64,000 nt of DNA from Paracoccus maritimus (GTDB lineage: Bacteria; Pseudomonadota; Alphaproteobacteria; Rhodobacterales; Rhodobacteraceae). This document shows positions 1-64,000 of this stretch, piece by piece. The position numbers and the translations under genes were made by a program. The notes under the pieces are model-generated. The model ran no database searches. It saw only the letters and a list, made by a program, of their open reading frames with translations, and was not told the DNA's origin. The number at the start of each line of letters is the position of its first letter. Position 1 is the first letter of the stretch. The stretch is taken from contig NZ_JANAVZ010000004.1 in NCBI RefSeq assembly GCF_025195095.1, positions 186,001 through 250,000 of the forward strand, given 5' to 3'.

Positions 1-159
1 CGGATCGGCAAACTGAAGAACTGCATCGCCTATGGTCCCGGCGTGCTGGACCTTGCGCATCAGCCGGATGAATGGATCGGCGTTCAGGACATGCTGGACA
101 GCGCCAAGGTGATGGCGCTGGTTCTTGAGGAATTGCTGACCGGACAGCCGCCCGGCTGA
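1..159 (+). CDS. M20-family metallopeptidase, C-terminal end only (partial)
   Basis: The window opens inside a gene; 52 codons remain before a TGA. The residual peptide has the pattern YGPGV followed by AHQPDEWI, which is how M20 zinc peptidases (acetylornithine deacetylase and succinyl-diaminopimelate desuccinylase relatives) close their catalytic domain, then a short amphipathic helix. The family call rests on this signature alone. The substrate cannot be told because the rest of the protein lies outside the window. Confidence 0.65.
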   Translation, partial: RIGKLKNCIAYGPGVLDLAHQPDEWIGVQDMLDSAKVMALVLEELLTGQPPG

Positions 160-247
160 CGGCTGATGCCCGATCAGGTCCGATGGCTCAGACAATCGCG
201 CGGATCATGCTATTGTCGGGATCAATCAACGAGTTCGGGACAGGTCG

Positions 248-2446
248 GTGCAGCGCAATCTGATACTAGTCGTTCACGGGATCGGCGAACAGACACCCGG
301 TCAGACGATCGACGCGCTGACCGGTGGCGCGATCCGTGAACTGGGCCTGCCGGGCCCGGTCGAAAGCCGGACCGAGATGATCGCCGAGGACCGCCCCGGC
401 GACCGGCAGTTGCGGCTGTTTCCCTGCCATATCCGGCGCACCACCCTGCCCGCCGGCCATGTGGGTCAGGCCGAGGAGCAGGAGGTTCTGGCCGGAGAGG
501 TCTATTGGTCCGACCTGTCGCCCGCCCCACGCGGCGCGGTCGCGACCGGGCTGGACCTGCTGCGCACCGTGCTGACGCTTGGCTATCTGGCGCTGGACAA
601 TGTCTCGCAAAGCGTCGAACCCGCGCATCGCTGGATCCGCGCCCTGGTGCATCTGTTCGTCTGGATCTTCTATGCGCTGATCGCGCCGATGAACGCGTTG
701 CTGCTGTTGGGGTCGATCCTGATGCTGACCGACAGCTTCATCATCCGGCTTGGCCCCGACACGCTGCAGGGGGCAACGCTGATGGCCATGCTTGGCGCGA
801 TCGCGGTGGCGCTGCACCTGGTATGGCGGTACCGGCTGCGGCGGCCCGAAAGCTCGTATCTCGAACGCTGCTTCATGGCGGGCATCGGCGGGCTGGGCGC
901 GCTGACGCTGATCGCGGGGCTGATGGTGCGGCTGGCCCTGCCCGACCGGCCGGAACTGGCGGTGATCGACCTGAACAACCCGCAGGCCTACATGCCCGCG
1001 ATCCCGCGCGAGCCGCCATTCTGGCTGGACTGGCTGCGCAAGGCGTCCTGCGGGTCGGTCGATCTGACGGCCTGCTGGAACCCGGCCTATCAGGACATTG
1101 CGGCCTTGCTGTGGGCGTTCACGATGCTGATGGCGCTGACCTGGCTTGCGGCGGTGGCGGTTCTGCTTGCGATGTTCGTGATCTCGGCCGTGACCGATCT
1201 CGGCGGGCTGCGCACGGCGGCGCTGGCGGGGGTGCCGCTGTCAGTGATCCTTGCCATCCAGCTTTCGCCGGACCTACCCCGGCTGCTGCTGTTGCTGGGG
1301 CTGCTGATCGCGGCGGGGGCGGTCTTCGCGGCCTGGGTCGCGCGTCAGGGCGGCGACGCGCTTGGCCGGATGACACGGCTGTTCGGACGGCGCGCGCGGA
1401 TCTATCTGCCGATCTGCAACGCGATGCTGTTCCTGTGGATGCTGATTTCGGCGGCGATCTGGTCGATCTTCGCGGAACTGATCCACAAGCTTGACGGTCC
1501 GCAGGGCGGCCAGACCCTGCTGAGCCAGCTTTATGCCGATTACTCGGGTCTCGCGACCAGCACCATGTCCTATATCGTCTTCGGGGTCGCGGGGCTGATC
1601 GTCGCTGGCGTGGTGCCGCTGCTGATCCGCCAGCGCCGGAAAGAGGCGCTGGCGCTGGACCCCGACAGTTGGCTGGACGTGTGGTGCGGACGGATCATCC
1701 TGAACCCGGTGCTGAACCTGCTGTTGATGTTCCTGATCCTGTGGATCGCCTTTGGCGGCGCGCTGCAGGCGGTGCGGACCGGGTTCGACGTGCTGGGCAT
1801 CGCCTATCGGCCCTGGAACAGCGACACGCTGATCGGTGGGCTGATCCGGTTCCACGAGACGATCAAGACCTATAACCCGATGGCCATCGCGTTGGTCGGC
1901 ATGGCCGGGGTGGCGGCCTATCGCGCAGCCGATTTCGTGTCATCGGCGCTGGGGGTGGCGCGCGACATCTCGGTCTATTCGGCGCGCACGCTGGCCTACA
2001 GCCCCGACACCCCCGAGGGGCGCAGCGCCTATGCGTCGCGGCAGCGGATCAAGGCGCGGTTTCACAGCGTGCTGGCGCATCTGTCGCGGCAATATCCGCA
2101 TGACCGGCTGATCGTCATCGCCCATTCGCAGGGCACCGTGATCGCCGCGCGGGCGCTGCAAGAGGTCGGGCCGACCGAAACGCCCACCTTTCTGGTCACC
2201 ATGGGATCGCCCCTGACGCATATCTACGGCCAGTATTTCGCGAACGGCTTCGACATGGCCGACCTGCCCCGGCAGACCCGCCGCTGGATCAATATCTATC
2301 GCTGCGATGATTTCGTGGGCACCGAGGTTCGGCTGCCCGGCGACAAGGTCGAGAACCACCGCGTCGCGCCGGGCGGCCATACCGGCTACTGGACCGATGC
2401 CCATGTCTGGATGACGGTCCGCAAGATCCTTGGTATCACCAGCTAG
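248..2446 (+). CDS. Large membrane protein with an alpha/beta-hydrolase (lipase-like) fold
   Basis: Start is a GTG, 732 codons. The N-terminus has the hydrolase strand and oxyanion segment LVVHGIGEQTPG, and near residue 620 there is a nucleophile elbow VIAHSQGT (GxSxG-type serine), followed by a strand and ITMGSPL-like segment (VTMGSPLTHIYGQ). Between these two halves of the hydrolase core lie roughly 400 residues with about eight hydrophobic stretches, so the hydrolase appears split by an inserted membrane domain. It probably acts at the inner membrane on a lipid or ester; no substrate can be named. It is convergent with the SpoIIAA-like gene, three bases apart. The product is otherwise unrecognised. 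Confidence 0.6.
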   Translation: MQRNLILVVHGIGEQTPGQTIDALTGGAIRELGLPGPVESRTEMIAEDRPGDRQLRLFPCHIRRTTLPAGHVGQAEEQEVLAGEVYWSDLSPAPRGAVATGLDLLRTVLTLGYLALDNVSQSVEPAHRWIRALVHLFVWIFYALIAPMNALLLLGSILMLTDSFIIRLGPDTLQGATLMAMLGAIAVALHLVWRYRLRRPESSYLERCFMAGIGGLGALTLIAGLMVRLALPDRPELAVIDLNNPQAYMPAIPREPPFWLDWLRKASCGSVDLTACWNPAYQDIAALLWAFTMLMALTWLAAVAVLLAMFVISAVTDLGGLRTAALAGVPLSVILAIQLSPDLPRLLLLLGLLIAAGAVFAAWVARQGGDALGRMTRLFGRRARIYLPICNAMLFLWMLISAAIWSIFAELIHKLDGPQGGQTLLSQLYADYSGLATSTMSYIVFGVAGLIVAGVVPLLIRQRRKEALALDPDSWLDVWCGRIILNPVLNLLLMFLILWIAFGGALQAVRTGFDVLGIAYRPWNSDTLIGGLIRFHETIKTYNPMAIALVGMAGVAAYRAADFVSSALGVARDISVYSARTLAYSPDTPEGRSAYASRQRIKARFHSVLAHLSRQYPHDRLIVIAHSQGTVIAARALQEVGPTETPTFLVTMGSPLTHIYGQYFANGFDMADLPRQTRRWINIYRCDDFVGTEVRLPGDKVENHRVAPGGHTGYWTDAHVWMTVRKILGITS

Positions 2447-2449
2447 GGA

Positions 2450-3559
2450 TCAGCTGTCGGGTGTTTGCGGCTTCTGTGGCGCGTTTTTTGCAGCAGGTTT
2501 GCGTCGTGTTGCGGATTTGGGGGTCGCGGATTTCGGGGCAGCAGCGGCCTTGGCCGTGGCGGCTTTCTCCGGGGCAGGCCCCGACGCCGAGGCGCCACCC
2601 GCCTTGCGCGATGCAGATCCTGTCGCGGCCCTGGATTTCGCGGCGGGCGTTGCCGCCGGCTTCGCGGGTGTCTTTCGCGCAGTTTTCGCCGCGGCCTTTG
2701 GCGCAGGCTTCGGCCGTTCCGGCGCGGGCTTCCGGTCGGGTGCGGCCGCAGCAGGCTGTGATCCGGCCTGCGGGGCCGCATCTGCCCGTGCCTCGGGCGG
2801 AGGCGCGGCTTCGGTCCCGCCTTCGCAGATCCATGCCTTGGCCGCGTCCATCGCGTCCGTGGGGAATACCGCGACCTCGCCCGGCATTAGCGGCGCGAAC
2901 ATCTTCATCCCGCGCGTGATCCAGCCGATATCGCTGACCACCGCCACGCGGGCGAAGCTGCGCCAGTGGGTCAGTCCCAGCCGCGCATCGTCCCACATCG
3001 CACCGGCGGTGTAATTCTCGAAATCCGGGCCAAGCTGCATCAGCAACCGCAGGCTGCCATGCGCGGCCTCTCTCTTGCGCACAAGCGGGATCAGCCGATC
3101 CTCGTAATCGCGCGAGGTCACCTCGCCGACCGCGCGGATCGCGATGACATTGTCGGGATAGCCGTCCAGAAGCACATATCCTTCGGGTTCCTTCTCGGGC
3201 GATCCGGCCCATGCGATCGCCTCGTCCTCTTGCCGGGCGTCGAAGTGGCGCACGCGGGCGCGCACGAAGATGTCGGCCAGGTTCGGCAACATCGCCAGCC
3301 CCATCCTGTCGGTGACGATCGCGACGCGCGGCAGGACCATCGCATGTTTCCGCACGACATCGAAATGCGCCTTCATCGCGGAAAGACCCTGCCAGTGCGG
3401 CAGCCCCTTCAGATGCACGACCAGCCCAGGCATCCGGTCATGGTCGTTCGCATAGGCGTCGATGGTCTGTCCCATCGCCTCGAATTCCGCGGCCGGGATC
3501 GTCCCCTCGGGCCGGGCCGTGATGACGTTTCTGGTGGCGTCCACTTGGATATTCAGCAT
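2450..3559 (-). CDS. Tandem SpoIIAA/STAS-like protein with a histone-H1-like tail
   Basis: I start the 369-residue protein at the ATG at 3559 because a GGAG sits eight bases upstream; the frame stays open further back but without a ribosome site. Residues 1 to about 125 and about 130 to 250 are two related units, each with the beta-alpha pattern of SpoIIAA-like (lipid-binding STAS type) domains, including the paired phrases VVHLKGLPHW and LLMQLGPDF. The last 110 residues are almost only Ala, Lys, Pro and Arg, resembling the basic tails of bacterial histone-H1-like proteins and suggesting nucleic-acid or polyanion contact. It lies 31 bases downstream of uvrD on the same strand and is probably co-transcribed. 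Function unknown. Confidence 0.65.
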   Translation of the reverse strand: MLNIQVDATRNVITARPEGTIPAAEFEAMGQTIDAYANDHDRMPGLVVHLKGLPHWQGLSAMKAHFDVVRKHAMVLPRVAIVTDRMGLAMLPNLADIFVRARVRHFDARQEDEAIAWAGSPEKEPEGYVLLDGYPDNVIAIRAVGEVTSRDYEDRLIPLVRKREAAHGSLRLLMQLGPDFENYTAGAMWDDARLGLTHWRSFARVAVVSDIGWITRGMKMFAPLMPGEVAVFPTDAMDAAKAWICEGGTEAAPPPEARADAAPQAGSQPAAAAPDRKPAPERPKPAPKAAAKTARKTPAKPAATPAAKSRAATGSASRKAGGASASGPAPEKAATAKAAAAPKSATPKSATRRKPAAKNAPQKPQTPDS

Positions 3560-3590
3560 TCGCTTGCTCCGCTTGCGGCCGCCCCGAAGA

Positions 3591-5969
3591 TCAGAACGGC
3601 ACGTCGTGGTCCTCTTCTGCCGGTCGAACATAACCGGCCTTGATGGTCTTGAAACCCGCCGCGAACTGCACGGTCAGCGTATCTTCGGCGATGCCCATGA
3701 TCTGACCTTCGCCGAACTTGGCGTGCACAACCTTGTCGCCGACCTTGAACGTCGTCGAGGGGGTCGCGTCGATGGTGATGGGCGCGCGGTGGACGGGGGG
3801 TTTTCGTTCGGCGGCGCGCGCCTGCATCCGCTTCCATCCGGGCGAGTTGTAGACATCGGCCTTGGCCGCGCGGTCGTGCATGTCGGTGCCGGCATTGGCC
3901 CCGGCGAAAGCCATCGCCGCACCGTAGCCGCCGCCGTAAAGACCGGGCGGCGTCAGCACCTCGACATGCTCTTCGGGCAGTTCATCGACGAAGCGCGACG
4001 GCATGCTGGATTGCCACTGGCCATAAAGCCGCCGGTTGCCCGCAAAGCTGATCGTCGCCAGGCGTTCGGCGCGGGTGATGCCGACATAGGCCAGCCGGCG
4101 TTCCTCCTCCAGCCCTCGGGTGCCCTGTTCGTCCATGGCCCGCTGGTTGGGAAACAGCCCGTCTTCCCATCCCGGCAGAAAGACGACCGGAAATTCCAGC
4201 CCCTTGGCGGCATGCAGCGTCATGATGCTGACCTGATCGACCGTCTCGCCCTCGTCGCGGTCCATGACCAGCGCGACATGTTCCAGAAATCCCTGCAGGT
4301 TGTCGAATTCCTCAAGCGCCTTGACCAGTTCCTTGAGGTTGTCCAGCCGCCCCGGCGCATCCGGGGATTTTTCGTTCTGCCACATCGCCGTATAGCCGGA
4401 TTCGTCCAGCAGGCGTTCGGCCAGTTCGACGTGACTGACGGTGCTGTCCAGCGCATCGGCATGCCAGCGCCCGACCACATTCACGAAGTCGCGCAGATTG
4501 GCCAGGCCCTTGCCGCCCAGATGTTTGTCCTCGACCACCATCCGCGCGCCTTCCAGCAAGCTGACGGCGTTCTGCCGCGCCACCGTCTGGATCGTCTTCA
4601 GGGCCTTGTCGCCCAGGCCACGCTTGGGCGTGTTCACGATCCGCTCGAACGCCAGATCGTCCTCGGGGCCGACGACAAGCCGGAAATAGGCCATGGCGTC
4701 GCGGATTTCCTGCCGCTCGTAGAAGCGCGGGCCGCCGATCACGCGGTATGGCAGGCCGATGGTCATGAAGCGATCCTCGAAGGCGCGCATCTGGTGCGAG
4801 GCCCGGACAAGAATGGCGATGTCGTTCAACCCGACCTGCCCCAGCGCGGCGCGATGCCCGCCATGAAACGCCTCGATCTCTTCGCCGATCCAGCGCGCCT
4901 CGGCCTCGCTGTCCCAATGCCCGATCAGGCGCAGTTTCTCGCCCGCTTCGGCATCGGTCCACAAGGTCTTGCCCAAGCGCCCCTGATTGGTCGCGATCAG
5001 CCCCGATGCCGCCGCCAGGATCTGCGGGGTGGACCGGTAATTCTGTTCCAGCCGGATCACCTGCGCACCGGGGAAGTCGGTCTCGAACCGCAGGATGTTG
5101 CCCACTTCGGCGCCGCGCCAGCCATAGATCGACTGGTCGTCATCGCCGACGCAGCAGATGTTCCTGTGCGCCTGCGCCAGCAGCCGCAGCCACATATACT
5201 GCGCCACGTTGGTGTCCTGGTACTCGTCCACCAGGATATAGCGGAACCGGTCCTGCCAGGTTTTCAGCACATCTGGATGGGCCTGGAACAAGGTGACGCA
5301 ATGCATCAGCAGATCGCCGAAATCGACGGCGTTCAGCGCCAGCAAGCGGTCCTGATAGGCCTGATAAAGTCGCCCGCCCCAGCCGTCGAAGGCAGCGGCC
5401 TCGCCCTTGGGCAGCTTGCCGGGTGTCAGGCAACGGTTCTTCCAGCCGTCTATCAGATGCGCCAGCTGCCGGGCCGGCCAACGCTTCTCGTCCAGGTTTT
5501 CGGCCTGGATCAGTTGCTTCATCAGCCGGATCTGGTCGTCCTTGTCCAGAATGGTGAAGCCGGGTTTCAGATGCAGTTCACCATTGCCGATCAGTTCGGC
5601 ATGCCGCCGCAGGATCTTGACGCTGATCGAATGGAATGTGCCCAGCCACGGCATCCCCTCGACCGTCTCGCCCAGAAGCCGTCCGATCCGGGTCTTCATC
5701 TCGCGCGCGGCCTTGTTGGTGAAGGTCACGGCCAGGATCTGCGCCGGCCGAGCCTTTCCCAGCATCAGCAGATGCACGATCCGGGTGGTCAGCGCACGGG
5801 TCTTGCCGGTCCCGGCCCCCGCCAGCATCAGCACCGGCCCGTCCAGAACCTCGACCGCGGCGCGCTGCGCGTCGTTCAGCCCGTCCAGATACGGCGCGGG
5901 CCGTGCGGACATGGCCCGCTGCGACAGGGGCACGCCATCGAAATCGTCGGAATCGTCCAGAAGCTCCAT
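3591..5969 (-). CDS. uvrD: ATP-dependent DNA helicase UvrD/PcrA
   Basis: A superfamily 1A 3'-5' helicase acting in nucleotide excision repair and mismatch repair. All motifs are present: AGAGTGKT (Walker A, about residue 52), TFTNKAAREM (motif Ia), DEYQDTN (II), GDDDQSIYGWRGA (III), QNYRST (IV), TLHAAKGLEFP (V) and VGITRAER (VI). The final 60 residues form a Tudor-like tail (FKVGDKVVHAKFG), as in PcrA/UvrD proteins that bind RNA polymerase, pointing to transcription-coupled repair. At 792 residues it is slightly longer than E. coli UvrD. The start at 5969 has only a weak GACGGG upstream; the ATG about 19 codons later is an alternative. The SpoIIAA-like gene follows closely. Confidence 0.92.
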   Translation of the reverse strand: MELLDDSDDFDGVPLSQRAMSARPAPYLDGLNDAQRAAVEVLDGPVLMLAGAGTGKTRALTTRIVHLLMLGKARPAQILAVTFTNKAAREMKTRIGRLLGETVEGMPWLGTFHSISVKILRRHAELIGNGELHLKPGFTILDKDDQIRLMKQLIQAENLDEKRWPARQLAHLIDGWKNRCLTPGKLPKGEAAAFDGWGGRLYQAYQDRLLALNAVDFGDLLMHCVTLFQAHPDVLKTWQDRFRYILVDEYQDTNVAQYMWLRLLAQAHRNICCVGDDDQSIYGWRGAEVGNILRFETDFPGAQVIRLEQNYRSTPQILAAASGLIATNQGRLGKTLWTDAEAGEKLRLIGHWDSEAEARWIGEEIEAFHGGHRAALGQVGLNDIAILVRASHQMRAFEDRFMTIGLPYRVIGGPRFYERQEIRDAMAYFRLVVGPEDDLAFERIVNTPKRGLGDKALKTIQTVARQNAVSLLEGARMVVEDKHLGGKGLANLRDFVNVVGRWHADALDSTVSHVELAERLLDESGYTAMWQNEKSPDAPGRLDNLKELVKALEEFDNLQGFLEHVALVMDRDEGETVDQVSIMTLHAAKGLEFPVVFLPGWEDGLFPNQRAMDEQGTRGLEEERRLAYVGITRAERLATISFAGNRRLYGQWQSSMPSRFVDELPEEHVEVLTPPGLYGGGYGAAMAFAGANAGTDMHDRAAKADVYNSPGWKRMQARAAERKPPVHRAPITIDATPSTTFKVGDKVVHAKFGEGQIMGIAEDTLTVQFAAGFKTIKAGYVRPAEEDHDVPF

Positions 5970-6037
5970 CCCGTCAATCTAGGCGCGAAAGGCGAACAAG
6001 GGAAGTCTTCGTTCCCGCTTCGTTCCGATCCAGCCGA

Positions 6038-6072
6038 TTTTCTTCTTTGCCCGAATACCCCTTGGGGGTCCG
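6038..6072 (-). repeat. Intergenic repeat, copy A
   Basis: On the minus strand this 35-base stretch begins CGGACCCC, then has GGGGTAT, ends with CAAAGAAGAA, and contains a small CCCC/GGGG hairpin. A near copy lies on the plus strand at 23776-23810. It sits in the 139-base gap between folE2 and uvrD, where no other gene is seen. It looks like a short dispersed intergenic element; function unknown. Confidence 0.45.
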
Positions 6073-6108
6073 AGGGCAGACGGCCCCCGGCGATCGCGGG
6101 ACGCAATC

Positions 6109-7086
6109 TCAGGCGCGCAGCCCTGCGAAGGTCATCGGGTCCAGCGAGGCCTGGGCAAAGGTCGGACCATCGACCAGCAGGCTGACCGCGTCGTGGGAAT
6201 GCAGCGATTCCTGATGGCTGGCGATGACGCGGAAATCGCCGATCCGCGGATCGGCCTGCAATTCATGCGCAAAGGCGCGGACGGCGTCCTCGACGAAAAT
6301 CGGGTTCGAGGCATTCAGTTCGGCAAAGGCCTGTTCGTCCTCGCGCTTCACCATCACCTGCGTCTCGGTCGGCACCGCGCGACGGCACAGTTCGACCAGA
6401 TCCTCGAACCAGATCTTGTCGGGGCCCTTCATCACCGCCGAAATCCGCGCGACCGAACGCTGGCTGTGGGGCGTCGCCAGCCGCGACCGCGTTTCGCGGG
6501 CATGTTCGGAAAGTTCCAGCGAGCAGGGGCAGGTCGAGGAATAGACATAGTCGAAATGGACGATCCGCAGCCGGTCTCCGCGATGTTCGACCACCTCTTG
6601 CGCGATGTCGTAATATTGCCAGCCCGACAGGCCCGAGCGCAGCGAATCGACCCGGATCGGATAGGAAAACCGCATCTGGATGCGCGCGTCAAAGGCATCC
6701 AGATCGGCCTTGTAGTCGTCCAGCGCGGCCTCGAGCACCTTCAGGCTGAACAGGTGATCGGAATGGGCATAGAAGGACCGCATGATCCGGGACATGTTGA
6801 TGCCCTTGCGGTCGGCGTCCAGGCTGACCGTGCCGGTGACGCTGGTCTCCAGCGCGATCTCGCCCCCGCGATGAGAGGAATCCGGGCGGGTCTGATACCG
6901 GATCGGAAGCCGGAAATTCGAGATGCCGACATGCTGGATCGGCGCCCGCGCGCCGACGATCAGGCTGGCCGGGCCGTTCTGAAGATCGGGCAGCCCGGCG
7001 CGATAGGACTCGTCTGCGCGGAACTGGGAATCATAGTCGCGGATCAGCGCCGGATAGGCCGGGACCATCGGACGGGCTTCGGTCAT
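6109..7086 (-). CDS. folE2: GTP cyclohydrolase FolE2 (type IB)
   Basis: Catalyses the first step of tetrahydrofolate synthesis, GTP to 7,8-dihydroneopterin triphosphate. The 325-residue protein belongs to the metal-dependent IB family, not to FolE1: diagnostic segments are KGINMSRIMRS, SYPIRVDSLRSGLSGW and the metal-binding cysteine motif SSTCPCSLEL, plus HSQRS and SHQESLHSHDAV near the C-terminus. I choose the ATG at 7086 because GGAGG lies eight bases upstream; the in-frame ATG at 7101 has no ribosome site. FolE2 is often used under zinc limitation in place of the zinc enzyme FolE1. I did not find a convincing Zur site in the short upstream region. Confidence 0.93.
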   Translation of the reverse strand: MTEARPMVPAYPALIRDYDSQFRADESYRAGLPDLQNGPASLIVGARAPIQHVGISNFRLPIRYQTRPDSSHRGGEIALETSVTGTVSLDADRKGINMSRIMRSFYAHSDHLFSLKVLEAALDDYKADLDAFDARIQMRFSYPIRVDSLRSGLSGWQYYDIAQEVVEHRGDRLRIVHFDYVYSSTCPCSLELSEHARETRSRLATPHSQRSVARISAVMKGPDKIWFEDLVELCRRAVPTETQVMVKREDEQAFAELNASNPIFVEDAVRAFAHELQADPRIGDFRVIASHQESLHSHDAVSLLVDGPTFAQASLDPMTFAGLRA

Positions 7087-7170
7087 GCGGTCATCCTCCA
7101 TGGGACAGCGGACGCCAATATGGGGGCGTTTCGGCTGTTTCTAAAGAACAGGACCGCACAAATCATCCCA

Positions 7171-7202
7171 AAATACGGCGCACCGCCACGCTTTTGCGCC
7201 GT
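7171..7202 (-). terminator. Rho-independent terminator after metZ
   Basis: Read on the minus strand, ACGGCGCA (7202-7195) pairs with TGCGCCGT (7182-7175) across a 12-base loop and is followed by ATTTTG. It starts one base past the metZ stop, so metZ and folE2 are probably separate transcripts. Confidence 0.6.
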
Positions 7203-7203
7203 C

Positions 7204-8391
7204 CTAGCCCGCCAGCGCCCCGGTCAGATCGTCGATCAGATCCTGAGCATCCTCGAGCCCGATCGAGATCCGCAGCAACCCCGGCGTGATTCCCAGATGC
7301 GCCTTGGCCTCGTCCGACAGGCGCTGATGGGTGGTTGTCGCGGGGTGGGTAACGATCGACTTGGCGTCGCCCAGATTGTTCGAGATCCTGATGATCCGCA
7401 GCCGGTCCAGCGCGGCGAAGGCCGCATCCTTGCCGCCCGCAACCTCGAGCGCGATCATCGTGCCGCCCGAACCCATCTGCGCCATCGCCAGATCGTGCTG
7501 GGGATGGTCCGGCAGACCCGGATAAATCACCCGCGACAGCCCCGGATGATCCTGCAGCGCGCGGGCAATCGTCAGCGCGCTGTCGGCCTGCGCCCGGACC
7601 CGCAGATCCATAGTCGTCAGACCGTTCAGCATGATCCAGCTGTGGAACGGGCTGATCGCGCCGCCGGTGTGTTTCAGATACGGCTCTACCGTGTTGCGGA
7701 TATAGTCGCGGGTGCCGCAGATCACGCCGGCCAGTGCGCGACCGCCGCCATCAATATGCTTGGTGGCGGAATATACGATCACATCTGCGCCCTGATCGAC
7801 CGCGCGCGAAAAGACCGGCGTGGCGAAAACGTTGTCCACCACGACCGTCGCGCCGACCGCATGGGCCATGTCGGCCACCGATTTCAGGTCGATCACCTCA
7901 AGCCGCGGATTGGACACCGATTCGAAGAACACGGCCCTGGTGCCGGGGCGCAGCGCGGCCCGCCACTGGTCCAGATCGGTGCCGTCCACATAAGACACCT
8001 CGACCCCGAATTTCGCCAGCAGGTCCAGAACATAGAGGCAGGACCCGAACAGTGCCCGCGCCGCCACGACGTGATCGCCGGGCGCGCACATGGAGAACAT
8101 GGCGCCGTTGACGGCCGCCATGCCGCTGGCCGTGGCGAACGCATCCTCGGTCCCCTCCAGCGCGGCGATCCGATCCTCGAACATGCGGCTGGTGGGGTTG
8201 CCGTAGCGGGCATAGATGAATTCGTCGTCGCCCGTTCCCTGGAACCGAGCCTCGGCCTGTTCGGCGCTGTCATAGACGAAACCCTGCGTCAGAAAGATCG
8301 CTTCGGCCATCTCGCCATACTGGCTGCGACGGGTGCCGTGATGGACGGCCTGCGTGCGGGGGTGAAGACCCTTGGCGGATGTCACGCTCAT
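7204..8391 (-). CDS. metZ: O-succinylhomoserine sulfhydrylase (MetZ), PLP enzyme
   Basis: A Cys/Met-metabolism PLP-dependent enzyme that condenses O-succinylhomoserine with sulfide to form homocysteine (direct sulfhydrylation). The 395-residue protein shows YARYGNPTSRMFEDR at the N-terminus, VVDNVFATPVF, and the PLP lysine in YSATKHIDGGGR, where MetZ proteins commonly have SATKHIDG. The long open frame extends upstream to 8493, but the ATG at 8391 has AGGGA about nine bases upstream and gives the usual length. A cystathionine gamma-synthase role cannot be fully excluded from sequence alone. The 5' leader contains two tight hairpins. Confidence 0.85.
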   Translation of the reverse strand: MSVTSAKGLHPRTQAVHHGTRRSQYGEMAEAIFLTQGFVYDSAEQAEARFQGTGDDEFIYARYGNPTSRMFEDRIAALEGTEDAFATASGMAAVNGAMFSMCAPGDHVVAARALFGSCLYVLDLLAKFGVEVSYVDGTDLDQWRAALRPGTRAVFFESVSNPRLEVIDLKSVADMAHAVGATVVVDNVFATPVFSRAVDQGADVIVYSATKHIDGGGRALAGVICGTRDYIRNTVEPYLKHTGGAISPFHSWIMLNGLTTMDLRVRAQADSALTIARALQDHPGLSRVIYPGLPDHPQHDLAMAQMGSGGTMIALEVAGGKDAAFAALDRLRIIRISNNLGDAKSIVTHPATTTHQRLSDEAKAHLGITPGLLRISIGLEDAQDLIDDLTGALAG

Positions 8392-8470
8392 TCCTGAAGT
8401 CCCTTTCTGCGGTGGCAGAGGGTTAAACCTGCGGCAAAGGCCGCGCAAGCCTTTGGCGGCCGCAAAGGGC
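8392..8470 (-). promoter_or_regulatory. Structured 5' leader of metZ
   Basis: Reading toward metZ there are two adjacent stem-loops: CCTTTG/CAAAGG with a 7-base loop (8468-8450) and GCGGC/GCCGC with a CTTT loop (8444-8431). They are followed by the odd palindrome GGTTTAACC, then the ribosome site. Methionine genes in alphaproteobacteria are often under SAM-sensing leaders, but I could not match a known SAM riboswitch consensus here. Confidence 0.3.
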
Positions 8471-8614
8471 CTGGATGCACGTCGCCCGACCATGCGCGAA
8501 AGATTGCCGGCGCTGGCATGGACCCGACGCCAACGATTATCATGTCCCGTCAGAAAATCGCGTTCAGTCGCCCAAAACGATCATGAAAATTTCACAAAGG
8601 ACATAATAATCAAG

Positions 8615-8628
8615 AGGATATATATCCT
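8615..8628. promoter_or_regulatory. Perfect 14-base AT-rich palindrome upstream of the acidic protein gene
   Basis: AGGATATATATCCT equals its own reverse complement. It lies in an unusually AT-rich stretch about 85 bases before the start of the gene at 8710 and could be an operator or part of the promoter. The rest of the 8471-8709 gap shows no gene. Confidence 0.35.
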
Positions 8629-8709
8629 TAAAAGCTGACCAAAAGGACAAGTTGCCCGGAAAGGCTGCGGCGATATTTTGCCGACCACCTGCAATTGAGG
8701 AGATCGGTA

Positions 8710-9744
8710 ATGAGTTTCGGCCGCTATTTCGCGTCTTTCGGTAACAAGTTTTCTTCGCATCACAACCGCCATGATTCATGGTGGGGTCACGGTCGTGATC
8801 GCGATCACTGCGCGGACGATGACACCGCGCCGCAGCCATCGGTGGATGGCGGGCAGGTGAACTGGACCCTGAGCGGCAAGGGCGTGACCGTCAATGTCAG
8901 CGCCACGCAGAACGCCGACGGCAAGATCGTCTTCACCTACGAACAGGTCAAGGGACATGCGGATCTGACCGGTTTCTTCGTGGACGCGGGCAATGACGGC
9001 GGCAAGATCGGATCGGCCGGCCTGTTCAACAACATGTGGGGCCGCGATACCGACGGCGACCGACTGGACGGTTTCGACTTCGCGCAGAAGATCGGGTCCG
9101 TGCATGGCTGGGATGCCGACAATCGGGACGGCGAACTGACCGTTTCGCTGAAGGACCTGGGCGTCAGCAGCCTTGCAGAGCTGGCAGAGGCCGAAATCGG
9201 CATTCGTGCCGGTGGCATCGGCTGGTGCGGCCTTGAAAGCGCGAAGCTGGCCGGAACCGGCACCTACACGCCGCCCGCATCGACCCTGCCCGACGAACAG
9301 ATCGACCTGAATTTCCCCGGCACCGGTGCCGGTGCGACCTCGCTGACGCTGGTGTTCGGGGCGACCTACGACGCCGCGACCAACACCTGGAACCAGCCCG
9401 AGGGCGACGTGAACGCCGACTGGCTTTACAGCGTCAAGCTGGACACCGGCGCGGCGAACCTGCCGACGGATCTGGACAGCTATATCGACACGCTGCTGGC
9501 CGACCTGATCGAGGCCGATCCCAACGTGTCCGCCGGATCATCGCTGAAAGGTGTCTTCATCCAGGCCGAAGGCGAAGAGACTCAGTTCTATTATCACAGC
9601 GAATTCAATGCCAACGGCGAGATGCCGGACGAGATCCCCGGCGATTTCGCGGTCGATCCGATCACCGGCGACCTGACGCCGCCGGAAGCCATCGACATGG
9701 CCTACAACACGACGATCAGCGGCGACGAGTTCATGTTCGCCTGA
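8710..9744 (+). CDS. Acidic protein of unknown function, probably exported
   Basis: I start at the ATG at 8710, which has GAGGAG seven bases upstream. The 344-residue product has a short His/Arg/Asp-rich N-terminus (SHHNRHDSWWGHGRDRDH) and no Sec signal peptide. Two beta-rich domains follow, heavy in Asp, Gly and Thr and poor in Lys: one with DTDGDRLDGFDFA, which looks like a calcium-type loop, and a second beginning near LPDEQIDLNF. The acidic composition and the C-terminus GDEFMFA fit type I secreted proteins, but there are no RTX nonapeptides. The family is not recognised. A strong terminator follows. Confidence 0.5.
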   Translation: MSFGRYFASFGNKFSSHHNRHDSWWGHGRDRDHCADDDTAPQPSVDGGQVNWTLSGKGVTVNVSATQNADGKIVFTYEQVKGHADLTGFFVDAGNDGGKIGSAGLFNNMWGRDTDGDRLDGFDFAQKIGSVHGWDADNRDGELTVSLKDLGVSSLAELAEAEIGIRAGGIGWCGLESAKLAGTGTYTPPASTLPDEQIDLNFPGTGAGATSLTLVFGATYDAATNTWNQPEGDVNADWLYSVKLDTGAANLPTDLDSYIDTLLADLIEADPNVSAGSSLKGVFIQAEGEETQFYYHSEFNANGEMPDEIPGDFAVDPITGDLTPPEAIDMAYNTTISGDEFMFA

Positions 9745-9767
9745 TCGATCAGGCCCGAGATGAAAGA

Positions 9768-9803
9768 AAGGGCGGCCGCCATCCGATGATGGCGGCCGCC
9801 TTT
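9768..9803. terminator. Bidirectional intrinsic terminator
   Basis: GGCGGCCGCCATC (9771-9783) pairs perfectly with GATGGCGGCCGCC (9788-9800) around CGAT. It is flanked by AAA on the left and TTT on the right, so it can end both the acidic protein gene and the convergent dctD-like gene. Confidence 0.75.
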
Positions 9804-9823
9804 GTCGTTCCCGGCGATGATCT

Positions 9824-11149
9824 TTACAGATAATCGCTGCGCTGCAGGCCGTATTTCGCCATCTTCTCGTTCAGGGTCCGGCGCGGCAGGCAAAGCTCTT
9901 CCATGACGGCGGCGATGCTGCCCTTGTGCCGGCGCATGGTGTTGTCGATCAACATCTTCTCGAAGCTTTCGACATATTCCTTCAGCGGCTTGCCCTCGGT
10001 GGTCGTGGCTTGCTGATTGTCCTCGCCATCGGCCATCAGAAGCGAGGCGATGGACCCCGATCCACGACGGTTCTGCAGCACCGCGCGTTCGGCCACGTTG
10101 ATCAACTGACGGATATTGCCCGGCCAGGGCGCCTGCAGAAGCTGCGCGGCCTCTTGTGCGCTGACCTGCGGCGGTTCGCAGCCATATTCCTCGGAGAACT
10201 GTTCGGACATCCGGGTAAACAGCGCCAGGATATCCTCGCCCCGCGCCCGCAGGGGTGGCAGCGTGATCTTCAGCGCAGAAAGGCGATAGAACAGATCCGG
10301 CCGCAGCGAATCCTCGGCCTTGCGCCCCTCGCCCCGCGCGTTCGAGATGGCGATGATCCGGGTTTCGGCGGGCGTGCCCTGATCGCTGATGAAGGCCAGA
10401 AGCCGGGCCTGCAGCGGTTCGGACATGGCCTCGACATCTTCGAGGCACAAGGTGCCGCCGCGGGCTTCCTCGACCGCCGGCAGGCCCTCTTCGATGGGAC
10501 CGAAGAGGCGCGCCGACAAGGCCTCGTCGTTATAGGCCGCGCAGGACACGGGCACGAATTTCTTGGTTGCGCGGGGGCCGACCGCGTGCAGGGCGTGGGC
10601 GACCAGGGTCTTGCCGGTGCCGGTCTCGCCGTCGATCAGGACGTGACCATCGGCCTGCCCCAGGTCCAGGATATCCTCGCGCAGGCGGTCCATCACCGGG
10701 CTTTGTCCGATCAGCTTGGACATCACCTGCTGCCCCTCGGACAGGTCGCGACGCAGCGCGCGGTTGTCCAGCGTCATCCGGCGCGCCTGTGTCGCCTTCT
10801 TAGCAAGCTGGGTCATCTTGTCGGGATTGAAGGGCTTTTCCATGAAATCCATGGCGCCAAGGCGCATCGCCTCGACCGCCATCGGCACATCGCCGTGGCC
10901 GGTGATCAGGATGACGGGCAAGGCGGAATCAAGTCCCATCAGCCGCTTGAGCAGCGCGATCCCGTCCATTCCCGGCATCCGGATATCCGACACGACAACG
11001 CCCGGCCAATCCGGTCCGATCACCTTCAGCGCGTCTTCAGCGCTGGCGAAGGTCTCGGTCTCGAACCCGGACAGGACCAGCCACTGGCTGATCGATTCCC
11101 GCATATCCGGTTCGTCGTCGACAATCGCGATCTTCAGCTTGCGGGACAT
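9824..11149 (-). CDS. dctD: DctD-like response regulator with AAA+ domain, lacking the GAFTGA motif
   Basis: Partner of the sensor kinase encoded 21 bases upstream; the pair resembles DctB/DctD, which control C4-dicarboxylate uptake. The receiver domain (residues 1-120) has the phosphoacceptor Asp55 in VVVSDIRMPGMDG. The AAA+ domain has Walker A GETGTGK (174-180) and arginine-rich RPDLFYRLSALKITLPPLR. A Fis-type helix-turn-helix closes the protein (LCLPRRTLNEKMAKYGL). The region where sigma-54 activators carry GAFTGA reads LFGPIEEGLPAVEEARGG, and Walker B is altered to TLCLEDV, so sigma-54 activation is doubtful. No dct transporter genes lie nearby. Confidence 0.8.
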   Translation of the reverse strand: MSRKLKIAIVDDEPDMRESISQWLVLSGFETETFASAEDALKVIGPDWPGVVVSDIRMPGMDGIALLKRLMGLDSALPVILITGHGDVPMAVEAMRLGAMDFMEKPFNPDKMTQLAKKATQARRMTLDNRALRRDLSEGQQVMSKLIGQSPVMDRLREDILDLGQADGHVLIDGETGTGKTLVAHALHAVGPRATKKFVPVSCAAYNDEALSARLFGPIEEGLPAVEEARGGTLCLEDVEAMSEPLQARLLAFISDQGTPAETRIIAISNARGEGRKAEDSLRPDLFYRLSALKITLPPLRARGEDILALFTRMSEQFSEEYGCEPPQVSAQEAAQLLQAPWPGNIRQLINVAERAVLQNRRGSGSIASLLMADGEDNQQATTTEGKPLKEYVESFEKMLIDNTMRRHKGSIAAVMEELCLPRRTLNEKMAKYGLQRSDYL

Positions 11150-11170
11150 TCTTCTAACCTCTCTCGATAA

Positions 11171-12964
11171 TCATTCCGCGGCCAGCGCCTCGTGGGTTTC
11201 GCCGGGCCGGTGCAGCGGCAGTTCGACATGGAAGACGGCGCCGCCTTCGGTTGCGTTATGGGCGGTCAGGCGACCTCCGAAATCGGCCACGATGCTGGAC
11301 GAGATCGCAAGCCCAAGTCCGGTGCCCTCGCCGGGCTTCTTCGTGGTCCAGAAGGGTTCAAACAGTTTTTCCAGATCGGAAACACCCGGACCGTTGTCGC
11401 GGACGGACACATGGGCGTGAGACCCGGCCTCGACGGTGATCTCGATGGCGGCATCGCGCCGATCCTTGACCGCATCGACCGCGTTGCGCAACAGGTTGAT
11501 GATCACCTGTTCAAGACGGATGCGATCGGCAAGCACCATGATCCGGCCGCGCGGCGCGTTGCGGCTGACGCGGATCGTGCGGCTGCGCAGCTGCGGCTCC
11601 ATCATGGTCAGGGCGGAACTGACGGCCGCGCGCAGATCGACGGGTTCGACCGCATCCCCGCCCTTGCGGGCATAGGATTTCAGCTGCCGGGTAATCGCCC
11701 CCATCCGTTCGATCAGGTCGTCGATCCGCTGAAAGCTGGACAGCGCCTCTTCGGGCCGGTTGCGCTGCAACAGCAGCCGCGCGCCGGCCAGGTAGGTCTT
11801 CATCGCAGCCAGCGGCTGGTTCAACTCGTGGCTGACGCCGGCGGACATTTCGCCAAGGGCGGCCAGTTTCGAGGATTGCTGGACCGTCTGTTCGGCAACG
11901 CGCAGTTCCTTCTGGACGCGCTCGCGTTCGGCGATCTCGCTGGTCAGACGCGCATTCAGCGCGCGCAGATCCGCAGACTCGCGCATATAGGCCGCCGATT
12001 GCAACCGCGCACGCCGCGACAACAGCCAGAACGCGCCCGCCAGAAGGATCGCGAACCCCATGATCTCCAGCGCCAGAACCGCATTCACCCGTTCCCGGGT
12101 CGAGGCATAGGTGGTGAACCCGACCATCTTCCAGCCCCGGAAGGTGATGCGATATTCGCTGCGCATCACCGCGCGTCCCTTCAGATAGGCGTCGGCGGGC
12201 GGCGCGGCCCAGTCGGTGGTGACCTGAAAGGCGCGCTGGATCGCGGAGGGGGCGGATCGCACCTCAAGCGCTTCGGGAATGGTCAGGCCGCGCCAGCGCG
12301 GTTCGGTCGACAGGATGATCCTGCCCTCGCTGTCGGTCACCACGACGGCATCGGCGATGCCCGACCATCGCCGTTCCAACTGGCTGAGATCGGCCCCGAC
12401 CACGATGATCCCGAGGGTCTTGCCGTCGGCGACGATGGCGCGGGAATGGTTGAATTCATAGGCGCCCGCGTCGTTGGTCGAGACCGTGAACACCGTATCC
12501 CGAGAGCGGAGCGCCTCGACGAAATAGGGCGATGACACGACATTGGCGCCGATCTGGTAACGATCGGTGGCCCCCACGGTCCGCCCCGATGCGTCCAGAA
12601 GCCGGATCGAGGCTGCGCCGATCTCTTTCTGCGCGGCGATCAGACGTGCCGATGTGGTCGAGAAATCGCCGCTGCTCAGCGCTCCGATCAGCGCCGGGTC
12701 GCGCGCCAGCAGCAGTGGCACAACCTCGTTTCGATCCAGCTCGGCGCGCAGGTTTCCGGTATAAAGCTCAAGCCGAAGCTCTGCATGGACGCGGGTATTT
12801 TCCGCGAACCGCTCGGTCAGCCAGGCGTTGGTGATCCAGATCGCCGCAAGGGCGCCCACGAAGATCAGTCCGATGGCAGAACGCAGCCACCAGGGACTGG
12901 CCGGTTGGGGCCCTGCCCGCCCGGTCCGTGCCGATCTGCCGTGTTTCCCCTGATCCCCGATCAC
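11171..12964 (-). CDS. dctB: DctB-like sensor histidine kinase
   Basis: Inner-membrane kinase of 597 residues. One transmembrane helix near residues 28-47 (SAIGLIFVGALAAIWIT) and a second near 300-320 bracket a periplasmic double-PAS (Cache) sensor with the DctB-like pattern YQIGANVVSSPYFVEAL. Then comes a coiled linker, the H-box SAGVSHELNQPLAAMKTYL with the phosphorylated His, the N-box INLLRNAVDA, DNGPGV and the G-box GEGTGLGLAIS. Sensors of this family bind succinate or related dicarboxylates; the ligand here is inferred. It precedes dctD in the same operon. Confidence 0.85.
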   Translation of the reverse strand: MIGDQGKHGRSARTGRAGPQPASPWWLRSAIGLIFVGALAAIWITNAWLTERFAENTRVHAELRLELYTGNLRAELDRNEVVPLLLARDPALIGALSSGDFSTTSARLIAAQKEIGAASIRLLDASGRTVGATDRYQIGANVVSSPYFVEALRSRDTVFTVSTNDAGAYEFNHSRAIVADGKTLGIIVVGADLSQLERRWSGIADAVVVTDSEGRIILSTEPRWRGLTIPEALEVRSAPSAIQRAFQVTTDWAAPPADAYLKGRAVMRSEYRITFRGWKMVGFTTYASTRERVNAVLALEIMGFAILLAGAFWLLSRRARLQSAAYMRESADLRALNARLTSEIAERERVQKELRVAEQTVQQSSKLAALGEMSAGVSHELNQPLAAMKTYLAGARLLLQRNRPEEALSSFQRIDDLIERMGAITRQLKSYARKGGDAVEPVDLRAAVSSALTMMEPQLRSRTIRVSRNAPRGRIMVLADRIRLEQVIINLLRNAVDAVKDRRDAAIEITVEAGSHAHVSVRDNGPGVSDLEKLFEPFWTTKKPGEGTGLGLAISSSIVADFGGRLTAHNATEGGAVFHVELPLHRPGETHEALAAE

Positions 12965-13027
12965 CTCGTCAATCCGAAATAATCCGTCAACTGACGCAAT
13001 CTAGGCGCGGAATCATATTCGCTCAAG

Positions 13028-13696
13028 TCAGGCGTTCTGCAAGCTGCCGACCAGCGCAGAAAACAGCGGCGCGCCGTCGCTGCCGCCAAGTGCCGGATCG
13101 GCGGCCCGTTCCGGATGCGGCATCATCCCCAGAACCCGACGGTTCTCGGACAGCACACCGGCAATGTCGGCGACCGATCCGTTGATCGACGGGGCATAGG
13201 TGAATGCGATCCGGTCCTGATCGCGCAGTCGCGCCAGGTCGTCCTGCGTGATCTGATAATTGCCGTCATGATGGGCGACGGGAATGGTGATCTGCTGACC
13301 CCGCCCATAGCCACGGGTAAAGTCGCTGGCGACGGTCGCAACGTTCATCGAAACCGGTCGGCAGATGAACGTCAGTCCCTGGTTACGCATCAGCGCACCG
13401 GGCAGCAGCTTCAGCTCGGTCAGCACCTGAAATCCGTTGCAGATCCCCAGGACATAGCCGCCCTTCTGCGCATGCGCGCGCAGCGGGCCGGCGATCGGCG
13501 AATGTGCCGCGATCGCGCCGCAGCGCAGGTAGTCGCCATATGAAAAGCCGCCCGGAACAGCCACCAGATCGGTGCCGACGGGCAGCGCGTCATCCTTGTG
13601 CCAGACGCGTGTGACCTGCGCACCGGCCTGTTCCAGCGCGACGGCCAGATCGCGGTCGCAATTCGATCCGGGAAAGGTGATGACGGCGGCTTTCAT
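13028..13696 (-). CDS. purQ: Phosphoribosylformylglycinamidine synthase subunit PurQ (glutaminase)
   Basis: Class I glutamine amidotransferase subunit of the FGAM synthase complex (PurLQS) in purine synthesis; it supplies ammonia from glutamine. Over 222 residues the family marks are visible: [11 protein letters not shown] at the N-terminus, [11 protein letters not shown], the nucleophile cysteine in [18 protein letters not shown], and the catalytic His/Glu in MMPHPERA. The usual partners purS and purL are not in the window on either side. The start ATG at 13696 gives the standard length. Confidence 0.95.
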
Positions 13697-13774
13697 GGCG
13701 CGGGCTCCGGCGGCAGGGAATGCTTGTGCCGCCGATAGCCGATTCCACGGGGTTTGGAAAGCGCCCGCAGCCGG

Positions 13775-13981
13775 TCAACCCGCGATACGGCCCCAGCGGA
13801 TATGCTGCCACAGCCTTTCATAGCCCAGATACAGCACCAGCCCCAGCACGGCGTTGATCAACGCCATGCCGCCACCCACCCGAACCGATCCCGTCAGCAC
13901 AAAGCCGACCAGTGTCATCACAACAAGGCCAAGCATTTGCCACAGAACAGCCTTGAGAACCGATCGCTTGCGGGTGTCCAT
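13775..13981 (-). CDS. Small inner-membrane protein, DUF2061 family
   Basis: A 68-residue protein with a basic N-terminus MDTRKRSVLKAVLWQ and two hydrophobic helices (about residues 12-30 and 38-55). This N-terminal pattern and length fit DUF2061 membrane proteins, whose function is unknown. It lies divergent from the XRE regulator and upstream of purQ on the same strand, with 78 bases between. Confidence 0.7.
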   Translation of the reverse strand: MDTRKRSVLKAVLWQMLGLVVMTLVGFVLTGSVRVGGGMALINAVLGLVLYLGYERLWQHIRWGRIAG

Positions 13982-14095
13982 CCTGCCCTTTCCTCTTGCT
14001 GACGGGAAACTGGGACTTTGCTATCAGAACCATCTTCTGCCCAGAATTCTGAACATCGTTAGCAATTTCGCACATGTGATGATAAATATCACTGC

Positions 14096-14950
14096 ATGAG
14101 AGAAATTATCGACAAGCGCGATCTTGCGGCCGGGCTTCGCGACCGGCTTTCGCAGATCATGGCCGACAGCGGTGAAACCCAATCCGGGCTTGCCCGCGCG
14201 ATCGGCGTGGACCGCTCGACCGTATCGCAGCTTCTGACCGATGCCGGTGGGCGGATGCCCGGCGCGCATCTGGTTGCCGCTGCCGCGCGGCATTTCGATG
14301 TCAGCGCCGACTGGCTGCTGGGTCTCAGCGAACATCAGCAGATGGCCAGCGATCTGGTCGATGCCTCGCTGCAGGTCACCGCAGCCACGCGCGCGCTGAT
14401 CGACGACCAGTTGTTCCAGTGGCATCAGCAGGCGGCCGGCTACAAGATCCGGCACGTTCCGACCGGCCTGCCCGACATGCTGAAGACGCACCAGGTGCTG
14501 CGCTGGGAATACGCCAACCACCGCAACCGCAGCACCGAACAGGCGATCGAGGCATCGGAACGTCGGCTGGACTGGATGCGCCAGACAAGTTCGGATCTGG
14601 AGATCGCCCTGCCCCGGCAAGAGATCAAATTGCTGGCCAGCGGCGAAGGCTATTACCGTGACCTGCCCGCCGACCTGCGCCGCGCGCAGCTGGATCACTT
14701 TGCCCAGGTCACCGATCAGCTGTATCCGGCACTGCGCGTCTGCCTGTACGATGCGCGGCAGCTGTTTTCGGCGCCGCTGACGGTATTCGGGCCGCTGATG
14801 GCTGCGATCTATATCGGGCAGAACTATCTGGTCTTCCGCGACAGCGAACGGGTTCGCATTCTGACCGCGCATTTCGACCAGCTTGTCCGGCAGGCCGAGA
14901 CCGGCGCGCGGGAACTGCCCGCCCTGCTGCGCAAGCTTCAGAATGAATGA
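14096..14950 (+). CDS. XRE-family helix-turn-helix transcriptional regulator
   Basis: The 284-residue protein has an XRE/Cro helix-turn-helix at residues 15-70 (ETQSGLARAIGVDRSTVSQLL, with the downstream helix DWLLGLSEHQQ). The remaining 200 residues form an alpha/beta domain of no recognised family, with a hydrophobic stretch TVFGPLMAAIYIGQNYLVF that may bind a ligand. It is monocistronic with a strong terminator immediately after the stop and lies divergent from the DUF2061 gene, which it may regulate. The upstream region is AT-rich, consistent with a promoter. Confidence 0.75.
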   Translation: MREIIDKRDLAAGLRDRLSQIMADSGETQSGLARAIGVDRSTVSQLLTDAGGRMPGAHLVAAAARHFDVSADWLLGLSEHQQMASDLVDASLQVTAATRALIDDQLFQWHQQAAGYKIRHVPTGLPDMLKTHQVLRWEYANHRNRSTEQAIEASERRLDWMRQTSSDLEIALPRQEIKLLASGEGYYRDLPADLRRAQLDHFAQVTDQLYPALRVCLYDARQLFSAPLTVFGPLMAAIYIGQNYLVFRDSERVRILTAHFDQLVRQAETGARELPALLRKLQNE

Positions 14951-14983
14951 AGCCGCGCGGAGGCGACCGCGCGGCTTCTTTAT
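14949..14983. terminator. Intrinsic terminator after the XRE gene
   Basis: GAAGCCGCGCGG (14949-14960) pairs fully with CCGCGCGGCTTC (14967-14978) around AGGCGA, followed by TTTATT. The stem begins on the stop codon of the regulator. In the opposite direction it is followed by AATAA and may also serve icd. Confidence 0.85.
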
Positions 14984-15038
14984 TATCCGAAAAACCCTCG
15001 CCGGGGTCAGGCCGGGACCGGGCCCGGCTTTCGACTAC

Positions 15039-16250
15039 TCAGGCCAAGGCCTTGTTCAGATATTCGTCGACCTTTTCCAGATAGCCCATCGTGGTCAGCC
15101 ATTTCTGGTCCGGCCCGACCAGCAGCGCCAGATCCTTGGTCATGAAGCCGTCCTCGACGGCCTGCACGGTGACTTTTTCCAGCGTGGTGGCAAAGGTCAT
15201 CAGCGCATCGTTGCCGTCCAACTTCGCGCGGTGCTTCAGACCGCCCGTCCAGGCAAAGATCGACGCGATCGAGTTGGTCGAGGTCGCGTTGCCCTTCTGG
15301 TGTTCGCGGTAATGGCGGGTCACGGTGCCGTGCGCGGCCTCGGATTCCACGACCTGCCCGTCGGGCGTCATCAGCACGCTGGTCATCAGGCCGAGGCTGC
15401 CGAAGCCCTGGGCCACGGTGTCGGACTGCACGTCGCCGTCATAGTTCTTGCAGGCCCAGACATAGCCGCCCGACCACTTCATTGCCGATGCGACCATGTC
15501 GTCGATCAGGCGGTGTTCATAGGTGATGCCGGCCTTCTTGAACTTGTCGGCAAACTCGGCGTCGAAGACCTCCTGGAACAGATCCTTGAAGCGGCCGTCA
15601 TAGGCCTTGAGGATGGTGTTCTTGGTGGACAGATACACCGGCACGCCGCGCGACAGGCCATAGTTCATGCTGGCGCGGGCGAAGTCGCGGATCGAGTCGT
15701 CCAGGTTGTACATCGCCATGGCGACACCTGCGCCGGGCGACTGGAACACCTCATGCTCGATCGTCTCGCCGTCATCGCCGACGAACTTGATGGTCAGCTT
15801 GCCCTTGCCGGGAAACTTGAAATCGGTCGCCCGATACTGGTCGCCAAACGCGTGGCGGCCGACGATGATCGGCTGGGTCCAGCCCGGCACCAGGCGCGGC
15901 ACGTTCTTGCAGATGATCGGCTCGCGGAAGATCACCCCGCCCAGGATGTTGCGGATGGTGCCGTTGGGCGAACGCCACATCTTCTTCAGGCCGAACTCTT
16001 CGACGCGGGCCTCGTCGGGGGTGATGGTCGCGCATTTGACGCCGACACCGTATTGCTTGATCGCCTCGGCGGCATCCACGGTGATCTGGTCGTCGGTGCG
16101 GTCACGCTCTTCGATCCCGAGGTCGTAGTATTTCAGGTCGATGTCCAGATAGGGCAGGATCAGCTTCTGCTTGATGAAATCCCAGATGATCCGCGTCATC
16201 TCGTCGCCGTCAAGCTCGACGACGGGGTTCTCTACCTTGATCTTCGACAT
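15039..16250 (-). CDS. icd: NADP-dependent isocitrate dehydrogenase
   Basis: TCA-cycle enzyme converting isocitrate to 2-oxoglutarate and CO2 with NADPH formation. The 403-residue protein belongs to the homodimeric eukaryote-like class common in alphaproteobacteria: it begins with [17 protein letters not shown] and has [16 protein letters not shown] (substrate serine loop), the metal and substrate segment [15 protein letters not shown], and [14 protein letters not shown]. The length matches the class. The ATG at 16250 has an AACCA-rich upstream with only a weak ribosome site. It is monocistronic. Confidence 0.95.
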
Positions 16251-16462
16251 GGTGGTTCCCTTGGCGTTGGTTGCGTGCTGACCGGGCTATATCCGCATTC
16301 GGCGCGGAATGAAAGACAGTATGCCATGGTATGCATTTCTGGATTGGCGGCGCGAGTGCATCGGCCGGATTCGATTAAAATTGACCAAATGAACAACTTC
16401 TCCGGTGACTGAAACTCGGATATCGAACTTGCGTAGCCTTTTCAGTTTTCTGGATTTTTCAG

Positions 16463-17614
16463 ATGCCCATTTATCGCATGATCTACCTCGGCAATTACGC
16501 CGATATCGACCCGAATGAATCGACGATCAATTCCGAAGCCTCGACCGGAATTTTCGCGAATCGCAGCATCGGCACTAGCGATCAGCCGCTGCATGCGCAG
16601 GTGCTTGAGGTGTCGATGAACGACACCAATGGCGACGGCATGATCTACCACAACAATTACGGTGGTACGCAGGAACGCATCAGCTATGAACTGGGCGATC
16701 CGCCGGTCGATCAAAGCCACGAAATCGACGGTGCCTTCCTTGCAAGCGGCACCCTGGTCACGCGGCTGCTGCCGGATGGCAGCACCGATACAGTGACCAC
16801 GACCGTGCGCGTCTTCCAAGACACCTCGGGCAATACCTTCATGATCCCGCCACCCGTCAACGGGGGCGTACCGGGTGAGGTCGATGCCGTCACCAGCTAT
16901 CCGATCATCGGGATTCGCTTGCCCCCGGCGCAGAATTTCACCACCGAACTGGGGGTCGCAAGTGCGAACCGCTTCGATCTTCAGGGCTTTGTTCCCTGTT
17001 TCGCCCTCGGCACGATGATCCTGACCGAATCCGGAGAGCGCGCGGTCGAGGAACTGTCGGTCGGCGACAGGGTCTGGACGCGCGACAACGGCTTTCAACC
17101 GATCCGCTGGTGCGGAAGGCGCCGCCTGTCAGCGACCGATCTTGCCAGCAACCCCAAGCTTCGTCCCATTCGCATTCGTGCCGGCGCCCTTGGCAATAAC
17201 CATCCGCAAAGTGACCTGACGGTTTCACCGCAGCATCGGATCCTGATCTGCTCGAAAATCGCTCAGCGGATGTTTGGAACAAAGGAACTGCTGATCGCGG
17301 CACGCCACCTGACAGAGATCGAGGGTATCGACGAAGTCTTCGACGCCAGCGAAGTGACCTATCTTCACCTGATGTTCGACCACCACGAGGTCGTGATGTC
17401 CAACGGCGCCGAGACCGAGTCGCTTTACCCCGGCCCACAGGCGCTTGCGGCGCTGGGTGCGGCTGCGAGGGACGAGATTTTCACGCTGTTTCCCGAACTG
17501 CGCGAGGGCGTCACAAGCTTTGCCGGTGCGCGACCTTTCGCGGCCGGAAAGCGTGCCCGTGCGATGGCGCATCGCCACTCCCTGAAGGGGCAGCCGCTGA
17601 TGCTGTCGCACTGA
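16463..17614 (+). CDS. Hint-domain (Hedgehog/intein-type) protein, copy 1
   Basis: 383 residues. An N-terminal beta-rich domain of about 180 residues with no signal peptide is followed by a Hint_2-type domain starting at the cysteine in PCFALGTMILTESGERAVEELSVGD-like order: the candidate splicing/cleavage Cys, then block-A GTMILT, LSVGDRVWT, and the block-B histidine in VSPQHRIL. The domain ends in a helical tail with no downstream His-Asn-Cys splice junction, so peptide-bond cleavage or esterification is more likely than splicing. A paralogue is encoded at 62329-63435. There is no good ribosome site before the ATG. A terminator follows directly. Confidence 0.75.
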   Translation: MPIYRMIYLGNYADIDPNESTINSEASTGIFANRSIGTSDQPLHAQVLEVSMNDTNGDGMIYHNNYGGTQERISYELGDPPVDQSHEIDGAFLASGTLVTRLLPDGSTDTVTTTVRVFQDTSGNTFMIPPPVNGGVPGEVDAVTSYPIIGIRLPPAQNFTTELGVASANRFDLQGFVPCFALGTMILTESGERAVEELSVGDRVWTRDNGFQPIRWCGRRRLSATDLASNPKLRPIRIRAGALGNNHPQSDLTVSPQHRILICSKIAQRMFGTKELLIAARHLTEIEGIDEVFDASEVTYLHLMFDHHEVVMSNGAETESLYPGPQALAALGAAARDEIFTLFPELREGVTSFAGARPFAAGKRARAMAHRHSLKGQPLMLSH

Positions 17615-17620
17615 AAAGAA

Positions 17621-17653
17621 AACGCCGGACAGATTGTCCGGCGTTTTTTTTTT
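17621..17653 (+). terminator. Intrinsic terminator after Hint copy 1
   Basis: AACGCCGGACA (17621-17631) pairs with TGTCCGGCGTT (17635-17645) across GAT, followed by an uninterrupted run of ten T (17644-17653). Confidence 0.9.
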
Positions 17654-17703
17654 GCAGAGATAACGCTGCGACCAAAGCTATGGTGCCACGGTTGGCACGA
17701 TGA

Positions 17704-18147
17704 TCACATTCCGGCGGCTTCGCAATCAGCCATGGTGATCTGCTGCAGGTTGACCGACGGAACATCGGTCTCGGCGTCGGGGTTGCCTGAATTGCCCTCG
17801 GGGGCGAGCTCAGTCTCGGACACCATGCCTTCAGCGGCTTGGTTTTCGTCCGTTTCTCCGGCGTCGGGATTGCCCGCGTTGCCGGCAACGACGTCTTCGT
17901 TCGATTCCGACCCGAAATCGGTTGCGTCGGGTTTGGGCTCCATGCCGTCCGTATCGGGGTTGCCCGAAATCCCCATGGTCGCCATGTCACTTTCCGTGCC
18001 GCCCGAAGCCAGCATCTCGCAATGTGCCTTCACGAACGGGACATCGGCTTTCGATAGTTCCTGTTCGCCAATCATCGTCTGGCCGAAGGCCGTTCCGCCG
18101 ATTGTCATTGCCATTGCGGTCGTCATCGCCAAAGCTTTGAATTTCAT
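17704..18147 (-). CDS. Small secreted acidic protein with GNPD repeats
   Basis: The ATG at 18147 is preceded by GAGGAGG six to seven bases upstream, giving a 147-residue precursor. A Sec signal peptide covers residues 1-23 (MKFKALAMTTAMAMTIGGTAFG). The mature part is rich in Glu, Asp, Asn and Gly and carries three spaced copies of a GNPD unit (ISGNPDTDG, NAGNPDAGE, NSGNPDAET). There are two cysteines, one near each end (KAHCEML and MADCEAAGM), which could form a disulfide. It is probably periplasmic. The family is not recognised and the role is unknown. Confidence 0.6.
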   Translation of the reverse strand: MKFKALAMTTAMAMTIGGTAFGQTMIGEQELSKADVPFVKAHCEMLASGGTESDMATMGISGNPDTDGMEPKPDATDFGSESNEDVVAGNAGNPDAGETDENQAAEGMVSETELAPEGNSGNPDAETDVPSVNLQQITMADCEAAGM

Positions 18148-18241
18148 TCCATTTCCTCCTCGGATATGTCTGTTTCCAGTATGGCATCCCAACACGCGAA
18201 CGAGACGATCGTTCCAGAAGAGCGACGAATTTTTTCGGGCC

Positions 18242-19369
18242 TCAGCGGAAATGATCCCGCAGCCGCAGGTCCAGCCAGCCCCACAGCGCCGGCGCGCCGG
18301 GGTGGACGCGCGCGCCGACCCGCGTCACCAGATCCGCGTAGCTGACGGAATATTCACGCCAGCCGACGCCGCCCGAACGAAGATTCTGCACGGCGGGCTG
18401 GCAGCGATCCAGCGATTTGGCGAAGATCGCATCCGGTGTCTGGGCTGCCTCGAATTCTTGCCACAGCGACAGGTAGTCTGCCCCTTGCGAGGTCGGAAGC
18501 AGGCCGAAGATGCGTCGCGCCGCCCGCGCCTCGGCGGCCTGTATGCTGGCCGAGCCATGCGCCTGCCCCTGCGCGGAATGCAGCGGCACGTCACCAACAT
18601 CGATCTCGACCAGATCGTGCAGCAGCAGCATCCGGATCACGCGGCTGATATCCACCCCGTCATGCGCGTGTTCGCGCAGGACCAGCGCATACAACGCCAG
18701 ATGCCAACTATGTTCGGCGCTGTTCTCGCGACGGGAGGCGTCGATCAGCACATTCGCGCGGATCACGGATTTCAGTGCATCCGCCTCGGCCAGAAAGCCC
18801 AGTCGCGCGCCAAGATCACCGGTCGGCGCGGTTCCCTGATCCAGCAGCGACCGGGCCGCATGGATCGCCTCGGGCCATTCCGCGTGCAGCCTGGCTGCGC
18901 GTCCCCTGTCCAGATTGTCGCGCACGATCTGAACATGTTGCGGCAGGGGGTCGCGCGTCAGCAAGACCTGAAACAGCGGCTGGCAGTGATCCATCCGCTT
19001 GGCGAAGCGGGCATCCGGCGTCAGACCGGCCTCGAATTCGCGCCAGAGATCCAGCCAGTTGCCGCCCTCGGGCAGCAAACCGAAGATCCGGGTAGCGGCG
19101 CGTAACTCGGCCTGCATCAGGGCGCCGGCATCATGGGCCAGGTGAATGGGCTGATCCCCGACGTCGATCTCGACCAGATCGTGCAGCAGCAGCATGGCGA
19201 TGGTCCGGTCCGACGCACCGAAAACCATCGCCCACAACGCCACGTGCCAACTATGTTCGGCGCTGTTTTCGGCGCGGGACAGATCCATCAGCACATTCGC
19301 GCGATCGACCGATTTCAGCCGGTCGGCCTCGCACAGAAAATCGATCTGCGCCGCGATCCGGTCCGTCAT
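18242..19369 (-). CDS. Tandemly duplicated HD-domain phosphohydrolase
   Basis: The 375-residue protein consists of two copies of a single-domain HD phosphohydrolase of the YfbR/HDDC2 kind, each about 180 residues. Both copies keep the metal set: ENSAEHSWH (first His), LLLHDLVEIDVGD (HD pair) and a late Asp in FAKRMDHCQP or FAKSLDRCQP. Both active sites therefore look intact. Single-domain relatives are 5'-nucleotidases; the substrate here is unknown. It starts three bases after the stop of the alpha/beta hydrolase gene, so the two form an operon. Confidence 0.75.
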   Translation of the reverse strand: MTDRIAAQIDFLCEADRLKSVDRANVLMDLSRAENSAEHSWHVALWAMVFGASDRTIAMLLLHDLVEIDVGDQPIHLAHDAGALMQAELRAATRIFGLLPEGGNWLDLWREFEAGLTPDARFAKRMDHCQPLFQVLLTRDPLPQHVQIVRDNLDRGRAARLHAEWPEAIHAARSLLDQGTAPTGDLGARLGFLAEADALKSVIRANVLIDASRRENSAEHSWHLALYALVLREHAHDGVDISRVIRMLLLHDLVEIDVGDVPLHSAQGQAHGSASIQAAEARAARRIFGLLPTSQGADYLSLWQEFEAAQTPDAIFAKSLDRCQPAVQNLRSGGVGWREYSVSYADLVTRVGARVHPGAPALWGWLDLRLRDHFR

Positions 19370-19372
19370 GGA

Positions 19373-20035
19373 TCAGCGCGTGCTTTCGGTCAGCCGCCGC
19401 CGGACATAATTCTGAACCATGCCGATCATAGGCTTCATATGCGCCTCGTCGTCGCGGAAGAAATGGTCCGCCCCGTCGATTTCCTCGTGGGTGATGGTGA
19501 TGCCCTTCTGTTCGCGCAGCTTGGAGACCAGCGAATGCGTATCCTTTGGCGGCGCGACGCGATCGGCAGTTCCGTTGACGATCAGCCCCGAGCTTGGGCA
19601 GGGCGCAAGGAAGCTGAAATCATACATGTTGGCGGGCGGCGATACGCTGATGAAGCCGGTGATCTCGGGGCGGCGCATCAGCAACTGCATCCCGATCCAC
19701 GCGCCGAAGCTGAAACCGGCGACCCAGCAATGCTTCGAATTTGGGTTCATCGCCTGCAGGTAATCCAGCGCCGAGGCGGCATCGGACAGTTCGCCCACAC
19801 CCTGATCGAACTCTCCCTGGCTGCGTCCCACACCGCGGAAATTGAACCGCATCACCGTGAAACCCATATTGTGGAACGCGTAGTGCAGATTATACACCAC
19901 GCGATTGTTCATCGTGCCGCCATATTGGGGATGGGGGTGCAGGACGATGGCGATGGGGGCGTCGGGCTTGCCCGGCTGGGGGTGATAGCGGCCTTCAAGG
20001 CGGCCTTCTGGACCGGGAAAAATAAGCTCTGGCAT
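19373..20035 (-). CDS. Alpha/beta hydrolase (dienelactone hydrolase-like)
   Basis: A 220-residue cytoplasmic hydrolase. It shows the oxyanion-region HPHPQYGGTMNN, the phrase FNFRGVGRSQG, a nucleophile elbow AGFSFGAWIG (Ser in GFSFG), an acid in NGTADRVAPP and the catalytic His in DGADHFF. This set fits the family of short serine hydrolases annotated as alpha/beta hydrolases near TCA or regulatory genes in Rhodobacterales; the substrate is unknown. The HD-domain gene follows after three bases. Confidence 0.75.
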   Translation of the reverse strand: MPELIFPGPEGRLEGRYHPQPGKPDAPIAIVLHPHPQYGGTMNNRVVYNLHYAFHNMGFTVMRFNFRGVGRSQGEFDQGVGELSDAASALDYLQAMNPNSKHCWVAGFSFGAWIGMQLLMRRPEITGFISVSPPANMYDFSFLAPCPSSGLIVNGTADRVAPPKDTHSLVSKLREQKGITITHEEIDGADHFFRDDEAHMKPMIGMVQNYVRRRLTESTR

Positions 20036-20203
20036 CGTCGTCCTTCACAGCTTGTTGGTTGCTTGACGAGGTCGCGTCAGGCTTCTAGACCATTTGATCT
20101 GGGAAGCTGGCGCCGATTACGCAAGAAACGGGCCTCGGCGGCATAGCGCAGCCACGCGCCGCCCGTCAATGCGACGCGAGATGCGCAGACAGGGGGATGT
20201 GCG

Positions 20204-20662
20204 ATGAAACTGTCGACCAAGGGCCGCTACGCGATCATCGCGCTGACCGATCTGGCCATCGCCAAGCAGGGTGAACTGACATCGCTGGCCGAAATCTCGA
20301 AGCGTCAGGATATCTCGCTACCCTATCTGGAGCAGTTGTTCGTGCGCCTGCGCCGCGCCGAACTTGTGGCGTCTGTCCGGGGACCGGGCGGCGGCTACAG
20401 GCTGGCCCGCGCGCCGGAAGCCATCCGCGTCTCGGAAATCCTTGAGGCGGTCGATGAGACCGTCAGCGCCATGCACGTCGGCGCAGGTGCGTCGGGCGGC
20501 ATATCCGGATCGCGGGCGCAGACCCTGTCGAACCGGTTGTGGGAAAGCCTGTCAGCCCATGTCTATGTGTTCCTGCACAATCATTCCCTGGCTGACGTGG
20601 CCAGAAACCAGTTGCTGCCCTGCCCGGCACTGCCGAAGATCCTGAATGTCGTGGACGACTGA
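20204..20662 (+). CDS. iscR: Rrf2-family regulator, IscR-like
   Basis: 152 residues with the Rrf2 winged helix at the N-terminus (MKLSTKGRYAIIALTDLA, then LPYLEQLFVRLRRAELV and the wing GPGGGYRLAR). IscR proteins such as that of E. coli hold a [2Fe-2S] cluster with three cysteines after the wing. This protein has one cysteine only, in LLPCPALPK, so cluster binding would need other ligands; single-cysteine IscR proteins are known from Rhodobacter relatives. It is not followed by isc/suf genes here, but by the B12 riboswitch. The symbol is given by similarity. Confidence 0.7.
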   Translation: MKLSTKGRYAIIALTDLAIAKQGELTSLAEISKRQDISLPYLEQLFVRLRRAELVASVRGPGGGYRLARAPEAIRVSEILEAVDETVSAMHVGAGASGGISGSRAQTLSNRLWESLSAHVYVFLHNHSLADVARNQLLPCPALPKILNVVDD

Positions 20663-20692
20663 AGAAATCTTCGCGGCATCCAACACCACATA

Positions 20693-20721
20693 TTGACGCC
20701 CCTTAACCCAATATGCCTAAA
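20693..20721 (+). promoter_or_regulatory. Candidate promoter of nrdHIEF
   Basis: TTGACG (20693-20698) and CCTAAA (20716-20721) are separated by 17 bases just before the riboswitch. The -35 element is good and the -10 element is weak. Confidence 0.35.
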
Positions 20722-20725
20722 TGAT

Positions 20726-20885
20726 GTGGCTATGGTGCCGCTGACTCGGGTCAGGGTGAAAAGGGAAGCCGGTGAAGATCCGGCGCTGCCCCCGCAACTG
20801 TAAGCGGTGTGCACGGCTGAACATGCCACTGGAGCGTTCCGGGAAGGCCAGCCGCGCAAGACACCGCAAGCCAGGAGACCTGCCA
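20726..20885 (+). ncRNA. Cobalamin (B12) riboswitch
   Basis: The conserved segments appear in order: GGGAAGCCGGTGAAGATCCG, then GCTGCCCCCGCAACTGTAAG, GCCACTG, GGGAAGG, and the B12 box ending AGCCAGGAGACCTGCC. The outer ends are approximate. It lies directly ahead of nrdH. Such riboswitches lower expression when adenosylcobalamin is present, so the downstream B12-independent ribonucleotide reductase would be repressed when B12 is plentiful. Confidence 0.95.
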
Positions 20886-20995
20886 TGGCAACGACGACGA
20901 CACCGGGCGGTGGGTCCGGCGGCGTGGCGCCTTCGCAGGATCATGCGCAGGGCCATTCCGCGCCCTCTGCCGCCCAAACGACAGGAGCAGAGGCC

Positions 20996-21217
20996 ATGAC
21001 CATCACCGTTTATTCCAAACCTGCCTGCGTGCAATGCACCGCCACCACCCGTGCGCTGGACGCGCGGGGCCTGGATTACAGCATTATCGACCTGACCCAG
21101 GACGAGGATGCGATGCAGCGCGTGACCGCGCTTGGCTATCGGCAGGTGCCGGTGGTGGTCGCGGGCGAGGATCACTGGGCGGGCTTCCGGCCCGACATGA
21201 TCGGTCGCCTGGCCTGA
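20996..21217 (+). CDS. nrdH: Glutaredoxin-like protein NrdH
   Basis: A 73-residue redoxin that reduces class Ib ribonucleotide reductase. It has the CxxC site in [16 protein letters not shown] and the C-terminal WAGFRPDMI that marks NrdH. I start at the ATG at 20996 with GGAG about ten bases upstream. An in-frame ATG at 20884 follows the end of the riboswitch directly and would add 37 low-complexity residues; this is less likely but not excluded. It is the first gene of nrdHIEF. Confidence 0.92.
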
Positions 21218-21224
21218 GCGGGTC

Positions 21225-21638
21225 ATGGCGGGTCTGGTCTATTTTTCCTCGGCCTCGGGCAACACGGCGCGGTTCGTCGCGGCGCTGGGGCTTGCGGCGG
21301 ATCGCATTCCGATCCGTCCGGACGAGCCGATGCCCCGCCCCGCCGCGGACCACGTGCTGATCTGCCCGACCTATGCCGACGGCATGGGTCGGGGCGCGGT
21401 CCCCAAGCAGGTGATCCGCTATCTGAACGATCCAGATCGTCGCGCCGGGTTGCGCGGCGTCATCGGCGCGGGAAATCGCAATTTCGGCGCGACCTTCGCG
21501 CTGGCGGCCCGCGTCATCTCTGAAAAATGCCATGTTCCGGTGCTGTATCGCTTTGAACTGGCGGGAACCGAAACCGATCTGGCCCGCGTGCGGTCGGGGC
21601 TTGCAAAATTGATGGGGCTGGAATGCTTGACGCCATAA
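21225..21638 (+). CDS. nrdI: Flavodoxin-like protein NrdI
   Basis: A 137-residue flavoprotein that delivers oxidant for assembly of the dimanganese-tyrosyl cofactor of NrdF. It opens with [15 protein letters not shown] (phosphate-binding loop for FMN) and has the NrdI pattern [17 protein letters not shown] and [14 protein letters not shown]. It starts eight bases after nrdH and overlaps nrdE by 16 bases, so the genes are translationally coupled. Confidence 0.95.
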
Positions 21639-23746
21639 AACCGGATCTCGACTATCACGCGCTGAACGCGATGCTGAACCTGTATGATGCGGATGGCCGG
21701 ATCCGGTTCGACGCCGACCGCATGGCCGCGCGCCAGTATTTCCTGCAGCATGTGAACCAGAACACGGTCTTCTTCCACAATCTGGATGAAAAGCTGCGCT
21801 ATCTGGTCGATGAGGGCTATTACGAGGCCGCCGTGCTGGACCAGTATTCCCGGAACTTCCAGCGCGAGATATGGGACGCCGCCTATGCGCGAAAATTCCG
21901 CTTTCCGACATTCCTTGGCGCGTTCAAATACTATACCAGCTACACGCTGAAGACCCGCGACGGCCATCGCTATCTTGAGCGTTACGAGGATCGGGTCGTG
22001 ATGGTCGCCCTGGCTCTGGCGCGCGGCGACGAGGCGCTGGCCCTGCGTTTCATGGATGAGATGCTGTCGGGCCGTTTCCAGCCCGCCACGCCGACCTTTC
22101 TGAACGCGGGCAAGAAATCGCGGGGTGAGCTGATCTCCTGTTTCCTTCTGCGGATCGAGGACAATATGGAATCGATCGGTCGGGCCATCAATTCCTCGCT
22201 GCAATTGTCCAAGCGCGGGGGTGGGGTCGCCCTGATGCTGACCAATATCCGCGAATCCGGCGCACCGATCAAAGGCATCGAGAACCAGTCCTCGGGCGTC
22301 ATCCCGGTGATGAAACTGCTGGAGGACAGCTTCAGCTATGCCAACCAGCTGGGGGCGCGGCAGGGCGCGGGGGCGGTCTATCTGAACGCCCATCACCCCG
22401 ACATCCTGCGCTTTCTGGATACCAAGCGCGAGAACGCGGACGAAAAGATCCGCATCAAGACGCTGTCGCTTGGCGTGGTGATCCCCGACATCACCTTCGA
22501 TCTGGCCAAGCGAAACGAGGATATGTACCTGTTCTCGCCCCACGACATCCAGCGGGTCTATGGCGTGCCCTTCTCGGACATTTCCGTGACCGAGAAATAT
22601 GCCGAGATGGTCGATGACAAGCGCATCCGCAAGAAGAAGATCAATGCCCGCGAATTCTTCCAGACGCTGGCCGAGATCCAATTCGAAAGCGGCTATCCCT
22701 ATATCATGTTCGAGGACACTGTGAACCGCGCCAACCCGATCGACGGACGCATCACCATGTCGAACCTGTGTTCCGAAATCCTGCAGGTGAACGAGGCGTC
22801 GCAGTTCAACGACGATCTCAGCTATGCACATATGGGCACCGATATTTCCTGCAACCTGGGATCGCTGAACATCGCCAAGACCATGGACGGGCCCGATTTC
22901 GGTGCCACTGTCGAGGCCGCGATCCGCGCCCTGACCGCCGTGTCGGAAATGTCGGCCATCGATTCCGTCCCCTCGATCCGCAAGGGCAACGACGAGGCGC
23001 ATGCCGTGGGTTTGGGGCAGATGAACCTGCACGGGTTTCTGGCGCGCGAGCATATCCATTACGGCAGCCCGGAAGGCGTCGAATTCACCAGCGTCTATTT
23101 CGCTGCAATCGCCTATCACGCGATCCGCGCCTCGATGCTACTGGCGCGTGAAAAGGGCGCAACCTTCAAGGGGTTCGAGAAATCGACCTATGCCGATGGC
23201 AGCTTCTTCGACAAATACACCGACCGGGACTGGCTGCCCGGCCTGCCCGATGTGGCCCGCGTCTTTGACGGCATCACCCTGCCCACACGCGACGACTGGG
23301 CCGCGCTGAAGCTTCAGGTGATGGAACACGGTCTTTACAACCGCAACCTGCAGGCCGTGCCGCCGACCGGGTCGATCAGCTATATCAACAACTCGACCAG
23401 CTCGATCCACCCCATCGTCAGCAAGATCGAGATCCGCAAGGAGGGCAAGATCGGCCGCGTCTATTACCCGGCCGCCTATATGTCGAACGAGAATCTGGAC
23501 TATTACCGCGACGCCTATGAGATCGGCCCAGAGGCGATCATCGACACCTATGCAGCAGCGACCGAGCATGTCGATCAGGGCCTGTCCCTGACCCTGTTCT
23601 TCCCCGCCGAGGCGACGACCCGCGACATCAACCGCGCCCAGATCCATGCGTGGAAGAAGGGCATCAAGACGATCTACTACATCCGGCTGCGGCAAACCGC
23701 GCTGGAAGGCACCGAGGTGCAGGGCTGCGTGTCCTGCACGCTTTAG
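21623..23746 (+). CDS. nrdE: Class Ib ribonucleoside-diphosphate reductase, alpha subunit NrdE
   Basis: The 707-residue catalytic subunit that reduces NDPs to dNDPs aerobically. It lacks the N-terminal ATP cone, as class Ib enzymes do. Visible motifs are [20 protein letters not shown] (substrate-site cysteine), SKRGGGVAL, the radical-site region [10 protein letters not shown], the tyrosine pair near [11 protein letters not shown], and the C-terminal shuttle cysteines QGCVSCTL. It overlaps nrdI and is followed by nrdF after about 65-75 bases that carry a short repeat. Confidence 0.96.
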
Positions 23747-23757
23747 GCAGGCGATGA

Positions 23758-24789
<1,032 letters not shown>

Positions 24790-24807
24790 GCGGCGAACGC
24801 CGCGCGA

Positions 24808-26508
24808 TCAGGCCGCCAGAGTCGCATAAATACCGCCCTGCGACAGAAGCTGGGCGTGGCTTCCAACCTCGGCGATGCGACCGTCTTGCATGACCACGAT
24901 CCGGTCGGCGTTGCGGATCGTGCCCAGTCGATGCGCGATGATCAGCGTCGTGCGCCCGACCGCCAGCGCATCCAGCGCCGTCTGGATTTCGCGTTCGGTC
25001 TGGCTGTCCAGCGCGCTGGTCGCCTCGTCCAGGATCAGGATCGGCGGGTTCTTCAGGAAGGCGCGCGCGATGGCGACGCGCTGTTTCTGACCGCCCGACA
25101 GCATCACGCCGCGTTCGCCGACAATCGTGTCCAGCCCTTCGGGCAGGGACGCGATCAGCGACGTCAGCTGCGCCTGTGCAGCGGCCTTGCATATCTCGTC
25201 TTCGCTGGCGCCGAGGCGGCCGTAGGCGATGTTCTCGCGCAGCGTGCCGCCGAACAGGAAGACATCCTGGCTGACCAGCCCGATCTGACGCCGCAGGCTG
25301 TTCAGCCGCATCCGATCCAGCGGCATCCCGTCCACGATGATGCGCCCCTCGGTCGGCTCGTAGAAGCGCGGCAACAAGGCCAGCAGGGTCGTCTTGCCGG
25401 CACCGGAATGGCCGACAAAGGCGACCGTCTCGCCGGCGCGAACGGTCAGGTCGATGCCCTGCAGGATCGGGCGGCCCTGATCATAGGCGAAACCCACCCG
25501 GTCAAAGTGGATATCGCCGCGCAGCACGGGTGCCTCGGTCGCTTCGGGCGCATCGGCGATTTCGGGATCGGTGGCCAGCAGTTCCTGATAGCGGCGGAAC
25601 CCGGCGATGCCACGCGGATAGGTTTCGATCACGGCGGCGATCTTTTCCAGCGGACGGTAGAATACACCCACCAGCAACAGAAAGCCGACAAAGCCCCCGG
25701 TGGACAGGCTGCCTGACAGCACGAAACCGGCGCCCACGACCATCACGACCACCTGCACCAGCCGCAGGCCCATATATTGCAAGGCCGACGACGCCGCCAT
25801 AACCCGATAGGCGTCCAGCTTGGCCTGCCGGTAACGCGCGTTGTCACCGGCAAAGAGATGGCTTTCATGGCTTTCATTGCCGAACGCCTGTACAACGCGC
25901 ACGCCGCCAAGCGCCTCTTCCAGGCGGACATTGAAATCGCCGACACGCGAATAGATCGCGCGCCATGTCCGCGTCATCCGCCCACCATAGATGATCACCA
26001 GCGCCAGCATCGCCGGCACGATCAGCGCGACGATCAGCGCCAGCTGCGGGTTGATCCAGAACATCAAAGCGAAGGCCCCGACAAAGGTCATGATCGCGAC
26101 CACGGCATCCTCGGGGCCGTGATGGGCGACCTCGCCGATCTCTTCCAGGTCACGGGTCACGCGGGCGACCAGCTTGCCGGTGCGGGCGCGGTCATACCAG
26201 CGCCATGACAGCCGGGTCAGGTGGTCGAAGGCGCGGGCCCGCATCTCGGTCTCGATGTTGATGCCCAGCTTGTGCCCCCAGTAGATCACCACCGTCAGCA
26301 GGCCCGCATTGATCGCATACAGCAGCAGCAACCCGACGGCAGCGGCGATGGTCAGCGACCAGTCGCCCTGCGGCAGCAGATGGTCGATGAAGCCGGTGAT
26401 CGCCAGCGGAAAGGCCAGTTCCAGCAGTCCCGACAGGACCGCGCACCCGAAATCCAGCCAGAACAGGCCCATGAACGGGCGGTAATAGGAAAAGAATTCG
26501 CGCAGCAT
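24808..26508 (-). CDS. Exporter-fold ABC transporter, membrane and ATPase domains fused
   Basis: A 566-residue half-transporter that would work as a homodimer. Six membrane helices occupy residues 1-310, with the usual coupling phrases RLSWRWYDRARTGKLVARVT. The ATPase domain has VGHSGAGKTTLL (Walker A), LVSQDVFLFGGTLRENIAYG (Q-loop), LSGGQKQRVAIAR (signature), ILILDEATSALD (Walker B) and the H-loop IIAHR. It begins eight bases after the fhuC stop, so it belongs to the siderophore operon. It could export a siderophore or, like the exporter-fold proteins YbtPQ and IrtAB, take part in siderophore import; the sequence does not decide. Confidence 0.85.
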   Translation of the reverse strand: MLREFFSYYRPFMGLFWLDFGCAVLSGLLELAFPLAITGFIDHLLPQGDWSLTIAAAVGLLLLYAINAGLLTVVIYWGHKLGINIETEMRARAFDHLTRLSWRWYDRARTGKLVARVTRDLEEIGEVAHHGPEDAVVAIMTFVGAFALMFWINPQLALIVALIVPAMLALVIIYGGRMTRTWRAIYSRVGDFNVRLEEALGGVRVVQAFGNESHESHLFAGDNARYRQAKLDAYRVMAASSALQYMGLRLVQVVVMVVGAGFVLSGSLSTGGFVGFLLLVGVFYRPLEKIAAVIETYPRGIAGFRRYQELLATDPEIADAPEATEAPVLRGDIHFDRVGFAYDQGRPILQGIDLTVRAGETVAFVGHSGAGKTTLLALLPRFYEPTEGRIIVDGMPLDRMRLNSLRRQIGLVSQDVFLFGGTLRENIAYGRLGASEDEICKAAAQAQLTSLIASLPEGLDTIVGERGVMLSGGQKQRVAIARAFLKNPPILILDEATSALDSQTEREIQTALDALAVGRTTLIIAHRLGTIRNADRIVVMQDGRIAEVGSHAQLLSQGGIYATLAA

Positions 26509-26516
26509 CGGGATCC

Positions 26517-27284
26517 TCAGGCAGGAATGGCAATGGGGGTGCCGTCATCACGGGTCAGCACCTGCATCGGCAGGCCGTATATGTCTTGCAGCGTGGCAGG
26601 ACGCATCAGGTCGGCGGGACTGCCCTGCATCGCCAGACGTCCGCCCTTCAGGGCAACGACATGGTCGCAGAACCGGGCTGCCATGTTCACCTCGTGCAGC
26701 ACGATCACCGCGCTGCGGTTTTCGGCATGGCACATGCGACGAACCAATGCCAGCACCTCGACCTGATGGGCGATGTCCAGCGCGCTGATCGGTTCATCCA
26801 GAAGCAGCGTCCCGGCCCCTTGCGCGACCATCATCGCAAGCCAGACCCGCTGCCGCTCGCCACCAGACAGGGTGTCCACCAGCCGGTCCGCAAAGGCCGC
26901 GACCCCGCATTCGGCCATGGCCTCGGCGACCGCCGCGTGATCCCGCGGCCCGAAGCGCCCCAGCGCACCATGCCAGGGATAGCGGCCAAGCGCGACCAGT
27001 TCGCGCACCAGCATCCCCTCGGCCGGTGGGGTGGTCTGGGGAAGAAACGCCAGGCGGCGGGCATAGTCGCGAGCATGCCAGTCGCCAAGCGCGCGACCTT
27101 CGAATGCGACACGGCCAGAGGCGGGGATCTGCCGTGCCAGCACCTTCAGCAGGGTCGACTTTCCCGATCCGTTATGGCCGATCAGCGCGATCACCCTGCC
27201 CGCGGGCAGGTCAAGCGCAATCCCGTCCAGAAGTCGGCGGCCCGGAACATCCACGACCAGATCTTCGATAGCGAACAGGCTCAT
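26517..27284 (-). CDS. fhuC: Iron-siderophore ABC transporter ATPase (FhuC-like)
   Basis: A 255-residue ATPase that powers uptake through FhuB. Motifs: ALIGHNGSGKSTLL (Walker A), FLPQTTPPAEGM (Q-loop), TLSGGERQRVWLAM (signature), TLLLDEPISALD (Walker B) and VLHEVNMAARFCD (H-loop). I start at the ATG at 27284: it overlaps the fhuB stop as ATGA and has GAGG about nine bases upstream. The longer in-frame ATG at 27317 lacks support. It is the fourth gene of the receptor-fhuD-fhuB-fhuC run. Confidence 0.9.
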   Translation of the reverse strand: MSLFAIEDLVVDVPGRRLLDGIALDLPAGRVIALIGHNGSGKSTLLKVLARQIPASGRVAFEGRALGDWHARDYARRLAFLPQTTPPAEGMLVRELVALGRYPWHGALGRFGPRDHAAVAEAMAECGVAAFADRLVDTLSGGERQRVWLAMMVAQGAGTLLLDEPISALDIAHQVEVLALVRRMCHAENRSAVIVLHEVNMAARFCDHVVALKGGRLAMQGSPADLMRPATLQDIYGLPMQVLTRDDGTPIAIPA

Positions 27285-29257
27285 CGCACGGACCTCATCA
27301 TCAGCCAGATCAGCCATGGCGCACCGATCAGCGACGCGAACAGGCCAAGCGGCAGTTCATAGGGAAACCCGGCCATCCGGGCACCGAAATCGGCCGCCAG
27401 CATCAGCGCGGCCCCGATCAGCGCCGTCCCGGTCACATGATCCCGGGGTCGGGCCAGACCCACACGCCGGGCAAGATGCGGGGCCATTAGCCCGACGAAG
27501 GATAGCGGGCCGACCAGAACGGTCGCCGCGCCGGTCGCCACCCCCGCCAGAAGGATCAGTATCAGTCGCGCCCGACGCAGCGGCAGTCCAAGCCCGCCCG
27601 CGACGTCCGCACCAAGCGGCAACACCCCAAGCCAGCGCCGCGCCGCCAGCGTGAACCCCAGCACCGTGGCGGCCAGCGCCGCCAGAGCCATCGCCGCCGG
27701 CATCGTCACCGCCGAGGACGACCCGCTGAGCCAGTTCAGGATCGCCCAGGATCGCGCATCGCCCACAGCCATCATCGCCGACAGCACCGCCGAAGCCAGC
27801 GCCGACACCGCGATCCCCGCCAGCAGGATCCGCTCGGCCGGCATGTCGCGGCGACTGACGAAGGACGCGACCAGCGCCAGCGCGACGGCGCCGCCCGCCA
27901 TCGTGCCAATCGCAAGCAGCGCTGCGCCCGGCGCGACAGCAAGAAAGATCACCGCCGCATAGCCAAGCGACGCGCCGCCCGACACGCCCAGCACCTCGGG
28001 CGAGGCCAGCGGGTTCGCGGTCAGTCGCTGCAGGATCGCGCCGGCCAGTGCCAGCGCCGCCCCGGCAGAGGCCGCGGCGATCAGCCGCGGCGCCCGCATC
28101 GGCAGGAAGGCGCGAAGACTGTCCCAGTCCAGCACCGCCCATCCCCCCGGCACCCGGCCGATCCAGATCAAAATCAGCGCGGCCAGAACCAGCCCGATGC
28201 CAAGCGTGACCAGCAACCGCACCGGTCGCACAAGGCGTGGCGCCGGTCCTTCGGCAGCCTCGGTTCCGGGCGGGGTCGAGCCGCGCAGACGTGGCAGAAG
28301 CCAGATCAGCAGCGGACCGCCGATCAGGCCGGTCAGGGCGCCGGTGGGAAACATCTCGCCGCCCTGCCCCGCGATGGCCAGCACCAGCCCGTCGCAGACC
28401 GACAGGATCAGCGCGCCGATCGGCGGCGACAACGCCAGAAATTGCTCGATCCCGCGCGCGCCCGCCGTCCGCGCCAAGGCAGGTGCGGCAAGCCCGACAA
28501 AGGCGATCAGCCCCAACTCGGCCGAGACACTGGCGGCGATCCAGGCGGCCAGCGCGACCGCGGTGACACGCACCACCGCCACGTTCAGGCCCAAACCTCC
28601 CGCGCCTTCGACGCCAAGCGACAGCACCCGCAGAGGCCGGGCCAGCAGCGCCGCGCCAATCCCGCCCGCCGCCAGGACCAGTGCCAAGGCCTGTACCCCC
28701 GACCAGTCCTGCTGGACCAGAGATCCGCCATTCCAGATCACCAGCGACAGAAGATACTGCCCCTGGGACAGCGTGACCGCGGTCGCGATGGCGCTGGCGG
28801 TCATACCGACCAGCATCCCGGCGATCACCATTGTGACCGGCGCGAAGCCCCGCCTTGCACCGATGGCAAGAACCAGCGCGGCCGCCAGTCCGGCACCGGT
28901 CATCGCGACCGGCCATCGTCCCCACGCCAGCAGACCCGGCGCAAGGATCGTGGCCAACACCAGCGCCAGCTGCGCCCCCGCCGAAATCCCCAGCGTCGTC
29001 GGATCGGCCACCGGATTGCGCAGCACGGCCTGAAGGATTGCCCCCGACAGACCCAGCGCAGCCCCTGCCAACAGCGCGATCACCCCGCGCGGCATCATGC
29101 CGAAAGCCATCAGGATCTGATCCAGGCTCATTACCTGAGGATCGAAGGGCGGCGCGGGCCATTGCGCCACCGGCAGCATCCGCGCGGCCAGCACCAGCCA
29201 CAACGCGACGCTTAAGACAACCGCAAGCGGCAACCACAGGCGCAGCACGGGCCTCAT
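27281..29257 (-). CDS. fhuB: Siderophore ABC permease, fused double-length FhuB
   Basis: 658 residues made of two FecCD-type permease halves, each about 320 residues with some ten hydrophobic helices. Both halves repeat the family pattern: LSGAILQAVLRNPVADPTTLGIS and LAGAILQRLTANPLASPEVLG, and the coupling loops with GLAAPALAR and GLMAPHLARR. Fused permeases are typical of FhuB for hydroxamate siderophores. The ATG at 29257 overlaps the fhuD stop as ATGA, which fixes the start; upstream frame sequence is not needed. Confidence 0.92.
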   Translation of the reverse strand: MRPVLRLWLPLAVVLSVALWLVLAARMLPVAQWPAPPFDPQVMSLDQILMAFGMMPRGVIALLAGAALGLSGAILQAVLRNPVADPTTLGISAGAQLALVLATILAPGLLAWGRWPVAMTGAGLAAALVLAIGARRGFAPVTMVIAGMLVGMTASAIATAVTLSQGQYLLSLVIWNGGSLVQQDWSGVQALALVLAAGGIGAALLARPLRVLSLGVEGAGGLGLNVAVVRVTAVALAAWIAASVSAELGLIAFVGLAAPALARTAGARGIEQFLALSPPIGALILSVCDGLVLAIAGQGGEMFPTGALTGLIGGPLLIWLLPRLRGSTPPGTEAAEGPAPRLVRPVRLLVTLGIGLVLAALILIWIGRVPGGWAVLDWDSLRAFLPMRAPRLIAAASAGAALALAGAILQRLTANPLASPEVLGVSGGASLGYAAVIFLAVAPGAALLAIGTMAGGAVALALVASFVSRRDMPAERILLAGIAVSALASAVLSAMMAVGDARSWAILNWLSGSSSAVTMPAAMALAALAATVLGFTLAARRWLGVLPLGADVAGGLGLPLRRARLILILLAGVATGAATVLVGPLSFVGLMAPHLARRVGLARPRDHVTGTALIGAALMLAADFGARMAGFPYELPLGLFASLIGAPWLIWLMMRSVR

Positions 29258-30159
29258 GACCAGCCGATCGGTCCGGACGCGAATGCCCCTGCCAGCAACC
29301 GGGCGAAACGCAGGGCGGCCGGGACGCCGCCAAAGGCATTCACATCGGGCAATTGATACAGCCGGCCCTCGACGACGGGGGGAAGCGCCTGCCACAGGAT
29401 GCTGCGCCTCAGGGCGCGGTGCGCCGCGACGGGGATATCGCCGACAACCACCAGCCGCGCCTCGGGCATCGTGGCAAGCCGCTCGATCGGAACCGGCGCC
29501 AGAAAGCTGAACCGGGTGCCCTCGGTCCAGGCATTGCGCAGGCCAAGGCGATTCAGAGTGCTGCCGAACAGGCTATCAAAGCCAAAGGCCCGCAGATGCC
29601 GGGCATCGCCGATATTGACCAAAGCGACAGGCCGATCCGAGAAGCCACGAAGACGCGCGGCCAGATCGTCCAGCTCGGCCTCGGCCCGTGCCGTCGCCCG
29701 CCCGCCGGCATCCGGGTCGCCGACCGCTGCCGACAGCGCATCAACCGCCGCGAATGCCTTGGGCAGCGGCGCTTCGCCGGGAACATAGAATGGCAGGTTC
29801 AGCACCGGCGCCAGCGATGCAAGCCGGTCCTGATAGCGCATGTAATAGGGCGAGGTCAGGATCAGGTCGGGGCGGGTCAGTTGCAGCAGTTCGAAATTCG
29901 GCGCACCACGCAGCCCCAGATCGACGACCTTCGCCGGGACCTTCGGCTGCATCGCATCCTCGCGATAGCGGATCAGTTCGCAGGCCGCGACGGGCATGTG
30001 GCCGATCAGGATCGCGGTCTCCAGCATCGCCCAGTCGATCGCCGCAAGGCGCGGCTGCGAGGGCAAGGCCCGCAGCGACGATGCCGCCGCCAGCCACAGG
30101 CCGGCGGCGGTCAGGATGGCACGGCGATCAGGCCCGGACTTTGCGGCCCGCCCGGTCAC
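29254..30159 (-). CDS. fhuD: Periplasmic siderophore-binding protein (FhuD-like)
   Basis: A 301-residue binding protein of the FecB/FhuD cluster. The N-terminus PDRRAILTAAGLWLAAASSL looks like a twin-arginine signal. The body shows the two-lobed pattern: VPAKVVDLGLRGAPNFELLQLTRPDLIL, then GDARHLRAFGFDSLFGSTL and LVVVGDIPVAAH. I choose the GTG at 30159, which overlaps the receptor stop as GTGA and matches the 4-base overlaps of the next two genes; the ATG at 30210 would overlap the receptor by 55 bases. Confidence 0.85.
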   Translation of the reverse strand: MTGRAAKSGPDRRAILTAAGLWLAAASSLRALPSQPRLAAIDWAMLETAILIGHMPVAACELIRYREDAMQPKVPAKVVDLGLRGAPNFELLQLTRPDLILTSPYYMRYQDRLASLAPVLNLPFYVPGEAPLPKAFAAVDALSAAVGDPDAGGRATARAEAELDDLAARLRGFSDRPVALVNIGDARHLRAFGFDSLFGSTLNRLGLRNAWTEGTRFSFLAPVPIERLATMPEARLVVVGDIPVAAHRALRRSILWQALPPVVEGRLYQLPDVNAFGGVPAALRFARLLAGAFASGPIGWS

Positions 30160-32240
30160 CACTTGTAAGTGACTTTTGCGCTGACGGTGCGCCCCTCGCC
30201 GTAGGAGCAATATGAAAATCCGCAGGCACTGACATAGACTTCATCGGTGACGTTGGTCAGGTTCAACGACATCTCGACATTGTCGCGGCTGTAGGCGGCG
30301 CCCAGATCCACCAAGGTCACGCTGTCCAGTTCGGCCGAGTTGGCCGCATCGATGAAGCGATCCCCGATGTAGCGAACACCGCCCCCGACACGCAGGCCAT
30401 TCGCAAATTCACGATCAAGCCAGATACTGGCGATATGGTTCGGGGCGTCGGCCAATTGGTTGCCATTCAGCGGATCGCCCTCAGGTGCGACCTGCTCGGT
30501 CTTGTTGTAGGCGTAGCCGGCGCGCAGCTTCCAGGCATCTGCGATTTCGGCGGTCGCCTCGATTTCAAGGCCACGCGACTTGACCTCACCGATCTGCCGG
30601 ATGCCGGCGATCCCACCTTCCAGCACAGACCTGTTCACATTCTTCTGGCGCAGATCATACAGCGACGCGGTGATCAGCCCGTCAAACGCCGTCGGCTGGT
30701 ATTTTACCCCAAGCTCCCACTGCTCGCCCTCGGTCGGACGCAAGGCGATTCCATCGATATCCTGCCCAGCCTGCGGATCGAAGGATGTCGAATAGCTGGC
30801 ATATGGCGTAAGACCATTGGCCATGACATATCCAAGGCCGATGCGACCGGTTACCTTGTTGTCCTTGTACTCGGACACGCTTCCGTAACGTTCGCCGGTC
30901 TGCTCCACCCAGTCATAGCGCAGGCCAAGGGAACCGCGCCAGTTCCCGTACTCGACCTCGTCCTGGGCATAGATACCGACCTGACGCAGCTTCGAGTCAC
31001 CCGCATTCGGATCGCCTGGGAACCTGCGCCCACCGGCATAATAGTCTGGATCGCGCCAGTTCAGATCGCTGGCGATGCCAAACTGGCTGCTTTCATAGGC
31101 GTCGTACTGTCGAACATCCACGCCAAACAACAGCTTGTGCACGGCTTGACCAGTCGTGGCCTCGCCCGACAGGCGGGTGTCGAGGCTGATCGTTTCGCTG
31201 TCTTCTTCTTGGCGGCTGGAGCCCCGGCTGAACGTGTCCGCCCCGGTGACCGCAATGGCGTAGGTACTGCGATAGTCCCAGTCCAACTTCTCATAGCGGA
31301 ACCCTTGACTAAGCCTCCAGCCATTGTCGAACTCGTGGCTCAGTTCAAGGCTGAAGCTGGACGATGTTCGGTCGCTGTCGTCCCAATCCTTCTGACCCGT
31401 GTACAGGTCGCGCAGGTAATCGCCATACGCGCTTTGCGTCAGTGCGAACGGGACTCCTGTCGGGGACAGGGGCGAATCCTTGGTGTAGTTCGCCATTATG
31501 TCGATGGTCGTCGCGGCATCGGGCGACCACCGGACCGCACCTGCCAGATAGCCGCGCTTGTTGGTCAGGTCATCGATCTGCGTGTTGTCGTCGCGGCCGA
31601 TCCCGGTAAGCCGCCAGGATAGCGTTTCGGAGGGCGCGCGATTGACATCGAAGAACAACTGCCTGCTTTGGTTGCTGTCATAGCCGACACCTGCTTCGCC
31701 GAAATCGTAGGATTGGGCACGCTTCTGCACCTGATTGATCACGCCAAGTGGCGAGCCTGCTCCGTAAAGCGAGGATGATGGCCCACGCAAGACCTCGATC
31801 TGCTGCATGCCATAGAGTTCCTGGCCAATCGCGCCGAAATATCGCCCCTGGCGCAGTCCGTTCACGTACTGTGCGTTGTCGGCCCGGAAGCCGCGGATAT
31901 AGGGCGTGTCGAACCGCGGATCTATTCCGAACGGCTGTGCGTGGACACCCGACGTATAGCCCAATGCCTGACCCAGATTCTCTGCACCCTGATCCTTGAC
32001 CTGATCCGTCGTGACAACGGACACGGATTGCTGCATCTCGGCTATCGGCGTGTCTGATTTGGTGGCCGCCTGCGAGTATTCACTTACATATCCCTCGGGC
32101 TGGACACTGACATCCGTCGTCGCGGTCAGCGTGATCGCGTCCAGAACAATGGGCTGCTGCGCCTCTTGTGCAAAGGCGGATGCCGACAAGGCGAGAACGC
32201 TTGCGCTGGCAAGCCATGTGATTCTGAATGCGGTTTTCAT
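30156..32240 (-). CDS. TonB-dependent siderophore receptor (FhuA-like)
   Basis: A 694-residue outer-membrane receptor. A signal peptide covers residues 1-24 (ending SASAFAQ). There is a plug domain with TDTPIAEMQQSVSVVTTDQVKDQG-type order, PYIRGFRADNAQYVNGLRQ and VEVLRGPSSSLYGAGSPLGVINQVQK (here QIEVLRGP). A 22-strand barrel follows, ending in the aromatic TVSAKVTYKW, the outer-membrane insertion signal. It has the siderophore-receptor profile of FhuA/FhuE proteins; the operon context suggests a hydroxamate siderophore. The likely promoter and an iron-type palindrome lie in the 523-base upstream gap. Confidence 0.92.
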   Translation of the reverse strand: MKTAFRITWLASASVLALSASAFAQEAQQPIVLDAITLTATTDVSVQPEGYVSEYSQAATKSDTPIAEMQQSVSVVTTDQVKDQGAENLGQALGYTSGVHAQPFGIDPRFDTPYIRGFRADNAQYVNGLRQGRYFGAIGQELYGMQQIEVLRGPSSSLYGAGSPLGVINQVQKRAQSYDFGEAGVGYDSNQSRQLFFDVNRAPSETLSWRLTGIGRDDNTQIDDLTNKRGYLAGAVRWSPDAATTIDIMANYTKDSPLSPTGVPFALTQSAYGDYLRDLYTGQKDWDDSDRTSSSFSLELSHEFDNGWRLSQGFRYEKLDWDYRSTYAIAVTGADTFSRGSSRQEEDSETISLDTRLSGEATTGQAVHKLLFGVDVRQYDAYESSQFGIASDLNWRDPDYYAGGRRFPGDPNAGDSKLRQVGIYAQDEVEYGNWRGSLGLRYDWVEQTGERYGSVSEYKDNKVTGRIGLGYVMANGLTPYASYSTSFDPQAGQDIDGIALRPTEGEQWELGVKYQPTAFDGLITASLYDLRQKNVNRSVLEGGIAGIRQIGEVKSRGLEIEATAEIADAWKLRAGYAYNKTEQVAPEGDPLNGNQLADAPNHIASIWLDREFANGLRVGGGVRYIGDRFIDAANSAELDSVTLVDLGAAYSRDNVEMSLNLTNVTDEVYVSACGFSYCSYGEGRTVSAKVTYKW

Positions 32241-32277
32241 GATTGCCTGCTGAGTTCTGTTCGCGACCAGAAGGTTC

Positions 32278-32290
32278 CTGACTTAATCAG
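32278..32290. promoter_or_regulatory. Palindrome before the siderophore receptor (candidate iron-responsive operator)
   Basis: CTGA, five bases, TCAG. It lies 38 bases ahead of the receptor start, next to a TTGACA on the minus strand (about 32302-32297). The TGA-N-TCA form is like iron-response operators of alphaproteobacteria but shorter than the usual spacing, so the assignment is tentative. Confidence 0.3.
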
Positions 32291-32387
32291 TCGGAATTGT
32301 CAATCGCCATCAGACCAATCCGCATTCCAGAAATCCCCGACCTGACATCGCGGCAGCAGGTGGGAACGAAGACAAGAGATTTGTGCG

Positions 32388-32507
32388 ATGGAGTTAAATC
32401 GCGCGAAGCGGCGAAAACTATCCAAGAAAGCGCTGAGCAGGCTTAGAAGAAATCACACCGAATCTTGGAATGATAAGGATCAACAAAACATCCTTGAGTT
32501 GCATTGA
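32388..32507 (+). CDS. Possible small basic protein (39 residues)
   Basis: An ATG-to-TGA frame inside the receptor/coiled-coil gap. The first half is very basic (RAKRRKLSKKALSRLRR) and the second half is polar and acidic. The ribosome site is weak (AAGAGA, about ten bases upstream). The charge pattern is unusual for random sequence, but no family is recognised and it may be chance. Confidence 0.2.
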   Translation: MELNRAKRRKLSKKALSRLRRNHTESWNDKDQQNILELH

Positions 32508-32763
32508 AAGATAAAAAGCAACCCTTAGGAATATTGAAAAACTCCCCCAGAGCGTACCGCAAAGGCTTTTCCTCCAACCGTCCACGCTAACAAAAGGAAC
32601 GAATCAGGGGCCTTCGCGAAGTGTGATTGTACCATTCGGCGAATTCGATAAGCATTACCGAAGACCGATCCGGATCAATCGCAGTTTATTGTGATTCAAT
32701 TCGCTGAAAAGTTGACAAGAAGTCCTGAATCAGCATCCTTGATATTACTGCAAGGAGAAATCC

Positions 32764-34839
32764 GTGGCACGTTTTATCTGGTCAGTTTGTTCAGCAATCG
32801 TTTTGCTTGTGGTTGCCATTTCGGCGCCTGCTCCGGCGCGCGCGCAGCAAGACGAGACGCAGCGCGCGCATGCCCTGCGTCAGATCATCGCGACGATGGA
32901 TGCAGAGGTCGCACAGCTTGAAGCGCGTTCGGAACAAGCACAGACCAAGCTGGACGAACTGAACGCGGATATTCCCGAGGCCGAAACAAGATTGCAGGAC
33001 TTGCAGTCCGAGATTGACGATCTGACCGCGCGGCGCGGGGAACTGGACGCGCGCATCGGTCAGGCGGACGCGCAGGACGAACAGCAGCAGCAGCTGGACG
33101 CCGAAATCGCCAAGAAGCAGGCATCGGTTGAGGCGCTGGCCGAAACCCTGTCTGCCCGACAGGCCGACCTGGACGCCTTGCAGCGCCAGATCGACGACGC
33201 CGCAGCGAAGCGCCAGGAATTGCAGTCTGGCATGGCCGAGACCGAGGACATGAAGACGCAGCGCGACAATCTTGCAGCAGAGCTGAACCAGCTGCAGCAA
33301 GAAGCCGAGACGCTGCAACAGACGATCGCGACGCGGCGCGAGGAGGCCGAGGCGCTGAACGCCCAGGCGACCAGCGTTCGCGCCGAGATCGAAAAGCTTG
33401 GCGCTGAGCGCGAGAGCCTGCAGGCCGACATCGACACCGCACGCAACTCTGCCGAGGCTGAGAAAGCGACGCTCGGCGAACTGACCGCGCAGGCCGAGGC
33501 AATGCGGACGCAGATCGCAGAACTGACGACGGAACGTGACGAGGTGACGGCGGCGCAGCAGACGGCCCAAGCCGCATTGCAGGATTTGCAGCAGCAGGCG
33601 GACCAGCAGCGCGCCGAGATCGAAAGCCTGACCACGCGCCGGGACGAGCTGCAGGCCGAAATTTCCGAGGGTGGCGAGATCGCCGACCAAAGGCAGCTTG
33701 CTGCCAGTCTGGCGGAAACCATCGCCGCACGCCGTCAGGAATTGACCGTTATTGAGGCCGGAACCGCCAAGCTTGCGGACCTTGAACAGTCCATCGCCAC
33801 GCGGCAAGGCGAGATGGACGAACTGACAGGCCAGGCGCAGCGGCTGCGCGACGAGGTCGCGTCACTTAGCGAACGCCGCGACACGCTGAAATCGCAGACC
33901 GAACAGGGCGAGGACGCGGCACAGCAACTGGCCGACGCCGATGCGCTTGCCCAGACCATCGCGGAGCGCCGCGAGGAAATCGCCCGACTTGATGCACAAA
34001 GCACCGAGCTTCGCGACGGGATCGCAGAGATGACGACGCGACAACAGGATCTGGAAAGCAGCGTCGCGCAGCAGACCGAGTTGGCCGAGAAGCTGCAGGA
34101 TCAGCAAGCAAGTTCTGCGCGTCTGGATGAGGAACTGGCCAGCCGCAGCGCGGAACTGGATCAGATGACCCAGCGTGCGCGCGAGCTTGAAGAGCAAGTG
34201 GCCCAGATGTCCGAGGAACGTCAGTCATTGCAGTCCGAGACCGAAGCCGCCCAAAGTGCCAGCGCCCAGATTTCCGACAGCATCGAACAACTGAAGGCTG
34301 AACAAGCCGAGGGCGAAGACACACTCGCAGATCTTCGCGACGAGATCGAAACGATCACGGAACAACGGCGGGAATTGTCGCAAGAGGTCGAAAGCCTGGC
34401 GGAGTTGCAGGCCGAGCGTGAACGTGTCGCGCAGGCTGTCAGCGAACAGCAGTCCGCCCGGGACGCACTGGCATCAGAGGCCGAAACCTTGCGCGCCGAG
34501 ATCGCGACCTTGCGTGATCAACGCGAGGCCCTGACGGCCGCCCAGCCGGAAGCTGCGGCATCTGCCCCGGTCGCGGCGGCGCAGGCGGCAGAGCCGATAC
34601 CACCGGAAATCCAGCCCCAACCAGCGGCGGCCCCCGCTCTGTCCCGCCCCCGCGATGCAGCGGATGTTGATGCGGCGCTTGCGGCGGCGCCGGGGCTTCC
34701 GCGCGACGCGGCGCAGCTTTCCCGCCTGCGCATTCTGCTGATCGAAGGCGCATGCGCGCCCGACGCGCTGCGCCAAGTGCAGAACCCGATCAACCGGCAG
34801 ACGCTGCTGGCCCTGATGTCACGCCTGGAGCGTTGCTGA
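32764..34839 (+). CDS. Secreted or periplasmic long coiled-coil protein
   Basis: The start is a GTG with AAGGAG six bases upstream. 691 residues: a Sec signal peptide ends near residue 28 (APARAQQ). About 570 residues follow of nearly continuous coiled coil made of Glu, Gln, Ala, Arg and Leu, with phrases such as LTTRRDELQAEI recurring at irregular spacing. Then comes an Ala/Pro-rich hinge (about 605-640) and a compact C-terminal segment with two cysteines (EGACAPDALRQVQNP and MSRLERC). Such a rod could span the periplasm or scaffold a complex. The TAXI-type protein starts 33 bases later and shares the operon. Function unknown. Confidence 0.7.
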   Translation: MARFIWSVCSAIVLLVVAISAPAPARAQQDETQRAHALRQIIATMDAEVAQLEARSEQAQTKLDELNADIPEAETRLQDLQSEIDDLTARRGELDARIGQADAQDEQQQQLDAEIAKKQASVEALAETLSARQADLDALQRQIDDAAAKRQELQSGMAETEDMKTQRDNLAAELNQLQQEAETLQQTIATRREEAEALNAQATSVRAEIEKLGAERESLQADIDTARNSAEAEKATLGELTAQAEAMRTQIAELTTERDEVTAAQQTAQAALQDLQQQADQQRAEIESLTTRRDELQAEISEGGEIADQRQLAASLAETIAARRQELTVIEAGTAKLADLEQSIATRQGEMDELTGQAQRLRDEVASLSERRDTLKSQTEQGEDAAQQLADADALAQTIAERREEIARLDAQSTELRDGIAEMTTRQQDLESSVAQQTELAEKLQDQQASSARLDEELASRSAELDQMTQRARELEEQVAQMSEERQSLQSETEAAQSASAQISDSIEQLKAEQAEGEDTLADLRDEIETITEQRRELSQEVESLAELQAERERVAQAVSEQQSARDALASEAETLRAEIATLRDQREALTAAQPEAAASAPVAAAQAAEPIPPEIQPQPAAAPALSRPRDAADVDAALAAAPGLPRDAAQLSRLRILLIEGACAPDALRQVQNPINRQTLLALMSRLERC

Positions 34840-34872
34840 ATGGCCCCACGTCGTTTCCAAGGAGAGAGTATC

Positions 34873-35919
34873 ATGCGTTTGTCCAAGATCTTGCGGGGCG
34901 CCGCACTTGTCGCAGGCTTCATCGGGGCGGCAGCCCTGCCCGGCCTAGCGCAGGAGCCGCGTATCAACATTATGACCGGCTCGGCGACGGGCACCTATAT
35001 TCAGTTCGGTCGAGATATGCAGAACCTGATGGCAGGTTGCGGCCAGCAGATGGGCGTGGTCGAATCGGCCGGCTCCCTGGAGAATTTCCTTGCGGTGCGT
35101 CAGCGGCGGCACACCCAGTTCGGCATCGTCCAGAATGACGTGCTGGAATACATGCAGACCTTTGCAAGCCAGGATCCTGTCGTTGCACGGGCCATTCAAG
35201 GCGTTCGCATCGCCTTTCCCCTGTATGAGGAAGAGGTCCATATCCTTGCCAAGAAGGACATCAACAGCCTTGCGGATCTGGCCGGAAAGCGGGTCGGCGT
35301 CGGCGACGAGGACAGCGGGACATTCCTGACATCGTCCCTGATGCTGTCGCTCAGCGGGATAGAGCCTGCGGAACGTCTGCCGCTGGGACCGCAGGAAGGG
35401 CTGGATGCGCTGAATGCGGACCGCGTCGATGCCTTCATCTATGTCGCGGGGGCGCCCGCCTCGCTGTATTCCGAAGGCAACATCGACGGCGACCGCTTTC
35501 ACCTTGTCCCGATCTCGGATGATACGCTGACCAGCGTCTATACGCCCTCGACCCTTCCCGCCAACACCTATCCGTTTCAGACCGAGCCCGTCGATCTGGT
35601 CGCGGTGAAGGCGGTTCTGATGACCTACGAATACAACATGCGCGGCAACAGCTATCACCGCGATGCCTGCACCGCTGTCTCGGACCTGTCTTCCCTGATC
35701 CTGACGCAACTGGAACAGTTGAAGGCAAATGGCCATCCGAAATGGCGCGATGTCGATCTTGAAGCGATCCCGCCGGGTTGGAGCATTGGCGCCTGCGTCA
35801 ATCGGGGCATCAGCCCCGATTACGTCGCAAACTGCACTGCACCATCGACGATGAGCGATCCCGAAAGCGACGCGAACGCCGCCTATCGCCGCAGCATCTG
35901 TGCCGTCATGGGCTGCTGA
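34873..35919 (+). CDS. TAXI-family (TRAP-type) solute-binding protein, orphan
   Basis: The ATG at 34873 follows AAGGAG. 348 residues: signal peptide 1-26 (ending LPGLAQ), then a TAXI-type binding domain with the opening INIMTGSATGTYIQFGRDMQ, SLENFLAVRQRRHTQFGIVQ, the phrase LAGKRVGVGDEDSGTFLTS and an N-terminal-lobe PLYEEEVHILAK. The C-terminal 40 residues hold three cysteines (one in VANCTAPST, one in RSICAVMGC and the last residue), an extension beyond the usual fold. No TRAP permease gene is near. It stands between the coiled-coil gene and a convergent AAA ATPase gene, which abuts it stop to stop. Confidence 0.78.
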   Translation: MRLSKILRGAALVAGFIGAAALPGLAQEPRINIMTGSATGTYIQFGRDMQNLMAGCGQQMGVVESAGSLENFLAVRQRRHTQFGIVQNDVLEYMQTFASQDPVVARAIQGVRIAFPLYEEEVHILAKKDINSLADLAGKRVGVGDEDSGTFLTSSLMLSLSGIEPAERLPLGPQEGLDALNADRVDAFIYVAGAPASLYSEGNIDGDRFHLVPISDDTLTSVYTPSTLPANTYPFQTEPVDLVAVKAVLMTYEYNMRGNSYHRDACTAVSDLSSLILTQLEQLKANGHPKWRDVDLEAIPPGWSIGACVNRGISPDYVANCTAPSTMSDPESDANAAYRRSICAVMGC

Positions 35920-37749
35920 TCATCGTCCGGGCGCGGGGGCCGCGAACCAGTCGGTCGCGGCCACGTCCTCTCCGTCGACGCCGATGGTGACAAAGCGCCA
36001 GCGCGCCGGCACATTTTCCAGCAGAATGGCGGAACGATCGGTGACGATGCGTTGAGTCGGCGCATCACCTTGATCAACGTCTTCATTGGATTCGGTTTCG
36101 ATCGCAAAGGTCGCGGGGCTTTCGCCCTGGGCCGCCCGCCAGTGCAGCTCCAGCTGTCCCGAGGGAAGGACCGCCTGCAAGACCGGGATGGGCGCCGAAG
36201 CAGCAGCCTGCACCACGGGTTGGTCCGACAGACCTTCCAGACGGTCTGTCGCACCCCAGATACCCTCTGCCGTGTCATACCAGCTTCGCGCCCGGTTCGG
36301 ATCGGCATTCACGCCTTCGCCAATCTCGAAAGCCTGCCCCAGATAATAGGCAGCGCGCGCATTGCCGTGGATCGCCGCACGCTCATACAGCAGCGCCGCA
36401 TCTTCCGGTTGATCCTGCCCGATGGAAAGGGCTTCTGCCATCAACGCTGCCGGGTCAGGCATGGACGCCATCCGTTCGACCTGTGCAGGCGGCGGAAGTT
36501 CCGGGCTCTCGGCGAACTGGGTAAATGCACTGGGCGGCAGGTCGTCCGGTTCCGGCCGCAACTGCGCGGGCTGTGTGTCGATGTCGGAAATGGTCGTCAG
36601 GTCCGGATTGCGTTCACGGATCTGCCACCAATACAGCGCCCCGGCAGCGCCGGCGATCGCCAGCACGAAGGCCGCGCGCGAAAGGCCCGGCCAAGGTGAT
36701 GCCGTTTTTTTCGTCCGGACCGGCTGCGAGGTCAGGACCGGCAGGCTGCGCGCCGCGGTCACCGGCTGGTCCGCACCGGTCGCCGGCGGCATCTCGTGAC
36801 GCGGCACAGCCGATGTTGGGGGGGCGGTGGTCGGTGACGCGGCCGCACGTACAGGCAGCTCCACGACGGGCTGTCCCGGTTCCACCGAAGGCAGGTCCTG
36901 CCTGTCCGCCACGCCCGCGCCGGGCCGCGCTTTCAGGCCACGCTCTCGCAGGCAGGTATCGACAAAATCCGCGTCCAGCCTGTCGCGACTGGCGGCCTGC
37001 GCCTGACGCAGGCAATATCGGGCCAATTCGTTCATCTCCTCGGGAACGCCGCCGGCCCAGTGATGTAGCACCCTGACACTGCCGTGTTCAAATGGTGATA
37101 CACCTGCGTGGCATTCGCAGCCCGCGACGGCAAACCGGTGGTCGATATAGGCCCGCGCCTCGTCCACGCCCAAGGGCGGAAGGTCGAAATATCCCGAGAT
37201 CAGCCGATACAATCCACGGTGCTGCGGATCTGTCAGCCGGGCACGAAGATGCGGCGCGCCCGCCATCAGCAACGGCATCGTCTCCGCGCCACGCCCGCCC
37301 GGATCGCTTAGCCCGCGCAGATCCTCAAGGGCGCTGGGGCCGCACAGATGCGCGTCATCCACGAACAGGATCGCGGGTCGACCCTGACGGTTCTGATCGC
37401 CAAGAAATTCCTGCATGCGCAGCAGGACATCCCCCGCGCCGGCCCCGGAAAGTTTCAGGCCGAACGCCGCAGGAACACTGGCAAGCGGATCACGCAAGGC
37501 ACCCTTGGTTGCATCAATCCAGCCCACGGTGAATTCGTTGCGCAGTTCCGCGGCGACGACCCGCATCGACAGAGTCTTGCCGGTGCCGGTCTCGCCCGTC
37601 AGCAGGGTCAGTCGATGGCCGGATTCGGCACCGTGAAACAGGACCCTGACGGCCTGACTGTGCCCGGCCGACGGAAAGAACCATGCCGGGTCGTGCACCG
37701 CGCGAAACGCGGGACAGGGCTTGCCCGAGGCTGGTCTGTTTTCGATCAT
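35920..37749 (-). CDS. Membrane-anchored AAA ATPase (ExeA-like) with a Sel1-like repeat
   Basis: 609 residues. Residues 1-270 form an ExeA/GspA-type AAA domain with LLTGETGTGKTLSMRV (Walker A) and AILFVDDAHLCG (Walker B), plus the lid PLLMAGAPHLRARL. A Pro/Ala-rich linker leads to one transmembrane helix near residues 360-380 (FVLAIAGAAGALYWW). The periplasmic part has a Sel1-like pair of helices (ALLYERAAIHGNARAAYYLG, then GVNADPNRARSWYDTA) and a small beta domain. ExeA proteins help assemble large envelope complexes through peptidoglycan. It is convergent with the TAXI gene, sharing adjacent stop codons. Confidence 0.75.
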   Translation of the reverse strand: MIENRPASGKPCPAFRAVHDPAWFFPSAGHSQAVRVLFHGAESGHRLTLLTGETGTGKTLSMRVVAAELRNEFTVGWIDATKGALRDPLASVPAAFGLKLSGAGAGDVLLRMQEFLGDQNRQGRPAILFVDDAHLCGPSALEDLRGLSDPGGRGAETMPLLMAGAPHLRARLTDPQHRGLYRLISGYFDLPPLGVDEARAYIDHRFAVAGCECHAGVSPFEHGSVRVLHHWAGGVPEEMNELARYCLRQAQAASRDRLDADFVDTCLRERGLKARPGAGVADRQDLPSVEPGQPVVELPVRAAASPTTAPPTSAVPRHEMPPATGADQPVTAARSLPVLTSQPVRTKKTASPWPGLSRAAFVLAIAGAAGALYWWQIRERNPDLTTISDIDTQPAQLRPEPDDLPPSAFTQFAESPELPPPAQVERMASMPDPAALMAEALSIGQDQPEDAALLYERAAIHGNARAAYYLGQAFEIGEGVNADPNRARSWYDTAEGIWGATDRLEGLSDQPVVQAAASAPIPVLQAVLPSGQLELHWRAAQGESPATFAIETESNEDVDQGDAPTQRIVTDRSAILLENVPARWRFVTIGVDGEDVAATDWFAAPAPGR

Positions 37750-38174
37750 CGGCCCGGCCGGTCAAAAGTAGCTGCGGGCCGCAGACAGACGGCTGGCGGC
37801 GCGACGGGCGGAGCTGCGATCACAGAGCGGGAAATCCTCATCGGCGTTACCATGCCACGGTCAACAGACTACACCCATCACGCTATCCGCTTCGTCGATG
37901 CCGTTCAAGGAAACACGCCGGAAACCGGACCGAGTCGTTTCGATTCGGACAGTCCATCGTGCAACTGGACCAGAAACCAGTGGGAGATCGCCTGCCTCTG
38001 ATGCCGAACGAGGCTGCTGGTGCGCGGGACTGCCGCAAGTCGCGGCACCGCGGCGGCACCGGACGAGCGTCAAGGTTGCACCCATCATCGAAGCCGGTCC
38101 ATAACCTCGGTATCGAGATATATTCGCGAAGGGCAGAGCCGGTTCTGATTCGCGATCCATCCGGAGGGATTTCC
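37750..38174. other. Intergenic region without a recognisable gene
   Basis: 425 bases between the AAA gene and bioY. Several frames are open but none has a supported start or a recognisable protein. A weak TATC-GA-GATA palindrome lies near 38112-38121 ahead of bioY; it does not match the known BioR box well. Confidence 0.4.
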
Positions 38175-38729
38175 ATGCAGCTTACAAATCGTCAGACACT
38201 TGGCCTCAGCCCGGCTCGCGCCATCGGCATCAGCCTGGTCGCCGCCGCCCTGATCACGCTGAGCGCCAAGACCCAGGTTCCGTTCTGGCCGGTCCCGATG
38301 ACGCTTCAAACCATGGCGGTCATGGCGATTGCGGCGGCGCTGGGGCCGCGGCTTGGGCTTGCCGCCTATCTGACCTATCTGGGCGCGGGGATTGCGGGCT
38401 TGCCGGTCTTCGCCGGATCGCCCGAACGCGGCATCGGGCTGGCATATGCGCTGGGTCCGACCGGCGGCTTCCTGATCGGCATGGCACTGATGGCGTTGGT
38501 GACGGGCTGGTTGGCGCAGGGTCGCGCACTGCTCGGCCGCATGGTCGCAATGCTGGCCGGAATCGCGTTGGTCTATGCCTGCGGGCTTGCGTGGCTGTCG
38601 GCCTTTGTTCCCGCCGACAAGCTGCTGGCCGCAGGCTTTACGCCGTTCATTCTGGGTGATTTGTTCAAGATCGTGCTGGCCGCTCTGCTGATCGAAGGCG
38701 GGCTGCGCCTGCGCGCCCTGCGCCGCTGA
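38175..38729 (+). CDS. bioY: Biotin transporter substrate-binding subunit BioY
   Basis: A 184-residue integral membrane S component of the biotin ECF transporter; BioY alone can also take up biotin. It starts at the ATG with GGAGGGA five bases upstream. Six hydrophobic segments are visible, and the BioY marks are TLSAKTQVPFWPVPMTLQT near the N-terminus, YLTYLGAGIAGLPVFA, and GPTGGFLIGMALMA. The energizing genes bioM and bioN are not next to it. A terminator follows, so it is monocistronic. Confidence 0.92.
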   Translation: MQLTNRQTLGLSPARAIGISLVAAALITLSAKTQVPFWPVPMTLQTMAVMAIAAALGPRLGLAAYLTYLGAGIAGLPVFAGSPERGIGLAYALGPTGGFLIGMALMALVTGWLAQGRALLGRMVAMLAGIALVYACGLAWLSAFVPADKLLAAGFTPFILGDLFKIVLAALLIEGGLRLRALRR

Positions 38730-38753
38730 TCCCGCAATCACGCGATGACAGTC

Positions 38754-38783
38754 AGGCGCGGGTCCGATCGGCCCGCGCCTTTT
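38754..38783 (+). terminator. Intrinsic terminator after bioY
   Basis: AGGCGCGGG (38754-38762) pairs with CCCGCGCCT (38772-38780) around a 9-base loop, followed by TTTT. Confidence 0.7.
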
Positions 38784-38804
38784 CCTTGACCAGCCCCGGA
38801 ACAC

Positions 38805-39488
38805 ATGATGGCACCCCCGACCCTGCTGACCGGCAAGGCCAGCCTGTTGCCCGGAAGCACGCATCTCAGCGGGATCGCGAAGATCCCGGCACCTGCGCCG
38901 CTGACACTGACCCCGACGGGATTCGAGGGCGATCAGCAGGCGGACCTTCGCGTGCATGGCGGCCCCGAAAAGGCGCTGCACCACTATCCACGCGATCACT
39001 ATGCGACATGGAGCGACGAGATCGGCCCCCTGCCCCTGTTGAACGCCGCCGGCGCCTTCGGCGAAAACATCTCGCTGACAGGGATGACCGAGGCCGATGT
39101 GGCAGTGGGCGACATCTTCCGGATAGGCACAGCGCTGGTGCAGGTCAGTCAGGGGCGGCAGCCTTGCTGGAAGCTGAACCTGCGTTTCGGGGTTCCCGAC
39201 ATGGCCCGCAGGGTCCAGCGCACAGGACGGACGGGCTGGTATTACCGGGTGCTGCAATCCGGAATCGTTGCACCGGGCGATCGGCTTGAACTGGTTGACC
39301 GGCTTGCGCCGGACTGGTCCATCGCGCGACTGTGGCGGGTGATGTATGTCGACCGGATGAACGCGCAGGATCTGGCCGCGATGGCGGATCTGGCTGTTCT
39401 GGCCGACGGCTGGCGCCGCCATGCCGCCAGACGGCTTGAACGCGGCCGCGTCGAGGACTGGACTGCAAGGCTTGAGGGACCGCAATGA
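38805..39488 (+). CDS. MOSC-domain protein, YiiM-like
   Basis: A 227-residue protein with the MOSC domain in the first 160 residues: GFEGDQQADLRVHGGPEKALHHYP, FGENISLTG and the molybdenum-ligand cysteine in SQGRQPCWKLNLRF. A small helical 3-alpha domain closes it (WSIARLWRVMYVDR and ARRLERGRVEDW). YiiM-type proteins reduce N-hydroxylated substrates such as 6-hydroxylaminopurine using molybdenum cofactor. The start has two adjacent ATG codons. It overlaps pdxY as ATGA. Confidence 0.85.
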   Translation: MMAPPTLLTGKASLLPGSTHLSGIAKIPAPAPLTLTPTGFEGDQQADLRVHGGPEKALHHYPRDHYATWSDEIGPLPLLNAAGAFGENISLTGMTEADVAVGDIFRIGTALVQVSQGRQPCWKLNLRFGVPDMARRVQRTGRTGWYYRVLQSGIVAPGDRLELVDRLAPDWSIARLWRVMYVDRMNAQDLAAMADLAVLADGWRRHAARRLERGRVEDWTARLEGPQ

Positions 39489-40333
39489 CCGACAACGACC
39501 GCCCGCCGCTGGTGATCTCGATTCAAAGTCAGGTGGTGCACGGCCATGTCGGCAACTCGGCCGCGGTGTTTCCGATGCAGGCCGCGGGCCTTGAGGTCGC
39601 GGCAATCCCCACGGTGCTGTTCTCGAACACCCCGGACTACGAGACGCTGCGCGGCGCGCCGCTGCCTCCCGATCTGTTCGCGGACCTGCTGCGTGGCGCG
39701 GAAGAGCGCGGGTTGCCGGATCGCGCGGCATGGCTGGTCACAGGCTATATCGGATCGGTGGACGTGGCCTTGATGACGGCCGAGTTCGTCGCGCGGTGCA
39801 AGACCCGCAATCGCGCGCTGCGCTATCTGTGCGACCCGGTGATGGGCGACCACGCGCCGGGGCTGTACGTTCCACAGGCAATCGCGGAAGTCCTGCGCAA
39901 GCGGCTATTGCCGCTGGCCGATCTGGCCACGCCGAATTCCTTCGAACTGGGGTATCTGACAGATCAACCGATCGACACGTTGGACGATCTTCACGCGGCA
40001 GCGCGGTCCCTGTCATTGGCCGAAGGAGCCCGGCTGGTCGCCACGGGTTGCGAATTGCGCGATACCGCAGCCGGACAACTGGAAAGCGTGATCCTGGGGC
40101 CAGAGGGCTTCAGCCGGCATCCGACGGCGATGTTGCCCGTGTCCCTGCCCGGAACCGGAGATCTGTTCGCGGGGCTGATCGTGGCAGCCCTGGGGCGCGG
40201 ATACCCGCTGATGCAGGCTGTGGATCAGGCGCAGGAGCTGACCGGGATGGCGATGTCGCATGCCGCCCGCATCGGCGCGCGAGAGGTCGTTCTGTCCGCG
40301 CCCGAATTTCGTGGCGCCCTGCTGCGGATGTGA
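39485..40333 (+). CDS. pdxY: Pyridoxal kinase
   Basis: A PfkB/ribokinase-type kinase that phosphorylates pyridoxal to pyridoxal phosphate (salvage). 282 residues with the PdxY marks SIQSQVVHGHVGNSAAVFPMQ, TGYIGSVDV, CDPVMGDHAPGLYV, ATPNSFELGYLT and the phosphate-binding GTGDLFAGL near the C-terminus. It starts inside the MOSC stop (ATGA), so the two are translationally coupled. Confidence 0.94.
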   Translation: MTDNDRPPLVISIQSQVVHGHVGNSAAVFPMQAAGLEVAAIPTVLFSNTPDYETLRGAPLPPDLFADLLRGAEERGLPDRAAWLVTGYIGSVDVALMTAEFVARCKTRNRALRYLCDPVMGDHAPGLYVPQAIAEVLRKRLLPLADLATPNSFELGYLTDQPIDTLDDLHAAARSLSLAEGARLVATGCELRDTAAGQLESVILGPEGFSRHPTAMLPVSLPGTGDLFAGLIVAALGRGYPLMQAVDQAQELTGMAMSHAARIGAREVVLSAPEFRGALLRM

Positions 40334-40404
40334 CCCCGCGTCACGCTTTGCATCATCCGGGCCGACCGCCACACTTCTCCGAGGAACAGGGAGGACACAT
40401 CGGC

Positions 40405-40866
40405 ATGACGGACACCGAACTGGACCGGGCGGTCATCCGCAAGATCCGCGACAGCTTCGATCGCCAGGGCCTGATGCGCCATCTTGGCGCGCGGATCGCG
40501 GAAATCAGCGCCGGGGTTGTGACCCTGCAACTGCCCTTTCGGAAGGAACTGACCCAGCAGCACGGATTCTTCCATGCGGGCGCCACGTCAGCCATCGCGG
40601 ATTCGGCCGGCGGGTATGCCGGCTTCACGCTTTTCCCCGAAAACGCCGAGGTTCTGACGACCGAATTCAAGCTGAACCTCATCAACCCGGCACGCGGCGA
40701 TCTGCTGGAGGCCACGGGGCGCGTCATCAAGGCCGGTCGCACGCTGACAATCTGCCAGCTTGATGTCTGGGGCGTGACGGGCAAGGCCAGAACGCATTGC
40801 GCGACAGGCCTTCAGACATTGATCCGGGTGCAGGCGAACCCGCCGGGCGGCGCAGATCGCGGCTGA
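40405..40866 (+). CDS. PaaI-type acyl-CoA thioesterase
   Basis: A 153-residue hotdog thioesterase. The key segment is QQHGFFHAGATSAIADSAGGYAG, with the glycine-histidine turn and the acidic residue of the PaaI family, then VLTTEFKLNLINPARGD. The start ATG is preceded by GGAGG at about ten bases. The long frame continues upstream into pdxY, but that part is not coding. The substrate is unknown; family members hydrolyse phenylacetyl- or medium-chain acyl-CoA. Confidence 0.8.
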   Translation: MTDTELDRAVIRKIRDSFDRQGLMRHLGARIAEISAGVVTLQLPFRKELTQQHGFFHAGATSAIADSAGGYAGFTLFPENAEVLTTEFKLNLINPARGDLLEATGRVIKAGRTLTICQLDVWGVTGKARTHCATGLQTLIRVQANPPGGADRG

Positions 40867-40934
40867 CCCCGTGACAGCGCCCGGCCGGTGGCCTATGGAT
40901 GGCGCTAACACAATCAAAGCACGAGGCGCAGGAT

Positions 40935-42329
40935 ATGGGCGAGGCAAGGATCGGACTGATCGGGCTGGGAACGATGGGCGCGGCGTTGGCGATGAACATC
41001 GCAGAGAAGGGCTTTCCCATCGCCGTCTGGAACCGCACGTCCAGCGTCACGCAGGATTTCCATTCTAATGCCGGCGATCTGGCCGACCGGATCGTGCCGA
41101 CCCGGACGCTGGCCGAGTTGGTGGATGCGATTGCGGCACCGCGCACCATCATCCTGATGGTGCCCGCCGGACAGCCAGTGGATGAACAGCTGGAGGCCCT
41201 GTCACCGCTGCTTGGCGCCGATGATCTGGTCATCGACGCGGGCAATGCCGATTTTCATGACACCACGCGCCGCGCGAATTCGGATCTGCCCTTCGGCTTC
41301 ATGGGCATGGGCGTGTCTGGGGGTGAGGAAGGGGCGCGGCACGGCCCGTCGATCATGGCAGGCGGCACACCGGAACAATGGGATCGCGTCGCACCCGTCC
41401 TGACCGCCATCGCCGCCAACGCCGAGGACGGGACAGCCTGCGCCGCGCGGATGGGGGTCGAGGGCGCGGGCCATTTCGTCAAGATGGTGCATAACGGCAT
41501 CGAATACGCCGACATGCAGATGATCGCCGAAATCTATGGGCTGATGCGTGACGGCATGACGATGGATGCGGCCGCGATCTCGAAGGTTTTTGACGGCTGG
41601 AATGACGGCCCGCTGCAATCCTATCTGATCGAGATTTCGGCCAAGGTCACGGCTGCGAAGGATCCCCATGGCGACATGCCGATGGTGGACATGATCCTGG
41701 ATCGTGCGGGGCAGAAAGGCACCGGGCGCTGGACCGCCATCGAGGCGCAGCACCTGGCGGCGCCGATCCCGGTGATTGAGGCCGCGGTGATGGCACGCAA
41801 CGTTTCGGCCCGGTTGGAGGATCGGCGGGCGGGCGAAGACCGGTTCGGTGCCGCGCCCGAACTGTGCGAATTCGACCCCGCCACGATGGAACAGGCTCTG
41901 ATCGCCGGCAAAATCCTGTGCTATGCGCAGGGATTTTCCATGATCGCCGCAGCTTCCGACAAGTTCGACTGGTCGCTGCCGCTGCCGGAAATCGCGCGGA
42001 TCTGGCGGGCGGGATGCATCATCCGGTCGGCGATGCTGAACGACATGGCTGACGCGCTGGCCGATCATCCCGACCGAAATCTGGTGATGGCGCCGCATTT
42101 CGCCGAACTGGTCGAGGCCGCGCTGCCGGCGCTGCGGCAGGTCGTGTCGCAAGGACTGGGCGCGGGCCATGCCCTGCCCGCCCTGGCAAACGGCCTGATG
42201 TGGTTCGACATGATGCGCACCGCACGCGGCACGGCCAACATGATCCAGGCACAGCGCGACTTCTTCGGTGCCCACGGTTTCGAACGAACGGACGGAAACC
42301 CGGACAAGCACGGCCCCTGGGGCGCGTGA
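40935..42329 (+). CDS. gnd: 6-Phosphogluconate dehydrogenase, decarboxylating
   Basis: Pentose-phosphate enzyme that oxidatively decarboxylates 6-phosphogluconate to ribulose 5-phosphate with NADPH formation. 464 residues, the full dimeric-class length. It shows the Rossmann motif IGLGTMGAALAMNIAEKGF, FMGMGVSGGEEGARHGPSIM, the catalytic Lys and Asn in GHFVKMVHNGIEYADMQ, DMILDRAGQKGTGRWTAIEA, and RDFFGAHGFERTD near the end. The ATG at 40935 follows GCAGGAT. It converges on the MarR gene. Confidence 0.95.
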   Translation: MGEARIGLIGLGTMGAALAMNIAEKGFPIAVWNRTSSVTQDFHSNAGDLADRIVPTRTLAELVDAIAAPRTIILMVPAGQPVDEQLEALSPLLGADDLVIDAGNADFHDTTRRANSDLPFGFMGMGVSGGEEGARHGPSIMAGGTPEQWDRVAPVLTAIAANAEDGTACAARMGVEGAGHFVKMVHNGIEYADMQMIAEIYGLMRDGMTMDAAAISKVFDGWNDGPLQSYLIEISAKVTAAKDPHGDMPMVDMILDRAGQKGTGRWTAIEAQHLAAPIPVIEAAVMARNVSARLEDRRAGEDRFGAAPELCEFDPATMEQALIAGKILCYAQGFSMIAAASDKFDWSLPLPEIARIWRAGCIIRSAMLNDMADALADHPDRNLVMAPHFAELVEAALPALRQVVSQGLGAGHALPALANGLMWFDMMRTARGTANMIQAQRDFFGAHGFERTDGNPDKHGPWGA

Positions 42330-42351
42330 CGGACGGACCGCTTGCCCCCGG

Positions 42352-42858
42352 TCAGGCCCGGGGGCGGCCCATTCGGATATCGCCGGTCGCCAGCACCGGC
42401 GCCGCGTCGATGCCTTCGGCGTTCAGCATCGCCGCGACACGTTCCAGGCTGGCGATCATCATGGCCTGTTCCCAATCGGCCATCGCCCCGAAGCCTTGGA
42501 CGAACTGCTGCTGCAGCGCATTCGGCGCAGTCCGCAACGCCTCGGCACCCTCGGGCGTGATCACCACATCTGTCTGCCTGCGGTCGGATGCGGACCGATG
42601 CCGCGCGACATAACCGCGCCTGACGAGTTGATCGACCAGCGCGGTGACGGTCGCCTGGCTGACCCCCATCTGATGTGCCAGCGCCGTGGGCGTCGCACCG
42701 TCGCGATCACGCAGGGCCAACAGTTGGAGGACACGCAGCTTCGCCGGCGTCAGCCCGACCGACTGCGCCAGATCGCGTTCATACAGCTCGGTCGCGCGCA
42801 GGATGCGCCGTAGTGCTATCAGCGCGTCGTCAATACGATCAGGATCGGTCTTGCTCAT
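42352..42858 (-). CDS. ectR: MarR-family regulator of the ectoine operon (EctR-like)
   Basis: 168 residues with the winged helix of MarR proteins: LTPAKLRVLQLLALRDRDGATPTALAHQ, recognition helix VSQATVTALVDQLVRRG and the wing DRRQTDVVITPEG. It is transcribed divergently from ectA with 224 bases between. MarR-family EctR repressors control ectoine genes in other halotolerant bacteria, and the context supports the same role. The start at 42858 is chosen by fit to the family; no strong ribosome site is seen. Confidence 0.75.
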   Translation of the reverse strand: MSKTDPDRIDDALIALRRILRATELYERDLAQSVGLTPAKLRVLQLLALRDRDGATPTALAHQMGVSQATVTALVDQLVRRGYVARHRSASDRRQTDVVITPEGAEALRTAPNALQQQFVQGFGAMADWEQAMMIASLERVAAMLNAEGIDAAPVLATGDIRMGRPRA

Positions 42859-42911
42859 GCCGGAATGATGCCCATGACGCGAATTTAGTTCAATCCACAA
42901 AGCAAACCGGG

Positions 42912-42924
42912 GCAAATAATTTGC
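42912..42924. promoter_or_regulatory. Perfect odd palindrome, candidate EctR operator
   Basis: GCAAAT-A-ATTTGC, an exact inverted repeat with a single central base, lies 54 bases upstream of the MarR start. A TTGACT follows at 42925. MarR proteins bind AT-rich palindromes of this size, often in their own promoters. Confidence 0.45.
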
Positions 42925-42984
42925 TTGACTAAGCGATTTTTCGGAACCTTCGGCACCAAACCGCCGCAAAACCCTTTTGTTCAT

Positions 42985-42996
42985 AGCTATTTAGCT
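42985..42996. promoter_or_regulatory. AGCT-ATTT-AGCT repeat in the ectR-ectA gap
   Basis: An inverted repeat of AGCT with four A/T bases between, 87 bases before ectA. It may be a second operator or part of the ectA promoter. Confidence 0.3.
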
Positions 42997-43082
42997 GATT
43001 TAGACCATTATTTCACGATTCGGTTGCAACCTGAGGGCGGCTTTACTAGTTAGTTAGCCGAAGCAATTGAGGATCAGATCGC

Positions 43083-43631
43083 ATGCCCAAGGACATGGCT
43101 GACATTGAAACGCTGCGCCCCCGGACGCTGACACTTCGCAAACCAACCAGCGAGGACGGCTCTGCAATCTGGGATCTTGTTCGTTCTTGCAAGCCGCTGG
43201 ACGAGAATTCCATGTACTGCAATATCGTTCAGGCCGAGCATTTCAGCGACACCTGTGTCGTCGCCGAAATGGAAGGCGACATCGTCGGCTGGATCTCGGG
43301 GCATATGATCCCGAACGAGGACGCGTTGTTCGTATGGCAGGTGGCCGTCAGCCCCAAGGCCCGTGGTCTTGGTCTGGGCCGCAGGATGCTGGAACATCTG
43401 ATCGGCCGAGAGGCCTGTGCCGAAGCCAACCAGCTGAACACGACGATCACCAAGGATAATGAGGCATCGTGGGCGCTGTTCCGCAGCTTTGCCAAGCACG
43501 TTGGCGGCGAACTGTCCGATGAGGCGCACTACAAGCGCGAAGAGCATTTCGACGGTAAGCACGCCACCGAACACATGGTGACGATCACGCTGCCCGAAGA
43601 GGATGATGCCGACAGCGCGGACGCCGCCTGA
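43083..43631 (+). CDS. ectA: L-2,4-diaminobutyrate acetyltransferase EctA
   Basis: A GNAT enzyme that acetylates 2,4-diaminobutyrate at the gamma-amino group, the second step of ectoine synthesis. 182 residues with LRKPTSEDGSAIWDLV, LDENSMYCNIVQAEHFSDTCVVA and the acetyl-CoA loop VAVSPKARGLGLGRRMLEHL. The opening MPKDMAD and its DNA are almost the same as in ectB. It is the first gene of ectA-ectB-ectC-ask. Confidence 0.95.
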   Translation: MPKDMADIETLRPRTLTLRKPTSEDGSAIWDLVRSCKPLDENSMYCNIVQAEHFSDTCVVAEMEGDIVGWISGHMIPNEDALFVWQVAVSPKARGLGLGRRMLEHLIGREACAEANQLNTTITKDNEASWALFRSFAKHVGGELSDEAHYKREEHFDGKHATEHMVTITLPEEDDADSADAA

Positions 43632-43686
43632 TCGATCCTCGAACCACTGAAATTCTAGAACGCACCACGGTGCGAAAGGAAAACCT

Positions 43687-44973
43687 ATGCCCAAGGACAT
43701 GGTTGACATGACCGACATTTTCACTCGACGCGAAAGCGAAGCGCGGTCTTATTGCCGCGGCATTCCCGCCGTCTTCACGAAGGCGAGCGGATCGGTTCTG
43801 ACCGGCAATGACGGCACCGAGTATATCGACTTTCTGGCCGGTTGTTCCTCGCTCAACTACGGCCACAACGACCCCGACATGAAGTCGGCACTGGTCGAGC
43901 ACATCACCAGCGACGGCATTGCCCACGGGTTGGACCTTCACACGACCACCAAGGCCGACTTCCTGACTGCATTCGACCGTCATATCCTGACCCCGCGCAA
44001 CATGGACCACCGGGTCATGTTCATGGGGCCGACCGGTGCGAACGCGGTCGAGGCCGCGATGAAGATCGCCCGGAAGAAGACCGGGCGCACAAATATCGTC
44101 GCCTTCACCAACGGCTTCCACGGCGTCACCATGGGTGCGCTGGCGGCGACCGGCAACGGATATCACCGCGGCGGTGCCGGCATGGATACGCAAGGTGTCA
44201 CCCGCATGCCCTATGATGGCTTTGCCGACGGGGTGGACGGCGCTGAATTGCTGGACCTGATGCTGTCGGACGCCTCGGGCGGGATCGACGCACCGGCAGC
44301 GATCATGCTGGAAACCATCCAGGGCGAAGGCGGGCTGAACGCCGCGTCCGGCGACTTCGTGCGCAAGATTGCCGACATCGCCACGAAACACGGCGCCCTG
44401 CTGATCATCGACGACATTCAGGCCGGTTGCGGACGCTCTGGCACGTTCTTTTCCTTCGAGGACATGGGCGTAACGCCAGACATCGTCACCATGGCGAAAT
44501 CCATCTCGGGCTTTGGCCTGCCCCTGGCTCTGCTGCTGGTGCGTCCGGAACATGACGTGTTTGGTCCGGCGGAACACAACGGCACCTTCCGTGGCAACAC
44601 CCATGCCTTCGTGACCGCCCGCGTTGCGATCGAGAAGTTCTGGGCCGATGACGCGTTCCAGAAGGAACTGGCCGACAAGGCCCAGCTGATCGAACGTCGC
44701 CTGACCGAGCTGGCGGATCTGATCCCCGGCGCCTATCTGAAAGGCCGCGGCCTGATGCGGGGCGTCGATGTCGGGTCCGGCGAGTTGGCCGAAAAGATCT
44801 GCGGCCGCGCCTATGACAAGGGTCTGATCATCGAAACCTCGGGCAGCGAGGACGAGGTGGTCAAGGTCCTGGCACCACTGACAACACCGGTCGAGACCTT
44901 CGAGAAGGGCTTCGACATCCTGATGGATGCGGCCCGTGAAGTTCTTGCCACCACCAACATCGCTGCGGAGTAA
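43687..44973 (+). CDS. ectB: Diaminobutyrate-2-oxoglutarate transaminase EctB
   Basis: A class III PLP aminotransferase making 2,4-diaminobutyrate from aspartate semialdehyde. 428 residues: [68 protein letters not shown], the PLP Asp in [13 protein letters not shown] and the Lys in [13 protein letters not shown]. The first seven residues MPKDMVD copy the start of ectA; MTDIF just after could be an ancestral start. It lies 55 bases after ectA and five bases before ectC. Confidence 0.95.
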
Positions 44974-44978
44974 CAGAC

Positions 44979-45371
44979 ATGATCGTTCGTGATTTCAACA
45001 AACTGAAAGACACCGACCGGTCGGTGTCGGATGCAAAATGGAATTCGGTGCGGATGCTGCTGGCCGATGATGGAATGGGCTTTTCGTTCCACATCACCAC
45101 GCTGCAGGCCGGGTCGGAACATACCTTCCACTACAAGCATCACTTCGAAAGCGTCTATTGCATGTCCGGACGCGGCTCGATCACCGATCTCGCCACCGGC
45201 CAGACCCACGAGATCAAGCCGGGCGTGATGTATGCACTGAACCTGAATGACAAGCACACGCTGCGGGCCGAAGAAGAACTGGTCATGGCTTGCTGCTTCA
45301 ACCCGCCCGTGACCGGGAACGAAGTCCACCGCGAAGACGGCTCTTACGCCCCGGTGGAAGAAACGGCGTAA
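44979..45371 (+). CDS. ectC: Ectoine synthase EctC
   Basis: A cupin enzyme that cyclises N-gamma-acetyl-diaminobutyrate to ectoine. 130 residues, the standard length: MIVRDFNKL start, [41 protein letters not shown] with iron-ligand residues, and the C-terminal [16 protein letters not shown] and [13 protein letters not shown]. It starts five bases after ectB. No ectD hydroxylase gene follows, so this operon makes ectoine but not hydroxyectoine. Confidence 0.95.
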
Positions 45372-45374
45372 GAC

Positions 45375-46814
45375 ATGGCAGACACCCAGAAACATCATAC
45401 GGTCGAGAAGATCGGCGGCACGACGATGTCGCGGGTGGACGAACTGCGTGACACACTGCTGATCGGCGATCGTTCGGGCAGCGACCTGTATAATCGGATC
45501 TTCGTCGTCTCGGCGTTCGGTGGCATCACCAATTTGCTGCTGGAACACAAGAAATCCGGAGAAGCAGGCGTTTACGCCGCCTTCGCGAATTCGGACGGCG
45601 ACCATTCCTGGCATCAGGCGCTGGACCGTGTCGAGGCCGAGATGATCGCGGCGCACAAGGCGGTGCTGGATCATCCGGGCGACATTGAACGCGCCGACGC
45701 GTTTGTCCGCGACCGCCTGCTTGGCGCACGCAACTGTCTGATCGACCTTCAGCGCCTGTGTTCCTATGGCCATTTCCGTCTGTCAGAGCACATGCTGCAA
45801 ACGCGTGAACTGCTATCCGGGTTGGGCGAGGCGCATTCTGCCTTTGTCACATCGCTGATGCTTCAGCGCGCAAGTGTGAATGCCCGTTTCATCGATCTGT
45901 CGGGATGGCGGGACGAGGGCAACGTAACCCTGGACCAGCGGATCGAAGGCGCGATGTCGGGCGTCGATCCCGCGACCGAGATGCCTATCGTCACCGGATA
46001 CGCGCAATGTGCCGAAGGTCTGATGCGTGAATTCGACCGCGGCTATTCCGAGGTGACGTTCTCGCGTCTGGCCGCACTGACCGGCGCGCGCGAGGCGATC
46101 ATCCACAAGGAATTCCACCTCAGCTCGGCGGATCCGAACCTTGTCGGTCAGGATGCGGTGCGCAAGCTGGGTCGCACGAACTATGACGTGGCCGACCAGT
46201 TGTCGAATCTGGGGATGGAGGCGATCCACCCGAAAGCCGCCAAGACCCTGCGTCAATCGGGCGTCCCGCTGCGCGTCACCAATGCTTTCGAACCTCACGA
46301 TCCAGGCACGTTGATCGACGACCAGCCGGCCGAGAGCCCGGCCGTCGAAATCGTCACCGGGCTGGACCTGTTCGCGCTGGAAGTGTTCGAACAGGACATG
46401 GTGGGCGTGAAAGGCTACGACGCGACGATCATCGACATCCTGACGCGTCACGATGTGCGCATCGTATCGAAGGTGTCGAACGCCAATACGATCACGCATT
46501 ACGTCGACAGCAGCCTGAAAGTGCTTCGCCGGGTCGAGAAGGATCTGCAGGCGAAATACCCGTCTGCCGTCATCACCTCGCGCTCGATCGCGATGGTGGC
46601 CGCTGTTGGGCGCGATTTGGACACGCTGGCCGTTCTCAGCCGTGGCCTCAACGCTCTGGCCGAAAACGGGCTGGAGGCGATCGGCGCCACGCAGGGCCCT
46701 CGCCCGGTCGATGTCCAGTTCATCGTCGAACGCGAGATCATGAAGCCGGCGATCAAGGCGCTGCACCGCGCACTAGTCGAATCCGACGCCCGGACGGTGC
46801 AAGAAGCCGCCTGA
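45375..46814 (+). CDS. ask: Aspartate kinase of the ectoine operon (Ask_Ect)
   Basis: Supplies aspartyl phosphate for ectoine synthesis, and is thought to escape normal feedback control. 479 residues with the kinase opening VEKIGGTTMSRVDEL, NRIFVVSAFGGITNLLLEHK, ARFIDLSGW, TGYAQCAEG, FSRLAALTGAREAIIHKEFH and HPKAAKTLRQSGVPLRVTN. Two ACT-like units close the protein (about residues 320-470). This long form differs from LysC and is typical of ectABC-ask clusters. It starts three bases after ectC; a terminator follows. Confidence 0.93.
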   Translation: MADTQKHHTVEKIGGTTMSRVDELRDTLLIGDRSGSDLYNRIFVVSAFGGITNLLLEHKKSGEAGVYAAFANSDGDHSWHQALDRVEAEMIAAHKAVLDHPGDIERADAFVRDRLLGARNCLIDLQRLCSYGHFRLSEHMLQTRELLSGLGEAHSAFVTSLMLQRASVNARFIDLSGWRDEGNVTLDQRIEGAMSGVDPATEMPIVTGYAQCAEGLMREFDRGYSEVTFSRLAALTGAREAIIHKEFHLSSADPNLVGQDAVRKLGRTNYDVADQLSNLGMEAIHPKAAKTLRQSGVPLRVTNAFEPHDPGTLIDDQPAESPAVEIVTGLDLFALEVFEQDMVGVKGYDATIIDILTRHDVRIVSKVSNANTITHYVDSSLKVLRRVEKDLQAKYPSAVITSRSIAMVAAVGRDLDTLAVLSRGLNALAENGLEAIGATQGPRPVDVQFIVEREIMKPAIKALHRALVESDARTVQEAA

Positions 46815-46836
46815 TCGCAATATACGCAAGAAGTGG

Positions 46837-46863
46837 AAAGGGCCCCGGCGACGGGGCCTTTTT
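46837..46863 (+). terminator. Intrinsic terminator after the ectoine operon
   Basis: GGCCCCG (46841-46847) pairs with CGGGGCC (46852-46858) around a GCGA tetraloop, extended by AAAG/TTTT, and ends in five T. Confidence 0.85.
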
Positions 46864-46921
46864 CATGCGACCAGATCTGGGGATCACTTGGTCCACAGCG
46901 TCAAGCACGCGGGTTTTGCTG

Positions 46922-46954
46922 GTTGGGGCGGCAAGCCGCAGAGGATACCCCAAC
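46922..46954. other. Nested inverted repeat in the gap after the ectoine operon
   Basis: GTTGGGG (46922-46928) pairs with CCCCAAC (46948-46954), and GCGGC/GCCGC lies inside. There is no T run, no tRNA fold and no gene in the 46864-47034 gap. Its meaning is unclear. Confidence 0.25.
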
Positions 46955-47034
46955 GACCACACGGCTTTGCATGCCGCATCGTGGATGTTACGAACTCGGT
47001 GGCTCGTGATACCCTCTGGTCGTCGGTCGCAGCC

Positions 47035-47724
47035 CTAGACGATGCGCGTCTCCAGCGGGGTCAGCCCGTCGATCTCGACCCGCACGACTTGCCCTCGTTC
47101 CACCGCACCGACGCCTGCCGGGGTGCCGGTATAGATCAGATCACCCGGTGCCAGCGCGACCAGTGATGACAGATGCCCGATCACCTCGGGCACCGACCAG
47201 ATCATCTGCGCCAGATCGCCATCCTGGCGGATGATCCCATCTACTGTCAGCCGGATTGCGCCACTGTCGCGCGGACCTGTGCCGGACACCGGATGAATAA
47301 CGCCGCAGCCCGCCGACTGATCGAACCCCTTCGCCATGTCCCACGGCCGGCCGGCTTTCTTCGCCTGCGCCTGCAGGTCGCGTCGGGTGAAGTCGTTGCC
47401 GGCGGCATAGCCCCAGACATGGTCCTGCGCGTCAGCCGGCGCGATGTCGCGACCGCCGTGGCCAATCGCCACGACCAGTTCCGCCTCGAAATGCAGATCG
47501 GCGGTCTGCGGTGGATAGCGCAGATCGCCGTTATCCGTCAGCAGCGCATCGGCGGGCTTGGTAAAGAAGAACGGCGGCTCGCGGTCGGGGTCATGGCCCA
47601 TCTCGCGCGCATGTTCGGCATAGTTGCGGCCCACACAAAAGATCCGCCGCACCGGAAAACGCGCAGCCTGCCCCGCGACCGGCACCGACGGCAGCGGAGC
47701 TGGGGCGAAGACATAGTCCATCAT
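47035..47724 (-). CDS. Fumarylacetoacetate hydrolase family protein
   Basis: 229 residues of the FAH fold. It has RRIFCVGRNYAEHAREMG, FTKPADALL, the metal-binding acidic residues in DLHFEAELVVAIG, DFTRRDLQ, the lysine segment AKGFDQSAGCG and TGTPAGVGAVERGQ. Such enzymes hydrolyse or decarboxylate acylpyruvates and related beta-diketo acids; the closest type is the acylpyruvase/isomerase group. It starts inside the VOC stop codon (ATGA) and so follows it in one operon. Confidence 0.85.
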   Translation of the reverse strand: MMDYVFAPAPLPSVPVAGQAARFPVRRIFCVGRNYAEHAREMGHDPDREPPFFFTKPADALLTDNGDLRYPPQTADLHFEAELVVAIGHGGRDIAPADAQDHVWGYAAGNDFTRRDLQAQAKKAGRPWDMAKGFDQSAGCGVIHPVSGTGPRDSGAIRLTVDGIIRQDGDLAQMIWSVPEVIGHLSSLVALAPGDLIYTGTPAGVGAVERGQVVRVEIDGLTPLETRIV

Positions 47725-48134
47725 GATGCGAACAGCCCGTCGAAGTTGCGAAAACCCTTGATCTCGATCGGGTTTCCGGAAGGATCGAAGAAGAACATTG
47801 TCCTCTGTTCACCCGGCTGATCCTGGAACCGGATCACGGGCGGAATGTCGAAGGCGACCCCCTTTGCCGCCAGCCGGTCGGCCAGGGCCATCCAATCTGG
47901 CAGCGGCAGGACCACGCCCATATGCGGCATCATCACCATGTGGTCGCCAACCTTGCCAGTGCGGCTTGTGCCGAACGGCTGGCCCAGATGCAGAGAAAGC
48001 TGGTGTCCGAAGAAATCAAAATCGATCCAGCTATCGGTCGAGCGTCCCTCGGCGCAGCCCAGAACCTCGCCGTAGAACCGACGCGCCGCCTCCAGGTCGG
48101 TGACATGAATTGCCAGATGAAACAGTGATCGCAT
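47721..48134 (-). CDS. VOC-superfamily dioxygenase or lyase-like protein
   Basis: A 137-residue single-chain vicinal-oxygen-chelate protein: FHLAIHVTDLEAARRFYGEVLG at the N-terminus provides the first metal His, and FFDPSGNPIEIKGFRN at the C-terminus provides the Glu. The middle FGHQLSLHLG supplies a second His. Substrate unknown; its coupling to an FAH-family gene suggests a joint role in aromatic or keto-acid breakdown. The ATG at 48134 lies behind AGGAGGAC. Confidence 0.8.
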   Translation of the reverse strand: MRSLFHLAIHVTDLEAARRFYGEVLGCAEGRSTDSWIDFDFFGHQLSLHLGQPFGTSRTGKVGDHMVMMPHMGVVLPLPDWMALADRLAAKGVAFDIPPVIRFQDQPGEQRTMFFFDPSGNPIEIKGFRNFDGLFAS

Positions 48135-48246
48135 GGTGTCCTCCTGTGCATCAGCTAGCCGATCGATTCGCCCTGCGCCATGGAAAAGCTTGCATCATAC
48201 CCCTTCGACATGCCGATAATGGAATGCGAACAGGAGGAGACGCGCA

Positions 48247-48702
48247 ATGAAACTGATCGGAACACTCATCGTGGCGGCTGCCGCGATCTGGGCGCTGGCG
48301 AGCGGCCCGGTCGTCGCACAGGACGGCTATGCACCCCAGAAGGTCGTCTATCACATCAATGAAACCGGCGGCGATGACGGAAGCGGCTACAAGGGGGCGC
48401 TTGGCAATATCCGCAATCACATCAAGGCCGTCGGAAAGGATAATCTGGACCTGCGCGTCGTCATGCATGGGGATGGGCTCGACCTGCTGGCGAAGGCCAA
48501 GGACAACCAGCAACTGCAGGGCCTGATCTCGGGCCTGAAGAATGATGGCGTACGTTTTCTTGTCTGCAACAACACCTTGGAAGGTCGCGACATCGACGCA
48601 GAGACAGATCTGTTCGATGTCTGGCCGGAAGACATCGTGCCGTCCGGGGTGGCGGAACTGGGCAAGCTGCAAATGGAAGGTTTCGCCTATATCAAACCCT
48701 GA
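48247..48702 (+). CDS. Secreted DsrE-family protein
   Basis: A 151-residue protein with a Sec signal peptide (residues 1-24, ending GPVVAQ). The mature part is DsrE/DsrF-like: VVYHINETGGDDGSGYKGALGNI, DLRVVMHGDGLDLL and RFLVCNNTLEGRDI with one cysteine. Such proteins handle sulfur species or bind small ligands in the periplasm. AGGAGGAG lies seven bases before the ATG. It ends just before the ssrA promoter. Confidence 0.75.
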   Translation: MKLIGTLIVAAAAIWALASGPVVAQDGYAPQKVVYHINETGGDDGSGYKGALGNIRNHIKAVGKDNLDLRVVMHGDGLDLLAKAKDNQQLQGLISGLKNDGVRFLVCNNTLEGRDIDAETDLFDVWPEDIVPSGVAELGKLQMEGFAYIKP

Positions 48703-48709
48703 CACCGCC

Positions 48710-48738
48710 TTGCGGCGCACCGGGTCCGCCCCTATATT
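48710..48738 (+). promoter_or_regulatory. Promoter of ssrA
   Basis: TTGCGG (48710-48715) and TATATT (48733-48738) are spaced by exactly 17 bases. They lie immediately downstream of the DsrE gene and upstream of the tmRNA, and predict a start near 48745. Confidence 0.65.
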
Positions 48739-48744
48739 GGGACT

Positions 48745-49062
48745 GTTCGGCGCAAGCCGGACTATGGACATAAACGCGCTCGTAATAAGCGGATCGGACC
48801 CGGGGGCGGTACCCGGCGGCTCCACCAAAAATCACCTCGTTGGGGGATCATGGGGCCGAAACAGGATCGACGAACGTCTAAAGGGGTTTGCTTTGTCCCG
48901 GTGAGCTACCACCGTTATCGGTGCGAAATGTACAGTTGCCAACGACAACCGTGCTCCGGTCGCTCTGGCTGCGTAAGCAGCTCGAGTAACCGAAACCTAA
49001 CTCCTTGCGCCTAGCAGCGTAAGGCGGGGCCCGCAGGAGCCTTGCAACAGAATCCTGCACCT
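48745..49062 (+). ncRNA. ssrA: tmRNA, circularly permuted two-piece form
   Basis: The acceptor piece comes first: T-stem CCGGG/CCCGG around the loop GGCGGTA (48800-48816), then CGGCTCC-A-CCA (48817-48827). After an intervening segment the mature 5' end GGGGCCG (48852-48858) begins the coding piece and pairs with CGGCTCC, including a G-U third pair that marks alanine identity. The tag frame runs from GCC at 48938 to TAA at 48974-48976 and reads ANDNRAPVALAA. The order shows the permuted alphaproteobacterial form that is cut into two RNAs. The 5' and 3' ends given are approximate. Confidence 0.95.
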
Positions 49063-49203
49063 TCACCCCTTTTATCGATTGGCTTGCAGCCGCCGCGGCA
49101 GATCGCGGCCGGTCGGCACATTTTGCCCGGCAGGCGCGAACACGCCCCCTTTTCATCGCCCGTCAGATCCCTATGCTTGGCCCCAATCAGCAGAGGTGAC
49201 GGC

Positions 49204-49689
49204 ATGGCGCGGTCAGGGATCGACTACGGTGGAATGATGCATCGCGCGATGCAGGGACTGATCGCGCGCGTGCTGGAAGGCGTGGCCCGGGACGGGCTGC
49301 CTGGTGATCATCATTTCTTCATCACCTTCGATACCCGTGAAGATGGCGTCGAGATGGCCGACTGGCTGCGCGAACGCTATCCCGAAGAAATGACCATCGT
49401 CATCCAAAGCTGGTTCGAAAATCTGATCATCGACGATGAGGGTTTCGGCATCACGCTGAATTTCGGAAACTCGCCCGAACCCTTGCGGATCCCGTTCGAC
49501 GCGCTGCGGACCTTTGTCGATCCTTCGGTCGAATTCGGCCTGCGTTTCGAAACGCAGGACAGCGATGACGACGAAGAGCACGAGGACGCCGAATACCAGC
49601 TTGACGACGATCAGGGCAGCGACGACAGCCCCGACGACATTCCCCCCGGCGGTGGCGAGGTCGTTCAGTTGGATCGCTGGCGCAAGTAG
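49204..49689 (+). CDS. sspB: ClpXP specificity adaptor SspB
   Basis: A 161-residue adaptor that binds ssrA-tagged proteins and hands them to ClpXP. The fold is visible as GMMHRAMQGLIARVLEGVA, HHFFITFDTREDGVEM, MTIVIQSWFENL, FGITLNFGNSPEPLRIPFDAL and FVDPSVEFGLRF. A disordered acidic linker follows, and the basic ClpX-docking tail GEVVQLDRWRK ends the protein. The ATG at 49204 has AGAGGTGA before it. It lies directly after ssrA, which makes the tag it recognises. Confidence 0.92.
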   Translation: MARSGIDYGGMMHRAMQGLIARVLEGVARDGLPGDHHFFITFDTREDGVEMADWLRERYPEEMTIVIQSWFENLIIDDEGFGITLNFGNSPEPLRIPFDALRTFVDPSVEFGLRFETQDSDDDEEHEDAEYQLDDDQGSDDSPDDIPPGGGEVVQLDRWRK

Positions 49690-49752
49690 GCGTCATACGT
49701 CTGTAACCCGTTTGAAATAGGTCGGACTTCGGCATACCAGCAGGAGTCCGCC

Positions 49753-50322
49753 ATGTCAGACCTGTCGTTATTCTTTCGCCAGTTCATCCGGCACCCATCC
49801 GAGATCCGAGCGGTTGCGCCGACCGGACGCGCGGCTGCCCGTGAAATGGCGCGGGTGATCACGCCGGACATGCGTGCGGTGGCCGAGATCGGGGCAGGCA
49901 CGGGCACCATCACGCGCGCCATCCTTGGGCGTGGTCTGCCGCCAGAGGCGCTGGAACTTTACGAACTGAATGCGGCCTTCTGCGACAGGCTTCGGACCCT
50001 GTATCCCGGCACCCGCGTCCACAACCTGCCCGCGCAGGAAATGGTCAATGTCGGGCGGGCGAATCTTGACGCGGTGATCTCGGGTGTGCCGACCCTGCCG
50101 ATGCCGGATGCGTTGCAGGCGGCCATCGTCGGCGCGGCGCTGCAGATGATGCGGCCGGGCGCCGCCTTTGTGCAGATCACCTATGGCCCGCTGCCGCCGC
50201 TGTCGGAAAGCGTGCGGCGCCAGTTCGGGCTGCGCCACGAACGCAGCAGGCGCATCTGGGCCAATCTGCCGCCCGCACGCGTCTATGTCTTCCGACAGGA
50301 CCGTGCGACGCCCGGCCTATGA
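49753..50322 (+). CDS. SAM-dependent methyltransferase, phospholipid N-methyltransferase-like
   Basis: 189 residues with the SAM motif AVAEIGAGTGTITRAIL, an N-terminal FFRQFIRHPSEIRAVAPTGRAAA typical of PmtA-type enzymes, and a post-motif ELNAAFCDRLRTLYPGTRVHN. Members methylate phosphatidylethanolamine toward phosphatidylcholine; related proteins act on rRNA adenine. The membrane-lipid role is the more likely but is not proven. It overlaps the convergent LytTR gene by six bases. Confidence 0.7.
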   Translation: MSDLSLFFRQFIRHPSEIRAVAPTGRAAAREMARVITPDMRAVAEIGAGTGTITRAILGRGLPPEALELYELNAAFCDRLRTLYPGTRVHNLPAQEMVNVGRANLDAVISGVPTLPMPDALQAAIVGAALQMMRPGAAFVQITYGPLPPLSESVRRQFGLRHERSRRIWANLPPARVYVFRQDRATPGL

Positions 50323-51096
50323 TCCCACCCTGCTGCGCACATCTGTCAGGTAGCTGCGGCTGACAGGGATCTGCGCGCCATCGGCGGTCCTCAGCATCAG
50401 CCGGGCGTTCCTGCCCGACGACCGAACCGTCTGAATATCGTCGCGCAGCGCGATCCAGTGCGAACGATGCACCCTGATCCCCGGCGCAGGATCGGTTTCG
50501 GCGATGGCGTCCGAAAACCGCATCAGCAGCATCTCGCGGCCCCGGTCTGTGACGACGAGGACATAGTGATCCTGCACCTCGATCCGGATCAGCGCGCCGC
50601 GCGCCGGCGCAGGCAATCGCCGCAGCAGCGCGGGCGCTGACACCGTGTCCGAGGAGGGTGGATCCGGTTGGTCCAGCGCCAGCCAGTTCAGCGCGCATAC
50701 CGCGACACTGACCGGCAGCGCGTGGGCGACACCCAGCACAATGCCGGAGAGGTCGATCCTGTCACCAAGGATGACCCGGTCGACCAGCGTCACCATGACC
50801 CCGATCGGCAGCGCCGCGATGGCCCCGGCGATCAGAAGGCGGATGAATGCGCCGGGAACGACGCGCTGCAGAAGCGATCCCGACAGGACTGCCGCGGAAA
50901 GGGCGAACAGCCACGCCAGCGCCTGCACGATCAGCCAGTATCCCAGCCGTGCGGCGGGTGGCAGCCGGTCATATGTCCCGAACGGTCCGGTCACGGCGAA
51001 CAGTCCCACCACCACCGCGAACACGATCCACAGGCGCGGCAGCGACAAGTTGTGCTGCAACTCGCGAAGCGCGGAATGCAGGTCTTTTGCGTTCAC
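50317..51096 (-). CDS. Membrane-bound LytTR-type DNA-binding regulator
   Basis: I start at the GTG at 51096 with GGAG seven bases upstream. 259 residues: four hydrophobic segments in the first 150 residues, then a LytTR DNA-binding domain (ALIRIEVQDHYVLVVTDRG, VRVHRSHWIALRDDIQTV-like order and PVSRSYLTDVRS). It has no receiver domain, so it is not a classical response regulator; the membrane part may sense directly. Its targets are not apparent. Confidence 0.75.
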   Translation of the reverse strand: MNAKDLHSALRELQHNLSLPRLWIVFAVVVGLFAVTGPFGTYDRLPPAARLGYWLIVQALAWLFALSAAVLSGSLLQRVVPGAFIRLLIAGAIAALPIGVMVTLVDRVILGDRIDLSGIVLGVAHALPVSVAVCALNWLALDQPDPPSSDTVSAPALLRRLPAPARGALIRIEVQDHYVLVVTDRGREMLLMRFSDAIAETDPAPGIRVHRSHWIALRDDIQTVRSSGRNARLMLRTADGAQIPVSRSYLTDVRSRVGS

Positions 51097-51200
51097 GCAT
51101 TTCTCCGGTCGGACGGCGCAGGCCGCGTTGATGATCTGCCCCAAGAATGGCCAGTTGCATGGGCAACCGCAACCGATGCTGCCCGGAAGGAGGCCCGACC

Positions 51201-51686
51201 ATGTTCGACCCGCTGATCCACGCCCCGATTGCGATCCAGATCCATGTCGCGGTGGTCATTCCGGCCGCTTTGCTGGGTGTCGCCCTGCTGCTGGGGCGCA
51301 AGGGCACGAACCGTCATCGCTTCTGGGGCAGGATCTGGATCATCCTGATGGTGGTCGCGGCGGTCGCGTCCTTCTGGATCCAGACGATCCGCATGATCGG
51401 GCCATTCTCGCCGATCCATCTGCTGTCGGCCCTGACGCTTGTCCTGTGCGTGCGGATCCCGATGCTTGCGCGCGCGGGTCGGATCACCGCACACCGCCGC
51501 AGTGTGACGCAGCTTTTCTGGTTCGCGCTGGTGGGCGCTGGCGCCTTCACCTTCCTGCCGGGCCGGATCATGCATCACGTCGCGTTTTCGGCGGGGCAGT
51601 CGTGGGCTTTGGTGTTTCTGGGCCTTCTTGCGGCAGGGTTGGTCTGGCTGGCGATCCATACACGCGCCGCGCGGGAGTTCAGGTAA
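51201..51686 (+). CDS. DUF2306 membrane protein
   Basis: 161 residues with four predicted membrane helices. The DUF2306 pattern is seen in HAPIAIQIHVAVVIPAALLG, KGTNRHRFWGRIWIILM, SPIHLLSALTL and RRSVTQLFWFALVGAGAFTFLPGR. The start ATG at 51201 follows GGAAGGAGG. Function unknown; it is divergent from the LytTR gene, which may regulate it. Confidence 0.8.
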   Translation: MFDPLIHAPIAIQIHVAVVIPAALLGVALLLGRKGTNRHRFWGRIWIILMVVAAVASFWIQTIRMIGPFSPIHLLSALTLVLCVRIPMLARAGRITAHRRSVTQLFWFALVGAGAFTFLPGRIMHHVAFSAGQSWALVFLGLLAAGLVWLAIHTRAAREFR

Positions 51687-51756
51687 AATCGCGGCTGACA
51701 TCTTGCCTTCCGCGTGCATCCATGGCGATCTTCACGCGCAAGCGAAGGAACCGCCC

Positions 51757-52650
51757 ATGACCCTTTTCCAAGGCATCTCGGCCTTCCCGATCACCCCGAC
51801 AGATGCCGATGGCTGCGCCGATCCTGCCGCGTTGAGGCGGCTTCTGGATCGGCTAGTCGCCGCGCGGGTCGATTCGGTCGGTCTTCTGGGCAGCACGGGC
51901 GGATATGCCTATCTTGGGCTGGCCGAACGTCAGCGCGTCCTGGACCTGGCTCTGGCGCGGGTCGACGGACAGGTTCCGGTTGTCACCGGCGTCGGCGCCC
52001 TGCGCACGGCCGATGCCGTGGCATTGGCGCGGCACGCCGAACGCGCCGGTGCCAACGGATTGCTGCTGGCACCCGTCAGCTATACGCCGCTGACCGAGGA
52101 CGAGGTGTTCCATCACTTCGCAGCCGTGTCCGAGGCCGCGGGACTGCCGCTATGCATCTACAACAATCCATCGACCACGCATTTCAGCTTTTCCGTGCCG
52201 CTGCTGGCCCGCCTCGCGCAATTGCCCAATATCTGCGCGGTCAAGATGCCTCTGCCTGGGGATGGCGATTTCGCGGGCGAGATCGGGCGTCTTCGCGATG
52301 CCCTGCCCCCGGATTTCGTCATCGGCTACAGTGGCGACTGGGGTGCGGCGCCCTCACTGCTGGCCGGGGCGGATGCGTTCTTCAGCGTCGCCGCCGGATT
52401 GCTGCCCGAACCGTTCCTGCGGCTGGGGCGCGCCGCGATGTCGGACGATGCGACACTGACCGGGCGGATCGATGCGGCCTTCGGGCTGCTGTGGTCCCTG
52501 TTCCGCGACTTCGGCAGTCTTCGGGTCGTTTACGCCGCCGCCAATAAGCTGGGACTGTCCGACGCCCAACCACCTCTGCCGATCCTGCCCCTGCCCGGGA
52601 CACAACATGACAGGCTTCGCGAAGCGCTGGAGGCGCTGCCGCGGCCTTAA
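51757..52650 (+). CDS. DapA-family dihydrodipicolinate synthase-like lyase
   Basis: 297 residues, a TIM-barrel aldolase of the DHDPS/N-acetylneuraminate lyase class. It shows [13 protein letters not shown], the pyruvate-site [11 protein letters not shown] (where DapA has GTTGE), the YTP tyrosine in [20 protein letters not shown] and the Schiff-base Lys in ICAVKMPLP. The altered GSTGGY segment suggests a substrate other than aspartate semialdehyde, so I do not name it dapA. It is monocistronic and lies before fumC. Confidence 0.8.
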
Positions 52651-52729
52651 CGGCATACGACTGCATACGAATTGCCAATCAGGCCACCGGGCGGTAAAAC
52701 CGCCGCGAAACCGCGAGGGAGCCATCATC

Positions 52730-54124
52730 ATGACCAAGACCCGCACTGAAACCGACAGCTTCGGCCCGCTGGAGGTGGACGCCAGCAAATATTGGGGCGC
52801 CCAGACCCAACGCTCGATCATGAATTTCCCCATCGGCTGGGAACGTCAGCCGGTCGCGATCATTCGCGCGCTGGGGGCAATCAAGCTGGCTGCGGCGCGG
52901 ATCAACATGTCTGAGGGCAAGCTGGACGAACGCATCGGTCGCGCGATGGAACAGGCCGCCACCGAGGTCTTCGAGGGTAAATTTGACGACAACTTCCCCT
53001 TGGTCGTCTGGCAGACCGGGTCGGGCACGCAGTCGAACATGAACGCCAACGAGGTCATCAGCAATCGCGCCATCGAGATCCTCGGCGGCAAGCTGGGCAG
53101 CAAGGATCCCGTTCACCCCAACGACCACTGCAATATGGGGCAGTCTTCGAACGACACCTTCCCGACCGCGATGCATGTCGGCATCGGCATGATGGCCCGC
53201 GACGTGCTGATCCCCGGCCTGGAAAAGCTGCACAAGGCGCTGGAAGACAAGTCGCAGGAATTCAAGGACATCATCAAGATCGGTCGCACCCATACCCAGG
53301 ACGCCACGCCGCTGACCTTGGGCCAGGAATTCGGCGGTTACGCCCATCAGGTGAAGATGGGTATCGAGCGTGTGCGGATGTGCCTGCCGCAGATCTACGA
53401 ACTGGCACAGGGCGGCACCGCCGTGGGCACAGGGCTGAACACCAGGAAGGGCTGGGACACCGCCATCGCGGCCGAAATCGCCAAGATTACCGACCTGCCC
53501 TTCGTGACAGCGCCGAACAAATTCGAGGCGCTGGCCGCCCATGATGCGATGGTGTTCTTTTCCGGCGCGCTTAAGACGGTTGCCGCATCGCTGTTCAAGA
53601 TTGCGAACGACATGCGTCTGCTCGGCTCGGGGCCGCGTTCGGGTCTGGGCGAACTGATCCTGCCGGAAAACGAACCGGGATCGTCGATCATGCCCGGCAA
53701 GGTGAACCCGACCCAGGCCGAGGCGCTGACCATGGCCTGCGCGCATGTGATGGGCAACGACGCCGCCGTCACGTTTGCGGGGTCGCAGGGACATTTCGAA
53801 CTGAATGTCTATAACCCGATGATGTCCTATAACGTCATGCAGTCCATGCAGCTACTGGGCGATGCGGCCAGCAGCTTTACCGACAACATGGTGGTCGGCA
53901 CCAAGGCCAATATCGAGCGGATCGAAAAGCTGATGAAGGAATCGCTGATGCTGGTCACGGCGCTGGCCCCGACCATCGGCTATGATAACGCCACCAAGGT
54001 CGCGAAGACCGCGCACAAGAACGGCACGACGTTGCGCGAAGAGGCGATCGCGCTTGGCTTCGTGGATGGCGAGACCTTTGACCGGATCGTGCGCCCCGAG
54101 GACATGATCGGTCCAAAGGATTGA
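52730..54124 (+). CDS. fumC: Fumarase class II
   Basis: The oxygen-stable fumarase of the TCA cycle, converting fumarate to malate. 464 residues, standard length: [61 protein letters not shown], the signature [13 protein letters not shown] and the catalytic-loop context. The ATG at 52730 has GAGGGAG upstream. The stop overlaps the next small gene as TTGA, and three small genes follow in tight order. Confidence 0.96.
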
Positions 54125-54504
54125 CGGCGGATACGCCGCAACTGAAACTTCGGGGCGCGGTGGCTGATGCCGTCGCGCTCTGGTCCCTCGCTTTCCCGGA
54201 CATGTCGGCCGAACCGACCGGCGCAGACGGCCCACCGTGCGCGCAGCGGGTCGAGATCGCCGGCCAACCGCTGATCCTGACCGGTGGAACGCCTGACGAC
54301 GAACCCGCAGATGCGCGGCCGTTCTGCCTGTTGATCCGCTGTGACAGCGCGACCCGGATGGACCGGATCGCCCGGATTCTGGCAACCGGCGGAGATATCC
54401 TGATGCCGCTGGGTGAATATCCCTTCGCGCCGCGCTATACTTGGCTGACCGACAGGTTCGGCGTCAGCTGGCAGATCGCGCTGACATCAGGGGAAAGCGC
54501 ATGA
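54121..54504 (+). CDS. VOC/PhnB-like small protein
   Basis: 127 residues, start a TTG that overlaps the fumC stop (TTGA). It has a single VOC-type unit without the usual metal-His pair: [62 protein letters not shown], the last matching PhnB-like ends. The N-terminus of a normal PhnB fold is shortened. Function unknown. It is translationally coupled to fumC and to the DUF4169 gene. Confidence 0.6.
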
Positions 54505-54680
54505 CCACGATCATCAATCTGCGGCAGGCGCGCAAGCAGCGCGGTCGGATGGACAAGCGCGCCAAGGGCGACGCGAACGCCGCGAAATTCGGCGAGGCCA
54601 AGAACCAGCGTCAGGCACGCGAGGCCGAGGCAAGGCGAAACGACCGGGCCCACGACGCCCACAAGCGCGATGACGGCTGA
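54501..54680 (+). CDS. DUF4169 small basic protein
   Basis: 59 residues, strongly charged and probably helical throughout: TIINLRQARKQRGRMDKRAKG and FGEAKNQRQAREAEARRND. The pattern matches DUF4169 proteins, which are common in alphaproteobacteria and of unknown function. It starts inside the previous stop (ATGA) and overlaps the next gene by 11 bases. Confidence 0.75.
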   Translation: MTTIINLRQARKQRGRMDKRAKGDANAAKFGEAKNQRQAREAEARRNDRAHDAHKRDDG

Positions 54681-54918
54681 CCTGCCTCCGATGACGCCGC
54701 CTATCAAGCGGTCGGTCACCATCGACGGGCATCGTACGTCGGTTTCTCTGGAAGATCCGTTCTGGACGGCGCTGGGCCGCGCCGCGCGAGCCCGTGACAC
54801 GACGCGCGCGCTGCTGATCGGGCAGATCGACCATGCCCGACCCGCCAATGTCGGCCTGGCCACCGCCATCCGCCTGTTCGTTCTTGCCGATGTGCAAAAG
54901 TCCGGGCGGGACAGCTGA
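54670..54918 (+). CDS. Ribbon-helix-helix domain protein
   Basis: 82 residues of the RHH_4 kind: a beta strand KRSVTIDGHRTSVSLEDPFWTALGR and helices AARARDTTRALLIGQI and NVGLATAIRLFVLADVQK. Such proteins may bind DNA as dimers. It is the last gene in the fumC-VOC-DUF4169-RHH set, all overlapping by four to eleven bases. Confidence 0.75.
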   Translation: MTADLPPMTPPIKRSVTIDGHRTSVSLEDPFWTALGRAARARDTTRALLIGQIDHARPANVGLATAIRLFVLADVQKSGRDS

Positions 54919-54968
54919 ATGACACGCCGTAACCAGCCTGACCGCCACGCCTGAAGCCCCGAGGAAGC

Positions 54969-55418
54969 ATGTCCCCACGAAAGACCCCGCACAGCCGCGA
55001 CGCCTATGCCATATTCCAGCCGATGCAGACCCGCTGGAACGACAACGACCAGTTCGGACATCTTTATAACGCGACATATATCGCGCTTTTCGACGAAGCG
55101 ATGAACATGACTTTGATGGGGATGGGCCTGCTTGACCATCGCGGGCCAGGTCCGATCCAGGTCGTGGTCGAAAATGGCTGCACCTATTTCCGCGAGGTTG
55201 CCCATCCGGATCGCCTGCAGATCGGGCTGCGGGTCGAGGCGCTTGGCAACAGCTCGATCCGCATCGAACTGGGGATGTTTCGCGAAATGGATCAGGCCGA
55301 ATCCGCGCGCGCCTTTTTCGTTCTGGTGACCGTGGACAACGACACCCGCAGACCCATCCCGACCCCCGCGCCGCAGCTTGATGCGTTCCGGTCCCTGCAG
55401 GCCACCCCGCAGAGCTGA
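54969..55418 (+). CDS. Acyl-CoA thioesterase (4HBT hotdog)
   Basis: 149 residues with the 4-hydroxybenzoyl-CoA thioesterase motif TRWNDNDQFGHLYNATYIALFDEA, in which the Asp is the catalytic residue. Then VVVENGCTYFREVAHPDRLQI and the hydrophobic core of the hotdog fold follow. The substrate is unknown. It starts 50 bases after the RHH gene, with GAGGAAGC upstream. Confidence 0.85.
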   Translation: MSPRKTPHSRDAYAIFQPMQTRWNDNDQFGHLYNATYIALFDEAMNMTLMGMGLLDHRGPGPIQVVVENGCTYFREVAHPDRLQIGLRVEALGNSSIRIELGMFREMDQAESARAFFVLVTVDNDTRRPIPTPAPQLDAFRSLQATPQS

Positions 55419-55514
55419 CGTCATCGCGACCGCTGAAACCTGCCTGGCTTGCCCACGTTATGCGTTAGACTGACGCAAAAGGCACCCTGCCCCACCTGAC
55501 ACCACGGATATGGC

Positions 55515-56393
55515 ATGACCAGCAAACCCAAAGCGAAGAAGATGGTGAAATCCGCAGGCATCGCGCCCGAGACGACCGGGATCGACGCCTTGCGGCGCCT
55601 GTTGCGCGAGGGTGCTGCGATCTACGAGGCGCGCCGTGTTGGCATTCTGGAATCGGACGATCCCGAGCATGTCCATCAGGCAAGGGTTGCGCTGCGGCGA
55701 TTGCGGTCGCTGGTTCGCGGCTTTTCAGACATGCTGACCCGCAAGAGCGCGGATCGGCTGAGCGATCTTTTGAAGTCCCGATTTCAGGCGTTGGGGCCGC
55801 TGCGCGACGCCGACGTACACGCCGAGGCGCTAAGCCAGACCGACCACGCCGAGGCGGCGTCCAGGGAAGCCGCCAGTCTGCGTGCTGATATTCGTGAACA
55901 ACTTTCGTCAGACAAGGCGCTGTCCCTGAAGACCGAGATCGAAGCGCTGCTGCACGATACCAACGCTGTGATGCGTGGCGCGCGGCGCCAGCGTCTTGCC
56001 GCGTCGCCGGTGGGCGTAATGGCGTCGCGCGCGTTACAGACCGCATGGACCGAGCTTCTGTCCTTCGGCCCCGACCTGCGCCGCCTGCCGCGCGGCGAAT
56101 TGCACGAATTCCGCAAGCGGGCCAAGGACATGCGCTATCTTTCCGAATTTTTTGGCCCAGTCTTCAACGATGATCCGAAGACCATGTCGAAAAGGATGGC
56201 CGGCATGCAGGACGCACTGGGCATCGTGAACGATATCGACACGATGCGCGCCGCCGAGGCGTCAAACGAGACCGCCCCGGGTCTGCCGCCAGACGCCGAC
56301 CAGATCGAAGCCGACGCTTTGCGCACTGCCCAGAAGGCTTGGAAGAAGCTGCGGCAGATCCCGCCATGGTGGACGGGTGCGCCTCTCTCCTGA
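55515..56393 (+). CDS. CHAD-domain protein (polyphosphate-associated helical bundle)
   Basis: 292 residues, helical. Conserved His and basic pairs of CHAD domains: HVHQARVALRRLRSLVRGF, LGPLRDADVHAEAL and HEFRKRAKDMRYLSEFF. CHAD domains bind polyphosphate granules or phosphate-rich polymers. The N-terminal 25 residues are basic (SKPKAKKMVKSAG). There is no accompanying CYTH domain in this protein or beside it. It converges on the acyl-CoA ligase gene. Confidence 0.85.
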   Translation: MTSKPKAKKMVKSAGIAPETTGIDALRRLLREGAAIYEARRVGILESDDPEHVHQARVALRRLRSLVRGFSDMLTRKSADRLSDLLKSRFQALGPLRDADVHAEALSQTDHAEAASREAASLRADIREQLSSDKALSLKTEIEALLHDTNAVMRGARRQRLAASPVGVMASRALQTAWTELLSFGPDLRRLPRGELHEFRKRAKDMRYLSEFFGPVFNDDPKTMSKRMAGMQDALGIVNDIDTMRAAEASNETAPGLPPDADQIEADALRTAQKAWKKLRQIPPWWTGAPLS

Positions 56394-56416
56394 GCCGCGA
56401 GCCAGCCTGGCGAAGA

Positions 56417-58039
56417 CTATGGCATCACATGGTCGCGAAACTGTTCGCGCAGCTTCAGCTTGCTGACCTTGCCTGTCGCTGTCAGTGGCAGTTCGTCCAC
56501 GAAAACCAGATCATCGGGCAATTGCCACTGGGCCAGATGCGGGGAAAGAACTTCATGGATTTCGCTTAGGTTAGGCCGATCGTCAGCGTTTGCGGGTTTG
56601 ACGATCATCAGCGGACGCTCGCCCCATTTCGGGTGCGGCATGGCGATGACCGCGCATTGCGCAACCTTTGGATGGGCCAGCGCGCAATTCTCGACATCGA
56701 TCGAACTGATCCATTCGCCACCCGACTTGATCAGATCCTTCGCCCGGTCGCGCAAGGTCAGATATCCGTCGGGACTGATCGAGGCGATATCGCCGGTGGC
56801 GAACCAGCCCTCGGCGTCGATCACCTTCCGACTGGCTTCTTCATTGTTGAAATATCCGCTGGCGATGGTGTTTCCACGAACGAACAACTGCCCCATCGCG
56901 TTGCCGTCATGGGGCTGTCGCTGTCCGGCATCGTCCACGATCTTCATCTCGACGCCAAAGACCCGACGCCCCTGCGTAGCCTTCAGCGCCATGCGCGCCT
57001 CGAAGGGCTCGGCGCGGCTGCTGACGGGTAAGGACCCGTGGCTTCCAAGCGGCGAAGTTTCCGTCATGCCCCAGGCGTGATTCACCTCGATGCCCAGTTG
57101 CTCGAAACCTTCGGTCAGGCTGCGTGGCATCGCACTGCCGCCGACGACGATATGGCGCAGCGCGTCGGGCTTGGCGCCGCGGCGACGGATTTCGGCGTAA
57201 AGCCCTTGCCAGATCGTCGGCACGCCCCAGGCGCTTTCGACCGCTTCGTCTTCGCAAAGCTGCCACAGGCTGGATCCGTCCAACTGCGGCCCCGGCATCA
57301 CCAGCGACGCGCCCATCAACGGCCCGGCGAATGGCAGCCCCCAGGCGTTGACGTGAAACAGCGGCACCACCGGCAGGATGCGCGGCTGCGGTCCAAGATC
57401 GGCGGACAGGCAGACCACAACGCTCATCGCGTGCAGCATGTTGGACCGATGGGAATACAACGTGCCCTTGGGATCACCCGTCGTGCCCGACGTGTAGCAC
57501 AGCCCCGATGCCGTGGTTTCGGGAAACTCGGGCCAGTCCCGGTCCGAGGGCTGCCCCAGCAGAAGATCTTCGTAGCACAGCGCATCAAGGCTGTTTTCCG
57601 GCATGTTGGCCCGATCGGTCATCAGCACATAGCGCATTTGCGGCAACCGATCCTTCAGCCGCTCGACTATCGGCAGGAAGGTCAGGTCCAGAAACAGCAC
57701 CTTGTCGCCCGCGTGGTGGGCAATGAAGATCAGTTGTTCGGCCGACAGGCGCGGATTGATCGTGTGGCAGATCGCGCCAATGCCCGGTGCCGCATAATAT
57801 ATCTCGAAATGCCGATAGCCGTTCCACGCCAAGGTCGCCACGCGGTCGCCCGCGCCAATGCCCATCTGCTGCAACGCGAAGGATAGCTGGACCGCCCGCT
57901 TCCTTGCGGCACCGTAAGTCTGTCTGTGCAGATCTCCCTCGACCCGCCGCGATACGATCTCGGCGTCGGGAAAGCTGTCGGCGGCATAGTCCAGAAGCCC
58001 GCTCTGGATCAGCGGGCGATGCATCATCAGGCCGTCCAT
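56417..58039 (-). CDS. AMP-forming fatty acyl-CoA ligase
   Basis: 540 residues of the ANL superfamily: CYTSGTTGDPKGTLYSHRS (ATP/AMP-binding P-loop), VVPLFHVNAWGLPFAG, VNHAWGMTETSPLGS, EGWFATGDIA, RAKDLIKSGGEWISS and the catalytic Lys in PLTATGKVSKLKL. The closest known kind is medium- to long-chain acyl-CoA synthetase of the AlkK type. It activates free fatty acids for oxidation or lipid synthesis. The PaaI-type thioesterase is encoded just upstream on the same strand. Confidence 0.88.
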   Translation of the reverse strand: MDGLMMHRPLIQSGLLDYAADSFPDAEIVSRRVEGDLHRQTYGAARKRAVQLSFALQQMGIGAGDRVATLAWNGYRHFEIYYAAPGIGAICHTINPRLSAEQLIFIAHHAGDKVLFLDLTFLPIVERLKDRLPQMRYVLMTDRANMPENSLDALCYEDLLLGQPSDRDWPEFPETTASGLCYTSGTTGDPKGTLYSHRSNMLHAMSVVVCLSADLGPQPRILPVVPLFHVNAWGLPFAGPLMGASLVMPGPQLDGSSLWQLCEDEAVESAWGVPTIWQGLYAEIRRRGAKPDALRHIVVGGSAMPRSLTEGFEQLGIEVNHAWGMTETSPLGSHGSLPVSSRAEPFEARMALKATQGRRVFGVEMKIVDDAGQRQPHDGNAMGQLFVRGNTIASGYFNNEEASRKVIDAEGWFATGDIASISPDGYLTLRDRAKDLIKSGGEWISSIDVENCALAHPKVAQCAVIAMPHPKWGERPLMIVKPANADDRPNLSEIHEVLSPHLAQWQLPDDLVFVDELPLTATGKVSKLKLREQFRDHVMP

Positions 58040-58105
58040 CCGTCCTGTCCTCCCTTGGTTCGGAACAGATTGCAGCCAGCGCCCGCGCGGATCAAGCGAC
58101 GGCTT

Positions 58106-58492
58106 TCAGCGGTGTGTGCCCAGATGGGTCGAGGTCAGATCCAGCAGAACCTTGCCGCTTTCGTCGGTCACTTGGGTCCGTACGGTCGAGACGCGCCGCC
58201 CCCGACGCAGCCAGACGGCCCGCGCAGCAAGGCTGCCATGCTTCTGATTGGCCAGAAGCTGCGCGTTCAGCGTGATGGCCACCGGAAAGCTGTCCATGCC
58301 TTCGGTGACCTGTTCGCCCCCCATGACAAGATTGGTTGCCACGACGTCTGCAAACCACATCAATGCACCGGCGTGGACCGTGCCGACAGGGTTCAACATA
58401 CCTGGACCGATCTGCATCTCGCCCTGCGCCTCGGTCTCGGATACACCAGTAACGTCGAACTCGACCTGTCCGGTCAAGGTGCGGTTGGCCAT
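58106..58492 (-). CDS. PaaI/hotdog thioesterase
   Basis: 128 residues. The family motif is NPVGTVHAGALMWFADVVATNL, followed by ITLNAQLLANQKHGSLAARA and GRRVSTVRTQVTD. AGGAGG lies before two adjacent ATG codons; the second, at 58492, has the better spacing (five bases) and is used here. It acts on acyl-CoA of unknown chain; the neighbour on the same strand is an acyl-CoA ligase. Confidence 0.8.
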   Translation of the reverse strand: MANRTLTGQVEFDVTGVSETEAQGEMQIGPGMLNPVGTVHAGALMWFADVVATNLVMGGEQVTEGMDSFPVAITLNAQLLANQKHGSLAARAVWLRRGRRVSTVRTQVTDESGKVLLDLTSTHLGTHR

Positions 58493-58635
58493 CATGGCCT
58501 CCTGTCTGCTAACGCGCCGAGCGATAGGCCGGCGATTCCTCATAGCCCGTGTTAAACGCGATGGGACCATCCGGCGTTCCGGCCTTGCATTGGGATAATG
58601 CCGCGCAATGCGGACAGACCGGACGCCGGACCCAG

Positions 58636-59502
58636 TCAGCGGGTCAGCCGCGCGATCAGCGACGAGGTATCCCAACGTCCCCCGCCCATCACCTGCACGT
58701 CCTTGTAGAACTGATCGACCAGGGCCGTGACAGGCATCGACGCCCCCACCTCGTCGGCAGCGGCAAGGCAGATCGACAGATCCTTGCGCATCCAGTTGAC
58801 CGCAAAGCCGTGTTCGAACTGACCTGCGGCCATGGTCTTGTGGCGATTGACCATCTGCCAACTGCCCGCAGCGCCCTGGCTGATGACTTCGACCACCTTC
58901 TCGACATCCAGCCCGGCCTTCTGTGCGAAGGCCAGCGATTCGGACAGGCCCTGAACCAGCCCGGCGATGGCGATCTGATTGCACATCTTCGTCATCTGCC
59001 CGGCACCGACATCGCCCATCCGGCGGCAGATCTTGGCATAGACGTCGATAACCGGCGCAGCGCTGTCGAAATCCTGCTGATCGCCGCCACACATCACCGA
59101 AAGCTGAGCGTTTTCGGCACCGGCCTGTCCGCCCGAGATCGGCGCATCGACATAGCCTATCCCGTGTTCGCGGGCGATTGCGGCCAGTTCTCGCGTGACT
59201 GCGGCGGATACAGTGGTGTGATCGACGAAAATCGCGCCTTTCGCCATCCCCGCGAACGCGCCGTCTTCGCCAAGACAGATCGACCGAAGATCGTCGTCGT
59301 TGCCCACGCATGCCATCACAAGGTCAGCACCCGACGACGCCTCGCGCGGGGTCGGCGCCGATGCGCCGCCATGTTGGGCCGCCCAGGATTTCGCCTTTGA
59401 CTCCGTGCGGTTATAGACCGTGACATCATGCCCCGCGGCTTTCAGATGCCCGGCCATCGGATACCCCATCACCCCAAGGCCCAGAAACGCCAGTTTCGCC
59501 AT
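58636..59502 (-). CDS. 3-Hydroxyisobutyrate dehydrogenase-like beta-hydroxyacid dehydrogenase
   Basis: 288 residues. The NAD(P) motif FLGLGVMGYPMAGHL and the phosphate-contact NRT set the cofactor site; the substrate segment is YVDAPISGGQAGAENAQLSVM; the catalytic Lys lies in GQMTKMCNQIAIAG. Members oxidise 3-hydroxyisobutyrate, tartronate semialdehyde or related acids. The exact substrate is not clear without neighbours of a known pathway. Confidence 0.85.
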   Translation of the reverse strand: MAKLAFLGLGVMGYPMAGHLKAAGHDVTVYNRTESKAKSWAAQHGGASAPTPREASSGADLVMACVGNDDDLRSICLGEDGAFAGMAKGAIFVDHTTVSAAVTRELAAIAREHGIGYVDAPISGGQAGAENAQLSVMCGGDQQDFDSAAPVIDVYAKICRRMGDVGAGQMTKMCNQIAIAGLVQGLSESLAFAQKAGLDVEKVVEVISQGAAGSWQMVNRHKTMAAGQFEHGFAVNWMRKDLSICLAAADEVGASMPVTALVDQFYKDVQVMGGGRWDTSSLIARLTR

Positions 59503-59684
59503 ATTCCATCCTCCAGTGTTGCCGCGCCCCGACAGTCGCAGCGGTTGTGACCTGCGCCACCGCTCGCGCGTTGAAATGACAACGCGGCTGTCCTATGCAA
59601 CACACCACCATTCAAGCGTGCCATGGTCAAGCACCGGCACGCCCTTTCAAGGCTAGCAGCCCTGCAGATGAACGACGTCCTCTC

Positions 59685-62099
59685 ATGCTGACCCTATTCC
59701 GCTGGCTGCTTCGGCTGACCGTCGTTCTGATCGCCTTTCTGGTGCTGGCCGCGCTGCTGGCCTGGTATTTCGCCGTCCGGTCCCTGCCGGACTATGGCGC
59801 AAGTTACAGGATGGAGGGTCTGTCGGCGCCGGTCGAGATCGTCCGGTCGACCGAGAATGTCCCGCATGTCTTCGGCCAAAGCGATGCCGACATGTTCTTC
59901 GCGCTTGGCGTCGCCCACGCGCAGGACCGGCTGTTCCAAATGACCGTGCTGCGCCGCGCCGCACAGGGCCGCCTGTCGGAAATCGTTGGCGCGCGCGCCT
60001 TTGGCAGCGACAATCTGGCTCGGCGGCTGGAACTGTACCGCACTGCCTCGGCCTCGCTTGAGGCGCAGGACAGCGATACGCGCGCCGCGCTTGACGCCTA
60101 TGCCGCCGGGGTGAATCAGTGGATCGCCGAGGTGAACCAGAATGCGCTGGGACGTGGCGCACCTGAATTCTTCCTGGTTCCCGGACAGATCTCCTATTGG
60201 CAACCCGAGGATTCGCTGGCGATCCTGAAACTGTTCGCCGCCGCATCCAGCAACGCCGCAACGGAAGAGGTTCTGCGCGCGCGCCTGTCGCTGGCAGCAC
60301 CCGAACACGGAACCGAGGTGTTGGACGGCGCCAGCCTACCTGGCCTTCCGGCCTATGCGACGCTGTTTCCGGGCACCAGGCTTGGCCCGCCGCGCGCGCA
60401 AGTCGCCCCCGATCAATCCCGCGATCCGCTGGCCTTCCTGCGCCCCGGACAGGGCCTTGGTGCTAACGGCTTTGCCGCTGCGTCGGATCGCACGGCGGTC
60501 GGCGGCGCATTGCTGGCCAACGACCCGCATGTGCCGCTGACGGTGCCATCGCTGTATTATCTGGCCCGGCTGCAACTTTCCTCGGGCGGGGTGATCGGCG
60601 CGACCATTCCGGGAATTCCCGCGATCCTGTCAGGGCGCAACCCTCGGCTGGCGTGGGGCATCACCCCGGCGCCCGTCGACGATGCCGATCTGTTCATCGA
60701 AGAGCTTCAGCCGGGCAACTCGGCCCGGTATCGCGGCAGAAACGGCTGGACCGAGTTCCAGACACGGCAAGAGGTCATTCGCGTTCTGGACGGCCAGGAC
60801 CAGTCGATCACCCTGCGGCGGACCGAGAACGGGCCGCTGGTCCCCGGCTTCGATCCCGGACTGCCCGATATCACCCCAGCTGGCCATGTCGCCGCCCTGA
60901 ACTGGACCGGGCTTTCCGACACCGATCGCACCATGTCCGCGCTGATCGGTCTGATGCGCGCGCCGGACACCCAAAGCGCCAGTTCCGCGCTGGCCAAGGT
61001 CGTCGCGCCTGCCCTGACGGTAACGCTGGCCGACGAGGACGGCGTGCGGCAGATCACGGCCGGTGCCATGCCGCGCCGTGCCGAAGACCACCCGACCGGC
61101 GGGGCTCTGCCGACGCCGGGTTGGCTGGACAGCACCGGCTGGCAGGGCGCCGAGCCGGTGACCACCGACATCAGCCCGTCCGATGGCATTCTGATCGCCA
61201 CCGAGGAACGCGATGCCCCGGCGCTGCGGCGCACGCGGCTAGGCCGGTTGCTGCAGGATCGCGAGGTGCATTCGCGCGACAGCTTCATCGCCACGCAGCT
61301 GGATACGGTCAGCCCGGCGGCGCGCGCGCTGCTGCCGCCTGTCGGTGCCGATCTGTGGTTCACGGGCGAGCCCGCAGCGCCCGGCACGCCCGAGCGTCAG
61401 CGTCAGGATGCCCTGAATCTGCTGGCCGAATGGGACGGCGAAATGAGCGAGCACCTGCCCGAGCCGCTGATATATGCGGCGTGGATGCGGGCGTTGCAGG
61501 ACCGGTTGATCCGGGATGAGCTTGGGCCGCTGGCGGACGACATCACGATGCTGCAGCCGGGCTTCATCGACGCGGTGTTTCGCAACAGGGATGGCGCGGC
61601 GCGGTGGTGCGACATCGTGCAAAGCGCGCCGGTCGAGGACTGCACGACCATCGCCCGGCAGGCGCTGGACCGGGCGATCCTGGACCTGACCGAACGCTTT
61701 GGCCCGAATGTCACAAGCTGGCGATGGGGCGACGCGCATCAGGCCCGGCACCTGCATCCTGGCCTGGGCGATCTGCCGGCGCTGGGATGGATCGTCAACC
61801 TGACGCAATCCGTGTCGGGCGGGGATTTTACCATCGCGGTCAGTGGCTTGCTGGGCGGTGGTGCGGAACCTTTCGAGGCCGCGACGGGCGCGGGGTATCG
61901 CGGCGTTTATGATCTTGCCGATCCCGACAGTTCGGTCTTCATCACCTCAACCGGCCAATCCGGGCACCCGTTTTCACGCCACTATGACGACCTGGCGGGG
62001 CTGTGGCGGCGGGGCGAGTATATCGGAATGTCGCTGGACCCGGAACTGGCGCGCGCCGCGGCACTGGGCGTCACGCGGCTGATCCCGGCAGAGGAATAG
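59685..62099 (+). CDS. Penicillin-amidase-family protein without the nucleophile residue
   Basis: 804 residues from the ATG at 59685; no good ribosome site is seen, so the start is uncertain. An N-terminal hydrophobic anchor (about residues 8-30) is followed by the alpha-chain pattern PVEIVRSTENVPHVFGQSDADMFFALGVAHAQDRL. At the junction where the family has Ser-Asn (GSNxW/F), this protein has GANGF, with Ala260 encoded by GCT at 60462-60464. The rest of the beta-chain is well kept: GGALLANDPHVPL, IPGIPAILSGRNPRLAWG and TENGPLVPG. Autocleavage and acyl transfer would be lost, so a non-catalytic role is likely. Confidence 0.85.
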   Translation: MLTLFRWLLRLTVVLIAFLVLAALLAWYFAVRSLPDYGASYRMEGLSAPVEIVRSTENVPHVFGQSDADMFFALGVAHAQDRLFQMTVLRRAAQGRLSEIVGARAFGSDNLARRLELYRTASASLEAQDSDTRAALDAYAAGVNQWIAEVNQNALGRGAPEFFLVPGQISYWQPEDSLAILKLFAAASSNAATEEVLRARLSLAAPEHGTEVLDGASLPGLPAYATLFPGTRLGPPRAQVAPDQSRDPLAFLRPGQGLGANGFAAASDRTAVGGALLANDPHVPLTVPSLYYLARLQLSSGGVIGATIPGIPAILSGRNPRLAWGITPAPVDDADLFIEELQPGNSARYRGRNGWTEFQTRQEVIRVLDGQDQSITLRRTENGPLVPGFDPGLPDITPAGHVAALNWTGLSDTDRTMSALIGLMRAPDTQSASSALAKVVAPALTVTLADEDGVRQITAGAMPRRAEDHPTGGALPTPGWLDSTGWQGAEPVTTDISPSDGILIATEERDAPALRRTRLGRLLQDREVHSRDSFIATQLDTVSPAARALLPPVGADLWFTGEPAAPGTPERQRQDALNLLAEWDGEMSEHLPEPLIYAAWMRALQDRLIRDELGPLADDITMLQPGFIDAVFRNRDGAARWCDIVQSAPVEDCTTIARQALDRAILDLTERFGPNVTSWRWGDAHQARHLHPGLGDLPALGWIVNLTQSVSGGDFTIAVSGLLGGGAEPFEAATGAGYRGVYDLADPDSSVFITSTGQSGHPFSRHYDDLAGLWRRGEYIGMSLDPELARAAALGVTRLIPAEE

Positions 62100-62111
62100 C
62101 ACGGCGCAACA

Positions 62112-62125
62112 GCAACGCGCGTTGC
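62112..62125. repeat. Perfect 14-base palindrome after the penicillin-amidase gene
   Basis: GCAACGCGCGTTGC equals its reverse complement. It lies in the gap between two convergent genes. There is no T run. Confidence 0.35.
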
Positions 62126-62212
62126 ATGAGCACACGCAACAGATGCCGCGATATCTGCGGCCAGCATTTGCTGGGTTTCTGGCTGCACAGGCCGTGCACC
62201 GGGGCGGCACAA

Positions 62213-62224
62213 GCTGTGCACAGC
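62213..62224. repeat. Perfect 12-base palindrome in the convergent gap
   Basis: GCTGTGCACAGC equals its reverse complement. It is about 90 bases from the one at 62112, in the same 62100-62328 gap, which contains no gene. Confidence 0.35.
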
Positions 62225-62328
62225 CTGTACACAGCGTGCGCGCGTTGCGCGGTTTCCGACGCTGCCCGGTTTCAGCGCGCCAGCTGCAAGAAGATGCCCT
62301 CGCGCCCAGATCTCATGGCCCGCGTCCT

Positions 62329-63435
62329 CTAGGCGTCCAGCAGCGGGCGGTTCGCAGCAGCGTGGCGCGCGGCAAGGATGCGTCCCTGGCGGCCGGTCAA
62401 GAGACGGCGGGCGGCCTCGGGTCGGTCATCCGGGTCGCGATCCCGCAGCTCTGGGAAAATCGCATAGATCTCGTCAAGCGCGGCGCGTCCCACGGCCTTC
62501 AACGCCTGTCGGCCCGTATAGAGGCTTTCAGCCTCGGCACCGTTGGCGAAGACGACCTGATGATCGTCGAGAAGGAAATGAAAATACTCGACGTCGGGCA
62601 GATCTTCGGCGGTCTCGATCCCGGCAATCGACAGCAGTTGCTTGGCCGCCACCAGAACTTCGTCCGTGCCGAACAGATCCTGTGCAAGTCGCGACCGGAC
62701 CAGAACGCGGTGCTGCGGCGACACGAGCAGATCCTGAGAGGGACATCCTTCGCCCAAGGCGCCTGCGCGAATCCTGATCGGCCGCAGATTTGGGAACGCA
62801 TTCAGCGTGGCAGCTGACAGGCGCTGGCTGCCGATCCAGCGCACGGGTCTAAGCCCCGCATCGCGCGTCATGATCAGGTCGCCCCCGCCCAGGACCTGGA
62901 CGGCAACCTGGCCCTGATCGGTCATGATCTGCGTATCGCGGGCAAAACAGACTACAAGCGCACCCAAATCGTCGTGCGGGTACGCGTTGTTGTTGCTGGT
63001 GATGCCCTGAATCGTCAGGTCGGTGTCAGCGGGCGGTGGATCCCCGATGAAAATCAGGTAATACCCGTTCTCGCCCGTGCCGATAGTGTTATTTCCGTTG
63101 AGATCGACATCAATCACACCAATCTGGTAGGACTGCGTTCCATCGGTGACGCCGAAGACATAGTCAATGATCGTCGGACGTGCCGTGCCCGCGACCTCGG
63201 TGGACTGCTGACCAGTCGCGCCAATCCGTTCGTTAGGCGAAACCTCTTCGTTGGTCGGATCGCCATTGTAATTCGTCGCAGTATCGCTTTGTTCGCGGAC
63301 CGTGTGGGTGAACTGCGATCCGGTCCATCGGAATGTCTGGCCGACACCGGGTCCTGCCACGAAATCGAACGCAGCACCATTCACAGTCGTCTGCGTTCCA
63401 AAAATTGTCTGACGATATGAAAACCATCTGGGCAT
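62329..63435 (-). CDS. Hint-domain (Hedgehog/intein-type) protein, copy 2
   Basis: 368 residues. A beta-rich N-terminal domain of about 160 residues without a signal peptide is unlike that of copy 1. The Hint domain begins at the cysteine in VVCFARDTQIMTDQGQ, then LGGGDLIMTRDAGLRPVRWIG, RPIRIRAGALGEGCPSQ and the block-B His in VSPQHRVLVRS. The helical tail is close to that of copy 1 (DDHQVVFANGAEAESLY and ALKAVGRAALDEIYAIFPEL). Splice-junction residues are missing here too. An AGGA lies before the ATG at 63435. Function unknown. Confidence 0.75.
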   Translation of the reverse strand: MPRWFSYRQTIFGTQTTVNGAAFDFVAGPGVGQTFRWTGSQFTHTVREQSDTATNYNGDPTNEEVSPNERIGATGQQSTEVAGTARPTIIDYVFGVTDGTQSYQIGVIDVDLNGNNTIGTGENGYYLIFIGDPPPADTDLTIQGITSNNNAYPHDDLGALVVCFARDTQIMTDQGQVAVQVLGGGDLIMTRDAGLRPVRWIGSQRLSAATLNAFPNLRPIRIRAGALGEGCPSQDLLVSPQHRVLVRSRLAQDLFGTDEVLVAAKQLLSIAGIETAEDLPDVEYFHFLLDDHQVVFANGAEAESLYTGRQALKAVGRAALDEIYAIFPELRDRDPDDRPEAARRLLTGRQGRILAARHAAANRPLLDA

Positions 63436-63578
63436 GCTGCATCCTGCAAATTAGCCGCGCGCCCGGAACCATATCCTGTCTTGCGTAAAACTCAATCTTC
63501 AGTTCGCGCAGATACACCCAATTGAGCGGGGGCAGCGAAACGGTCGGAGCGTGGCGATCGAGACACATAGCAAGAGTC

Positions 63579-63613
63579 CCTGCCTGACCAGAGCCGGGCT
63601 CCGGTCAGGCAGG
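63579..63613 (-). terminator. Long stem-loop after lpdA
   Basis: CCTGCCTGACC (63579-63589) pairs with GGTCAGGCAGG (63603-63613), with an inner GAGCC/GGCTC stem. It lies 11 bases past the lpdA stop. There is no T run on the minus strand, so it may be an RNA-stabilising or partial terminator hairpin. Confidence 0.5.
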
Positions 63614-63624
63614 CCCGTTGGTGC

Positions 63625-64000
63625 CTAGAAGTGGATCGCGCGGCCATAGGCGTCCAGGACCGCCTCGTGCATCATCTCGGACAGGGTCGGGTGCGGGAAG
63701 ACGGTTTCCATCAATTCGGCCTCGGTCGTTTCCAGCGTGCGACCGACGATGTAGCCCTGGATCAGTTCGGTCACCTCGGCACCGATCATGTGGGCGCCCA
63801 GAAGCTCGCCGGTCTTGGCGTCGAAGACGGTCTTGATGAAGCCCTCGGGTTCGCCAAGCGCGATGGCCTTGCCATTGCCGATGAAGGGGAACTTGCCGAC
63901 CTTGATGTCGTAGCCCTGTTCCTTGGCCTTGGCCTCGGTCAGCCCGACCGAGGCGACCTGCGGCTGGCAGTAGGTGCAGCCCGCGATGCTGGACGGCTTG
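63625..64000 (-). CDS. lpdA: Dihydrolipoyl dehydrogenase, C-terminal end (partial)
   Basis: The last 124 codons lie in the window. The dimerisation domain of E3 is clear: CTYCQPQVASVGLTEA, FIGNGKAIALGEPEGFIK, LLGAHMIGAEVTELIQGY and the catalytic His/Glu in VFPHPTLSEMMHEAVLDAYG. E3 reoxidises the lipoyl groups of pyruvate, 2-oxoglutarate and glycine-cleavage complexes. The start lies beyond the window on the right. Confidence 0.92.
   Translation of the reverse strand, partial: KPSSIAGCTYCQPQVASVGLTEAKAKEQGYDIKVGKFPFIGNGKAIALGEPEGFIKTVFDAKTGELLGAHMIGAEVTELIQGYIVGRTLETTEAELMETVFPHPTLSEMMHEAVLDAYGRAIHF

Follow-up and report, generated by a model that had tools for sequence, protein, structure and literature searches.

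A conserved coiled-coil, TAXI and membrane ATPase gene set without an adjacent TRAP partner in Paracoccus maritimus

The genes for a coiled-coil protein (CC), a TAXI-type periplasmic binding protein and a membrane ATPase (AAA) lie next to each other in Paracoccus maritimus, and comparisons with related genomes indicate that they constitute a real unit, conserved in some alphaproteobacteria and without an adjacent TRAP partner. The reading that we prefer, with a probability of about one half, is that TAXI acts as a ligand sensor and is coupled to both a rod in the envelope and an ATPase in the membrane. All coordinates refer to the window, that is, the whole 64,000-nt stretch of contig NZ_JANAVZ010000004.1 that was analysed, and the features of the locus are collected in Table 1. 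An ORF check of the window confirmed that the original prediction had placed the three reading frames correctly, and the 33 bases between the CC stop and the likely TAXI start, as well as the convergent orientation of AAA and TAXI with exactly abutting stop codons, were also as it had described. The longest TAXI ORF runs from 34840, and the likely start is the later one in Table 1, which is preceded by AAGGAG; the AAGGAG motif of the CC gene is spaced 6 bases from its start. A TRAP permease had been noted as missing from the gene set, and indeed the window carries no DctM gene, the sole one found on the contig being about 173 kb before the window start.

Table 1. Genes, motifs and domains of the CC–TAXI–AAA locus in the window.
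Feature	Position	Strand	Basis
Shine-Dalgarno-like AAGGAG upstream of the CC GTG start	32752..32757	+	sequence
CC gene (coiled-coil protein, 691 aa)	32764..34839	+	ORF, GTG start
Conserved C-terminal domain of CC (profile A1)	34633..34836	+	alignment of 24 sequences
Shine-Dalgarno-like AAGGAG upstream of the likely TAXI start	34859..34864	+	sequence
TAXI gene (TRAP-free periplasmic binding protein, 348 aa)	34873..35919	+	ORF, profiles, structure model, tree
AAA gene (membrane ATPase, 609 aa)	35920..37749	-	ORF, domain profiles, Walker motifs
Fibronectin-III-like beta sandwich, C-terminal domain of AAA	35923..36204	-	structure model and fold searches
Sel1 repeat region, periplasmic part of AAA	36226..36453	-	AlphaFold2 pLDDT 92; Sel1 structures Z up to 9.9
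Predicted single transmembrane helix of AAA (residues 355-373)	36631..36687	-	hydropathy 1.46
AAA_22 (ExeA-type) ATPase domain (residues 43-172)	37234..37623	-	55.3 bits

The conservation of the gene set was assayed in two genome collections. Among 121 Paracoccus genomes, a sample that overlaps the 16 named loci and is therefore not an independent one, 34 were TAXI-positive; CC and TAXI were adjacent in 33 of these, and the convergent AAA gene was present at the pair in 28, while none was detected there in the other six (five were checked only within 1.5 kb, and one has a partial TAXI). Among 149 genomes of the family, the C-terminal tail domain of CC and this TAXI occurred in exactly the same eight (Fisher p 2e-13), so that the A1 domain serves as a marker of the module, although A1 was derived from sequences beside TAXI and the co-occurrence could therefore be overstated for diverged CC proteins. 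Searched up to E 0.001, a profile of the AAA C-terminus did not match in four of the eight genomes (G051, G066, G107, and G146), in the last of which an AAA is fused to CC. Because AAA was not detected beside the pair in six Paracoccus genomes and gave no profile match in G051, G066, and G107, it cannot be the sole output of the module. In the fusion case, L067, AAA, one predicted transmembrane helix, CC and the Cys domain form a single membrane protein of 1279 aa adjoining TAXI, which indicates the topology as well. Over the 24 loci compared, the flanking genes were conserved only in the near-identical sibling L043, and no other gene family beside the trio recurred in five or more; single-pass or secreted proteins made up the recurrent neighbours. 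Of the plasmid matches, 10 of 14 were examined (H7, H8, H12, and H14 were left out). The possibility that the neighbourhood would turn out not to be conserved elsewhere, which would have spoken against the original prediction, was thus not realized; of the proposed three-part envelope module, the CC and TAXI pair stood as conserved, whereas AAA proved frequent but not obligatory.

The separation of this TAXI from TRAP transport was then evaluated by gene linkage and phylogeny. DctM was found within 1.5 kb at none of 36 distinct related loci, compared with 33 of 43 controls of the TRAP type, and the Fisher test was run on 37 entries, with L021 and L068 counted separately although they represent one locus; no fused DctQM adjoins the window TAXI. 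In the tree, the window TAXI belongs to a clade of 39 TRAP-free TAXIs set apart from 25 TRAP-linked ones by one branch with a support of 100. TRAP-type loci had been admitted to the first tree only if they had a DctM match; 18 further rows were added afterwards, of which a single one, L085, a repeat of the L114 locus, fell on the TRAP-free side, and L022/L069 was left out of the trees. A few loci have TRAP genes at a greater distance: DctM lies about 5-6 kb from the TAXI locus at L047 and L068, DctQM is 3 kb off at L218, where ORF reading places an apparently truncated DctP directly before it, and at L184 a TRAP set of the DctP type, which includes a binding protein of its own, follows beyond the AAA gene. 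That the window TAXI is an ordinary orphan TRAP binding protein, serving in trans a TRAP permease encoded in the same genome, is very improbable. This genome is rich in TRAP genes, with 20 DctM genes, and one of them (L173:5655-7019) is unfused with no binding protein seen nearby; yet the other 19 each have a binding protein in their vicinity, TAXI-TRAPs are reported in a 2018 review to be always found with a fused DctQM (PMC5812351), and the window TAXI stands outside the TRAP-linked group. A TRAP permease encoded elsewhere and pairing with this TAXI, which had been named as a possible refutation, was therefore mostly not borne out, with L173:5655-7019 as the remaining candidate.

The family and fold assignment of the TAXI protein was supported at several levels. 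It scored 125.9 bits against TIGR02122 (cut-off 84.35) and 90.7 bits against PF16868 (cut-off 27), its AlphaFold2 model (mean pLDDT 83) has a venus-flytrap fold, and the seven best Foldseek matches of the model were all TAXI-type structures, with an E of 8.7e-21 for 8s4j. The three C-terminal cysteines first reported were a miscount, since the protein has six cysteines in all, of which four are within the last 41 residues; positions 56, 266, 308, 321, 343, and 348 are conserved. The glutamate-type pocket residues Y42, S68, Q87, E120, G149, and Y190 are conserved too, and an alignment read by eye pairs Y42, S68, Q87, and E120 with Y45, S75, Q93, and E125 of the VcGluP pocket. Among the 20 sequences of A2, Q87, E120, and G149 were retained in all, Y42 in 19 and S68 in 18. 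The window TAXI thus shares sequence family, fold and pocket residues with the TAXI-type TRAP binding proteins VcGluP and TtGluBP, but differs from them in lacking an adjacent DctQM, in its separate tree group, in an extra C-terminal segment with conserved cysteines and in its constant CC partner. As a side observation, phrog_6856, whose function is unassigned, matches TAXI, and a phage origin was considered; four unannotated phage records of 7-26 kb match TAXI with 26-31% identity.

The strict conservation of the pocket suggests that ligand binding matters for the TAXI protein. It would be equally expected of a transport protein, however, and so counts against a reading specific to sensing; TRAP-type TAXIs also keep the pocket (Y in 24/25, Q in 20/25). 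An alternative, which we consider unlikely, is that TAXI feeds a non-TRAP permease encoded elsewhere, as part of an undescribed transporter dependent on a substrate-binding protein (SBP), with CC and AAA doing no more than position or energise it. Besides the conserved pocket, it has a published precedent in TAXI-GltS of Bordetella pertussis, presented in 2025 as a new class in which a TAXI pairs outside TRAP (PMC12344293), and the genome of the window has one gltS along with the orphan DctM. TAXI-GltS resembles the present case in that a TAXI has left TRAP for another partner, but that partner is a symporter (PMC12344293), whereas the window TAXI is accompanied by a secreted rod and a single-pass ATPase. 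The single gltS copy is located on another contig and is not linked to TAXI, and GltS was present in only 4 of 41 TAXI-positive genomes, by which it was ruled out as the general TAXI partner. The neighbourhoods argue against this transporter as well, as no permease family recurs in five or more of the 24 loci and the recurrent neighbours are the single-pass or secreted proteins mentioned above.

The two partner proteins were analysed by profiles and structure models. CC consists, in order, of a signal peptide (about residues 1-27, assigned by eye on a hydrophobic N-terminal segment), a coiled coil (about residues 30-590, from coiled-coil Pfam/NCBIfam matches), a Pro/Ala linker and a C-terminal Cys domain, and this A1 domain carries two invariant cysteines in the 24 aligned sequences. 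In AAA, Walker A and B were recognisable in 18 of 18 aligned proteins, and the transmembrane segment of the window protein is weakly hydrophobic (mean 1.46, against 1.46-2.66 in the other 17). The predicted Sel1-like unit scored 24.5 bits with PF08238, below the Pfam cut-off of 30.7, but was backed by structure comparison: the region has the Sel1 alpha-alpha fold, with a Z of 9.9 and an rmsd of 2.9 over 95 residues to 8sxq, and a Z of 9.3, an rmsd of 1.1 over 76 residues and 33% identity to 6orc. Since for helical repeats a Z below about 13 does not settle the fold, the identity and the Pfam match were weighed too. The domain set originally assigned thus held for the AAA ATPase and the Sel1 unit, but had overlooked the FN3-like domain after Sel1; together the two make up the modelled C-terminal 185 residues. 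AAA is also similar to the XrtA/PEP-CTERM-associated ATPase TIGR03015, at 124.3 bits over residues 15-268, far under the 324.5-bit cut-off. Domain profile scans found no classical signalling domain in CC, TAXI or AAA of the window, a point against a sensor. A defence role was rejected, as neither TAXI nor AAA had a PADLOC match at E up to 0.01, and the CC matches (JetC/LmuB) reflect generic coiled-coil similarity.

The likeness of AAA to ExeA/GspA of type II secretion, with which it shares the AAA_22-type ATPase, Walker motifs, one transmembrane helix and a periplasmic arm, raises the alternative that an ExeA-like ATPase, its arm and the rod together assemble or anchor an envelope, secretion or polysaccharide complex in which TAXI is a subunit with a structural or regulatory role. 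The AAA ATPase ExeA has one transmembrane segment and, with its partner, is needed for secretin assembly (PMC4098917). In G048 an AAA-Sel1 paralogue lies beside HlyD and ABC-exporter genes with a glycosyltransferase near, a secreted paralogue is found in an apparent polysaccharide locus, and the AAA protein at L216 has a SPOR domain. Against assembly speak the strict pocket conservation, the absence of any further gene family recurring beside the trio in five or more of the 24 loci, and the architecture of the arm, which in contrast to ExeA/GspA combines Sel1 and FN3, a Pfam scan of the window AAA at E up to 1 having found no peptidoglycan-binding domain; no secretin or ExeB was noted beside it either. 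An assembly factor is possible but rather improbable.

Next, the remaining TRAP-free members were inspected for partners. Most of the clade lie beside single-pass, coiled-coil or AAA proteins, and most members other than those of the window type adjoin proteins with a distinctive C-terminal Sel1-type domain (profile A4). In an out-of-sample test, from which the six strong loci used in building A4 were excluded, TAXI was found within 1.5 kb at 6 of 7 strong Sel1 loci and at none of 17 weaker ones (p 5e-5). Outside this count, an eighth new strong match (G439 C347) has TAXI beside it (L221), and two of the A4-building loci, L186 and L214, have none within 1.5 kb, although the longer stretches L105 and L108 show their TAXI close by. 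In support of a sensor module, the arrangement recurs in another family, where genes for a CC-Sel1 protein, TAXI and an AAA-SPOR protein are consecutive on one strand (L216), and L068, a distant relative, adjoins Ser/Thr kinase and PP2C phosphatase genes. Two observations count against it: among 25 TRAP-free TAXIs that are more distant, 17 have an A4 partner within 4 kb, 11 of which had contributed to A4 itself, and 8 have none; and L217 encodes an AAA-TM-Sel1 protein with no TAXI in its 18 kb. An AAA-like match next to L194/L114 was dropped, as its sequence resembles a RecD-type helicase.

Taken together, the evidence is consistent with the original proposal that the binding protein senses rather than transports, and suggests that TAXI signals the presence of a small, probably glutamate-like molecule and does not import it. 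In the sensor reading, the cassette would be a self-contained envelope module around a TAXI that left TRAP transport. TAXI would bind a glutamate-like ligand in the periplasm, close like other TAXIs and, with or without ligand, dock on the C-terminal domain of its partner, here the Cys domain of the CC rod and elsewhere a Sel1 domain. The rod and the Sel1-FN3 arm of AAA would relay the state of TAXI to the cytoplasmic ATPase, and this in turn would alter an envelope complex, so that the module would be a ligand-gated sensor/effector of the envelope and not an importer. There are known cases in which an SBP triggers a transmembrane receptor, Ser/Thr kinases among them (PMC9602780), and the proposed logic, in which signalling starts when a ligand-loaded binding protein contacts a membrane protein, is shared with them (PMC9602780; BctC-BctE); they use a kinase, chemoreceptor or cyclase, whereas the receiver here, judged by gene linkage only, would be a coiled-coil/AAA/Sel1 protein. 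In a literature search of titles and abstract beginnings, with subscription papers and preprints outside its scope, neither a description of the CC-TAXI-AAA trio nor a paper combining 'TAXI', 'TRAP transporter' and 'Sel1' was found.

More tentatively, TRAP-free TAXIs in general might be widespread proteobacterial periplasmic receptors for a glutamate-like metabolite, docking on a swappable C-terminal module (Cys or TYDPL-type Sel1) of a coiled-coil or single-pass partner, such that an extracytoplasmic ligand drives a cytoplasmic AAA. TAXI proteins are customarily read as transporter parts; here an entire TRAP-free TAXI group presents recurrent gene partners, an ATPase-rod fusion protein and a conserved pocket, and the TAXI name alone gives annotators no safe basis for inferring transport. 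Proteins annotated 'TRAP transporter subunit' thereby become candidates that can be tested for a role in metabolite sensing or in remodelling of the envelope, and the receptor reading, if true, would represent transenvelope sensing outside the two-component, chemoreceptor, cyclase and kinase systems.

Re-examination of the sequence matched exactly the three open reading frames of the original prediction, including their spacing and abutting stop codons: a coiled-coil protein (CC), a TAXI binding protein and a convergent membrane AAA ATPase. Both TAXI models matched the TAXI protein above cut-off; the AAA protein contained an AAA_22 domain, and its Sel1 match fell below the threshold. The AlphaFold2 model of its C-terminal 185 residues (pLDDT 92) comprised a repeat of helices and, after it, a sandwich of seven strands; in structure comparison the first resembled Sel1 proteins (Z up to 9.9) and the second fibronectin-III domains (Z ~7, a level at which the tool advises caution). 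The predicted FN3-like domain is an addition to the earlier description.

Coordinates of the module genes and of related or neighbouring loci
Feature	Location	Strand	Description
CC	window 32764-34839	+	691 aa
TAXI	window 34873-35919	+	348 aa
AAA	window 35920-37749	-	609 aa
Apparent siderophore uptake cluster	window 24808-32240		upstream and divergent from module; by eye, TonB receptor, binding protein, long double-length permease ORF, ATPase, ABC exporter
AAA protein, Paracoccus gahaiensis	L057:5865-8252		795 residues; AAA-profile match in two pieces overlapping on the profile, which suggests internal duplication
TRAP-free TAXI gene, G120 (same family)	L068:9893-12933		followed by Ser/Thr protein kinase and PP2C phosphatase genes; possible direct sensor-kinase pairing
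Unfused DctM, own genome (contig C40)	L173:5655-7019		no DctQ or binding protein recognised nearby; then apparent IclR-type regulator and FadB-like gene
AAA-Sel1 paralogue, G048	L166:4939-10349		immediately adjoins HlyD and ABC-exporter genes; glycosyltransferase in the vicinity
Sel1-form paralogue, G048	L165:8720-9946		secreted; apparent polysaccharide locus
Sel1 proteins lacking ATPase domain	L167:8832-10406; L168:8693-9859		Sel1 repeats and C-terminal part like that of window AAA; L167 protein overlaps or follows ORF looking OmpA-like by eye

Relatives of the window TAXI at 62-98% identity were found at 16 named Paracoccus loci of 18 loci compared, the other two carrying remote TAXIs (26-33%). 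The CC gene lay just upstream of TAXI at all 16, and a convergent AAA gene was present at 15. The coiled coil is strongly divergent, but an alignment of 24 sequences showed conservation of the C-terminal 68 residues, among them two invariant cysteines. Among 121 Paracoccus genomes, a sample overlapping the 16 named loci, 34 contained TAXI; this Cys tail was encoded immediately upstream in 33 of them, bearing out the predicted conservation of the neighbourhood, and the convergent AAA was present in 28. The 34th genome (G576), without the tail, gave a partial TAXI match. The tail occurred in 8/149 family genomes, exactly the eight with a TAXI match above 230 bits, in 2/385 genomes of the class (own genome included), and on a Shinella replicon of 4.6 Mb that is recorded as a plasmid, adjoining a 56%-identical TAXI. 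With the near-identical sibling locus (L043) set aside, none of 13 flanking window genes had an ortholog beside the trio in 23 other loci compared, the residual matches being distant ABC-protein matches (31-37%); the trio has therefore been kept while its surroundings change. No families besides TAXI and AAA recurred in at least five compared loci, CC being absent because its sequences diverge too far to be grouped by this clustering. The CC, TAXI and AAA genes thus form a unit.

The AAA C-terminal profile exceeded 150 bits in 4/149 family genomes, all TAXI-positive, and Walker A and B motifs were recognisable in all 18 separate AAA proteins aligned. In a fifth family genome, G146, the gene before TAXI encodes a single protein of 1279 residues in which an AAA domain is followed by a single predicted transmembrane helix (454-472), then by an extended coiled coil and finally by the Cys tail; this fusion links AAA and CC functionally and places the rod and tail across the membrane from the ATPase, and its P-loop looks degenerate by eye. 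The predicted three-gene module therefore stands as a frequent arrangement, once fused, but not an obligatory one: AAA was not found beside the CC-TAXI pair in six of the 34 Paracoccus genomes, and genomes G051, G066, G107 and G146 gave no hit to its C-terminal profile (E-value limit 0.001). That AAA and CC instead build an envelope complex is improbable, a reading still viable because the AAA paralogue of G048 adjoins HlyD and ABC-exporter genes.

As predicted, no TRAP permease accompanies the module: DctM lay within 1.5 kb of 0/36 distinct related TAXI loci (37 entries; 7 family, 16 Paracoccus and 13 more distant), versus 33/43 TRAP-type loci (Fisher p 6e-14, calculated with all 37 entries). 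In quick trees with some long branches, a single branch (support 100) split 39 TRAP-free from 25 TRAP-linked rows among 64 TAXI proteins, and the 14 TAXIs with a CC-tail partner formed one group (support 97); among 18 rows left out and then added, only L085, the same locus as L114, fell on the TRAP-free side. The window TAXI is very probably not a TRAP component. Pairing with a permease in trans is very improbable: each of the other three TAXIs of the genome adjoins a DctM, and 19 of its 20 DctM have a binding protein nearby, leaving one unfused DctM with none seen nearby. Service to another, non-TRAP transporter is slightly less probable than the assembly role; GltS, described as a non-TRAP TAXI partner in PMC12344293, occurred in 4/41 TAXI-positive genomes.

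The TAXI profile aligned to glutamate-bound TAXI structures. Judged from this alignment, the glutamate-binding residues defined for VcGluP, a TAXI-type TRAP binding protein (PMC11574862), correspond to Y42, S68, Q87, E120, G149 and Y190, each kept in 18-20 of the 20 sequences in profile A2. The window TAXI likely has a glutamate-like ligand. VcGluP Y45 and Q93 are reported to matter most, with 213- and 990-fold losses on mutation (PMC11574862). The Y and Q were kept in 21/25 and 18/25 wider TRAP-free sequences and in 24/25 and 20/25 TRAP-type rows, so the two groups cannot be told apart by their pocket.

Within 4 kb of 17/25 more distant TRAP-free TAXIs, a protein ended in a distinctive Sel1-type domain (profile A4, built with 11 of these 17). 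The remainder of the partner varied: AAA plus a transmembrane segment at L108 and L109, and at L217, which has no TAXI; by eye, coiled coil at L111, L112, L216 and L218, and Ig-like segments at L105, L180, L185 and L060. In an out-of-sample search of 385 genomes, TAXI lay within 1.5 kb of 6/7 strong loci (>70 bits) that had not contributed to A4, versus 0/17 weaker Sel1 loci (<60 bits). L216 encodes CC-Sel1, TAXI and an AAA with a SPOR domain in a row on one strand; the set of parts is unchanged, but Sel1 is carried by another of the subunits. Three beta-proteobacterial TAXIs clustered together in the tree, and for two of them, at the plasmid loci L178 and L181, the partner is a single-TM protein whose start resembles a zinc ribbon (from a Pfam match below threshold in L178, judged by eye in L181). 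At both loci the partner precedes TAXI, and a short motif at its end, CxDALxxLxLC, was seen by eye. Four human-faecal contigs that are labelled as phage but lack annotation (MT837193, MT836293, MT835598, MT835914; 7-26 kb) also carry TAXI-like genes (26-31% identity); they may be bacterial contamination.

The components are of known kinds; the CC-TAXI-AAA combination and the TRAP-free group are apparently new, no description having been found in the open-access literature. That they represent a categorically new sensing mechanism is doubtful. For the module we observe linked genes, a gene fusion, topology signals, a conserved pocket and recognisable ATPase motifs, and we give a probability of about 0.5 that it is a ligand-sensing envelope module. 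Signalling from a binding protein to a receptor has precedent in PMC9602780, and ExeA is described as an AAA protein that carries a periplasmic arm and takes part in assembling an envelope complex (PMC4098917). In the sensing module, the docking site of TAXI would be the Cys tail, the Sel1-FN3 arm or both; docked there, it would report ligand to CC and AAA, and the ATPase would then act on the envelope.
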